Of a DNA stretch of 37,789 nt, positions 1 to 37,789 are shown one piece after another (position 1 is the first letter of the stretch; the number at the start of each line of letters is the position of its first letter). This DNA is from Bacteroidales bacterium (GTDB taxonomy: Bacteria > Bacteroidota > Bacteroidia > Bacteroidales > UBA932). The stretch is taken from contig JAFTYS010000081.1 in assembly GCA_017461285.1 (NCBI GenBank), positions 1 to 37,789 of the forward strand, written 5' to 3'. The notes below the pieces were generated by a model. The model searched no databases and was not told the origin of the DNA. It saw only the letters and a program-made list of their open reading frames with translations. The position numbers and the translations under genes are program-made.

Positions 1-1248
1 ATGCCTGATGATGGTTGTGACATAACCGATGAAGCTCTCGCTTTCAGGATCCTTCGTTGAGAGACGGCTATATATTATGACTATATTACGTATCAGTCTC
101 GCATATTCATCATCTGCCTTTTCCAGACCGCTCATGAATTCGGAGAAGTTCCATCCGCCTTCCGCATACCTGTCCTTTACCTTTTCAAGATAGGCAAGAG
201 CACCTTCGAAACATTGCTGGGAAACGCCTCTGACCCCATATCGAAGCAGGAGGAGATAGAACGTCCGGGCCTGAGGCGAGGACTCAAAACAGAGTTTCTG
301 ATTGCCTGCATCAGTGAGATAGAAATCCCCCTTTTCATCTATCCTGACTGAACTTACCACAGACGAAGAGGACATAAGATGGTCATAAAGAAGACGGTAA
401 TATCCTTCGTATGAGAGCTTGCTTGAAGGAGCATCAAGCTGCGTAACGAAATAAGGGACCCTCATCTTCATGTCCCGGCTTACATCCAGACAGATGAAGT
501 CCATGCTCCTGGTAAGTTTGCCCTCATCATTTAGCATCTCACCTTCCTGTAGCTTCAGTACAAGGAAGGCATCATACCGGACAAGACCCGGTGAGAGTCT
601 GAAGGCCGAACAGAATGCATTGAAGAGGGAAACGGAAGTGATCTTCTCCAATGCATCATCCATATTCTCGGAAACCGCACGGTTTCCCGACGGGAGGATG
701 TATTCCATGGAACGGCAGAGAAGGTCCATATCCAGATCCTTCTTTACGCGAGGAAGATAAAACAGCTGCAGACCGACGTCATTCAAGGTCTTGGAAAGAA
801 GCAGGTTATTGAAGTCATCATCAAGCACTTCCCTGCTGCTAAGACACTTACGCTTCTCGAGATATATGATTTGGGATGAAGAACATTCGGATTCGACATC
901 ATTTACAGAAAAGAGGCTGGTCCATTCACGCGACTTATCCGATAGCGCCATGCGTATCGCAGCAAGAAGAATCCTCTCACGCGAATCCACATCCACATCC
1001 GCCTGTATCACCCCTTCGAAAGTACAGACGAGAGCGTCCTTTTCAAATTCGGGCAGATCTTCAAGAACTTCAATGCATTCCTGAAGCGACAGATAATGAA
1101 TCATTTCCAGTTCATCATCCGTCAGACCGAGCTTTCGCTGGCAGTCATTGAGCAGAGACACTTCAGCGCCGTGTATCTGCCTGTCCGCCTTCGCCAGGTC
1201 CACAGCGATCTTCATCGCCGCCCTCTTCTGTACCGGGGTAAGGGTCAT
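1..1248 (-). CDS. TerB-like domain protein, 3' end outside window
   Basis: This reading frame runs 416 codons from the ATG at 1248-1246 to the left edge without a stop, so the C-terminus is missing. The first ~100 residues are acidic and helical, with the pattern of TerB/DjlA-N-like domains: two repeats of 'D..IHGAE' and 'ADVDVDSRERILLAA' type, as in the metal-binding helical bundle of tellurite-resistance TerB. The remaining ~300 residues contain a winged-helix-like stretch around 'YLTDAGNQKLCFES' and are otherwise unrecognised. The start lies 19 bases after the purC stop and no earlier in-frame ATG fits, so it is probably the last gene of the purC operon. The cellular role is unknown. The TerB assignment comes from pattern recognition and is moderate. 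Confidence 0.7.
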   Translation of the reverse strand, partial: MTLTPVQKRAAMKIAVDLAKADRQIHGAEVSLLNDCQRKLGLTDDELEMIHYLSLQECIEVLEDLPEFEKDALVCTFEGVIQADVDVDSRERILLAAIRMALSDKSREWTSLFSVNDVESECSSSQIIYLEKRKCLSSREVLDDDFNNLLLSKTLNDVGLQLFYLPRVKKDLDMDLLCRSMEYILPSGNRAVSENMDDALEKITSVSLFNAFCSAFRLSPGLVRYDAFLVLKLQEGEMLNDEGKLTRSMDFICLDVSRDMKMRVPYFVTQLDAPSSKLSYEGYYRLLYDHLMSSSSVVSSVRIDEKGDFYLTDAGNQKLCFESSPQARTFYLLLLRYGVRGVSQQCFEGALAYLEKVKDRYAEGGWNFSEFMSGLEKADDEYARLIRNIVIIYSRLSTKDPESESFIGYVTTIIRH

Positions 1249-1267
1249 GTCAAGAACAGATTATGCC

Positions 1268-2212
1268 TTAGAGCGAAGCAAGGCAGTCAGTGACGTTCTT
1301 TTCGATTCTTGAAGGGATGTCGGTACCTTCGGCCTTTTCGAACTTTTCGCCTGTGATGTTCTCGTAGAGCTCGACATAGCGGTCTGTTATGCCGTTCACG
1401 ATATCATCGGTCATTTCAGGAACCTGCTGTCCTTCCTGGCCCTGGAATCCGTTTGCCATGAGCCATTCACGCACGAACTCCTTCGAGAGCTGCTTCTGCT
1501 TCTGGCCTGCTGCAAGGCGCTCCTCATATCCTTCCGCATAGAAATATCTTGAAGAGTCAGGGGTATGGATCTCGTCCATGAGATAGATCTTTCCGTCCTT
1601 CTTTCCGAACTCGTACTTTGTATCTACCAGGATGAGTCCCATCTTTGCGGCGATCTCCGTTCCTCTCTGGAAGATTGCGCGGGTATATGCTTCAAGCTGC
1701 TCGTAGTCCTCCCTGCTCACGATGCCCTGGGCGATGATCTCCTCTTTCGAGATGTCCTCGTCGTGTCCTTCGGCCGCCTTTGTGGTCGGAGTTATGATAG
1801 GCTGCGGGAACTTCTGGTTCTCGACCATTCCTTCAGGCATCTCCACACCGCAGATAGTGCGCTTTCCTGCCTTGTATTCTCTCCATGCATGGCCGGAAAG
1901 ATATCCGCGGATGACCATTTCAACTTTGAAAGGTTCGCATTTATGGCCTACTGTCACCATCGGATCCGGAACTGCAATCTTCCAGTTAGGAAGGATGTCA
2001 GCAGTCGCATCCAGGAACTTGGCTGCAATCTGATTGAGGACCTGACCCTTGAAAGGGATACCCTTAGGGAGTACTACGTCAAACGCTGAGATACGGTCGG
2101 AAACCACCATCACAAGATATTCGTCGCCTATGCTGTACACGTCACGGACCTTGCCTACATAATGGCTGGTCTGTCCTGGAAAATTGAAATCGGTCTTTAC
2201 TATTGCTTCCAT
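1268..2212 (-). CDS. purC: SAICAR synthetase (phosphoribosylaminoimidazole-succinocarboxamide synthase)
   Basis: PurC makes SAICAR from CAIR, aspartate and ATP in purine synthesis. The 314-residue protein is the longer type common in Bacteroidota. Visible family motifs are GKVRDVY (residues 20-26), SDRISAFDV (38-46), RGYLSGHAW (about 101-109) in the substrate pocket, and 'DTKYEFG' plus '[11 protein letters not shown]' in the C-terminal half. ATG at 2212 is preceded by an AT-rich stretch rather than a clear ribosome binding site, as is normal in this phylum. A TATCTTCG sequence (minus strand, 2252-2259) could be a weak own -7 element. The gene also sits 53 bases after the stop of the unknown gene upstream, so co-transcription is possible. 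Confidence 0.97.
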
Positions 2213-2265
2213 GATATATATATAATTGATTATCCTTATTGGTTCAACCTGCGAAGATAGTCATT

Positions 2266-3228
2266 TTATTCGTAGTCCGTAAGCTTGAGGCGGTATTTAT
2301 TGCTTCCGAAATTTCGAAAGTACAGATTGCCGGTCGAGCCGGCAATGACGGTCGGGACGGGAATGACGGGGTCATCGGCAATGACGGGGTCGGCCTGACC
2401 GGCAATGACGGGGTCGGCTGGGCCGACGGACTGGGCTGCCGCCCCGGGTCTGACCGGGGACCTTTTCCATGTCCCCGGGTCCACAGAGAACAGCACAGGC
2501 TTCTTCTGTCCTTCCAGAACAAACCCGAGCTGGCGGTAGACATCCCCACGGGACCATTCCAGGTCCGCATAGCTCATCACGTCGTCCGGACGGACATCTT
2601 CAATGAATGTCTTCAGCATCTTTCCCATGCCTCCATTGACCCTGACACCAGGAAGGGAAGCATATCTGGTCCACTCATATGACCTTATCTCCCTGTCCCC
2701 CTTGACCCACTTGCGGGCATTGGAAAACGTCGCGACAGCGAGCAATGTGCCCGGAACAAGCACGGCATCAGCCGCCAGATGGCCGGTCTGCCTTTTAAGG
2801 AAAAGGCCATACCGGTACCGGCACGCCGCGTCCCCATAAGAATGATTGCTCATGAGAAAATCATGAGCTTCGGGTTTTTCTATCCTCCTGACCTCACAGT
2901 TACGGGCAAAGGCCTGGCCGAACACCTCCAGGTGGGCAAGAAGACGCTCCTGCATCATATCCTTCTGCAGACGCCACCGGTCTTCAGTGACAATCAGCGG
3001 TGTTTCAGCAATTACCCGCATGAATTCGAGACAGTCGAGCGCACGGTCGCTGGCCTCAACGGCTTCTTCGGGCGTCAGGGATGAAACTTCCAAGGGCAGA
3101 ATTACTTTCGAAACCCGCCCGTCTGCAGTACCTGCACATATGATATCGAACCCGTCACGCATCTGACGGGAACATTTGAATCCTTTACCTTCCAGGAAAA
3201 CGGCTATTTCTTCAAGCAGTCCGGTCAT
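2266..3228 (-). CDS. GNAT/Mom-like protein of unknown function with repeat-derived insert
   Basis: This 320-residue protein has no confident name. Residues 150-240 show a GNAT-like run: 'LLAVATFSNAR', 'SYEWTRYASLPG', then VNGGMGKMLK where an acyl-CoA loop would be, and a final 'YRQLGF' typical of the last strand and helix of GNAT-fold proteins. Phage Mom-type DNA-modifying proteins have a comparable layout, but this is inference. The N-terminal 110 residues are a separate, unassigned domain. Residues ~257-301 are low complexity ('DPVIAG', 'DPVIAD') and are encoded by the REP-like hairpin repeats at 2326-2459. The family-like terminus 'YFRNFGSNKYRLKL' resumes after them, so the insert is in frame. 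The ATG overlaps the stop of the GDPD gene (ATGA at 3225-3228), indicating translational coupling. Confidence 0.8.
   Translation of the reverse strand: MTGLLEEIAVFLEGKGFKCSRQMRDGFDIICAGTADGRVSKVILPLEVSSLTPEEAVEASDRALDCLEFMRVIAETPLIVTEDRWRLQKDMMQERLLAHLEVFGQAFARNCEVRRIEKPEAHDFLMSNHSYGDAACRYRYGLFLKRQTGHLAADAVLVPGTLLAVATFSNARKWVKGDREIRSYEWTRYASLPGVRVNGGMGKMLKTFIEDVRPDDVMSYADLEWSRGDVYRQLGFVLEGQKKPVLFSVDPGTWKRSPVRPGAAAQSVGPADPVIAGQADPVIADDPVIPVPTVIAGSTGNLYFRNFGSNKYRLKLTDYE
2326..2459. repeat. REP-like hairpin repeats inside a coding region
   Basis: A hairpin ATTGCCGG-tcgag-CCGGCAAT (2326-2346) is followed by three further copies of the AATGACGG motif at 18, 18 and 24 base spacing, and hairpins GTCGGC-tgg-GCCGAC (2413-2427) and CCCCGG-gtctga-CCGGGG (2442-2459). 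Spacings are multiples of three, so the minus-strand gene stays in frame. Confidence 0.8.
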
Positions 3229-4013
3229 TTGAGCAGTTCCCTCGCCAGAAGCGGATTGTCGGTCGTAAGCTGGTCCACACCCATCTTTATCATGCGTACC
3301 ATGTCCTTTTCCTCATTGACGGTCCATGCGTTCACGCTCATCCCCTTCCTGCGCGCCAGCCTGTACCACTTCGGGTGCTTGACATATACTTCATGATTAT
3401 AGTCTACTCCGTTGACATTCAGGGAATCCAGCTGAACCGGACTCAGGCTTGAGCCAAGGAACTGGACGGTATATCCCGGAAGCATCTCCGCCAACTTCTG
3501 GCACATATGTATGCTGAACGAGATGAACATGACCCTGTCCGGATGGAGCAGTCCGTTCTCGGCAAGATTCGCCACAGCGAGATTGACGAAGGCATCCTCT
3601 ACCTCCGGGGACGACTGGGTCTTAAGTTCATAGACCAGCTTGGTCTCAGGGTATTTCCTGCCCTGGGCAAGGTATTCGTCAATTGTCGGGATGCGTTCCC
3701 CGTTGGCAATCCTGAAATCCTTGAACTCCGAATACGGATATTTCTCGATCCTCTTGCCGTCTATCTCCCCATCATGATATACGATGAGAACGCTGTCCGC
3801 AGTTATGTTGACATCAAATTCGCTGCCCCAGAAGCCAGCCTCCTGGGCACATCGGAGGGCAGCAATGGAGTTTTTGGCATATCCGGCTTCCGGGCAGTTC
3901 CAGAATCCCCTGTGGGCTACGATTCCGGTTTCACGGGCGCCTTTCCTGCGGGCCTGTAGTGGAGATGGCATCATCATTATAAGGACTGCAAGTATCAGAG
4001 TTATCTTTTTCAT
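3225..4013 (-). CDS. Glycerophosphodiester phosphodiesterase, exported
   Basis: The enzyme hydrolyses glycerophosphodiesters to glycerol-3-phosphate and an alcohol. The 262-residue protein opens with a signal peptide (MKKITLILAVLIMMM, cleavage near 'LQA'), so it is likely periplasmic. GDPD motifs are IVAHRGFW near residue 31, the metal/acid pair 'GSEFDVNITADSVLIVYHDGEIDG', the general acid/base region around 'PETKLVYELKTQ', and the C-terminal 'VNAWTVNEEKDMVRMIKMGVDQLTTDNP' barrel end. I chose the ATG at 4013 over an upstream in-frame ATG at 4028 because it places the signal peptide at the N-terminus and a TTTG-N21-TATATTTG promoter stands just upstream (4041-4073). It leads the minus-strand operon ending with purC and the TerB-like gene. 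Confidence 0.93.
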   Translation of the reverse strand: MKKITLILAVLIMMMPSPLQARRKGARETGIVAHRGFWNCPEAGYAKNSIAALRCAQEAGFWGSEFDVNITADSVLIVYHDGEIDGKRIEKYPYSEFKDFRIANGERIPTIDEYLAQGRKYPETKLVYELKTQSSPEVEDAFVNLAVANLAENGLLHPDRVMFISFSIHMCQKLAEMLPGYTVQFLGSSLSPVQLDSLNVNGVDYNHEVYVKHPKWYRLARRKGMSVNAWTVNEEKDMVRMIKMGVDQLTTDNPLLARELLK

Positions 4014-4040
4014 AATTAAATCACACATAAATTACGGATA

Positions 4041-4073
4041 CAAATATAAGTATTTTGCATGTCTTTTTTCAAA
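4041..4073 (-). promoter_or_regulatory. Bacteroidota-type promoter for the GDPD operon
   Basis: On the minus strand TTTG (4070-4073) is followed after 21 bases by TATATTTG (4041-4048). This fits the -33 TTTG / -7 TAnnTTTG consensus of the Bacteroidota primary sigma factor. Transcription would start about 20 bases before the GDPD ATG. It overlaps the pgi promoter on the other strand. Confidence 0.65.
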
Positions 4074-4087
4074 AAGTATTAACTTTG
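4054..4087 (+). promoter_or_regulatory. Probable pgi promoter
   Basis: TAACTTTG at 4080-4087 matches the -7 consensus TAnnTTTG, 28 bases before the pgi ATG. A TTTG lies at 4054-4057, but the spacer is 22 bases, slightly longer than the usual 19-21. The two divergent promoters share about 20 bases, so they may compete. Confidence 0.55.
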
Positions 4088-4115
4088 TCCGCTTGTAATT
4101 AAACTATTAACGAAT

Positions 4116-5456
4116 ATGGTAAAAGTAAATCTTGGAGGATGCAGCTCCTTTGTAAAAGATGCAGACTATAAGGCATATGTTGAGAAATCTCTTGCCGCTC
4201 TTGAGGTTCTCGAGAACGAGACCGGCGCAGGAAACGACTTCCTCGGATGGAAGCACCTTCCGTCAGAGACACTGAAAAGCGGTCTTGTCGCAGAATGCGA
4301 GGCAGTAAGGGATGCATGGGCAGCAAAGAACGTCGATCTGGTGATCGTAATCGGAATCGGAGGTTCATACCTCGGTGCAAAATGCGCGATCGAGGCTCTG
4401 TCACATCAGTTTGCAAAGCAGCTCAAGAACAAGGGCAACGCTCCTGAAATCGTATTCGCAGGCCAGAACCTGTCTGAGGAATACATGTGCGAGCTCATGG
4501 ACCTCGTCAAGGAGAGAAATGCGGCATGCGTTGTTATCTCGAAGTCAGGTACCACAACAGAGCCTGCAGTTGCGTTCCGCCTTGTAAAGAAATATCTTGA
4601 AGAGACATATGGAAAGGCTGAGGCAGCGGAGCGTATCGTAGCCGTTACCGACAAGGCACGCGGAGCCCTCAAGTCTCTCTCGACTCAGGAAGGTTACAAG
4701 ACATTTGTGATCGAAGATAACGTAGGAGGACGTTTCTCTGTACTCACTCCGGTAGGAATCCTTCCGATCGTTCTCGCAGGTTTCGACATGAAGGCTATGC
4801 TCGAAGGAGCTCTTGCAATGGAAGAGGAGTGCGCAAAGAAATGCGAGTGCAACCCTGCAGTACAGTATGCTGCAATGCGCAACGCCCTCTATGCACAGGG
4901 CAAGAAGATCGAGATCCTGGTAGCTTACAACCCTAAGCTCACATTCCTCGGCGAGTGGTGGAAGCAGCTCTACGGAGAGTCTGAAGGCAAGAACGGCCTC
5001 GGCATCTTCCCGGCTTCAGTGAACTTCACGACAGACCTCCATTCAATGGGCCAGTACATCCAGGACGGAGAGCGCACCCTTATGGAGACAGTGGTTTCAG
5101 TTGAGAAGAGCAACCGCTCTATGCTCATCGAGAACGACCCTCAGAACCTTGATGGTCTCAACTTCCTCACCGGAAAGCATGTAGAGGAGTGCAACGCGAT
5201 GGCAGAGCTCGGAACAAGGCTCGCACACATCGACGGAGGCGTACCTCAGATATCGCTTTCAATCGAATGCGTGAACGAGTACAACCTCGGAGCACTCTTC
5301 TATTTCTTCGAGAAGGCATGCGGTATCAGCGGATACGTTCTCGGCGTGAATCCGTTCGACCAGCCTGGCGTGGAAGCATATAAGAAGAACATGTTCGCCC
5401 TCCTCGGCAAGCCTGGCTACGAGGAAATGGCAGACGCCCTCAAGGCAAGACTCTAA
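4116..5456 (+). CDS. pgi: Glucose-6-phosphate isomerase
   Basis: Pgi interconverts glucose-6-phosphate and fructose-6-phosphate in glycolysis and gluconeogenesis. The 446-residue length is the short bacterial type (about 450, against 550 in enterobacteria). Visible motifs are VIGIGGSYLGAK (78-89), the phosphate-binding SKSGTTTEP (142-150), the 'GGRFSVLTPVG' PGI signature, and 'EYNLGALFYFFEKACGISGYVLGVNPFDQPGVEAYK' near the C-terminus, holding the active-site Lys. ATG at 4116 follows the TAACTTTG promoter at 4080. A sigma-factor gene follows after 13 bases, so the two may be co-transcribed. Confidence 0.98.
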   Translation: MVKVNLGGCSSFVKDADYKAYVEKSLAALEVLENETGAGNDFLGWKHLPSETLKSGLVAECEAVRDAWAAKNVDLVIVIGIGGSYLGAKCAIEALSHQFAKQLKNKGNAPEIVFAGQNLSEEYMCELMDLVKERNAACVVISKSGTTTEPAVAFRLVKKYLEETYGKAEAAERIVAVTDKARGALKSLSTQEGYKTFVIEDNVGGRFSVLTPVGILPIVLAGFDMKAMLEGALAMEEECAKKCECNPAVQYAAMRNALYAQGKKIEILVAYNPKLTFLGEWWKQLYGESEGKNGLGIFPASVNFTTDLHSMGQYIQDGERTLMETVVSVEKSNRSMLIENDPQNLDGLNFLTGKHVEECNAMAELGTRLAHIDGGVPQISLSIECVNEYNLGALFYFFEKACGISGYVLGVNPFDQPGVEAYKKNMFALLGKPGYEEMADALKARL

Positions 5457-5469
5457 TACTATTTTCAAG

Positions 5470-6033
5470 GTGACAGACAAGGAGATTATAGAAGGGCTCA
5501 TCGCCCGTGACGGGAAGATCACCAGGAAGTTTTTCTACGTGAAGTGCCGTCCGTTGATGTACAGCATCATCGGACGGGTCTTTGCGTTTGAAGTGGATTA
5601 CGACGAACTCATAAACGAGCTGTATATCCACATCATGGAAAACGACGCAGCCCGTCTCCGCACTTTCTCCTACAGCAGTTCTGTATATCAGTGGATAAAG
5701 ACTGTCGCCATCAGATTCTTTCAGCATAAACGCGACCGGATAATAGAAAATCAATCGAAAGAGCCTCTATATATTGAAGGGGATCCGGTCGAACCGCATA
5801 TAGGAGTGGCTATATCCATCGACCTGAAGGGCATGATATCACGTGTTGATAATCCCCGCTACCGGCTTGTGCTTCAGAAGTCCCTCATTGAGGACATGGC
5901 TCCTGAAGTACTGGCGAAACAGATGGGTGTCACTGTTGCGAATCTGTATAACATAAAGAAACGCGCTATGAACGCGTTTCTCAAAATCGCAAAACAGGAC
6001 GATTATGGCAGAAAAGAGAATGATGATCACTGA
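5470..6033 (+). CDS. ECF-like RNA polymerase sigma factor
   Basis: This 187-residue protein has the two-domain plan of sigma-70 family ECF factors. Region 2 is at about 15-85, with 'DYDELINELYIHIME' and 'FSYSSSVYQWIKTVAIRFFQHKRDR' (core-binding and -10 melting helices). Region 4 is at about 132-175, where 'VLAKQMGVTVANLYNIKKRAMNAFLKIA' forms the helix-turn-helix. The linker is longer than in minimal ECFs. A short acidic reading frame overlaps its 3' end by 29 bases, the usual place for a cognate anti-sigma factor. It starts 13 bases after pgi; the target promoters cannot be read from this window. Confidence 0.85.
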   Translation: MTDKEIIEGLIARDGKITRKFFYVKCRPLMYSIIGRVFAFEVDYDELINELYIHIMENDAARLRTFSYSSSVYQWIKTVAIRFFQHKRDRIIENQSKEPLYIEGDPVEPHIGVAISIDLKGMISRVDNPRYRLVLQKSLIEDMAPEVLAKQMGVTVANLYNIKKRAMNAFLKIAKQDDYGRKENDDH

Positions 6034-6220
6034 CGAACTCCTGGCAGCATTCCTTGACGGGAATGTGAACAGGAAGGAAGTCGAAGCAATCCTTCAGGCG
6101 GCTGCAGAAGACAGTTCGCTCAGGGAGTTCATCGCCATTGCAGCCGACGTATCAAATCATACAGACAGACCTAAAGACCACGCAATCTTTCCAGCACCTG
6201 GTCACCCAGCGCAGATTTGA
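6005..6220 (+). CDS. Short anti-sigma-like N-terminal fragment
   Basis: A 71-codon frame overlapping the sigma gene by 29 bases. The part 'MITDELLAAFLDGNVNRKEVEAILQAAAEDSSLREFIAIAAD' looks like the cytoplasmic N-terminus of Bacteroidota proteins encoded next to ECF-like sigma genes. No transmembrane helix or periplasmic domain follows, and the last 17 codons overlap, tail to tail, the 3' end of the DUF4954 gene and read as non-protein-like. It may be a genuine short cytoplasmic anti-sigma or a truncated remnant. ATGs at 6020 and 6023 are alternative starts that would shorten the overlap with the sigma gene. Confidence 0.5.
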   Translation: MAEKRMMITDELLAAFLDGNVNRKEVEAILQAAAEDSSLREFIAIAADVSNHTDRPKDHAIFPAPGHPAQI

Positions 6221-8159
6221 CCCTGATATGATCTTTCACTGAAGTCACGAAAGGATCGGACTCGAAGAAAGATCCGCGCACCTGCATGAAATCCTCCTTA
6301 CGCTGAGCCTCGTCGCCGTCAGCGCCAAAGCTTGTCATCATGCTCAATGAGAATTCCTTGCGGGCATCCTCATAAATCATATTGTCAAGTCCCACTACAG
6401 AATCCTTCCATTTCTGGACAAGTTCGATCAGCTTTTCCACAGTCACAGTTCCAAAATCCACTCCATAATACTCCTGGATGACCCTGTATGCCCATTTCCA
6501 TTCGTATTGGTAGTACATCTTATGCATCTTGGCAAAGGCCTCATTCACTGCATCCACATCACCGACGGCCCCGGACTGTATATCATCAAGAAGAGCCTCT
6601 ACAGCAGCCTTTGGAGCTATGAGGCCGGCAAGATCCACCCAGTCACCTTCGCCATATGACGACTTAGGGGCAAATGCCTCACGAAGACCTTCAATATCTG
6701 CCGCATCGGAACCCATGATCCTGGTTATAAGAGAGTTGCCCAGAAATTTGTCAAGAGCCATCCCGTAATATTTGAGACCGTTCTTCAGAGAGGACCTCTT
6801 TATCTTTCCGCTCTGATATGTGTAGGCATCTGAATTCACGCCGGACACCCTCTGAAGTTCCTTGAGGATCGATATTCCGTTGAGCATCTTCTGTATGGTA
6901 TAAGGGCTCAGGAGGTTGAAGTTGATCTGGTCGAGAAGAACCGGATCCTTTCTCTTGTCACGTACAGGCCATTTCTTGGCATCACGGATGGTGCCGACGC
7001 TCTTGAGGTTCGCTCCAGGCATGATGAACGAGGTGTTCTGCTGCTCTATCAGATACGAGAAAGGCAGATCGGACGTATCCTGATGGCTTACATGTCGTCC
7101 CATCACAAGCGAAAATGCACCGACCTTCGCCGGCCAGAGGATATATGAATCCGAAGAGGTCTTCGCTCCCCTCTCCATGATTCCCTGGTGGATAGGTCCG
7201 AGCTTGTACATGTGGTTGCTCTGGTTCGATCCGGAACCGGCATTCATGAACGAGAACATTCCGGCAATCAGCAGGGTCGACTTATGGTGAGTCACGGTAA
7301 ACGGTCCGGCAAAGATTGCGCAGGCTTCTCCGTTCTCCCCCTGGCAGTTGCTGAAGAACAGCGAATCCGATGCCGAATAATTATGTCCCAGCATACATGC
7401 CTGACCGATGAAACATCTTGAGAAGGTCACTCCATCCTCGACGCTTGAGCCGCTGGAGATGATGAAGTCGTCTCCGATCACGCCCACACCCACATGGACA
7501 GGTGCCTCCTGCTTGCTGTTGATGCTTCCGTTCTTAAGCCTTGATGCACCCTCTATCTTGCAGTAGTCTCCGACTTTCACATTCTTGATATAGCCGGAAT
7601 CCACTATAACCGCATTGGATCCGATGACTCCGACAGAAGAAGACACGCTCTCGACATATCTTGTGATCATTCCGCGCAGCCGGGCGATCATCTCCGGACG
7701 ATGACGGTACAATGCCATGATATAAGCCGTCTGAGCTGTAAGGTGGTCGAAGATCATGACCTCACGACCTCCGGTCTCATTCAGTACGCAGACCTCCACG
7801 CCATTTCCGAAACAGCTTACACAGTCCGTCAGGATAATATCGACATTCTCTATGAATGTATCATGTCCTATCTCGTAGTTGGCAATGTAGTTCTTTACAT
7901 TCTCTATGCAGCAGTCATCGCCTACCGTTACATTATGCAAGGTCGCATAAGCTATTCCTGAAGGCTTGCGTATGCCTCCGGGAAGGCAGAACTCCTTGCT
8001 GAAGACTCCCAGCCTCACATGGCCGGAGAACCTGGTATGATGGACCTTCTCCGGAAGGAATCCATCCGCAACTTCTATCTGGTCCCAATCTGCAGCGCTA
8101 CAAAGCTGCGACTTAAGCATTTCAATTTCTGCTTCTGTAAGTTTTCTGTAGTTTTTCAT
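6171..8159 (-). CDS. DUF4954 family protein (left-handed beta-helix, nucleotidyltransferase-like)
   Basis: This 662-residue protein matches the Bacteroidota DUF4954 family. Its middle third is a hexapeptide-type beta-helix: 'GVIGSNAVIVDSGYIKNVKVGDYCKIEGASRL', 'GVGVIGDDFIISSGSSVEDGVTFSRCFIGQACMLGHN'. Such helices resemble the C-terminal half of sugar-1-phosphate nucleotidyltransferases, but no catalytic nucleotidyltransferase domain is visible, so the activity is unknown. Conserved-looking runs include 'HKSTLLIAGMFSFMNAGSGSNQSNHMYKLGPIHQGIMERG'. I chose ATG at 8159 (protein begins MKNYRKLTEAEIE), preceded by AAAGGGAAT. ATG at 8180 and longer versions would extend further into recX. Even so it overlaps recX by 38 bases. 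It is the last gene of the rlmN-patatin-recX run. Confidence 0.85.
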   Translation of the reverse strand: MKNYRKLTEAEIEMLKSQLCSAADWDQIEVADGFLPEKVHHTRFSGHVRLGVFSKEFCLPGGIRKPSGIAYATLHNVTVGDDCCIENVKNYIANYEIGHDTFIENVDIILTDCVSCFGNGVEVCVLNETGGREVMIFDHLTAQTAYIMALYRHRPEMIARLRGMITRYVESVSSSVGVIGSNAVIVDSGYIKNVKVGDYCKIEGASRLKNGSINSKQEAPVHVGVGVIGDDFIISSGSSVEDGVTFSRCFIGQACMLGHNYSASDSLFFSNCQGENGEACAIFAGPFTVTHHKSTLLIAGMFSFMNAGSGSNQSNHMYKLGPIHQGIMERGAKTSSDSYILWPAKVGAFSLVMGRHVSHQDTSDLPFSYLIEQQNTSFIMPGANLKSVGTIRDAKKWPVRDKRKDPVLLDQINFNLLSPYTIQKMLNGISILKELQRVSGVNSDAYTYQSGKIKRSSLKNGLKYYGMALDKFLGNSLITRIMGSDAADIEGLREAFAPKSSYGEGDWVDLAGLIAPKAAVEALLDDIQSGAVGDVDAVNEAFAKMHKMYYQYEWKWAYRVIQEYYGVDFGTVTVEKLIELVQKWKDSVVGLDNMIYEDARKEFSLSMMTSFGADGDEAQRKEDFMQVRGSFFESDPFVTSVKDHIRVKSALGDQVLERLRGL

Positions 8160-8586
8160 ATTCCCTTTGTATCTCGTCATATGCATATCCCCTTGAAAGA
8201 CCGAAACGCAGCATCTTAAGACGGCATTGAGGGTCATCCTTGAGGACCTTGAACTTGTTCTCCATTAATTTTTCCAATCTCTGACCGGCCTTGGACTCAT
8301 CTATCTCTTCCAACGCTCTGTCAATCACATCTCCCGGCACACCTTTCGCTGAAAGCATGTATCTGATCTTCGTCTGGCCCCAACCTGAAAGAGCGGCCTT
8401 ATCCCTAGCAAATGCAGAAGCATAGCGGAACTCATCCAGATACTTTTCAGCAACCAGAGCTTCAACCACCTTTTCAGCCTTTTCCCTGTCACCCTCCAGA
8501 GCCTTCATCACCTTCTTCATGATGTCAGACCGGCAGTATTCCCTGCGGGAACACAGATTCCTCATTCTGTCCAGCACCCGTTCCAT
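8122..8586 (-). CDS. recX: RecX, regulator of RecA
   Basis: RecX binds RecA filaments and limits their activity. The 154-residue protein has the three tandem three-helix repeats of the family: 'RMRNLCSRREYCRSDIMKKV' at the start, 'VEALVAEKYLDEFRYASAFARDKAALSGWGQTKIRYML' in the middle (the most conserved block), and 'KMLRFGLSRGYAYDEIQREY' at the end. It starts 4 bases after the patatin gene stop. recA itself lies about 3.6 kb away on the other strand, so the pair is in the same neighbourhood but not co-transcribed. Confidence 0.92.
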   Translation of the reverse strand: MERVLDRMRNLCSRREYCRSDIMKKVMKALEGDREKAEKVVEALVAEKYLDEFRYASAFARDKAALSGWGQTKIRYMLSAKGVPGDVIDRALEEIDESKAGQRLEKLMENKFKVLKDDPQCRLKMLRFGLSRGYAYDEIQREYEKLQKTYRSRN

Positions 8587-8590
8587 AACA

Positions 8591-10978
8591 TCAGAAATTG
8601 AATCCTGCGCTCAGGTACAGCCCTACCTTTCCGGTAAAGTCCGACCAGTGCACATTCGCAGAGATAGGTCCGAAAATCGTATCGTACGAATATTCCACTC
8701 CTGCTCCGAAGTTACCCATTCCTTCACCGAACTGTCTGAAGGTTTCGGCATCACGGACATAGTTTATGGTTCCTGTCACATAATGGTTGCGTGCCACCTC
8801 GAATCTGAAATCCGTCCTGAACATAGTCATGATGTTCTTCATTGCCACAAGGTTCGTCAATCCGATGAACGGTACCTGCTGGTCCACGAATCTTCCCGGA
8901 AGAGAGCCTCCTATCGCATTGAAGTAGGCCAGAGGTATCTCCTTTCCCATCAGGAACCTGCAATAGAATGACGGTATGAAAGTAAAGCCGTCTCCGCCGG
9001 GAACGACCAGCTTCGCATCTGCTTGAAGCGTATGAAAATTATTGATCATTTCCGGGATTCCGGCGAATGTCCAGGCATAGGACAGACCGGCATTCACTCC
9101 CTTGGTAGGGAAATAGCCGTCATCGAATGTATCGGTACGTCCGTCGGCGAACAATGACATGAAGTCATTGGTAAGGCTCGTCTTGTCATACTCGTCGATT
9201 ACATTGGAAGACTTTATGTTCCTGATGTCGAAGATATCATTCCTGAGTCCGCCCCTGATGTCAAGGAACCTCCATTTGATGTTTGACAGATACACTTCCT
9301 GCCTTGCATTGAAGTAGCTGAGGCTCAGGTTGTTTGTCCCGAAATTCAGCATGCTCATGTCAGTCCATCTGAATGATGCCGAAGCATTGACGGTAGGTAT
9401 GTCAGGCATGTCATACGACCATTTCGCTTGGACATAAGGATTTGCGCTGATCTTGCCCGTCAGGTCGAATGAATGACCATGGAGCTTGTGCACGTTGATT
9501 CCGAGATTGACAAGCACGGACACGATTTCCTCCGTATCAGCCCTCACTCCTATTCCAAGCTGATGGATAGGTCCCTTCTTGCAGTTGATGACCAGCTTGA
9601 AAGGCTCCTCGGTTCCTAAAAGCTCATATGTCACGTAATCATAGCATTGGGTTCCGTAGATCCTCGCGACAATGTCATCCAGACCTTCGCGGCTTATCTT
9701 CTGGCCCGGATAAAGGTCCATCCTGTCCATCAGGAGAAGCTTTTCCTTCGGAAGCACGCCTGTGATCTCGATTTCGTCTATCATCAGCGAATCAGCATGG
9801 AAATCAAACGCCTTCGGCTTATGTTCCGCCTTATAGGTTCCCATGGTCTTGACAGCGACCATCCTCAGAAGAGAGTCCTGGGCTTCGGCCGCACGCCTTC
9901 CGCGGACGATGATCGTATCGATGGCCTGCTTGTTGAAGCTCATCATGTTGTATTCGGGAAGATACGGCTTTATCTTCACATCCGGAACATCCACATTCTT
10001 CTCGAATGCGTCCCTTCCGAGCATATCGATTCCCTGCCCTATGATGTCACCGATGTTGTTCACCTGCATATACGAGCGCTTGTCCTGCGAAAGGTCGACG
10101 CCTATTATGATGTCCGCACCCATCTCCCTCGCCAGCGAAGTAGGATAATTGTCCCTCATTCCTCCGTCCACCAGAACCATTCCGTTCGTACGTACGGGGG
10201 CGAAGATGCCTGGTATCGACATGGTCGAACGCATGGCTGTATTCATCTTGCCGCTGTGCCATATCTTTGCCTTTCCCGACACCATGTCGGTAGCCACACA
10301 GGCAAACGGGATAGGGAAAGACTGAAAATCCGTGGAGTCCTGATATCCTATGGTAAGCGAGCTGATCAGGTTGCTGACATTCTGGCCGTAGATGTAGCCG
10401 GAAGGAAGGCTTCCGAGCAGATTGTTCTTCAGGAACTCTGCTCCTTCCTCATTGTCCGCACCGATGTGCAGGACCTCATGCCTCCGGATGTCATCGAAGC
10501 GATGCTCGTCAGCCAGCTTCATCTTATAGTAGTCACGTTCGTAATAAAAAGGTATGGCTATAAGATATTTCTCCTTGTATTTCGTATCGGAATAAGACAC
10601 ATATTCCCTGGAGAGACGGTCGCTCAAAGCCCAGTTCCAGTCCATGTTGCGGACCAGAGAGTCCATTTCAGGCACGGTATATCCCAGGGCGTACAGACCT
10701 CCGATCAGACCTCCCATGCTGGTTCCGAGAACCATGTCGACAGGTATGCCCAGTTCCTCTATATACTCGATCACACCGACATGGGCGGCACCTTTCGCAC
10801 CTCCGCCGCTGAGCACCAGAGCCACCGTAGGACGGTGCTTCCTAATTTCAGCCATCTTCTTCTGCATCCGCGCGACAGCCTCCGCATCCGCCTTCGGGTC
10901 GACCCCGCGGGCATATGCGGCATGACTGCCTGCAAGCAGACAGACGGCCATCATAATGACTGAAACGAACCTTTTCAT
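8591..10978 (-). CDS. Patatin-like phospholipase fused to outer-membrane beta-barrel
   Basis: This 795-residue protein starts with a signal peptide (MKRFVSVIMMAVCLLAG). A patatin domain follows, with oxyanion loop GGGAKGAAHVG, nucleophile elbow GTSMGG and catalytic-dyad Asp in VDGGMRDN. A POTRA-like segment lies near residues 400-470 ('IEITGVLPKEKLLLMDRMDLYPGQKIS'), then about 300 residues of alternating strands ending in aromatic 'LYLSAGFNF', a typical barrel C-terminus recognised by the Bam complex. The order patatin-POTRA-barrel is that of type Vd autotransporters such as PlpD and of RssA-like surface lipases. The ATG at 10978 was preferred to one 9 codons upstream inside rlmN, because it starts the signal peptide; this leaves one base between it and the rlmN stop. 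Confidence 0.93.
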   Translation of the reverse strand: MKRFVSVIMMAVCLLAGSHAAYARGVDPKADAEAVARMQKKMAEIRKHRPTVALVLSGGGAKGAAHVGVIEYIEELGIPVDMVLGTSMGGLIGGLYALGYTVPEMDSLVRNMDWNWALSDRLSREYVSYSDTKYKEKYLIAIPFYYERDYYKMKLADEHRFDDIRRHEVLHIGADNEEGAEFLKNNLLGSLPSGYIYGQNVSNLISSLTIGYQDSTDFQSFPIPFACVATDMVSGKAKIWHSGKMNTAMRSTMSIPGIFAPVRTNGMVLVDGGMRDNYPTSLAREMGADIIIGVDLSQDKRSYMQVNNIGDIIGQGIDMLGRDAFEKNVDVPDVKIKPYLPEYNMMSFNKQAIDTIIVRGRRAAEAQDSLLRMVAVKTMGTYKAEHKPKAFDFHADSLMIDEIEITGVLPKEKLLLMDRMDLYPGQKISREGLDDIVARIYGTQCYDYVTYELLGTEEPFKLVINCKKGPIHQLGIGVRADTEEIVSVLVNLGINVHKLHGHSFDLTGKISANPYVQAKWSYDMPDIPTVNASASFRWTDMSMLNFGTNNLSLSYFNARQEVYLSNIKWRFLDIRGGLRNDIFDIRNIKSSNVIDEYDKTSLTNDFMSLFADGRTDTFDDGYFPTKGVNAGLSYAWTFAGIPEMINNFHTLQADAKLVVPGGDGFTFIPSFYCRFLMGKEIPLAYFNAIGGSLPGRFVDQQVPFIGLTNLVAMKNIMTMFRTDFRFEVARNHYVTGTINYVRDAETFRQFGEGMGNFGAGVEYSYDTIFGPISANVHWSDFTGKVGLYLSAGFNF

Positions 10979-10979
10979 A

Positions 10980-12047
10980 TTATTTTTCCTTATGCTGTCC
11001 GGCAAGCATTCCGCATGCCGCCAGGATATCTTCGCCTCGCGATGCCCTTACAGTAGTCATCAGACCGCTGTTGTTAAGCCTCTGCTTGAAGTTCTCGATG
11101 ATCACCGGAGCGGATGTCTCATATGGGAAATCCGGAATCTTGTGGAACCTTATCAGGTTCATGCGGCACTCCAGTCCCTTCAGCATCCTTATCAGCGCAT
11201 CCGCATGGGCCTTAGTATCATTGAAGCCGGCAAACATCGTATACTCGAAGCTGACCCTTCTCTGTCCGGAGAAGTCATACTGCTTTATAAGGTCTATCAC
11301 CTCCTGGATCGGCCATGCCTTCTGTACAGGCATGATGGTCAGGCGCTCCGGACCGAACGGATCATGAAGACTTACGGCAAGATGGCACCTGCACTCGTCC
11401 AGATACCTTTTCAGGTTCGGCATGACGCCGATGGTGGATACCGTTATCCTTTTAGGACTCCATGCAAAGCCCCAGTCCGCAGTCAGGATCTCGATCGCAC
11501 GCATGACATTGTCATAATTGTCCAGCGGCTCTCCCATGCCCATGAAGACGGCATTGGTCAGACGGTCGGACTCGTCGACGGCGATGAACTGCGAGATGAT
11601 GTCGGCTGCAGACATATGGCCATGGAATCCCTGCCTTCCGGTCATGCAGAATCTGCAGCCCATCCTGCAGCCTGACTGCGAAGACACGCATAACGTCGCA
11701 CGGTCATCGTCGGGTATCATCACCGCTTCTATTGCTCCTGACTCCAGTTCTGACTCATCCGTCACCGTCACAAGCCCCTTCTTGTGGGAACACTTGACAG
11801 GGAACAGGTATTTCTTCGTTCCGTCCGACGATACCTGCAGGCCTGCATAAGGCACCACTCCAACCTCATACTTCTGTGAGAGCTTCTCACGCGCAGCCTT
11901 CGACAGATTAGTCATCTCATCTATCGAACGCACTTTCTTCACATACAGCCACTGGGCGATCTGCTTGGCGGCAAAGCCAGGCAGACCCTCTTCAGCGGCA
12001 AGGGCCTTCAGCTCATCCAGATTCTTACCTAACAACTTAATCTTCAT
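10980..12047 (-). CDS. rlmN: 23S rRNA (adenine2503-C2)-methyltransferase, tRNA A37 dual activity likely
   Basis: RlmN is a radical-SAM enzyme that methylates C2 of A2503 in 23S rRNA and, in studied bacteria, A37 of some tRNAs. The 355-residue protein carries the radical-SAM cluster motif CRMGCRFC (Cys127, 131, 134), the 'GMGEPLDNYDNV' SAM-binding region, and the C-terminal Cys in 'ILAACGMLAGQ' that forms the methyl-transfer intermediate with the upstream conserved Cys. ATG at 12047 begins MKIKLLGKN; a longer frame from 12074 is less likely. A -7-like TATTTTTG (minus strand, 12072-12079) stands about 25 bases upstream. It leads the minus-strand run rlmN-patatin-recX-DUF4954. Confidence 0.97.
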   Translation of the reverse strand: MKIKLLGKNLDELKALAAEEGLPGFAAKQIAQWLYVKKVRSIDEMTNLSKAAREKLSQKYEVGVVPYAGLQVSSDGTKKYLFPVKCSHKKGLVTVTDESELESGAIEAVMIPDDDRATLCVSSQSGCRMGCRFCMTGRQGFHGHMSAADIISQFIAVDESDRLTNAVFMGMGEPLDNYDNVMRAIEILTADWGFAWSPKRITVSTIGVMPNLKRYLDECRCHLAVSLHDPFGPERLTIMPVQKAWPIQEVIDLIKQYDFSGQRRVSFEYTMFAGFNDTKAHADALIRMLKGLECRMNLIRFHKIPDFPYETSAPVIIENFKQRLNNSGLMTTVRASRGEDILAACGMLAGQHKEK

Positions 12048-12071
12048 ATCTGCAGCAAAACAAATAACATA

Positions 12072-12079
12072 CAAAAATA
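12072..12079 (-). promoter_or_regulatory. Possible -7 element of rlmN
   Basis: TATTTTTG fits TAnnTTTG and lies 25 bases before the rlmN ATG. No TTTG is found 19-21 bases further upstream, so the call is tentative. Confidence 0.35.
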
Positions 12080-12147
12080 ATGATTTTTTGTAAAAGTTAT
12101 ATTCTCGTCAGCACTTGTAACACAGTTTGGCACAAGGTCGCAATAAT

Positions 12148-12179
12148 TTTGTCGCAGTGAAAGTTTTTCATTACATTTG
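12148..12179 (+). promoter_or_regulatory. recA promoter, exact Bacteroidota consensus
   Basis: TTTG (12148-12151), a 20-base spacer and TACATTTG (12172-12179) match the -33/-7 consensus exactly. Transcription would begin near 12186, leaving a leader of about 48 bases before the recA ATG. No obvious LexA-type palindrome is visible in the promoter by eye. Confidence 0.75.
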
Positions 12180-12233
12180 CTTTGTCTAGCGGAAAGGTTC
12201 CGCAGGCAATTAACTTTTAAAAAATTAACATTT

Positions 12234-13262
12234 ATGGCTAAAGAAGAAGTACAGGACGGTACCGGCATCAATGCTGCGAAACTCAAGGCATTGCAGGCGA
12301 CGATTGACAAGATTGAGAAAGATTACGGCAAAGGTACGATCATGAAGTTGGGAGATCAGCCTAAATGGGAGGTTTCGGTGATTCCGAGCGGTTCCATTGC
12401 CCTTGATGCCGCGCTCGGCATTGGCGGATACCCACGCGGAAGAGTCATCGAGATCTATGGACCGGAGTCAAGCGGTAAGACCACCCTGGCGATCCATGCC
12501 ATCGCCCAGGCACAGAAGCAGGGCGGCATCGCAGCAATCATCGACGCGGAGCATGCGTTTGACAGGACCTATGCAAAGAACCTGGGTGTAGACCTCGACA
12601 CACTGCTCATCTCGCAGCCTGACAACGGAGAGCAGGCCCTCGAGATTGCGGACAACCTTATCCGCTCAGGCGCCATCGACATCATCGTGATCGACTCTGT
12701 TGCAGCCCTTACTCCAAAAGCGGAGATCGAGGGAGAAATGGGAGACTCGAAGATGGGACTCCAGGCAAGGCTCATGAGCCAGGCTCTCAGAAAGCTCACA
12801 GCAAACATCAGCAAGACAAACACATGCTGCATCTTCATCAACCAGCTGCGTGACAAGATCGGCGTGATGTTCGGAAACCCGGAGACGACTACCGGAGGTA
12901 ACGCCCTCAAGTTCTACGCATCAGTACGCGTGGATGTCCGCAGGACGACCCAGATCAAGGACGGAGATGAGGCTCTCGGAAACCGCACAAAGGTAAAGAT
13001 CGTGAAGAACAAGATGGCTCCGCCATTCAAGAAGGCAGAGTTCGACATCGTCTACGGCGAGGGAATCTCAAGAGTAGGAGAAGTCATCGACCTTGCAGTC
13101 GAATACGACATCATCAAGAAGAGCGGTTCGTGGTTCAGCTACGGCGACAGCAAGCTCGCTCAGGGACGTGAAGCAGTAAAGAACCTCCTGACCGACAATG
13201 TAGAGCTTTGCGACGAGATAGAAGCAAAGATCCGCGAAGTCATCCAGAACGTACAGGACTAG
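12234..13262 (+). CDS. recA: RecA recombinase
   Basis: RecA polymerises on single-stranded DNA, drives strand exchange and triggers LexA-type self-cleavage. The 342-residue protein has Walker [10 protein letters not shown] (76-84), the Walker B region '[12 protein letters not shown]', the L1/L2 DNA-binding loops around '[19 protein letters not shown]' and '[20 protein letters not shown]', and a short acidic tail. I chose ATG at 12234 (MAKEEVQ) rather than the longer frame from 12177, because the promoter's start site falls between them. The gene is monocistronic: own promoter upstream and a 17-bp terminator downstream. Confidence 0.99.
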
Positions 13263-13278
13263 TACTCCTGATATCCGA

Positions 13279-13317
13279 CCAAAAGTCTCCCTCTGTATTG
13301 CAGAGGGAGACTTTTGG
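13279..13317 (+). terminator. recA terminator, perfect 17-bp hairpin
   Basis: The left arm 13279-13295 (CCAAAAGTCTCCCTCTG) pairs perfectly with 13301-13317 around a 5-base loop. It starts 17 bases after the recA stop. The arm contains AAAA/TTTT so it can work on both strands and would also serve the converging DUF4160/DUF2442 pair that ends at 13328. Confidence 0.85.
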
Positions 13318-13327
13318 TTGTCACTAT

Positions 13328-13570
13328 TTATTGGATTCTTCCCGAATATAGTATTTCTACCGGAAAAATCATATCCCAATCATCCCCCCAGACCACATTC
13401 CCATTCTCAATAGCAAAAGTCCTGAAGACATCCGGATCAAGATACTTATCATATTGAGGATGAGGATGGTTTCTTATGAAACTACCGAAATCCACAACAC
13501 GTACGGTTCCATCACTGAAGGTCAATGTCAAAGACAGTCCTCCTGAATATACTGCATCTACAATATTCAT
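13328..13570 (-). CDS. DUF2442 domain protein
   Basis: An 80-residue protein with the DUF2442 pattern: 'NIVDAVYSGGLSLTLTFSDGTVRVVDFGSFI', a variable loop, then 'FRTFAIENGNVVWGDDWDMIFPVEILY'. The family is common beside DUF4160 and has been suggested to act as a toxin-antitoxin-like partner; no activity is visible in the sequence. I chose ATG at 13570 because it overlaps the DUF4160 stop as ATGA (13567-13570), a coupling arrangement. A start 20 codons upstream would overlap DUF4160 by 64 bases. The locus is noticeably more AT-rich than the genes on both sides, which suggests acquisition. Confidence 0.85.
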   Translation of the reverse strand: MNIVDAVYSGGLSLTLTFSDGTVRVVDFGSFIRNHPHPQYDKYLDPDVFRTFAIENGNVVWGDDWDMIFPVEILYSGRIQ

Positions 13571-13869
13571 ATTCTGGTCTTTATGTGAGTACAATGTACC
13601 GGTTTCTTCATAATGAAATAATCGATCCATTTCTGAACTATATCCAGGGCATATACCCGGATAAAATCCTCAGCTATTTTCGCATCACGTTGAGACAAAG
13701 GTAAATAACCTTTTGCATTTCTCCTAACAACTGACTTGAATTTTCCGTTTTCAATCATTATTTCATAAATAAGCTGACGGTCCCCTTGTATCACATGAAC
13801 ATGGATAGGTTCATGCTCATTTGAATAGAAAAAGAACACAAGTCCAAAGTATTCAAATATTTTCGGCAT
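13567..13869 (-). CDS. DUF4160 domain protein
   Basis: A 100-residue protein matching DUF4160: 'MPKIFEYFGLVFFFYSNEHEPIHVHVIQGDR' with the conserved HxPxHVHV-type histidines near the N-terminus, and a C-terminal helix 'RDAKIAEDFIRVYALDIVQKWIDYF'. The His-rich N-terminus is the family's best conserved part and could bind metal, but its role is unproven. It is the first gene of a coupled pair with DUF2442. The ATG at 13869 lies 18 bases after the stop of the helix-hairpin-helix gene, so it could be read through from there. Confidence 0.88.
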   Translation of the reverse strand: MPKIFEYFGLVFFFYSNEHEPIHVHVIQGDRQLIYEIMIENGKFKSVVRRNAKGYLPLSQRDAKIAEDFIRVYALDIVQKWIDYFIMKKPVHCTHIKTRI

Positions 13870-13887
13870 AATTACATGGTTTATATG

Positions 13888-14793
13888 TTAATGTAAAGCT
13901 ATCAGGCATGGAGAAAGACGGTCATATTGTTCCATAGTCAATATCCCGGCATCGCGGAGGGCTTCGATGGTCCAGCGGTCGGGAGGGGTGTTTTCGCGGT
14001 ACAGGACTATTGCTTTCGCGGTTTCAAGATTGCGGATATAGGGATGGGCGCGCAAGGAATCTGCCGGCAGAGTCCATAGAGGGTATGGTACAGCATTCTC
14101 CGGTGAAACGGTTATCAGGTCCTTCAGTCCGTCAAACTTTTCCTGGTCAAATCGATATATGTCCATCAGCTGCTCCTTATAGGAATAGCCGCCTAGCGCC
14201 TTGCGATGTTCGACCATCTTTGTCGCGAACCAGCCGCCGATGCCCGGAAGGGCATCAAAGGCGGCGGAGTCCGCGACATTCAGATCGACAAGAGGTATGT
14301 CGATGAATGGTTCAAGCCGGCGGAAGACACTGTCCGCCACGACATATGACTTGGCAAAATCTTCCTTACGTCTGAAACGCCCGCCCTTCTGGCGGTAATT
14401 GTCTATGGCCTGAGCCTGCTTCGGGCTGAAACCCAGAAGGCATAGATCCTCTACTGAAACCGTATTCGGATCAAACCTGAAAGTCTCGACAGTCCTGCGG
14501 GGAACATTGTTCCTTACTGCCCGGGCACGTGGGGAATGGCCGGCATACCTTCTGACAGTTTCAGCCTCCGCTCCGGAAGCTTTGGAATCACTCACGCCTG
14601 CAGTGCTGTCCCGCGACATAGGAATCCGGACATATACCGTGTCCGGGTTGTCACGATTCGCGGTTATCTTCATGACCGCAGCCTGATGGATGAAAAGGGC
14701 CGTCTGATATCCCATGATAAGGAAGACTATGGCAATGACCCCGACAATGAAGGACTCCGAAAGTCCCATGTTCTTCTTCTCCGAACTCTCCAT
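13888..14793 (-). CDS. Membrane-anchored helix-hairpin-helix protein (ComEA-like repeats)
   Basis: This 301-residue protein has one transmembrane helix near the N-terminus (about 14-35, 'FIVGVIAIVFLIMGYQTALFI'), a linker, and tandem helix-hairpin-helix domains. The HhH motifs are visible at 'DLCLLGFSPKQAQAIDNYRQKGGRF', 'FDALPGIGGWFATKMVEHRKALGGY' and 'YIRNLETAKAIVLYREN'. Such repeats bind DNA non-specifically; ComEA of competent bacteria has one such pair behind a membrane anchor. Three in one protein is a Bacteroidota arrangement. A role in DNA uptake or at the membrane is inference. A terminator-like hairpin stands between its apparent promoter and the ATG (14802-14838). Confidence 0.8.
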   Translation of the reverse strand: MESSEKKNMGLSESFIVGVIAIVFLIMGYQTALFIHQAAVMKITANRDNPDTVYVRIPMSRDSTAGVSDSKASGAEAETVRRYAGHSPRARAVRNNVPRRTVETFRFDPNTVSVEDLCLLGFSPKQAQAIDNYRQKGGRFRRKEDFAKSYVVADSVFRRLEPFIDIPLVDLNVADSAAFDALPGIGGWFATKMVEHRKALGGYSYKEQLMDIYRFDQEKFDGLKDLITVSPENAVPYPLWTLPADSLRAHPYIRNLETAKAIVLYRENTPPDRWTIEALRDAGILTMEQYDRLSPCLIALH

Positions 14794-14801
14794 AACAAAT
14801 C

Positions 14802-14838
14802 AAAAAAAACAGATACCTGCATAAAGCAAAGTATCTGT
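14802..14838 (-). terminator. Intrinsic terminator in the leader of the HhH gene
   Basis: On the minus strand, ACAGATAC (14831-14838) pairs with GTATCTGT (14809-14816) around a 14-base loop that holds a further TGC/GCA pair, followed by a run of eight T (14802-14809). It lies only 9 bases before the HhH start. It could end the rsmI transcript, or attenuate transcription from the -7 element at 14858-14865. Confidence 0.65.
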
Positions 14839-14857
14839 CCATGATTCATCCCTTTTG

Positions 14858-14888
14858 CAAAGGTAGGCGTCAATACGTAAACTGCAAG
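14858..14888 (-). promoter_or_regulatory. Possible promoter of the HhH gene
   Basis: TACCTTTG (14858-14865) fits the -7 consensus. CTTG (14885-14888), one base off TTTG, stands 19 bases upstream. A transcript from here would have to pass the terminator at 14802-14838. Confidence 0.45.
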
Positions 14889-14889
14889 A

Positions 14890-15624
14890 TTATTCGTCGT
14901 CTTCCATGCAGTTTTTTCCGTTTTTATATGCTTTTTTCTTTTTTTTAGTCTCCGGAGCCCCCGAAACGATGATTACGATTTCCCCCTTAGGTTCATGTTC
15001 CTTGTACCAGGCAGCGACTTCCGCAAGGGTTCCGCGCTTATGTTCCTCGAACTTCTTAGAGATTTCACGGGCCACCGAACATTCCCTCTCCGCTCCGAAG
15101 AACTCAGCGAACTGCTCCAGGGTCTTCACCAGACGATATGGAGATTCATAGAAGATCATCGTCCTTGTTTCCTCGGAAAGTTCTGTCAGACGGGTCTGGC
15201 GTCCCTTCTTCTGCGGAAGAAATCCCTCAAAGCAGAAGCGGTCGCACGGATAGCCCGACGAGACGAGTGCCGGCACGAACGCCGTCGCCCCGGGAAGGGT
15301 CTGTACCTCGATGCCTTCCTGGACACATGTCCTGACAAGAAGGAAACCCGGGTCTGAAATGCCGGGAGTTCCGGCATCGCTTATCAAAGCCACATTCAGT
15401 CCGGAAAGGATGCGCTCCTTGATTATTGAAGCCGTCTTATGCTCGTTGAACTTATGGTGGGACTCCAGGCGTCCCTTTATATCATAATGCTTGAGAAGGA
15501 CCGAACTTGTCCTGGTATCCTCCGCAAGAATGAGGTCCGCTTCCTTAAGAACCCTTATCGCCCTGAATGTCATGTCCTCAAGGTTTCCCACAGGGGTCGG
15601 GACTATGTATAATACGCCTGCCAT
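14890..15624 (-). CDS. rsmI: 16S rRNA (cytidine1402-2'-O)-methyltransferase
   Basis: RsmI methylates the ribose of C1402 in 16S rRNA with SAM. The 244-residue protein has the tetrapyrrole-methylase-type SAM fold: 'LYIVPTPVGNLEDMTFRAI' at the start, 'LILAEDTRTS', 'ALISDAGTPGISDPG' (the SAM-binding signature) and 'RFCFEGFLPQKKG'. The C-terminus ends in a lysine-rich run encoded by A8-G-A6 on the coding strand (14932-14946), which may be slippage-prone. It starts 1 base after the stop of the acidic protein gene upstream, so they form an operon. Confidence 0.96.
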   Translation of the reverse strand: MAGVLYIVPTPVGNLEDMTFRAIRVLKEADLILAEDTRTSSVLLKHYDIKGRLESHHKFNEHKTASIIKERILSGLNVALISDAGTPGISDPGFLLVRTCVQEGIEVQTLPGATAFVPALVSSGYPCDRFCFEGFLPQKKGRQTRLTELSEETRTMIFYESPYRLVKTLEQFAEFFGAERECSVAREISKKFEEHKRGTLAEVAAWYKEHEPKGEIVIIVSGAPETKKKKKAYKNGKNCMEDDE

Positions 15625-15625
15625 G

Positions 15626-16363
15626 CTATCTGATCTTGCGGCGTACAGCCATCATGAAACGGTAAACGGTCTCGGAACCGAGATCCCAGTCAGGCCGTTC
15701 TGCCACGATATAGCTAACAGCCTCGTCCAGCGTGGTCATCTGATTGATCTTCGTCAACGCCTCTTGGAAAGCCATCGGATCCTGATTGAAAAGCATGTTT
15801 ATGAAGAGTATCCTGTCATTCAGTGAGATCGCACTTCTGATGTCCTTTACCTGGGTGCCGGGCATGTCAGTCCTCCATGCCTGCCTGTCGATCATGGAAT
15901 CAATGACAGCTGGCCTGGCCTTCTGTTCCACAACCGGTTCCTCCGGAACAGCCACCGGTTCGGGATCCGGTTCAGCAAAAATCGGCAGATCGTCATCATC
16001 ATCCTGCACGACCGGTTCTTCTGCCGGAAGGTCTGCCGGTTCTTCAGCAACTTCTTCCACGGCTTCTTCAACAGGTTCCTCGACAGGTTCTGCCGGAAGG
16101 TCATAGAACGGAAGGTCATCATCAGATTCATCCTCGGCAGAATCCTCAACCGGAATCTCCACCGGTTCATCCACAGGCATCTCCGCTGGAGCATCATACT
16201 GAATATCATCAAGTTCCAGATCGATAGGAACCATTTCCTCATCTTCCTGGCCTACAGCCTGCTGAAGTTCCGCCATCTTAGCGTCCAGAAGTTCAAGCTG
16301 GCTTCTGACAGAAGCCATCATGGCCTTTATTTCCGACAAAATTTGCTGCTCTCTATTTTCCAT
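15626..16363 (-). CDS. Acidic low-complexity protein with conserved C-terminal helical domain
   Basis: A 245-residue protein of unknown function. Residues 1-40 form a helix or coiled coil ('QILSEIKAMMASVRSQLELLDAKMAELQQ'). Residues 45-150 are extremely Glu/Asp/Pro/Val-rich with repeated 'EEPVEE', 'EEPADLPAEEP' runs. The last 80 residues ('DIRSAISLNDRILFINMLFNQDPMAFQEALTKINQM...') form a folded, helical domain seen at the end of many Bacteroidota proteins. I chose ATG at 16363 over a frame beginning further upstream, because its N-terminus is a clean helix and the longer one overlaps the tdk promoter region. It is divergent from tdk and 1 base from rsmI. Confidence 0.8.
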   Translation of the reverse strand: MENREQQILSEIKAMMASVRSQLELLDAKMAELQQAVGQEDEEMVPIDLELDDIQYDAPAEMPVDEPVEIPVEDSAEDESDDDLPFYDLPAEPVEEPVEEAVEEVAEEPADLPAEEPVVQDDDDDLPIFAEPDPEPVAVPEEPVVEQKARPAVIDSMIDRQAWRTDMPGTQVKDIRSAISLNDRILFINMLFNQDPMAFQEALTKINQMTTLDEAVSYIVAERPDWDLGSETVYRFMMAVRRKIR

Positions 16364-16386
16364 AAGGCAATAAATGACTATATTTG
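16356..16386 (+). promoter_or_regulatory. Probable tdk promoter
   Basis: TATATTTG (16379-16386) fits TAnnTTTG. TTTT (16356-16359) stands in the -33 position, 19 bases upstream, one base off consensus. The leader would be about 10 bases, typical of short 5' leaders, and supports the tdk ATG at 16402 over a TTG at 16384. Confidence 0.5.
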
Positions 16387-16401
16387 TACAAAAATAAGGA
16401 A

Positions 16402-16974
16402 ATGTTTTTAGAAAGTGCAAAAAAAGCAGGTTCTATCGAAGTAATCTGCGGATCTATGTTTTCAGGAAAGACTGAAGAACTCATAAGAAGAATGAAAAGG
16501 GCGCAGTTCGCCAAGCAGAAGGTTGAGATCTACAAGCCTTGCATAGACGTAAGGTATTCTGAAGACGAGGTCGTATCGCACGATTCACACAGCATTCCTT
16601 CCACACCGATCGATTCTCCTGCCAGCATGCTTCTGCTCTCTAGCGATGTGGAAGTAGTCGGCATCGACGAAGCGCAGTTCTTTGACGACACTCTGGTAGA
16701 TGTCGTTCAGACGCTGGCAAACAGAGGTATCAGAGTCATAATCGCCGGTCTTGATACAGACTTCATGGGAAAGCCGTTCGGCCCCATGCCCGCTCTCATG
16801 GCGGTCGCTGAAGACATACAGAAGGTCCATGCCATCTGCGTGAAATGCGGAAGTCCGGCAAACCACTCGCACAGACTGGTTGCCGACGACGCATTGGTGG
16901 TACTTGGAGAAAAGGACGAGTACGAGCCTCTCTGCAGACACTGCTACAATGCCGCAATAGCAGCAGAAAAGTAA
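16402..16974 (+). CDS. tdk: Thymidine kinase (type II)
   Basis: The enzyme phosphorylates thymidine with ATP in nucleotide salvage. The 190-residue protein has Walker [11 protein letters not shown] (17-26), '[11 protein letters not shown]' (catalytic Glu region), '[14 protein letters not shown]' and a zinc-binding lasso with CVKCG and CRHC cysteine pairs. It belongs to the small tetrameric type II group. The stop is 2 bases from the stop of the converging GH128-like gene, leaving no room for a separate terminator. Confidence 0.97.
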
Positions 16975-16976
16975 AT

Positions 16977-18260
16977 CTATTCGAACCTGAGCCAGTTTAT
17001 ATTGGCCCGCGAATCTTCCTGGAAAGAAACTTCAAGAACATGACGGCCTTCAGGCAGCGTCAGGACGCTCTTGTGGGTCTTCCATGAAACGTATGAATTA
17101 GGCAGGATCGAGGTTCCGAGATCCTTGCCGTCAAGGCGGAACTTCAACAGGCTCTGCGAATCTGAATTATATCTGACTTCAAGTTTGTAATCACCGGACG
17201 CAGGAACTTCTATCTGGTATTCCACCGCATTGTCTTTTCCCAATCCTGACACCTGCAGGATGCCTGTAACGTCAGTCGCAGGCGCGAGAGAAAGAGTACC
17301 CCTGCAGCCTGTATAATGCTCTGCAGGTATGACATCGCCAGGTTTGTACCAAAGAGTCTTGTCAAATGAAGACATATTGACATAGACTTGTCCCAGCGGA
17401 GTAAGCCCTTTGCCAGGAGATTCAAGCAGATTGTTGTGGCATGGAGATTCAAAGTCTGTTCTTGGAATGAACCACGCATAACGGAACACATCCTCGTCGG
17501 TCTCCAGAATGTGGACGGCTTCGATCATGTATTTCATCTGCTCCGTTTCCGAGACATTGCTCTCCCAGGCGCAGAATTCCGTAAGCCAGATGGGCTTTCC
17601 ATATCTCTTGAATTCGCCGATGAACCATTTCATCGCTGACGGATAGTTCATATAGCAATGGACAGCTATACCATCCACATCATCGATGCTTACTCCCGGC
17701 TGGGCGAAGAATTCGTCCAGCCATTTCCATGGCTCGCTATATCCGGAAAGGGTGCCGTAATTCATGGCAGGGGCTATGATCTTCATTCCCAGCTCCCTGG
17801 CCGCCTTCACAAGCCGCGGCCAGTCCTTTGCCGCAGCGGAAGGGGTCATGTTCGCCTGGTCCATCAGATTCGGCTCGTTATATGCCAGGATATACTCCAG
17901 TTCGGGATGGGCCGCCTTGAGCTTGCGCACGGCGTCTTCATCCCAGGCAGAGTTCCATGCCATAGGACAGAAGTCCATTCCATATTCAGAGAAAAGGCCG
18001 AAAGCCCGTTCGGTCGTACCGGGCCCCCAGTTGTATGACCAGCTGCAGCCGGTACCGAGAAGCGGAATGTCATTTGCAGGAGAATCTCCTAGATTGAAGC
18101 TTACACCCCTTTTGGAACTTCTCTTCTGAAGAGTCACATAGTCTACATCCTCCTCAGGTTTCCAGACGGGATAATCACCTTTCTTCTCATCCTTTCCGCA
18201 GGATACGAAGGTCAGGAATACTACCGACCCAAGAAGGCAGAACTTCTTAAATGCACCCAT
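16977..18260 (-). CDS. GH128-like glycoside hydrolase lipoprotein with C-terminal carbohydrate-binding-like domain
   Basis: This 427-residue protein starts with a lipoprotein signal (hydrophobic run, then Cys21 in 'FVSCGK'), so it is probably anchored in a membrane and faces the periplasm or surface. The central domain resembles GH128/Asl1 beta-1,3-glucanases: 'GCSWSYNWGPG', 'GMDFCPMAWNS', 'YILAYNEPNLM' with the acid/base Glu, and 'KPIWLTEFCAWES' with the likely nucleophile Glu. Residues ~300-427 look like a jelly-roll carbohydrate-binding module ending 'LEVSFQEDSRANINWLRFE'. Substrate is probably a beta-1,3-glucan, by family only. It follows the TSCPD gene by 11 bases. Confidence 0.82.
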   Translation of the reverse strand: MGAFKKFCLLGSVVFLTFVSCGKDEKKGDYPVWKPEEDVDYVTLQKRSSKRGVSFNLGDSPANDIPLLGTGCSWSYNWGPGTTERAFGLFSEYGMDFCPMAWNSAWDEDAVRKLKAAHPELEYILAYNEPNLMDQANMTPSAAAKDWPRLVKAARELGMKIIAPAMNYGTLSGYSEPWKWLDEFFAQPGVSIDDVDGIAVHCYMNYPSAMKWFIGEFKRYGKPIWLTEFCAWESNVSETEQMKYMIEAVHILETDEDVFRYAWFIPRTDFESPCHNNLLESPGKGLTPLGQVYVNMSSFDKTLWYKPGDVIPAEHYTGCRGTLSLAPATDVTGILQVSGLGKDNAVEYQIEVPASGDYKLEVRYNSDSQSLLKFRLDGKDLGTSILPNSYVSWKTHKSVLTLPEGRHVLEVSFQEDSRANINWLRFE

Positions 18261-18271
18261 GGATGTCAGAC

Positions 18272-18658
18272 TTACTCCAATGCCTTAAGAACCTTGGCAA
18301 GCTGGTCAGGGCATGATGTGCCCCTCTTGCCGCAGGTGATGCCTTCAAGCCTCTTTATGGCTTCCTCGACAGACATGTCCTTGATAAGGGCACCGATACC
18401 TTTGGCATTTCCTTCGCAGCCCCTTGTATACACTACGGACTGTATGATGCCGTCCTTGATCCGGATGTCGATCTGCTTCGAGCACACCTTTGCGCTTGGA
18501 GTGGCAACGATGTACCTCACTCCGCCTTCAACCTTATCGCTGACAATCTTATAATCATCTGTAACTACTTGTTCTGCAGTCTGATTCACAACTTTTTCCT
18601 GTGCAGCAGCAGTCAATGCGATCATGACAGCTGCAATTGCCATAATTATCTTCTTCAT
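18272..18658 (-). CDS. TSCPD domain protein with signal peptide
   Basis: A 128-residue protein. Residues 1-19 are a clear signal peptide (MKKIIMAIAAVMIALTAAA, with AAAQ cleavage site). Residues ~48-128 are a TSCPD domain: 'CSKQIDIRIKDGIIQSVVYTRGCEGNAKGIGALIKDMSVEEAIKRLEGITCGKRGTSCPDQLA'. The four conserved Cys are those that usually bind metal in the C-terminus of class II ribonucleotide reductases (NrdJ) or in stand-alone cytoplasmic versions. Exported copies are unusual. The role is unknown; metal or redox binding in the periplasm is plausible. Neighbours: RHH-like gene upstream, GH128-like gene downstream, tight spacing. Confidence 0.85.
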   Translation of the reverse strand: MKKIIMAIAAVMIALTAAAQEKVVNQTAEQVVTDDYKIVSDKVEGGVRYIVATPSAKVCSKQIDIRIKDGIIQSVVYTRGCEGNAKGIGALIKDMSVEEAIKRLEGITCGKRGTSCPDQLAKVLKALE

Positions 18659-18673
18659 AGTTTTCTGGTTTAT

Positions 18674-18910
18674 TCAAAACAAGGTAGGATGTGTGTCATC
18701 CAGTTCGGAAAGAATCTTTTCCATGATGGCCTCCCTGTACAATACAGCCTTGGTACCGACTCTGAAGCGTTCGCAATAAAGGTTGATGGCAGCCAGTTCG
18801 CTGTCATTCAGATAAATCACCTGCCTGTGCTTCCGCACAAGAGCTTCCTTCTGCTTCTTCAGATATTCGGGATCCACCCCCGAAGACGTTCTTTTCTTCT
18901 TCTTTGCCAC
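18674..18910 (-). CDS. Small ribbon-helix-helix-like protein
   Basis: A 78-residue basic protein. It opens with a Lys-rich start (VAKKKKRTSSG), then 'QVIYLNDSELAAINLYCERFRVGTKAVLYREAIMEKIL' and 'DDTHPTLF', a pattern seen in many small Bacteroidota proteins. The beta-strand followed by two helices resembles the ribbon-helix-helix DNA-binding fold, but this is by eye. The start codon is GTG at 18910. An ATG at 18964 is in frame, but it lies upstream of the start expected from TAACTTTG at 18953-18960. Spacing to the TSCPD gene is 15 bases. Confidence 0.65.
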   Translation of the reverse strand: MAKKKKRTSSGVDPEYLKKQKEALVRKHRQVIYLNDSELAAINLYCERFRVGTKAVLYREAIMEKILSELDDTHPTLF

Positions 18911-18952
18911 GATACGAATACTGTCAGTCCGATTCAAGACCAAAATTTTGGA

Positions 18953-18960
18953 CAAAGTTA
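18953..18960 (-). promoter_or_regulatory. Probable -7 element for the RHH-like operon
   Basis: TAACTTTG fits TAnnTTTG. It lies 42 bases before the GTG at 18910 and 23 bases from the divergent arg -7 element. No exact -33 TTTG is visible. Confidence 0.45.
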
Positions 18961-18983
18961 GCATATTTATGGAATATATTGGT

Positions 18984-19004
18984 TATCTTTGTATTCAATA
19001 TGAA
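18984..19004 (+). promoter_or_regulatory. arg operon promoter and possible operator
   Basis: TATCTTTG (18984-18991) fits the -7 consensus. Just downstream, at the expected start site, is a perfect inverted repeat TTCA-ATA-TGAA (18994-19004), similar in style to Arg-box half sites. No -33 TTTG is seen. Binding by an ArgR-like repressor is inference from position and the genes it would control. Confidence 0.45.
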
Positions 19005-19035
19005 CTTTTCAAGATACATATTAGTCCGACAATAG

Positions 19036-19082
19036 GAGGGGTAACGGTTTGTCTTGCCGTTAGAATCCCTCATGTATTTTTT
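19036..19082 (+). promoter_or_regulatory. Terminator-like hairpin in the arg leader
   Basis: GAGGG-g-TAACGG (19036-19047) pairs with CCGTTA-gaat-CCCTC (19057-19071), followed by a T-rich tract (T6 at 19077-19082). It lies 54-100 bases upstream of the first arg gene and downstream of the promoter, so it would sit in the leader RNA as an attenuator or a 5' stabiliser. No leader peptide with Arg codons is obvious. Confidence 0.5.
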
Positions 19083-19135
19083 CTTTATAAGACAATCCGA
19101 CATTATTAGTAAGTAACAGATAGGAGCAGACATTT

Positions 19136-19741
19136 ATGCAAATAAATGTATTGGTGGCTGATGCAAGCCACGTCAGATATGCAGATGAAATCTGCGAAGA
19201 GATATTCATTTCCGCACGCGAAAGGGGGACAGGCATTGCCCGCAGGACGCCGGAATATGTAGCAGAGAAGATGCTGGCCGGAAAAGCGGTCATAGCGATA
19301 GCGGAGGACGGCAGATTTGCCGGTTTCTCATACATCGAGACCTGGGGCGGCAAGGAATATGTGGCGAATTCCGGTCTTATCGTAGCGCACGCATTCCGCG
19401 GCATGGGCCTGGCTATGCGCATCAAGACCCGCATATTCGAACTTTCCAGGGAAAAGTTCCCCAATGCAAAGATATTCAGCATCACTACAGGAGCCGCAGT
19501 CATGAAGATGAACTACGAGCTCGGCTTCAGGCCGGTGACATTCGCCGCCCTCACCGACGACCCGGAGTTCTGGAAAGGCTGCCAGGGCTGCAGGAACTAT
19601 CAGATACTGGAAAGCAACCAGTACAGGATGTGTCTCTGCACGGGACTTCTCTACGATCCTTCAGAGCACATAGAAGTGTCAGATCCGGCCGATCCTAAGC
19701 TGGCGAACCTCAAGGACGGCGAACAGAAATCAGGGAAATAA
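19136..19741 (+). CDS. GNAT N-acyltransferase, probable first step of arginine synthesis
   Basis: A 201-residue GNAT-fold protein. The acyl-CoA loop is visible at 'AHAFRGMGLAMRIKTR' and the C-terminal GNAT region at 'AVMKMNYELGFRPVTF'. Position as the first gene, 13 bases before argG and followed by the rest of the arg pathway, suggests it acylates glutamate (N-acetyl- or, with the argF' evidence, N-succinylglutamate synthase). It is not similar in length or domain order to ArgA with an amino-acid-kinase half, nor to ArgJ. A Cys-rich C-terminal stretch ('CQGCRNYQ...CLCTG', 4 Cys) may bind metal. Function is inferred mainly from context. Confidence 0.75.
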   Translation: MQINVLVADASHVRYADEICEEIFISARERGTGIARRTPEYVAEKMLAGKAVIAIAEDGRFAGFSYIETWGGKEYVANSGLIVAHAFRGMGLAMRIKTRIFELSREKFPNAKIFSITTGAAVMKMNYELGFRPVTFAALTDDPEFWKGCQGCRNYQILESNQYRMCLCTGLLYDPSEHIEVSDPADPKLANLKDGEQKSGK

Positions 19742-19754
19742 ACATACAAAGCAT

Positions 19755-20948
19755 ATGAACAACAAGGTTGTACTCGCCTTCAGCGGCGGACTGGACACAT
19801 CATTCTGTGTCCCTTATCTCAAGGAAAAAGGTTATGAGGTCCATACGGTCATGGTCAATACCGGAGGATTCTCAGCAGAAGAAGAAAAGGCCATCGAGGA
19901 GCGCGCCCTGACTCTTGGCGCGGCATCCCATACCAACGTGAATGCGGTAGACACATATTATGAAAAAGGTATCAGATATCTTATCTACGGAAACATCCTC
20001 AAGAACGCCACCTATCCCCTTTCGGTAAGTTCGGAAAGAGTGTTCCAGGCGCTGGAAGTGCTCAAACATGTGCAGAAGATCGGAGCAGGCGCTGTAGCGC
20101 ACGGCAGCACAGGAGCCGGAAACGACCAGGTGCGTTTCGACATCGTGTTCGAGATTCTCGCACCGGAAGTGGAGATAATCGCTCCCGTGCGTGACGAGGG
20201 ATTCACCCGCCAGTTTGAGATCGATTTCCTTCAGAAGCATGGTTTCGATTTCACATGGGAGAAGGCGAAGTATTCGATCAACCAGGGCCTTTGGGGCACA
20301 AGCATCGGAGGTGTCGAGACACTTTCTTCTGACGGATATCTTCCTGAAGAGGCATATCCGACCAAGGTGACCAAGACTGAGCCTGAGCATATAAAGATCG
20401 GATTCCGCAAGGGCGAGCCCGTATCATTCAACGGGGTTGAGATGAGCCCGGTAGAAGTCATCAAGGCTGTACGCGATGCGGCCGGTCCGTTCGGAATCGG
20501 AAGAGACATCCACATCGGCGACACTATCATCGGCATCAAGGGTCGCGTAGGTTTTGAGGCTGCAGCTCCTCTGATCATCGTGAAGGCGCATCACCTTCTC
20601 GAGAAGCATACCCTCACAAAGGGTCAGCTCTACTGGAAGGAGCAGATTGCAGGCTGGTACGGACAGCAGATGCATGAGGCCATGTATCTGGATCCTGTCT
20701 GCAGGGACATGGAGGCGATGATGGACAGTATCGAGAAGAATGTAACCGGAGAGGTTGAGGTTGCGCTCATGCCATACCATTTCTCTGTTCTGGGATGTAC
20801 GAGCGGCCACGATCTCATGAGTTCGAAGTTCGGAGCGTATGGCGAGGTCAACAAGTCGTACACCGGACGCGATGTGGTGGGATTCACCAAGGTCATTGCC
20901 AATCCATTGAAGATTTATTATTCTGTAAACGGAATGGATGAAGAATAA
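19755..20948 (+). CDS. argG: Argininosuccinate synthase
   Basis: ArgG joins citrulline and aspartate with ATP to argininosuccinate. The 397-residue protein starts with the ATP-binding LAFSGGLDTSFCVPYL (PP-loop), followed by 'GAGAVAHGSTGAGNDQVRFD' (citrulline/aspartate site), and ends 'FGAYGEVNKSYTGRDVVGFTKVIANPLKIYYSVNG'. Length is as expected. Its stop codon lies within the left arm of the palindromic element at 20945-21050. Confidence 0.97.
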   Translation: MNNKVVLAFSGGLDTSFCVPYLKEKGYEVHTVMVNTGGFSAEEEKAIEERALTLGAASHTNVNAVDTYYEKGIRYLIYGNILKNATYPLSVSSERVFQALEVLKHVQKIGAGAVAHGSTGAGNDQVRFDIVFEILAPEVEIIAPVRDEGFTRQFEIDFLQKHGFDFTWEKAKYSINQGLWGTSIGGVETLSSDGYLPEEAYPTKVTKTEPEHIKIGFRKGEPVSFNGVEMSPVEVIKAVRDAAGPFGIGRDIHIGDTIIGIKGRVGFEAAAPLIIVKAHHLLEKHTLTKGQLYWKEQIAGWYGQQMHEAMYLDPVCRDMEAMMDSIEKNVTGEVEVALMPYHFSVLGCTSGHDLMSSKFGAYGEVNKSYTGRDVVGFTKVIANPLKIYYSVNGMDEE

Positions 20949-21050
20949 ACGGTTGGCTTTATGCTCCATTGGCCCCCTCCCACTTTGTGGGCCCCTCCCC
21001 CTACGCGGGGGTGCGAAAATGCCAATTCCGCATTAAAGCCAACCGTTTAT
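20945..21050 (+). repeat. Palindromic element A (argG-argC gap)
   Basis: Imperfect inverted-repeat arms 20945-20972 and 21022-21050 (starting ATAAACGGTTGGCTTTA) enclose a core with two hairpins: CCCAC-TTT-GTGGG (20979-20991) and CCCCC-tacgc-GGGGG (20997-21011). The left arm begins within the argG stop codon. It fills nearly all of the 124-base argG-argC gap. The core is about 90% identical to that of element B. Confidence 0.9.
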
Positions 21051-21072
21051 CATAGTCACAGCATTATACATT

Positions 21073-22164
21073 ATGAGTGAATTTAAGAAAATACGTGTAG
21101 CGATTGCGGGGGGTACGGGATATACCGGCGGCGAGCTGTTCAGGATATTGATGAACCATCCGTATGTGGAGGTTGTGGCGGCGACCACGACTTCTTCCGA
21201 AGGCACGCCTGTAGCGTCGGTCCACCGCGACCTTATCGGCGAAACAGACCTTTGCTTCGGAAAGGAGCTGAATGATCCTGATGTGATATTCCTCTGCCTC
21301 GGGCACGGTATTTCGCGTCAGTTCGTCGATTCGCATGACATCAAGCCGGAATGCCGCATAATTGACCTGGGAAATGATTTCAGGCTTGACGGGGATTATG
21401 CCGGCCGTCATTTCGTATATGGTCTGTGCGAGAGCGCACGTGAAGAGATACGCAAGGCACATGATGTCGCAAACCCGGGCTGTTTCGCGACTGCCATCCA
21501 GCTGGCGACGTTGCCGCTGGCGGCTGCAGGGCTTATCAACGATGAGATACATGTGACGGCGATCACGGGATCGACCGGAGCGGGAAAGAAGCCGGGAGAG
21601 ACGACTCACTTCAGTTATCGAAGCGACAACATATCGATATACAAGCTCTTCACGCATCAGCATCTGGCGGAGATCAGACAGAATCTCACTAAGGTGATGG
21701 GACAGGCTGTTGACTCCGCAGGCCCCCTCCCACTTCGTGGGCCCCTCCCCCTAGCCGGGGGTGGCCATGCCAGTTCCATCAATCAGGCGACCGAATCTTT
21801 CAATGAGGAGACTCTGAAAGTGAATTTTGTGCCGCTTAGGGGGGATTTTGCGAGGGGAATATTTGCGAGTGTCTATACCAGGGCTGCGGAAGGAATGACG
21901 CTGGAGGATTACAGGAAGGTATTTGAGGATTATTACGCCGAGTCTCCTTTTGTGTTCCATAGCAATGAGGGCATTTCGATGAAGGAGGTCGTGAATACGA
22001 ACAAGGGTCTGGTGCATGTGGAGCTGCACGACGGTTATGTGCATATAGCTTCTTGCATTGACAATCTTGTGAAGGGAGCGGCGGGACAGGCTGTGCAGAA
22101 CATGAATCTGATGTTCGGGCTGCCGGAAGACACGGGTCTTCGTCTGAAGCCTTCCGCTTTTTAG
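21073..22164 (+). CDS. argC: N-acyl-gamma-glutamyl-phosphate reductase with palindromic insert
   Basis: ArgC reduces N-acylglutamyl phosphate to the semialdehyde with NADPH. The 363-residue protein has the NADP loop 'AIAGGTGYTGGELFRIL' (about 10-26), catalytic Cys137 in 'NPGCFAT', and the C-terminal 'NFVPLRGDFARGIFASVYT'. Residues ~212-240 (about 28 codons, 21705-21788) are encoded by palindromic element B and are rich in Gly, Pro and Leu ('AGPLPLRGPLPLAGGG'). They fall in a loop between 'NLTKVMGQ' and 'SFNEETLKVNFVP' where normal ArgC has no such segment, so the enzyme probably remains active. The frame is intact. Confidence 0.95.
   Translation: MSEFKKIRVAIAGGTGYTGGELFRILMNHPYVEVVAATTTSSEGTPVASVHRDLIGETDLCFGKELNDPDVIFLCLGHGISRQFVDSHDIKPECRIIDLGNDFRLDGDYAGRHFVYGLCESAREEIRKAHDVANPGCFATAIQLATLPLAAAGLINDEIHVTAITGSTGAGKKPGETTHFSYRSDNISIYKLFTHQHLAEIRQNLTKVMGQAVDSAGPLPLRGPLPLAGGGHASSINQATESFNEETLKVNFVPLRGDFARGIFASVYTRAAEGMTLEDYRKVFEDYYAESPFVFHSNEGISMKEVVNTNKGLVHVELHDGYVHIASCIDNLVKGAAGQAVQNMNLMFGLPEDTGLRLKPSAF
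21705..21788 (+). repeat. Palindromic element B, in-frame inside argC
   Basis: The core has the same two hairpins as A: CCCAC-TTC-GTGGG (21729-21741) and CCCCC-tagcc-GGGGG (21747-21761). The flanking arms are short and imperfect here (GGCTG-TTGA at 21705-21713 and its near complement at 21779-21788). The 84-base span is 28 codons, so the reading frame is preserved. Confidence 0.85.
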
Positions 22165-22182
22165 AGAAAGAGAGTGATTATT

Positions 22183-23307
22183 ATGAATTTATTTGAGGTT
22201 TATAAGCTTTGGGATATCGAGCCGGTCAGGGGACTGGACACGACCCTTTGGGATAAGGACGGGGAGGTGTATACCGACCTTTACGGCGGCCATGCCGTGA
22301 TTTCTGTCGGACATTGCCATCCTCATTATGTCAAGATGCTTCAGGAGCAGCTAGGAAAGCTGGGATTCTATTCGAATGCAGTACAGAATTCGCTGCAGAG
22401 GGATCTTGCTTCGCGTCTCGGAAAGGTCTGCGGATATGATGACTATGCACTTTTCCTTTGCAACAGCGGTGCTGAAGCGAATGAGAACGCGTTGAAGGTG
22501 GCATCTTTCCATACAGGTAAGGCAAAGGTCCTGGCATTCAGGAAGGCGTTCCACGGCAGGACTTCGGGAGCTGTAGCAGCTACTGACAATCCGAAGATCC
22601 AGGCTCCGTTCAATTCTACTGAGAATATCGTCTTCGCTCCTCTGAATGATCTTGCTGCTGTAGAAGCGCAGTTGTCAAAGGGAGATTTTGCTGCTGTAAT
22701 CATCGAAGGAATCCAGGGAGTGGCTGGAATATATGAGCCTTCGGACGAATTCCTCCACGGCCTGCGCGCCCTCTGCAACAGGTATGGATGCGTCCTGATC
22801 CTGGACGAGATCCAGTCCGGATACGGCCGTACAGGAAAGTTCTTCGCCCACCAGCACAGCGGGGTCCGCGCGGACATCATAACTACAGCCAAGGGAATGG
22901 GTAACGGTTTCCCTATCGGAGGCGTGCTGATCAGTCCTTCCATAAAGGCATCATACGGAATGCTCGGCACGACTTTCGGAGGCAATCATCTTGCATGCAC
23001 GGCAGCCCTTGCCGTCCTGGACATCATTGAGAATGAGCATCTTGTAGAGAACGCCGCTAAGATCGGAGAGTATTTCCGCGCTGCATTCGCACAGGACAAG
23101 GCACTGAAGGAGTACCGCGGAAAGGGTCTCATGATCGGAATGGAGCTGAAGGATGAGTATGTCGGACTTCGCGACAGGCTTCTCTTTGAAAGACATTTCT
23201 TCACAGGAGCCGCAGGAGCGCAGGTAATCCGTCTGCTTCCTTCGCTCACAGTCTCACAGGGGACCGCAGAATCATTCGTTAACGCTTGGAGAGAACTGAC
23301 ATTATGA
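22183..23307 (+). CDS. argD: Acylornithine aminotransferase
   Basis: A PLP-dependent class III aminotransferase, 374 residues, converting N-acylglutamate semialdehyde to N-acylornithine. Visible are 'FLCNSGAEANENALKVA' (phosphate-binding), 'KAFHGRTSGAVAATDN', 'LILDEIQSGYGRTGKFFAHQ' and the PLP lysine in 'TTAKGMGNGFPIGG'. I chose ATG at 22183 (MNLFEVYKLW) over a GTG at 22174. Its stop overlaps the argF' start (ATGA at 23304-23307). Confidence 0.95.
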   Translation: MNLFEVYKLWDIEPVRGLDTTLWDKDGEVYTDLYGGHAVISVGHCHPHYVKMLQEQLGKLGFYSNAVQNSLQRDLASRLGKVCGYDDYALFLCNSGAEANENALKVASFHTGKAKVLAFRKAFHGRTSGAVAATDNPKIQAPFNSTENIVFAPLNDLAAVEAQLSKGDFAAVIIEGIQGVAGIYEPSDEFLHGLRALCNRYGCVLILDEIQSGYGRTGKFFAHQHSGVRADIITTAKGMGNGFPIGGVLISPSIKASYGMLGTTFGGNHLACTAALAVLDIIENEHLVENAAKIGEYFRAAFAQDKALKEYRGKGLMIGMELKDEYVGLRDRLLFERHFFTGAAGAQVIRLLPSLTVSQGTAESFVNAWRELTL

Positions 23308-24257
23308 GACATTTCACATCTATAACCCAGCTCGGTGACCTTAAGAATGCTCTTGAGGCAGCCAGATACGTAAAGGAAAATCCTTTTGCCGACCAGGCTC
23401 TCGGAAGAAACAAGACCCTGCTGATGATATTCTTCAACTCCAGCCTGAGGACCAGGCTCAGCACGCAGAAGGCGGCGATGAACCTAGGGATGAACGTCAT
23501 CGTGCTGGATGTGAATCAGGGAGCATGGAAACTGGAGACTGAGCGCGGAGTCATCATGGACAGCGACAAGCCAGAGCATCTTCTGGAGGCAATCCCTGTG
23601 ATGGGCTCGTATTGCGACGTCATAGGAGTAAGGGCATTTGCAAAGTTCGAAAGCAAGGAAGACGATTACAATGAAGTGATAGTCAACCAGTTCATCAGAT
23701 ATTCAGGCAAGCCGGTGTTCAGTATGGAGGCAGCGACAAGGCATCCGCTTCAGACATTCGCTGACCTGATCACCATCGAAGAATACAAGAAGGTCGAGAA
23801 GCCGAAGATAGTGATGACATGGGCTCCGCATCCGAAAGCCCTGCCGCAGGCTGTTCCGAATTCATTCGCTGAGGGCATCAACATGACCGATTATGAATTC
23901 GTGATCACCCATCCGCACGGATATGAGCTCGATCCGGCATTCACCGGACGTGCGCGAATCGAATATGACCAGAGGAAGGCCTTCGAAGGCGCGGATTTCA
24001 TATATGCGAAGAACTGGTCAGCCTACAGCGGCGACAACTACGGAAAGGTACTCTGCACCGACAGGGACTGGACTGTGGATTCGGAGAAGATGGCACTGAC
24101 CAACAACGCATACTTCATGCATTGCCTTCCTGTGCGCAGGAACATGATCGTGACCGACGATGTCATCGAAAGTCCGCAGTCGATCGTGATTCCGGAGGCA
24201 GCAAACCGCGTCGTATCGGCCCAGACCATACTGAAAGAGATTCTGAAGAGCCTATGA
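23304..24257 (+). CDS. argF': N-succinyl/acetylornithine transcarbamylase
   Basis: This 317-residue transcarbamylase transfers carbamoyl phosphate to an N-acylated ornithine. It belongs to the SOTCase/AOTCase branch rather than ordinary OTCase: 'FFNSSLRTRLSTQKAAMNLG' (44-62) replaces the usual STRTR pocket, and 'FMHCLPVRRNMIVTDDVIESPQS' is the family C-terminal block. Residue 90 is Pro ('MDSDKPEH'). In the characterised Bacteroides fragilis enzyme a proline at position 90 marks succinylornithine specificity, while the acetylornithine enzyme has Glu at the equivalent place, so succinyl specificity is predicted. ATG at 23304 overlaps the argD stop; a TTG at 23286 is in frame but unlikely. argB overlaps its stop by 4 bases. 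Confidence 0.94.
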   Translation: MRHFTSITQLGDLKNALEAARYVKENPFADQALGRNKTLLMIFFNSSLRTRLSTQKAAMNLGMNVIVLDVNQGAWKLETERGVIMDSDKPEHLLEAIPVMGSYCDVIGVRAFAKFESKEDDYNEVIVNQFIRYSGKPVFSMEAATRHPLQTFADLITIEEYKKVEKPKIVMTWAPHPKALPQAVPNSFAEGINMTDYEFVITHPHGYELDPAFTGRARIEYDQRKAFEGADFIYAKNWSAYSGDNYGKVLCTDRDWTVDSEKMALTNNAYFMHCLPVRRNMIVTDDVIESPQSIVIPEAANRVVSAQTILKEILKSL

Positions 24258-25117
24258 TAAAGGTAGTAAAGATAGGAGGAAACGTCGTCGACAATCCGTC
24301 GCTTCTGCGGGAGTTCGTCAGGGATTTCGCGGCCATGCCGGGCATGAAGGTGCTCGTCCATGGAGGCGGGGTCATGGCTAGCCAGATGCAGAAGGAGATG
24401 GGCATGGTGCCGAAGATGGTGGAAGGCCGCAGGGTCACGGACGAGGAGACGCTGAAGGTCGTGACCATGGTATATGCAGGCTGGTGCAACAAGAACATCG
24501 TAGCCCTGCTGCAGGCCGAAGGATGCAATGCCATCGGGCTCACAGGAGCAGATGGCAATGCCATAAAGGCCAGCAGGAGACCGCCGGTCCATGTCGAGAG
24601 CCTCGGAGAAGATGTGGACTACGGTTATGTCGGAGATGTGAATGCAGAAAGTGTGAATGCAGGGTTCATATATTCTCTTCTTGAGAAAGGAATCGTACCG
24701 GTATTCAACGCGATAAATCATGACGGAAATGGCAACCTGCTGAACACTAATGCAGACACCATCGCTTCGTCTGTGGCAATCGCCATGGCGAACTACAGAT
24801 ACAGAACACCTCGCGAGGTATGCAGCAGGTGTGAGGAATGTACATTCTGCAGCGACGACGGCCGTCTGACACATGTAACCGATCTGGTCTACTGCTTCGA
24901 AAAGGATGGCGTTCTGTACGACAAGGACGACGATTCGAGCGTGATACCGGAGATCGACAGGGAGAAGTTCGCGCAGCTGAAGGCGGAAGGCAGGGTCGCA
25001 GACGGAATGATTCCGAAACTTACGAATTCATTCAAGGCCATCGACAGCGGAGTGGCGAGGGTGATCATCAAGCACGCACGCAACCTGCTCGGCACGACAG
25101 GAACAACATTGATATAA
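24254..25117 (+). CDS. argB: N-acylglutamate kinase with Cys4 insert
   Basis: ArgB phosphorylates N-acetyl- or N-succinylglutamate. The 287-residue protein has the amino-acid-kinase motifs: 'VVKIGGNVVDN' (4-14), 'VLVHGGG' (33-39), 'GLTGADGNAIK' (95-105), 'NADTIASSVA' (166-175) and 'GMIPKLTNSFKAI' near the end. An extra segment of about 25 residues (roughly 180-205) separates 'AIAMAN' from 'LVYCFEKDGVL', where relatives have only a few residues. It contains four evenly spaced Cys, CxxCxxCxxC (190, 193, 196, 199). The frame begins at 24254 with ATGA overlapping argF'; a much longer upstream frame was rejected. Confidence 0.94.
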   Translation: MIKVVKIGGNVVDNPSLLREFVRDFAAMPGMKVLVHGGGVMASQMQKEMGMVPKMVEGRRVTDEETLKVVTMVYAGWCNKNIVALLQAEGCNAIGLTGADGNAIKASRRPPVHVESLGEDVDYGYVGDVNAESVNAGFIYSLLEKGIVPVFNAINHDGNGNLLNTNADTIASSVAIAMANYRYRTPREVCSRCEECTFCSDDGRLTHVTDLVYCFEKDGVLYDKDDDSSVIPEIDREKFAQLKAEGRVADGMIPKLTNSFKAIDSGVARVIIKHARNLLGTTGTTLI

Positions 25118-26376
25118 TGGACAGAAACGAGTACATACGGACACTGGTATCTGAAGCGGCGGAGCTGCTGAAGGAGATGGTTCGGATTCCTTCGCCTTCA
25201 TTCAGCGAGACGGCCGTATGCGACCGTGTCAGCGGATGGATGAAGGAAAGGGGCATCGAGCACGAGCGCATCGGCAACAACATCGTAGCCGAGCACATCG
25301 CCGACCCGTCGAAGCCTGTGCTGATGCTTTGCGCCCATATGGACACTGTAAGTCCGTGCGAGGGATACGGGTTCGATCCATATTCTCCGGACTATGAAAC
25401 GGCCGCTGAGGTCATCGGCCGCATATCAGGTCAGAAGATCAGACCTGAGGACATAGTGGCCGGCCTTGGCAGCAATGATGACGGCGCATCTGTCGTCGCC
25501 ATGCTTGCCGTATATCGTTATTTCAACGATACATGCTGCTGTGGCAGCGGTTCCCAAAACCGTGCTACCCCCCTGGCCGCAGGGGGAGGGACCCGCTCCG
25601 AAGGAGTGGGAGGGGTTGTTTTGGGAACCGCTGCCACAGCAGACGTACCTGCAGGGACCAACCTGATACTGGTACTGACATGCGAGGAGGAAAGGTCGGG
25701 AAAGAACGGAATGACAGGATTGTGGGGGACGAGGGTCTGCAGTAGAGAGGAAAGGAAAGCCGGATGCACTGCGATCGACTTTGCGGTCATAGGGGAACCG
25801 ACCGGAATGAAGGCTGCGACTGCAGAAAGAGGTCTGCTTGTAATTGACGCAACCGCCTATGGAGTAAGCGGACATGCCGCACGCAATGAAGGTGAAAACG
25901 CTCTGTACATAGCTCTGGAAGACATTTCCCGCATAAGGGCGCATGAATTCGGAAAGATATCCCCAAGGATGGGAAAGGTCAATCTGAACGTCACCCAGAT
26001 CAATGCCGGCACGGCACATAATGTCATTCCTGACAGATGCGATTTCGTGATAGACATACGTCCTACCGAACAGTATTCGAACGAAGATATCCTGATGGAA
26101 CTTCAGGATATATGCCGCAGCGAACTCAAGCCGAGGAACCTGGCGAACAGGTCCAGCGCTACATTCGAGGACTCCCCTCTCCAGAAAGCGGCTGATGCCC
26201 TCGGAATAGAGACGTTCTCTTCGCCTACGACCTCGGACTGGATGCGCATCGGATGCGACGCGATAAAGATGGGGCCGGGAGAGTCGGCCAGATCCCACAG
26301 AAAGAACGAATTCGTGCTGGTCAGTGAGATACACAATGCAATTGAAACATACATTAATTTAATCCACCGGATGTAG
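25117..26376 (+). CDS. argE: N-acylornithine deacylase (ArgE/DapE family) with palindromic insert
   Basis: A 419-residue zinc peptidase of the M20 family, which would release ornithine (or citrulline) from its acyl group. Metal ligands are visible: His74 and Asp76 in 'CAHMDTVSP', Asp121/122 in 'GLGSNDDGASV', Glu190-191 in 'CEEERSG', Glu227 in 'VIGEPTG', and a late His in 'RSHRKNEF'. Residues ~141-175 (35 codons) are encoded by palindromic element C and read as Gly/Ala/Ser-rich. They interrupt the chain between the helix 'VYRYFNDT' and the strand 'NLILVLTCEEE', a loop in normal family members. The ATG at 25117 overlaps the argB stop by one base (TAATG). The stop lies in the left arm of element D. 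Confidence 0.92.
   Translation: MDRNEYIRTLVSEAAELLKEMVRIPSPSFSETAVCDRVSGWMKERGIEHERIGNNIVAEHIADPSKPVLMLCAHMDTVSPCEGYGFDPYSPDYETAAEVIGRISGQKIRPEDIVAGLGSNDDGASVVAMLAVYRYFNDTCCCGSGSQNRATPLAAGGGTRSEGVGGVVLGTAATADVPAGTNLILVLTCEEERSGKNGMTGLWGTRVCSREERKAGCTAIDFAVIGEPTGMKAATAERGLLVIDATAYGVSGHAARNEGENALYIALEDISRIRAHEFGKISPRMGKVNLNVTQINAGTAHNVIPDRCDFVIDIRPTEQYSNEDILMELQDICRSELKPRNLANRSSATFEDSPLQKAADALGIETFSSPTTSDWMRIGCDAIKMGPGESARSHRKNEFVLVSEIHNAIETYINLIHRM
25537..25641 (-). repeat. Palindromic element C, in-frame inside argE
   Basis: Perfect 24-bp inverted repeats, 25537-25560 and 25618-25641 (beginning TGCTGTGGCAGCGG), flank a 57-base core. Read on the minus strand, the core has hairpins CCCACTCC-TTC-GGAGCGGG and CCCCCTGC..CAGGGGG, matching the order in A, B and D, so this copy is inverted. 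The 105-base span is 35 codons. Confidence 0.92.
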
Positions 26377-26472
26377 GTCACTATGATACTACGTGACCCC
26401 CTGTCCTCTTCGAGGACGTCCCCCTAACCGGGGGTGGCATGTCACTTCCGTATCATAGTGCCCTGCATCCGG
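26367..26472 (+). repeat. Palindromic element D (argE-argH gap)
   Basis: Imperfect arms 26367-26397 and 26441-26472 (sharing CACTATGATAC) enclose hairpins GTCCTC-TTC-GAGGAC (26403-26417) and CCCCC-taacc-GGGGG (26420-26434). The left arm contains the last codons and stop of argE. Hairpin 1 has a different stem from A and B but still pairs perfectly. Confidence 0.9.
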
Positions 26473-26487
26473 GAAGAACAGAATATT

Positions 26488-27816
26488 ATGAGTACACTTT
26501 GGAGCAAAGGAACACAGGCGACTGACCTGGTGGAGGATTTCACGGTAGGAAACGACCGCATACTGGACATGCGCCTGGCAAAATATGATGTCATCGGTTC
26601 AAAGGCACATACCAGGATGCTGGAGTCCATCGGACTTCTGGAAGCTGACGAGCTTGAGACGCTTACTGCAGCGCTGGACCAGATCCTGAAGGAGATCGAA
26701 GCCGGATCATTCGTGCTGGAAGACGATATTGAAGACATCCACTCGCAGGTGGAACTTCTTCTGACCCGCCGTCTGGGCGATCTTGGCAAGAAGATCCACT
26801 CAGGACGTTCACGCAACGACCAGGTGCTTGTAGACGTCAAGCTGTTCCTGAAGGACGAGGTGCTGAATATCCGCGAGGAAGTTCTCGCACTGTTCAACAC
26901 TCTCCAGAGCCTCAGCGAAAAGCATAAGGATGTGCTGCTGCCGGGCTATACACATGGCCAGGTAGCGATGCCGTCGTCATTCGGACTGTGGTTCGGAGCA
27001 TATGCGGAGGCGCTTGCAGACGACATGTACATGCTCCGCGGGGCATATAATGTAACCGATCAGAATCCTCTCGGGTCGGCTGCGGGATACGGAAGTTCAT
27101 TCCCGCTCGACCGTCAGATGACGACTGACCTCCTCGGCTTCGCCAGCCTTGACTACAATGTCGTGGCGGCGCAGCTCAGCCGCGGAAAGGCGGAAAGGGC
27201 GGTCGCATCCGCGATGGGAGCCATCGCGCTCACCCTCAACAAGTTCGCGGCAGACTGCTGCATGTACATGAGTCCGAACTACGGATTCATAAAGTTCCCT
27301 GACGAACTGACGACCGGCTCGAGCATCATGCCTCACAAGAAGAACCCTGACGTCTGGGAGATCATGCGCGGCAACTGCAACCGCATCATGTCAGTCGAGA
27401 ACGAGATAAGCATGCTCTGCAGCAACATGCCGCACGGTTATCACAGAGAATTCCAGCTTCTCAAGGACATCCTCTTCCCTGCCCTTGAAAACATGCACAG
27501 ATGTCTCCGGATGGCCGATTACATGCTCCAGCATATCATCATCAAGGAGAACATACTCGATGCACCGATATATGATTACCTTTTTACTGTAGAGGAAGTG
27601 AACAGACGCACTCTCGAAGGCATGCCGTTCCGCGATGCATACAAGAGCGTAGGCATCGAAGTGAATGAAGGGAAATTCAGATATCAGGGAGCTGAAGGGA
27701 AGACAAACGGCCAGCTTGCGCCGGCCGACCTGAAACATACTTCCATCGGAAGCCTTGGAAACCTCTGCAACGACCGCATAAGGGCAAAGATGGAATCCGC
27801 CTCGGCGTTCAATTAA
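26488..27816 (+). CDS. argH: Argininosuccinate lyase
   Basis: ArgH splits argininosuccinate to arginine and fumarate. The 442-residue protein has 'HSGRSRNDQVLVDVKLFL' (substrate site), 'LPGYTHGQVAMPSSFG', 'DQNPLGSAAGYGSSFPLDR' and the fumarase/aspartase signature 'GSSIMPHKKNPDVWE' with the catalytic Ser. I chose ATG at 26488 (MSTLWSKGTQ); the longer frame starts in element D. It closes the arg operon and is followed by a terminator. Confidence 0.97.
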   Translation: MSTLWSKGTQATDLVEDFTVGNDRILDMRLAKYDVIGSKAHTRMLESIGLLEADELETLTAALDQILKEIEAGSFVLEDDIEDIHSQVELLLTRRLGDLGKKIHSGRSRNDQVLVDVKLFLKDEVLNIREEVLALFNTLQSLSEKHKDVLLPGYTHGQVAMPSSFGLWFGAYAEALADDMYMLRGAYNVTDQNPLGSAAGYGSSFPLDRQMTTDLLGFASLDYNVVAAQLSRGKAERAVASAMGAIALTLNKFAADCCMYMSPNYGFIKFPDELTTGSSIMPHKKNPDVWEIMRGNCNRIMSVENEISMLCSNMPHGYHREFQLLKDILFPALENMHRCLRMADYMLQHIIIKENILDAPIYDYLFTVEEVNRRTLEGMPFRDAYKSVGIEVNEGKFRYQGAEGKTNGQLAPADLKHTSIGSLGNLCNDRIRAKMESASAFN

Positions 27817-27843
27817 TAAATTATTGCTGCTCAATAAATTACA

Positions 27844-27882
27844 AAAGCCATGATGAAATTGAAATCATCATGGCTTTATTTG
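27844..27882 (+). terminator. arg operon terminator
   Basis: AAAGCCATGATGA (27844-27856) pairs perfectly with 27865-27877 around an 8-base loop, then ATTTG. The 13-bp stem sits 28 bases after the argH stop. Confidence 0.75.
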
Positions 27883-28056
27883 GCACAATGCTTGGTTAGG
27901 GAAAGTCATTACGAACAAACAGATTATTTCCCTATGAGAAATTTTATTGAGGATTATCTCATGAATCCGACTGCAGCAATAGCTTCTGCAACAGAAGAAA
28001 CATCCGCATGCGAGTGGATGAACACCATCAGCGAGGACACCATCTATCTACAGATA

Positions 28057-29250
28057 TCAAGTCCTGAATTCCGTCTCCTCAGCACCTATCTCCTGTGGGA
28101 TTGATTTCTTCGGATTCCTTGGAACTCCGTAGCTTATCAGCTTGTTTGCGGCACCGACAATGCTCTGGCCTCTTTCCCTGAGCTTCCGGTCGCATGCTTC
28201 ATAATATTTCAATGCTTCCTCAAGCTTCTCCCCCATCTTCGCATGAGCCGTGCAGAAGTCCGATACTCGTGAGAGCATCATCTCTGCAGCAGCGATTATC
28301 TGCTGCTGGTTCGCGACCTGCTCATGACTCTTCCATGCTATGCTGATCATACGGAGAAACGGCATCATGGTCTCTTCTGTCGCGATCAGGACTCCCTGGT
28401 CATAGGCATCCTGCCACAGATTGCGGTCCGCCTCATATGCCAGACGCAATGCCGAATATACAGGCACGAACATGATGACAAAATCCAGCATCTTATGACC
28501 CGGTCTGAGGTATCTGCTGTAATCCTTCCTTGCAAGCTTGCGCACCTGCTCCTTCATGGCAGCCAGATTTCTTGCCACCGCATCAGCCTTCAGCTGCTCG
28601 TCATCAGTGGAATAGTAATCATACATCGCCGTCAGAACCACCTTGGAATCGACAACGACATCGTTTCCGTCCGGATAGTGGAGTATGAAGTCCGGGCGCA
28701 TCCTGCGGTCGGTATCTTCGTTATATACCACATTGCCGTGTTCATCGCGCAATGTCTCCTCCTTGTCATAGTCGCGTCCTTCGCGCAGACCTTCGGAAGT
28801 AAACAGGTTGTCCAGTATCACCTCTCCCCAGTTTCCCTGGGCCTTGTTTCTTCCTTTCAGGGCTTCGGCAAGATTGTCTGCCTTGTCTCCTATGGACATC
28901 GTCTGCTCGCGCAGATTCCTGACGGCATTATCGATGTTCTCCTTCATGCGCTGCGAAGAAGCGACATGGGCCATGCGGTTCTTCTCGAAGGCATCCTTCA
29001 TGCTGTTTATGTCCTTGTCCAGACCCGCAGAAAGATTCTCGAAAAGGGTCTTTGCCCTCCTCTCGAGTTCCTCTTCCCTCTCCTTCAGGACCCTCTCGCT
29101 CTCGGCAGTCATCTGGGCCTTCATCATCTCCAGCATCACCGCTGTGTCCACCTTATCCTTTCTTGCAGAAGCAAGCGCCACAACAAGATAAGTCAACAGT
29201 GCTGTAACCAGCACTGCTGCGACTATAATATAGATCATCGTTTCTGTCAT
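28057..29250 (-). CDS. rmuC: DNA recombination protein RmuC
   Basis: RmuC limits recombination at inverted repeats in enterobacteria, and its core has a restriction-endonuclease-like fold. The 397-residue protein has an N-terminal transmembrane helix (about 6-26), a long charged coiled coil (30-130), and the RmuC core: 'KAQGNWGEVILDNLFTSEGLREGRDY', 'MRPDFILHYPDGNDVVVDSKVVLTAMYDYY', 'FVPVYSALRLAYEADRNLWQDAYDQGVLIATEETMMPFLR'. It is the last gene of the lon-to-rmuC run and follows the DUF4384-like gene by 21 bases. Confidence 0.94.
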   Translation of the reverse strand: MTETMIYIIVAAVLVTALLTYLVVALASARKDKVDTAVMLEMMKAQMTAESERVLKEREEELERRAKTLFENLSAGLDKDINSMKDAFEKNRMAHVASSQRMKENIDNAVRNLREQTMSIGDKADNLAEALKGRNKAQGNWGEVILDNLFTSEGLREGRDYDKEETLRDEHGNVVYNEDTDRRMRPDFILHYPDGNDVVVDSKVVLTAMYDYYSTDDEQLKADAVARNLAAMKEQVRKLARKDYSRYLRPGHKMLDFVIMFVPVYSALRLAYEADRNLWQDAYDQGVLIATEETMMPFLRMISIAWKSHEQVANQQQIIAAAEMMLSRVSDFCTAHAKMGEKLEEALKYYEACDRKLRERGQSIVGAANKLISYGVPRNPKKSIPQEIGAEETEFRT

Positions 29251-29271
29251 ACGACAAAGATAACGAATTAT

Positions 29272-30072
29272 TTATTTGATGACAGTAGAGTCGTGGTAGA
29301 TGACCCTCTGATCTGCAGGAAGGTTGTATATCCAGCTCAGGATCGACTGGAAATCCATTTCTCCGAGGTAAGGATAATTCTTCTTGGTAGCAAGCACAAT
29401 TATGTTTATGAACTCTGTCTCGACATCCGGATCGCTCTTTGCCATCACCAGTTCGATCGAGTCGGTCACTGGGACATTATATGTACCTCCGGCCGCAAAC
29501 ACCTGATCTCCTTCATAATCGTTCGGGTAGATCATGGCCGCATCATCATTTGTAAACCAGAATATCTTGATGTAGGAATCCGTACCGTAAACCTTGAAAG
29601 AGCACTTGAATAAATCCTCTTCCTTATAGACAGGATCTATTCCGCTCACGGAAAGCTTATATGTCAGGTCTTCCTGGACATCATTCTTGGTCACATTGGC
29701 ATCAATGGTCACAACCTTGAACATCCTCTTCATCTTGGGATCCCATTCTTCCTTGACCTCCTTTTCAAGAACGTTCACAAGACCGTTGATGGCCAAAGTG
29801 CTCACAGAAGAATACGCCTCCGAGAACTTTTCGCCGTTGCTGGAACTTACCTGCCCCATGACAGACCAGACATTCTCCATTATACCGGCCTTACGGAGAG
29901 CCTCCTTCTTCGCTTCCATGAAGGCTCTCTCTTCGGCCTGGGCTACCGTGATGTCACCGCTGACCTCCCATCTTCCGACCGCCTTCCTTACGCGAACGAC
30001 ATCGTTCTCGGCATAAAGAGAGCAGCCCAGCAGGAAAGCGGCTACAACGAATAATTTTTGTATTACAGTCAT
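29272..30072 (-). CDS. Exported DUF4384-like protein
   Basis: A 266-residue protein with a signal peptide (MTVIQKLFVVAAFLLGCSLYA). Residues ~25-120 form an LPP20/FlgT-N-like domain with the long helix 'AQAEERAFMEAKKEALRKAGIME'. Residues ~150-230 resemble DUF4384: 'SYIKIFWFTNDDAAMIYPNDYEGDQVFAAGGTYNVPV'. Domains of this kind are found in periplasmic or secreted stress proteins and beside metacaspase-like proteins. The exact function is unknown. It follows the double-thioredoxin gene by 17 bases. Confidence 0.75.
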   Translation of the reverse strand: MTVIQKLFVVAAFLLGCSLYAENDVVRVRKAVGRWEVSGDITVAQAEERAFMEAKKEALRKAGIMENVWSVMGQVSSSNGEKFSEAYSSVSTLAINGLVNVLEKEVKEEWDPKMKRMFKVVTIDANVTKNDVQEDLTYKLSVSGIDPVYKEEDLFKCSFKVYGTDSYIKIFWFTNDDAAMIYPNDYEGDQVFAAGGTYNVPVTDSIELVMAKSDPDVETEFINIIVLATKKNYPYLGEMDFQSILSWIYNLPADQRVIYHDSTVIK

Positions 30073-30089
30073 ATCAATAAATGCACTAT

Positions 30090-31583
30090 CTACAAATCTA
30101 GTATATATCTACGATATATCCTAGCATTCCTGCCGGTTTTTATTACGAATGGCAACGTAGAAAGATCAAAATCATTAAAAAGTTTAACTGACAGGTCAGG
30201 ATCTGCAGCCAGCACTTCATCGACATTGACTATCAGAACTTTAGTCTTCCTGTTATCTGCAACAAGCCTGGCTGCCGCTTCTTTCTGGGCCGCACAGACA
30301 TTGCATCCGTCTGTGACGAACATGATATAATTCTCACGTCCTCCGAGACGGCGGAGACGGAACTCACCGGTCTTGGCCTTCTTCCACGAGAGCAAGGTGC
30401 CGGGGACCTTCAGGTCAGACACGAGCGTTCCGGGAGCAGCCTTCGACAGCAGGCCGTCATACATCTGCGCCATGCCGACGACCTTCAGGGAGTCGTCCGA
30501 AGTCTTCCAGACATCCGGTCTGGAGAGAATCTTCTCCTTCACCAGACGGGCCATTCCCTCCTTGAAGCCCTCTCCGCTCCGGATGCTGAGGTAGTACATC
30601 AGGTCACCCGTCATCTGCTTGAACATCACGGTGTCACCCTTCGGCAACGTATTGGCTTCTATATAGTTGGAAACATCATTGACTTCTTTTGCAGATACAG
30701 GTCCATCGCCGAAAAGACTGTCGTAAAGGGCTATGGATTCATCGTTTCCGTACTCCAGCTCGACCTCGTCGAAAATGTCATGAAGCATCATGCCGAGAGC
30801 CCTGACATCAAGCCCTCTTCCGAGTATCGTTCCGTCGGGAGCGATCAGGAACATACGCGGCGTCTGAATGACCCCGTATTTTCTCTGGAAATCTGAATCC
30901 ATGGCAGGATCCCACATATGATGGACACGGACCATGCGGGCTTCGAACTTCAGCTTGCCGAAGGCATAGTCACGCCATTCTTCCTCATTGTCAGAAGCGT
31001 ACACGGCGATGAAATCCACAGGGAAATCCTCTTCCCGGAAAAGGCGCCGCAGAAGGATGGACTGCATCCTGCAGGTCGAGCAGGATGTGTCATAGAAATA
31101 CAGGACAGCGAACCTGTCCGAAGGTTCGTCAAACAGGGTTATCGGATCGCCGTCCAGGTCGAAAAGGGTCATTTCCGGAGCCTGGTTTCCTATCAGCGAA
31201 CGGCGGTTGAATTCCGCAAAGATACGGGCCGCAAGAAGCTCGTTCTCGTCCCTCATCTTCACCTTTCCGGAATCGAACCATTTATCGAAGACATGTATCG
31301 CGACAGCCTCGGCGCCCATCACTTTCGAATCGCGGTAATGCTCATATGCAGACAATGCAACACGCTGACGCATAAGGGAATCCACACACGTATCGATAAG
31401 GAAGTCACACTCCCCTTTCTGAGTTTCCGGTCCCTCGAACTCTATCGCTGCAAAGTATTCCGAAAGCCGTTCGTCAAGAGCTGCCCGCACGGTGGAATCC
31501 AGCTGGGCAAAAGCATCCGCCGCCACCGTCAGAAACAGCAGCACCACCCCAACCAGATACCTTATCTTTTGCCTTCTTACCAT
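30090..31583 (-). CDS. Exported protein with two thioredoxin-like domains
   Basis: This 497-residue protein has a signal peptide (MVRRQKIRYLVGVVLLFLTVAADAFAQ) and an N-terminal helical domain of the type found before redoxins in Bacteroidota (DUF5106-like). A TlpA/AhpC-type domain has active site CSTC in 'YFYDTSCSTCRMQ' and the cis-Pro region 'GVIQTPRMFLIAPDG'. A second, C-terminal thioredoxin-like fold has CNVC in 'VTDGCNVCAAQK' and 'LSTLPFVIK'. Both CxxC pairs are intact, so thiol oxidoreductase activity in the periplasm is likely. I chose ATG at 31583, 7 bases after the coaD stop; the upstream extension lies within coaD. Confidence 0.83.
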   Translation of the reverse strand: MVRRQKIRYLVGVVLLFLTVAADAFAQLDSTVRAALDERLSEYFAAIEFEGPETQKGECDFLIDTCVDSLMRQRVALSAYEHYRDSKVMGAEAVAIHVFDKWFDSGKVKMRDENELLAARIFAEFNRRSLIGNQAPEMTLFDLDGDPITLFDEPSDRFAVLYFYDTSCSTCRMQSILLRRLFREEDFPVDFIAVYASDNEEEWRDYAFGKLKFEARMVRVHHMWDPAMDSDFQRKYGVIQTPRMFLIAPDGTILGRGLDVRALGMMLHDIFDEVELEYGNDESIALYDSLFGDGPVSAKEVNDVSNYIEANTLPKGDTVMFKQMTGDLMYYLSIRSGEGFKEGMARLVKEKILSRPDVWKTSDDSLKVVGMAQMYDGLLSKAAPGTLVSDLKVPGTLLSWKKAKTGEFRLRRLGGRENYIMFVTDGCNVCAAQKEAAARLVADNRKTKVLIVNVDEVLAADPDLSVKLFNDFDLSTLPFVIKTGRNARIYRRYILDL

Positions 31584-31590
31584 AGCTGAC

Positions 31591-32049
31591 TTATAGTTCG
31601 ACTCCCTCCGGAACAAACAGAGAAGTATCTCCTCCGTGCTTGAGCAGGTCACGCACCGCAGTGGAAGAAATGTGCGCAAACTCCTGAGCCGTAGGAATGA
31701 TTATGGTCTCGATATCAGGAGCAAGCTTGCGGTTCGCATCGGCTATCGACCTCTCCGTCTCGAAATCGATCATGTTCCTGACTCCACGGACAATATGCCT
31801 GATGCCAAGCTCACGGCACTTGTCGATGGTAAGATTGTCATACTGTATGATGCTTACGCCTTCGAGTCCGGCAGTCGCCTGTCTTATGATCTCGATCCTT
31901 TTCTCATTCGGGAAGAATCCCCTTTTGTCTATATTGATTCCGATGGCCACAACAACCTCGTCAAACATCGTCAAAGCCCTCTTCAGGATGTTGAGATGAC
32001 CTGCGGTAAACGGGTCGAACGACCCTGGAAACATAGCTGTTCTTTTCAT
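31591..32049 (-). CDS. coaD: Phosphopantetheine adenylyltransferase
   Basis: CoaD makes dephospho-CoA from phosphopantetheine and ATP. The 152-residue protein has the nucleotidyltransferase signature 'GSFDPFTAGHLNIL' (9-22), 'VRGVRNMIDFETE' (ISSSMVKE-type substrate region equivalent at 'FAHISSTAVRDLLKHGGD'). Length is typical. It lies 94 bases after ung. A 7-8 bp hairpin in that gap (32065-32090) may separate the transcripts. Confidence 0.96.
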   Translation of the reverse strand: MKRTAMFPGSFDPFTAGHLNILKRALTMFDEVVVAIGINIDKRGFFPNEKRIEIIRQATAGLEGVSIIQYDNLTIDKCRELGIRHIVRGVRNMIDFETERSIADANRKLAPDIETIIIPTAQEFAHISSTAVRDLLKHGGDTSLFVPEGVEL

Positions 32050-32064
32050 ATTTTCTAATTCAAT

Positions 32065-32090
32065 GGCACAAATAAAGCCTGTTTTGTGCC
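32065..32090. other. Weak hairpin in the ung-coaD gap
   Basis: GGCACAAA (32065-32072) pairs with TTTGTGCC-type sequence ending at 32090, leaving a 10-12 base loop. There is no long T run on the minus strand, so it may be a weak terminator or a stabiliser. Confidence 0.3.
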
Positions 32091-32143
32091 TTTATCCATC
32101 AAATACTGTCTTAATGACACGAAACATGGTCATTTTCGTTCCA

Positions 32144-32812
32144 TTAAAGTTGCCAATCAATCGGCACTTTGCCTTGGGCCGCCAGCAAAGCATTGGTCTG
32201 CGAGAAATGGCGGCAGCCGAAGAAGGCGCCACGGGCCAGAGGAGACGGGTGGGCTGCCTCCAGGACATGGTGACGCGACCTGTCGATCAGAGCGCTCTTG
32301 CTACGTGCGAAATTGCCCCAAAGAAGGAACACGACACCGTCGCAATTGTCTGATATGTATCTTATTACAGCATCCGTAAACTCTTCCCATCCGATCTTGC
32401 CATGAGATGCCGGAGCCCCGGCGCGGACAGTCAGAACGGCGTTCAGCAGAAGCACTCCCTGACGGGCCCATTTCTCCAGATCAGGGTATCCGCTCATTCT
32501 TACTCCAAGATCTGATTCGATCTCCTTGAAGATGTTCTTGAGAGACGGCGGAGCCGGAACTCCCGCGGAAACAGAGAACGAAAGACCGTGGGCCTGGCCA
32601 GGCCCATGATACGGATCCTGCCCCAGGATAACCACTTTCACCTTGTCCACCGGCGTCAGTTCGAATGCCCGGAAAATCTGGCTTCCGGGAGGATAGATCT
32701 TCCTGCCTTCAGCCTTTTCCTCATGCAGAAAACGCACCAGCGATTCGAAATACGGTTTCCCGAATTCGCCCGCCAGCGCGTTTTTCCAACTCTCTTCTAT
32801 GCGTACCTGCAT
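32144..32812 (-). CDS. ung: Uracil-DNA glycosylase (family 1)
   Basis: Ung removes uracil from DNA. The 222-residue protein has the catalytic motif 'GQDPYHGPGQAHGLSFSV' with Asp in DPYH and the C-terminal 'HPSPLARGAFFGCRHFSQTNALL' with the catalytic His. The start overlaps the lon stop by one base (TGATG at 32810-32814), so translational coupling is likely. Confidence 0.97.
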   Translation of the reverse strand: MQVRIEESWKNALAGEFGKPYFESLVRFLHEEKAEGRKIYPPGSQIFRAFELTPVDKVKVVILGQDPYHGPGQAHGLSFSVSAGVPAPPSLKNIFKEIESDLGVRMSGYPDLEKWARQGVLLLNAVLTVRAGAPASHGKIGWEEFTDAVIRYISDNCDGVVFLLWGNFARSKSALIDRSRHHVLEAAHPSPLARGAFFGCRHFSQTNALLAAQGKVPIDWQL

Positions 32813-35223
32813 CAGAATATGTTTTTAATGACTTCGTCTATACTGTTGACGTAGACAAAGGTAAGACCTTTTATGTAAATTTCCTTTATATCCTCCACAT
32901 CTTTTCTATTCTCTTCGGAAATTATGATCGTATGGATACCGGACCTCTTCGCGGCAAGGATCTTCTCCTTTATGCCGCCGACCGGCAGCACACGGCCACG
33001 CAAAGTCATTTCTCCCGTCATCGCGATACCGCTCCTGACCTTCTGTCCACGGTATGCCGACACCATCGAGCTCACCATCGTGATACCCGCCGACGGACCG
33101 TCCTTAGGCACTGCTCCTTCCGGCACATGGACATGGATGTCCTTCTCGATGAATTCCTCGTACGGCATGCCGGTAAGTTCCGGATGCGCCTTGATATACT
33201 GATATGCGATCTGGGCCGATTCCTTCATCACGTCTCCCAGATTACCGGTCATCGAAAGGCTTCCCTTGCCCTTGCTTACAGAGCTCTCGATGAAGAGGAT
33301 CTCGCCTCCCATAGATGTCCACGCAAGTCCGGTAACCACTCCAGGAGCCTCGTTGCCTTTCTGCACATCGTGAGAATTGGTAGGCAGACCGAGATATTCG
33401 CGAAGATGCGCCGGCTTGATCGTCTTGTAATACTTCTCGCCGAGGGTCAGCTTCTTTACTGTGACACGGCATATCTTTGCTATCTGCTTCTCCAGGCCTC
33501 GCACTCCCGACTCACGGGTATATTCCTCGATGATCTTCGTCAAGGCCTCCCTGCTGAAACGGATGGAATCCTTCGGCAGACCATGCTCCTCCAACTGCTT
33601 AGGAATCAGATAGTTCTTCGCAATCTCAATTTTCTCCTCCGCAAGATATCCGCTCACGTTTATCATCTCCATACGGTCCTTGAGAGCCGGCTGGATCGTG
33701 TCGATATTGTTGGCGGTCGTGATGAACATCACGTTTGAAAGATCGTAGTCGATATCCAGATAATTGTCATGGAATGCTGTGTTCTGCTCCGGATCGAGAG
33801 CCTCGAGGAGAGCCGACGAAGGATCGCCCTTGAAGTCGCTGCTGAGCTTGTCGACCTCGTCAAGCACGATTACAGGATTGGATGTCCCGGCACGGTTGAT
33901 ACCGTTCAGGATACGTCCAGGAAGGGCTCCCACATAGGTCTTCCTATGGCCGCGGATCTCGGACTCGTCGTGGACGCCTCCCAAGGCGATACGCACGTAC
34001 TTGCGTCCCAACGCCCTTGCGATAGACTTTCCGAGGCTGGTCTTTCCGACTCCCGGAGGGCCATAGAGGCAGAGGATAGGAGACTTGAGGTCTCCCTTCA
34101 GCTTGAGCACTGCAAGATACTCTATGATCCTCTCCTTGACCCTGTCAAGTCCGAAATGGTCCTCATCCAAGACCTTCTGGGCATTCTTCATGTCGAGATT
34201 GTCGACAGACTTGCTTCCCCAAGGAAGGTCCAGCATGAACTGGATATAGTTGTACTGGATGCTGTAGTCCGGAGAGCTCGGATTGTATCTCTCCAGCTTG
34301 GCCATCTCCTTCTCGAAGATTTCCTGTATGTCCTGCGTCCATTCCTTCTGCTCGGCACGCGCCCTGAGCTGGGTGAACTCCTCCATCTCGTCCATTCCAA
34401 GCTCCTCCTGGATGGTCTTGAGCTGGTTGTTCAGGTAGTATTCCCTCTGCTGCTGGTCGATTTCGGTCTTCACCTTCTGGTTGATCTCCTGCTTGATCTT
34501 CTGGAGCTCCACCTGAGTATCGAGAACCGAAAGAAGCTTCATCGCCCTGGCCTTGATGTCGCCGTACTGAAGAAGCTCGACCTTGTCCATGAAGTTCTCC
34601 ACCTCGATCGTCGTCGCGATGAAATTCACAAGGAACTCGAAGTTGTCGATTCCTTTCAAGGCATTGGCTGCCTCGCGAGGGACAAAGCTCGAAGACTTTA
34701 TGATCTGGACCGCCTTCTCCTTCAGAGATTCGGCGATCATGCGCGTCTGCACATCCGATTCAGGAACAGTGTCATTCACATATCTCACACGTCCGATCAG
34801 ATAAGGATCATGTTCGAATACGGTCTCCAGTTCGAAACGCTTGTAGCCCTGCAGGATAGCGGTCACAGTGCCGTCCGGCATCTCCAGGGTCTTGACGATC
34901 TTGGCCACGGTTCCGAACGGGTAGAGGTCGTCCTGACCCGGATCCTCCACAGACAGATCGTTCTGCGGCACCGCACCGATAAAGGCATTGGCATGCTCCG
35001 CATCCTCTATCAGGCGGATGGATTTCTCCCTTCCTATGGTTATCGGGAACACGGCTCCCGGAAACAGGACCGCATTCCTCAAGGCAAGAATCGGCAATGA
35101 ATCCGGCAGCTGCGACTCATCGATCTTCATCACCCCTTCTCCCTGCATCACCGGAATGATGCTCACCTCCGCACCTGCAGCGGATAAAATGTCATTCATC
35201 ATGTCTTTCATATTTTCCAGCAT
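32812..35223 (-). CDS. lon: ATP-dependent protease Lon
   Basis: Lon degrades misfolded and specific regulatory proteins. The 803-residue protein has the N-terminal substrate domain ('LPILALRNAVLFPGAVFPITIGREKSIRL'), a coiled-coil linker, the AAA+ Walker A 'GPPGVGKTSLGKSIARAL', Walker B 'VIVLDEVDK', and the peptidase domain with catalytic Ser in 'PKDGPSAGITM' and Lys in 'LPVGGIKEKILAAKR'. ATG at 35223 is the earliest plausible start; ATG at 35211 is a possible alternative. An inverted repeat stands in the spacer of its presumed promoter. Confidence 0.98.
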   Translation of the reverse strand: MLENMKDMMNDILSAAGAEVSIIPVMQGEGVMKIDESQLPDSLPILALRNAVLFPGAVFPITIGREKSIRLIEDAEHANAFIGAVPQNDLSVEDPGQDDLYPFGTVAKIVKTLEMPDGTVTAILQGYKRFELETVFEHDPYLIGRVRYVNDTVPESDVQTRMIAESLKEKAVQIIKSSSFVPREAANALKGIDNFEFLVNFIATTIEVENFMDKVELLQYGDIKARAMKLLSVLDTQVELQKIKQEINQKVKTEIDQQQREYYLNNQLKTIQEELGMDEMEEFTQLRARAEQKEWTQDIQEIFEKEMAKLERYNPSSPDYSIQYNYIQFMLDLPWGSKSVDNLDMKNAQKVLDEDHFGLDRVKERIIEYLAVLKLKGDLKSPILCLYGPPGVGKTSLGKSIARALGRKYVRIALGGVHDESEIRGHRKTYVGALPGRILNGINRAGTSNPVIVLDEVDKLSSDFKGDPSSALLEALDPEQNTAFHDNYLDIDYDLSNVMFITTANNIDTIQPALKDRMEMINVSGYLAEEKIEIAKNYLIPKQLEEHGLPKDSIRFSREALTKIIEEYTRESGVRGLEKQIAKICRVTVKKLTLGEKYYKTIKPAHLREYLGLPTNSHDVQKGNEAPGVVTGLAWTSMGGEILFIESSVSKGKGSLSMTGNLGDVMKESAQIAYQYIKAHPELTGMPYEEFIEKDIHVHVPEGAVPKDGPSAGITMVSSMVSAYRGQKVRSGIAMTGEMTLRGRVLPVGGIKEKILAAKRSGIHTIIISEENRKDVEDIKEIYIKGLTFVYVNSIDEVIKNIF

Positions 35224-35263
35224 ATGTATTTCAATCTTTGTTTGTCAACTTGTCACGGGGATT

Positions 35264-35291
35264 CAAAGTCACCCCACTGCCAAAATGGCAG
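35264..35291 (-). promoter_or_regulatory. lon promoter region with palindromic operator
   Basis: On the minus strand TGACTTTG (35264-35271) approximates the -7 TAnnTTTG. Six bases upstream, in the spacer towards -33, lies the perfect inverted repeat CTGCCA-AAA-TGGCAG (35277-35291). A dyad in this position typically binds a repressor. A heat-shock regulator is a natural candidate given that lon follows, but the protein is not identifiable here. Confidence 0.5.
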
Positions 35292-35497
35292 AGTTTCCCC
35301 TATGACGGGGAGACATATGTATATGGTCAATCTCTGTGCCAAGGGTTTTACGTGTCAGGAGTGTCAGACGGAACACATCAAGAGATCGTGCCGCTCAACC
35401 TCATGGCATTCTCTGCCCAATGGCGTGGTGACGAGACCGTACAACTGCCCAAGGTTGGATCATATCCATTAATTTTTAAACATTTATGCGAAAGTAA
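35292..35497. other. lon-hup intergenic stretch
   Basis: The 359 bases between lon and the HU gene hold the lon operator on one side and the HU promoter on the other. Between them, from about 35290 to 35480, the plus strand has an open frame that reads protein-like ('YDGETYVYGQ', 'GFYVSGVSDGTHQEIVPLNL') but lacks a convincing start; it may be a decayed gene fragment. I see no RNA gene or repeat here. Confidence 0.4.
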
Positions 35498-35529
35498 TTT
35501 GCCAATTTCAAAAATTCGCTCTATCTTTG
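35498..35529 (+). promoter_or_regulatory. HU gene promoter, exact Bacteroidota consensus
   Basis: TTTG (35498-35501), a 20-base spacer and TATCTTTG (35522-35529) match both elements exactly. The leader to the HU ATG is about 47 bases and AT-rich. Confidence 0.75.
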
Positions 35530-35582
35530 CGAGCTATATCGGAAAATTTTTTGTGATTTAAAATTTTAAAAGTAAATAAGTT

Positions 35583-35855
35583 ATGACAAAGGCAGAGATC
35601 GTAAACGAAGTTGCTAAAGCAACCGGTATTGAGAAGGCGACAGTTCAGATTGTCGTAGAGGCATTCATGGAGAGCGTAAAGGGCTCTCTTGCAAAGGGTA
35701 ACCCTGTATATCTCCGTGGATTCGGCAGCTTCATCATCAAGCATAGAGCAGAGAAGGCAGCAAGAAACATCACAAAGAACACTACAATGACCATTCCGGC
35801 ACACAACATCCCAGCATTCAAGCCGGCTAAGGTGTTCGTTAACGAGGTGAAATAA
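35583..35855 (+). CDS. hup: HU family DNA-binding protein
   Basis: A 90-residue nucleoid protein that bends and wraps DNA. It has the HU N-terminal helices 'MTKAEIVNEVAKATGIEKATVQIVVEAFMESV' and the beta-arm region 'GNPVYLRGFGSFIIKHRAEKAARNITKNTTMTIPAHNIPAFKPAKVF'. The tip 'NIPAF' is the Ile/Pro kink that intercalates in the minor groove. It is followed by the 30-residue basic protein after 36 bases and has its own exact-consensus promoter. Confidence 0.96.
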   Translation: MTKAEIVNEVAKATGIEKATVQIVVEAFMESVKGSLAKGNPVYLRGFGSFIIKHRAEKAARNITKNTTMTIPAHNIPAFKPAKVFVNEVK

Positions 35856-35891
35856 TTACAACAACAATAATATTTTTAAACCCTTTTAATT

Positions 35892-35984
35892 ATGCCAAAC
35901 GGAAAGAAGCATAAAAGGCACAAGATGGCTACGCACAAGCGCAAGAAGCGCCTGCGTAAGAACAGACACAAGAAGAGAAAGTAA
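35892..35984 (+). CDS. 30-residue basic protein, AURKAIP1/COX24 (mS38/bS22)-like
   Basis: A very small frame, ATG at 35892 to TAA at 35984, starting MPNGKKHKRHKMATHKRKKR and ending RLRKNRHKKRK. It is almost wholly Lys, Arg and His, with the 'KMATHKRKKRLRKNRHK' pattern of the AURKAIP1/COX24 C-terminal domain, the family of mitochondrial mS38 and the small mycobacterial subunit protein bS22. A ribosomal role is therefore likely but inferred. The position between HU and rng is a recurrent one in Bacteroidota. It is too short for most gene finders. A terminator-like hairpin follows at 36019. Confidence 0.8.
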   Translation: MPNGKKHKRHKMATHKRKKRLRKNRHKKRK

Positions 35985-36018
35985 TTTCTCGCAGTGTCTG
36001 CCATTTTAGCAGTCTGCT

Positions 36019-36056
36019 AAAGAGGCTGACCAGGTTGGTCGGCCTCTTTATTTTGA
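36019..36056 (+). terminator. Terminator after the small basic protein gene
   Basis: AAAGAGGC-t-GACC (36019-36031) pairs with GGTC-g-GCCTCTTT (36037-36049), then ATTTTG. It lies 35 bases after the basic-protein stop and 26 before the rng start, so it may end or attenuate the HU transcript. Confidence 0.7.
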
Positions 36057-36081
36057 AATAATCTTATCACTGAAATTCCTG

Positions 36082-37638
36082 ATGGAGTCTGTAAAAGATC
36101 TGATTGTTGACGTAAATTCAACAGAAGTATCGATAGCGCTGATGGAAAACCACAGGCTGATCGAACTGAACAAGGAGTCCAGCGAGGGTCACAACTTTTC
36201 GGTAGGAGATGTATATCTCGGAAAGGTGAAGAAGATTCTTCCGTCCCTCAACGCTGCCTTCGTCGACATCGGAGACGAGAAGGAAGCATTTGTCCACTAT
36301 CTCGACCTGGGTCTTTACTTCGAGGCTTTTGACGAATTCGTCAAGAGAATCAACCCGAACACGGATGCAAAGGGGATATACAAGCACATCAAGCCAGGCA
36401 AGATCCTCGAGAAGGAAGGCCGCATAGAGAACGTGCTCACCCCGGGACAGATGATCATAGTCCAGATCGTAAAGGAACCGATTTCGACAAAAGGGTCACG
36501 ACTGACTGCAGAAATTTCATTGGCAGGACGAAACATCGTACTGCTCCCCTTCGCCGAGAAGGTGAGCGTATCCCAGAAGATTTCTTCCAAAGAGGAGAAA
36601 AGACGACTGGAGACACTTGTAAGGAGCATACTCCCGAAGAATTACGGAGCGATCATCCGCACAGCCGCTGAAGGAAAGAATGCGGCGGTCCTCGATGCGG
36701 AAGTGATCTCGCTGATAGAGAAATGGGAGAACTCCTGGAAGAAACTGGCGAAATCCAAGGGCGTGCAGCTGCTCTTCACAGAGTACAGCAAGACGACCAC
36801 CATCCTCAGAGACCTTCTCAACGACTCGTTCACGAACGTCTATGTGAACAACGAGACCATCTATGAGGAAATCCGCAAGTACATCTCCCTGATCTCACCG
36901 GAGCAGGAGAAGATCGTGAAGCTTTACAAAGACAAGGCGCCGATCTTTGACCACTTCGAAGTAACGAGACAGATAAAGAGTTCATTCGGAAAGGTCGTAC
37001 CCATCAAGCAGGGCGCATACCTTGTGATCGAGCACACAGAAGCATTGCATGTGATCGACGTCAACAGCGGCACACGCTCCAAGAACAAGGAGCAGGAGCA
37101 GAACACATTCGACGTCAACTGCTATGCGGCCGAAGAGATAGCGAGACAGTTACGGCTTCGAGACATGGGAGGCATAGTCGTCGTGGACTTCATCGACATG
37201 GATTCCAACGAGCACAGAAACGCCCTCTACAAGAAGATGGTCGAACTGATGGAATCGGACAGGGCGAAGCATAACGTCCTCCCGCTCACGAAATTCGGTC
37301 TCATGCAGATCACAAGGCAGAGGGTCCGTCCCGCAACCGAGATCAACACCCAGGAGGTTTGCCCGGTCTGCAACGGTACCGGAAAGATAGCGTCAAGTGT
37401 CGTGATAGACGAGGCGATCGAGAGAAGGCTTGCGTACTATGTCATGGAGAAGAAACTGACAAACCTGACATTGAAGGTCAACCCTATCCTCGGATCCTAT
37501 CTCACAAGAGGTCTCTTCTCATCTATCGTCGGAAGATGGAAAAAGAAGTACAGATGCAAGATCGAAGTGGTCGAAACCACCGACTTCACGGTTCTGCAGA
37601 ATGAATTTTACAATGAAAAAGGAGAGAAGCTCGACTAA
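36082..37638 (+). CDS. rng: Ribonuclease G (RNase E/G family)
   Basis: The enzyme cleaves single-stranded RNA 5'-end-dependently and matures 16S rRNA. The 518-residue protein has an embedded S1 domain near the N-terminus ('VGDVYLGKVKKILPSLNAAFVDIGDEKEAFVHYLDLG'), the catalytic metal-binding 'VIDVNSGT' and 'VVDFIDMDS' Asp motifs, and the zinc-link 'CPVCNGTGK' near residue 429. Length fits RNase G rather than RNase E. The stop codon lies in the loop of the terminator hairpin that ends the gene. Confidence 0.96.
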   Translation: MESVKDLIVDVNSTEVSIALMENHRLIELNKESSEGHNFSVGDVYLGKVKKILPSLNAAFVDIGDEKEAFVHYLDLGLYFEAFDEFVKRINPNTDAKGIYKHIKPGKILEKEGRIENVLTPGQMIIVQIVKEPISTKGSRLTAEISLAGRNIVLLPFAEKVSVSQKISSKEEKRRLETLVRSILPKNYGAIIRTAAEGKNAAVLDAEVISLIEKWENSWKKLAKSKGVQLLFTEYSKTTTILRDLLNDSFTNVYVNNETIYEEIRKYISLISPEQEKIVKLYKDKAPIFDHFEVTRQIKSSFGKVVPIKQGAYLVIEHTEALHVIDVNSGTRSKNKEQEQNTFDVNCYAAEEIARQLRLRDMGGIVVVDFIDMDSNEHRNALYKKMVELMESDRAKHNVLPLTKFGLMQITRQRVRPATEINTQEVCPVCNGTGKIASSVVIDEAIERRLAYYVMEKKLTNLTLKVNPILGSYLTRGLFSSIVGRWKKKYRCKIEVVETTDFTVLQNEFYNEKGEKLD

Positions 37639-37656
37639 GAGCTTCTCTCCTTTTTT
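37618..37656 (+). terminator. rng terminator overlapping the stop codon
   Basis: AAAGGAGAGAAGCTC (37618-37632) pairs perfectly with 37639-37653 around loop GACTAA, which includes the rng stop, followed by a run of T to 37656. The reverse strand has an A/T arrangement that could also stop the converging gene. Confidence 0.85.
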
Positions 37657-37789
37657 CTATTCCTCTTCCAGGAACTGGGTCATGTTTTCGGAGTATTTGC
37701 GCCATTTGTCGATCAGGGCCTGCATGTCGTCCGGGAGCTTCGAATCGAAGCGGACCATCTGCTTTGTGCGCGGGTGGACGAAGCCGAGG
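37657..37789 (-). CDS. RluD-type pseudouridine synthase, C-terminal end
   Basis: The right edge cuts this gene; only the last 44 codons are inside. They read LGFVHPRTKQMVRFDSKLP, then DDMQALIDKWRKY and an acidic tail EEE. This is the standard C-terminal block of RluA/RluD-family 23S rRNA pseudouridine synthases ('GF.HP.T...F.S.LP.D....L..WR'). The stop (37657-37659) lies just behind the rng terminator, so the two genes converge. Confidence 0.75.
   Translation of the reverse strand, partial: LGFVHPRTKQMVRFDSKLPDDMQALIDKWRKYSENMTQFLEEE

Follow-up and report, generated by a model that had tools for sequence, protein, structure and literature searches.

Palindromic elements with a constant two-hairpin core and locus-specific arms in housekeeping genes of gut Bacteroidales

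The window, that is the whole stretch of 37,789 nucleotides from a Bacteroidales bacterium analysed here, contains four palindromic elements (A to D) in its arginine operon. A and D lie between genes, B and C in-frame within argC and argE, and the outer arms of A and D overlap the final codons of argG and argE, respectively. The features are as follows.

20945 to 21050, plus strand: element A, type I, between argG and argC; its left arm runs into the argG stop codon
20979 to 20991, plus strand: hairpin 1 of A, CCCACTTTGTGGG
20997 to 21011, plus strand: hairpin 2 of A, CCCCCTACGCGGGGG
21073 to 22164, plus strand: argC, host of element B
21705 to 21788, plus strand: element B, type I, in-frame within argC; arms weak
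21729 to 21741, plus strand: hairpin 1 of B
21747 to 21761, plus strand: hairpin 2 of B
25117 to 26376, plus strand: argE, host of element C
25536 to 25560, minus strand: gene-left arm of C, 25 bp, perfect inverted repeat of 25618 to 25642
25561 to 25617, minus strand: core of C, type II, 57 nt, in minus-strand reading; hairpin 1 at 25592 to 25610, hairpin 2 at 25569 to 25586
25618 to 25642, minus strand: gene-right arm of C
26367 to 26472, plus strand: element D, divergent type I, between argE and argH; the argE stop codon lies inside its left arm
26403 to 26417, plus strand: hairpin 1 of D, GTCCTCTTCGAGGAC
26420 to 26434, plus strand: hairpin 2 of D

All four elements are present where a sequence-only reading had located them, and its remark that it recognised no more copies in the window agrees with our search, in which models of both core types rose clear of background only at A to D. 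That reading placed the elements correctly in the arginine operon and overlooked that B and C are translated, as portions of the ArgC and ArgE proteins. It had also assumed one core shared by all four, which has to be given up, as A, B and D carry a type I core and C carries a related one, type II. Hairpin 2, described as alike in all, has the form CCCCC-5 nt-GGGGG in A, B and D, but CCCCCTG-CGGC-CAGGGGG in C. Hairpin 1 varies by paired changes as claimed, apart from an A-C mispair in C, and its TTC or TTT loop is not general among relatives. The arms of C are 25 bp long and 100% complementary, which together with the 57-nt core gives a unit of 107 bp; those of D measure 23 bp and are 91% complementary. 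In single-stranded DNA folding, A, C and D (z of −6.55, −9.21 and −6.70) each folded better than 200/200 shuffles, whereas B, because its arms are weak, gave a z of −0.45 and was equalled by 55 of 200 shuffles.

Beyond the window, we found a family spread within the genomes of one Bacteroidales genus of gut bacteria. Cryptobacteroides-like relatives hold many further copies, including a third form (type IV), both in-frame inside conserved protein genes and between genes, with arms that are mostly inverted repeats of 21 to 31 bp and differ from locus to locus. The earlier proposal of a dispersed family, in which a two-hairpin core is conserved and the arms are specific to each locus, is supported. 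Among 36 complete type II copies collected, 35 sit in-frame within seven housekeeping genes (argE, truB, aroE, hutI, lpxB, miaA and tilS), in each gene at a single loop, and the reading frame is open through the insert. The 35 assigned cores are 51, 54, 57 or 60 nt long, in every case a multiple of three, and lie 17 one way and 18 the other way in their genes; the type II match L160 was assigned to no gene. Five copies at contig ends (three type I, two type II) were left out of the counts, and the type I lists consist of regular-expression matches, among them at least one (L185) that may have arisen by chance. Model R1 gave matches at an E-value of 0.001 in 127 of 200 genomes of the genus, which were not counted as copies; 43 matches of at least 78 bits were listed, within 16 genomes, and the 20 weaker matches that were read comprised 17 of type IV and three of type II with a long hairpin 1. 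When 393 genomes were sampled from the order, the type II tail, with at most one mismatch, turned up in two, G001 (the centre) and G316, which are both part of the genus set as well. Carriage by viruses or plasmids was considered and rejected, since three exact core patterns were absent from the viral contigs searched and a 67-base type II core from the phage and plasmid collections searched.

A unit consists of an arm, the two-hairpin core and the inverted arm, and nearly identical proteins can differ in having or lacking an entire unit. The ArgC proteins P0256 and P0351 are identical at 311/311 positions outside the loop and differ by the 30 residues of a unit, while the AroE proteins P0122 and P0151, which match at 233/235 positions outside the loop, differ by 33 residues, a length that corresponds to a 57-nt core with a 21-nt arm on each side. 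The core also occurs either way round, in some cases between homologous arms. At the protein level, the window's ArgE and P0001 share 352/364 residues and have the core inverted, as do the AroE proteins P0148 and P0200 (234/235 identical outside the loop), and 25 protein pairs of opposite orientation are at least 98% identical; P0002, which matches the window's ArgE at 358/364 residues, has no core and retains the arm peptides. Both orientations are frequent in AroE, with 66 and 33 among 120 listed proteins. In truB, the core is intact in 8 of 21 readable genes and about nine more read as remnants at the same site.

Within the core, hairpin 1 is variable while hairpin 2 and the tail are near-invariant: mean agreement per gene over the last 27 bases is 25.7 to 27.0 of 27, although the species compared agree at only 0.51 to 0.58 in host third codon positions. 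Drift together with template switching does not explain this constancy, even when it is allowed that copies were picked by pattern. Mean type II core identity was 0.872 at the same locus (83 pairs), 0.850 in the same genome (25 pairs) and 0.864 for pairs sharing neither (487 pairs). Permutation reached the same-locus value in 169 of 2000 runs and the same-genome value in 1779 of 2000; neither effect is clear, and homogenisation of type II cores within genomes was rejected.

The arms change in pairs. Both sides had changed in 25 of 27 arm pairs, and the arm covariation score of 0.519 compares with 0.141 for shuffled arms (0/500 reaching the observed value) and at most 0.101 for slid arms. The sequence-only reading had taken such compensating changes as a sign that the structure itself is kept; that this would be an RNA structure is not borne out by our counts. 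Read in the mRNA sense, 748 arm pairs (the tilS copy left out here and in the same-locus comparison of arm differences) contained 14 G-U and 19 A-C mispairs; as the two are about equally rare, pairing appears to be kept at the DNA level, and together with the two core orientations this points to a DNA-level process. Paired changes alone should therefore not be taken as proof of RNA structure. Homologous arms around an inverted core differed by six paired and no single changes in argE (L006/L007) and by four paired and one single in aroE (L120/L125); same-locus copies in truB (L158/L211; no paired, six single) and miaA (L100/L219; one paired, 12 single) differed mostly on one side. Between the truB genes of G148 and G048, which are 92% identical over 2,010 bp, the core was lost and both arms were kept, with one paired change. 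Type II arms also appear still to resemble a common arm, matching a leave-locus-out consensus at 0.523 compared with 0.360 after shuffling (0/500), although this consensus across loci is weak. Genomes G012 and G042 share an identical stretch of about 150 bp.

On balance we consider it probable that these elements are selfish protein-coding palindromes of about 90 to 115 bp, presumably non-autonomous, in which template switching during replication keeps the arms symmetrical and inverts the core. They would be tolerated in-frame in loops of housekeeping enzymes, with arms that arrive with the element and then drift. A change on one arm would tend to be copied to the other by template switching of DNA polymerase, and the same process acting at the palindrome could invert the core, which the two hairpins may fold into a compact cap between the arms. 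Template switching has been reported to homogenise the arms of inverted repeats and to invert spacers, in the accounts we drew on (PMC8604942; PMC8794818). The weakest step is that new copies might be made in trans by an enzyme that depends on hairpin 2 and its tail, both near-invariant. Several observations tell against this reading as a whole: the constancy of the last 27 core bases, the same-locus pairs in truB and miaA that differ mostly on one side, and the G008/G242 case in aroE described below. Neither transposition nor a dedicated enzyme was observed, nor was a target duplication among the close pairs with and without a unit, which were compared as proteins. The joint pattern of paired arms and inverted cores resembles a trace, readable within working proteins, of errors made in copying DNA.

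The constancy of hairpin 2 and tail beside saturated host third positions and a variable hairpin 1, and the abundance of both AroE orientations, could also reflect the action of a specialised enzyme, either an HUH/Y1 transposase or a site-specific invertase, that recognises hairpin 2 together with the tail. By turning the core round or inserting it anew, such an enzyme would make the loop phase-variable, and the unit would be an intragenic inverton whose core stays constant while its arms vary. We regard this as unlikely. As to the associated transposase that the sequence-only reading had asked about, Y1_Tnp matches occur in 14/14 element-rich and 5/14 element-poor genomes, in sets not matched for kinship, but one element-rich genome, G178, falls under the Pfam cut-off, and no core of the types searched for lies within roughly 1.5 kb of any of the 30 Y1 loci read (52 matches listed). 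Template switching, moreover, inverts spacers without an enzyme in the examples described (PMC8604942), and a reverse transcriptase as mobiliser was rejected, RVT_1 being present in 3/14 element-rich and 4/14 element-poor genomes. In its fullest and likewise doubtful form, this would be an active system in which a protein, with a Y1 transposase paralogue as candidate, reads hairpin 2 of each core subtype and inverts the core or homes it into palindromic sites, and in this way lets loops of housekeeping enzymes switch between two peptides in living populations. The arms would then be disposable and rebuilt by template switching, and the mobile unit recognised by its centre and not by its ends.

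Less likely again is recurrent independent insertion at the same few sites in each species, with arms copied from the target and the orientations representing separate events. It would account for a constant core between different arms at one site and for near-identical proteins with and without a unit. In aroE, G008 lacks the unit, yet a stretch of this shorter gene matches the left arm of the decayed G242 copy at 23 of 26 bases; the arm may be host sequence, or G008 may be a deletion product. However, the confinement of 35 of the 36 type II copies to seven loops would require an extreme choice of site, the intact copies and remnants in truB look inherited, and the arm consensus common to loci as well as the P0122/P0151 gap, which has the length of a core and both arms, speak against it. 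The idea that arms are copied from the host upon insertion was therefore demoted, not refuted, as G008/G242 still fits it. We consider it very improbable that the elements serve as structured RNA within the mRNA, in attenuation, translational bypass or splicing, and that selection for RNA pairing maintains the arms: the strong paired change and strong predicted folding would suit such a role, but it is disfavoured by the lack of a G-U excess, by the occurrence of both orientations in genes, by inserts that are openly readable in type II host genes, and by Rfam, which gave no match above the gathering threshold for the window or 11 loci apart from a tRNA near L107. It is barely credible that misassembly at palindromes produced the inversions and the forms without a core, because both orientations recur across many clusters, artefacts would not place paired substitutions and the arms are shorter than the k-mers usual in final assembly steps, even though some contigs end at elements (for instance G003:C47, G003:C13 and G015:C22), nearly all relatives are metagenome assemblies, and the contigs that encode P0002 and P0003 measure 2,016 and 1,672 bases.

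The best-known protein-coding palindromes are those of Rickettsia and Wolbachia. Gut Bacteroidales add a further family, with the same loci occupied in many species, in both orientations and at several stages of decay, and so open two questions to testing: by what means a palindrome of drifting sequence remains perfect, and how selfish DNA persists within housekeeping genes. To keep the centre constant and treat the arms as disposable turns the usual design of mobile elements around, and invites a search for the enzyme.

Among known systems, the double-hairpin elements of mitochondria are likewise short and mobile and consist of two adjacent hairpins, but as described they reside in organelle genomes, unlike the family here, and we know of none with long locus-specific outer arms. 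Invertons of gut bacteria resemble the family in that inverted repeats flank a segment seen in both orientations, here at the same locus in close relatives as judged from proteins; in the descriptions available to us they differ, since here the repeats vary, the segment is constant and the loci are housekeeping genes. REPs are short hairpin repeats, some of them in genes, that are reported to carry GTAG or CGTC at one end and often to lie near RAYT genes (PMC3733652). Y1-family genes occur in our genomes as well, but none of the Y1 loci read adjoins a core, types I and IV lack GTAG at the foot of hairpin 2, and the GTAG that type II has 3' of hairpin 2 does not amount to the REP tag in the account cited. 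Nor do the elements have the fixed terminal inverted repeats of a MITE, and a known REP/MITE family with fixed arms, which the sequence-only reading had named as a competing explanation, does not describe them.

The palindromic elements of Rickettsia (RPEs) and Wolbachia come closest in layout, as that reading had recognised: they are described as about 100 to 150 bp long, with a long stem-loop, and as lying between genes and in-frame in conserved protein genes (PMC2229807). Element C, at 107 bp, falls within an RPE-type size of about 105 to 146 bp, the units missing from near-identical proteins (90 and 99 bases) are slightly under it, and the family is found in both kinds of location. What sets it apart are the arms and the behaviour of the core. 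RPEs have 12-bp terminal inverted repeats in the part of the description available (PMC2229807), whereas here no terminal repeats are common to the copies, the arms differ at every locus with a weak consensus remaining, and the core is constant and invertible. Perfect inverted repeats in coding genes whose arms change together, for which the authors suggest template switching, are reported from nematomorph mitochondria (PMC6649704); those palindromes belong to animal mitochondria, and the account as we have it describes no shared core or dispersed family. The template-switch repeats of yeast genes and rRNA genes share arm homogenisation, paired changes and inversion of the spacer or loop (PMC8604942; PMC8794818). 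As presented there, they are short repeats that arose by chance and whose spacers span a few bases, whereas the Bacteroidales elements form a dispersed family with a core of 51 to 60 nt.

The window carries a Bacteroidales arginine operon in the order argG, argC, argD, argF, argB, argE and argH, with gene names taken from Pfam families and gene order; by its place, the argF product is an acyl-ornithine carbamoyltransferase. The genomes closest to the window were assembled from gut metagenomes; among the first 17, two are named Candidatus Cryptobacteroides. ArgF of these closest genomes is 86-95% identical to that of the window. All four palindromic elements described in the sequence-only reading are present, each consisting of an arm, a two-hairpin core and the inverted arm.

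Palindromic elements of the window.
Element A: intergenic, argG-argC; type I core
Element B: within argC; type I core
Element C: within argE, opposite strand; type II core
Element D: intergenic, argE-argH; type I core

Models of both core types revealed no clear fifth copy in the window, in agreement with that reading. Imperfect 24-nt direct repeats lie at 2349-2414. In the same arginine operon of relatives, weaker type I matches were located at gene boundaries (loci L005 12973-13080, L006 8568-8678 and L012 8752-8870), the one in L005 at the position of element D.

Layout of the core types.
Type I (A, B, D): arm, TCC, short stem (AYTGGC with GCCART), CCCCTCCC, hairpin 1, GGGCCCC, hairpin 2 (CCCCC-5 nt-GGGGG), TGGCAAAATGCC, TCC, arm
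Type II (C): arm with AC or AG end, AACCCCTCCC, hairpin 1, GGGYCCCTCCCCCTGCGGCCAGGGGGGTAGCACG, inverse arm
Type IV (relatives): arm, TAAATCCCTCCC, hairpin 1, GGGCCCCTCCCGTTCACRAGGCCACGGGCGGCCAYG, inverse arm

The left half is common to the three types and the right half differs. Judged by eye, type I arms tend to bulge asymmetrically, 3-4 pairs outward from the TCC/TCC loop. A further element with TCCCCCTRAYAGGGGGTGCAGGGGGTT, 'type III', was seen in L090-L094, L105, L107 and L126-L143 (genomes G010, G013, G014, G015 and G017). In two of these loci, L105 and L107, a second copy of the upstream flank lies downstream, followed by the inverted copy; the type III loci tried against Rfam gave no match except a tRNA near L107.

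The elements form a dispersed family that occurs in open reading frames, with arms paired at the DNA level. Of the 17 nearest genomes, 15 contain matches to a loose hairpin-2 pattern, 67 in total and type III elements among them; the reversed pattern matched twice. The type I pattern was present in 39 of 400 genus genomes (reversed control in 4). Among 393 genomes sampled from the order, the type II tail occurs in two, which are also part of the genus sample. Three exact patterns of the core had no match in viral contigs, nor did a 67-base type II core in phages and plasmids, and the Rfam search gave none apart from a tRNA. In the DNA retrieved, complete pattern matches number 99 for type I and 36 for type II; five others are cut by contig ends. 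Some type I copies are close neighbours (G345:C28 150737/151069, 332 bp; G336:C64 24792/25128, 336 bp; G244:C4 69717/70173, 456 bp).

Of the complete type II copies, 35 of 36 are in-frame, in one loop per gene, in seven genes: argE (7), truB (7), aroE (6), hutI (5; Pfam amidohydrolase), lpxB (5), miaA (4; IPP transferase) and tilS (1; PP-loop). Seventeen are oriented one way and 18 the other. Their cores measure 57 (24 copies), 54 (6), 51 (4) or 60 (1) bases, all multiples of three, and five of the six frames of the consensus lack a stop. The structure predicted for ArgE has a mean pLDDT of 83.7, and the insert, residues 142-178, is its only segment below 50. Type I copies were found in argC, a shikimate kinase, murB, a methionine-synthase-like gene, a radical-SAM gene, apbE and others, and also intergenically. 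The type IV copies read look intergenic. In G244, a single truB gene (L224) holds two elements, one of type II and one of type I.

Across 36 type II copies, arm complementarity is full at the three core-adjacent positions, 0.86 at 20 bp and 0.72 at 25 bp, falling to 0.33 at 30 bp; farther out it is close to chance. The 17 type IV copies show a similar profile. In 16 aligned type II copies, both sides had changed in 25 of 27 arm pairs, and the covariation score was 0.519, compared to 0.141 (sd 0.015) for shuffled and at most 0.101 for slid arms. The sequence-only reading had taken paired changes in hairpin 1 as a sign of kept structure. Read in mRNA sense, 34 copies with 22 inner pairs each gave 675 Watson-Crick, 14 G-U, 19 A-C and 40 other pairs, and the G-U and A-C counts reveal no sign of selection on RNA pairing.

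Cores occur both ways round, and near-identical genes occur with or without the unit. Same-site arms of different species were compared at the DNA level in pairs with at most 14 differences in an arm. In argE (L006/L007) the core is inverted and all six differences over 26 inner arm positions are paired; in aroE, L120/L125 combine an inverted core with four paired and one single difference, and L125/L214 show five paired and none single. The pairs truB L158/L211 (0 paired, 6 single) and miaA L100/L219 (1 paired, 12 single) are less clean. In a truB survey of 30 genomes, 29 loci were read and 21 of them proved readable at the loop, with an intact core in eight and, judged by eye, remnants in about nine more. 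G148 has the full element at this site, and G048, to which it is 92% identical across 2,010 bp, a palindrome that lacks the core; one paired change separates their arms. In G012 (L307) and G042 (L306), the whole truB element and about 150 bp are without difference on a 93% identical background, which suggests recent recombination between species; this process, too, would therefore move alleles.

Protein comparisons used the best 120 of each search, which favours insert-bearing proteins. Among the best 120 of 1691 AroE proteins, 66 have one orientation, 33 the other and 21 neither or an altered one; 25 opposite-orientation pairs reach at least 98% identity outside the loop and three at least 99%, the closest being P0148/P0200 (234/235), whose arm peptides are alike but for one residue. 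The corresponding ArgE numbers (best 120 of 3049) are 23, 89 and 8, with no opposite-orientation pair at 98%. At the protein level, the window ArgE matches P0001 at 352/364; the two have their cores in opposite orientations, and a change in one arm has its mirror image in the other. It matches P0002 at 358/364, where the core is absent and arm peptides are left. ArgC P0256/P0351 (best 120 of 3093), which agree at 311/311 residues outside the loop, are 30 residues apart; AroE P0122/P0151 (233/235, protein level) differ by 33 residues, as many as a 57-base core plus two 21-base arms would encode. In ArgE P0005, P0039 and similar proteins, left and right arm peptides seem to belong to separate allele groups, as though unlike arms had been joined by recombination in the core; this could also be an assembly effect.

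Each locus has its own arms, which nevertheless fit the consensus of other loci at 0.523 of 20 outer positions when one locus is left out (shuffled arms 0.360; 0 of 500 reach 0.523). The match falls from 0.547 in register to 0.41 after a one-codon shift, and codon make-up therefore accounts for part of it. In L291 and L292, type IV loci of one genome with unlike flanks, arms agree at 16 of 20 positions. Together with the cross-locus consensus, this indicates that the arms probably came along with the element and later drifted in pairs. Against this counts the aroE of G008, which lacks the unit and contains a stretch that matches, at 23 of 26 positions (own count), the left arm of the decayed G242 copy. 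In this case either the arm derives from the host or a deletion has removed the unit from G008.

Template switching is the probable source of both the paired arm changes and the core inversion, and the two hairpins would draw the arms together. Reportedly, it homogenises inverted-repeat arms and inverts spacers in yeast genes (PMC8604942), and in rRNA genes, including bacterial ones, it leads to paired changes, longer stems and inverted loops (PMC8794818). Of the last 27 core bases, 25.7-27.0 (mean per gene) agree between orthologous copies, which had been selected by a pattern allowing one mismatch, whereas the host genes agree at only 0.51-0.58 of their third codon positions; neutral DNA of that age should seldom satisfy this pattern. 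Hairpin 1 is variable among cores. Together this suggests a protein that reads hairpin 2. All 14 element-rich genomes, one of them with a match below the Pfam cut-off, contain Y1 transposase-like genes, compared to 5 of 14 element-poor genomes (about 3e-4, one-sided, calculated by hand and ignoring kinship), but at none of the 30 Y1 loci that were read does a core of the searched types lie within about 1.5 kb. RVT_1 matches occur in 3 of 14 element-rich and 4 of 14 element-poor genomes. In L391, a Y1 transposase-like gene is flanked by two copies of CCCCACATAGCGGGGG (822-837 and 3125-3140).

Our literature search found no paper on such elements in Bacteroidales. The Rickettsia palindromic elements (PMC2229807) are closest in layout and lifestyle, and the coding palindromes of nematomorphs (PMC6649704) in arm behaviour. 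We place the elements with the protein-coding palindromic elements, differing from those of Rickettsia, compared by description, in that they do not have shared terminal repeats.
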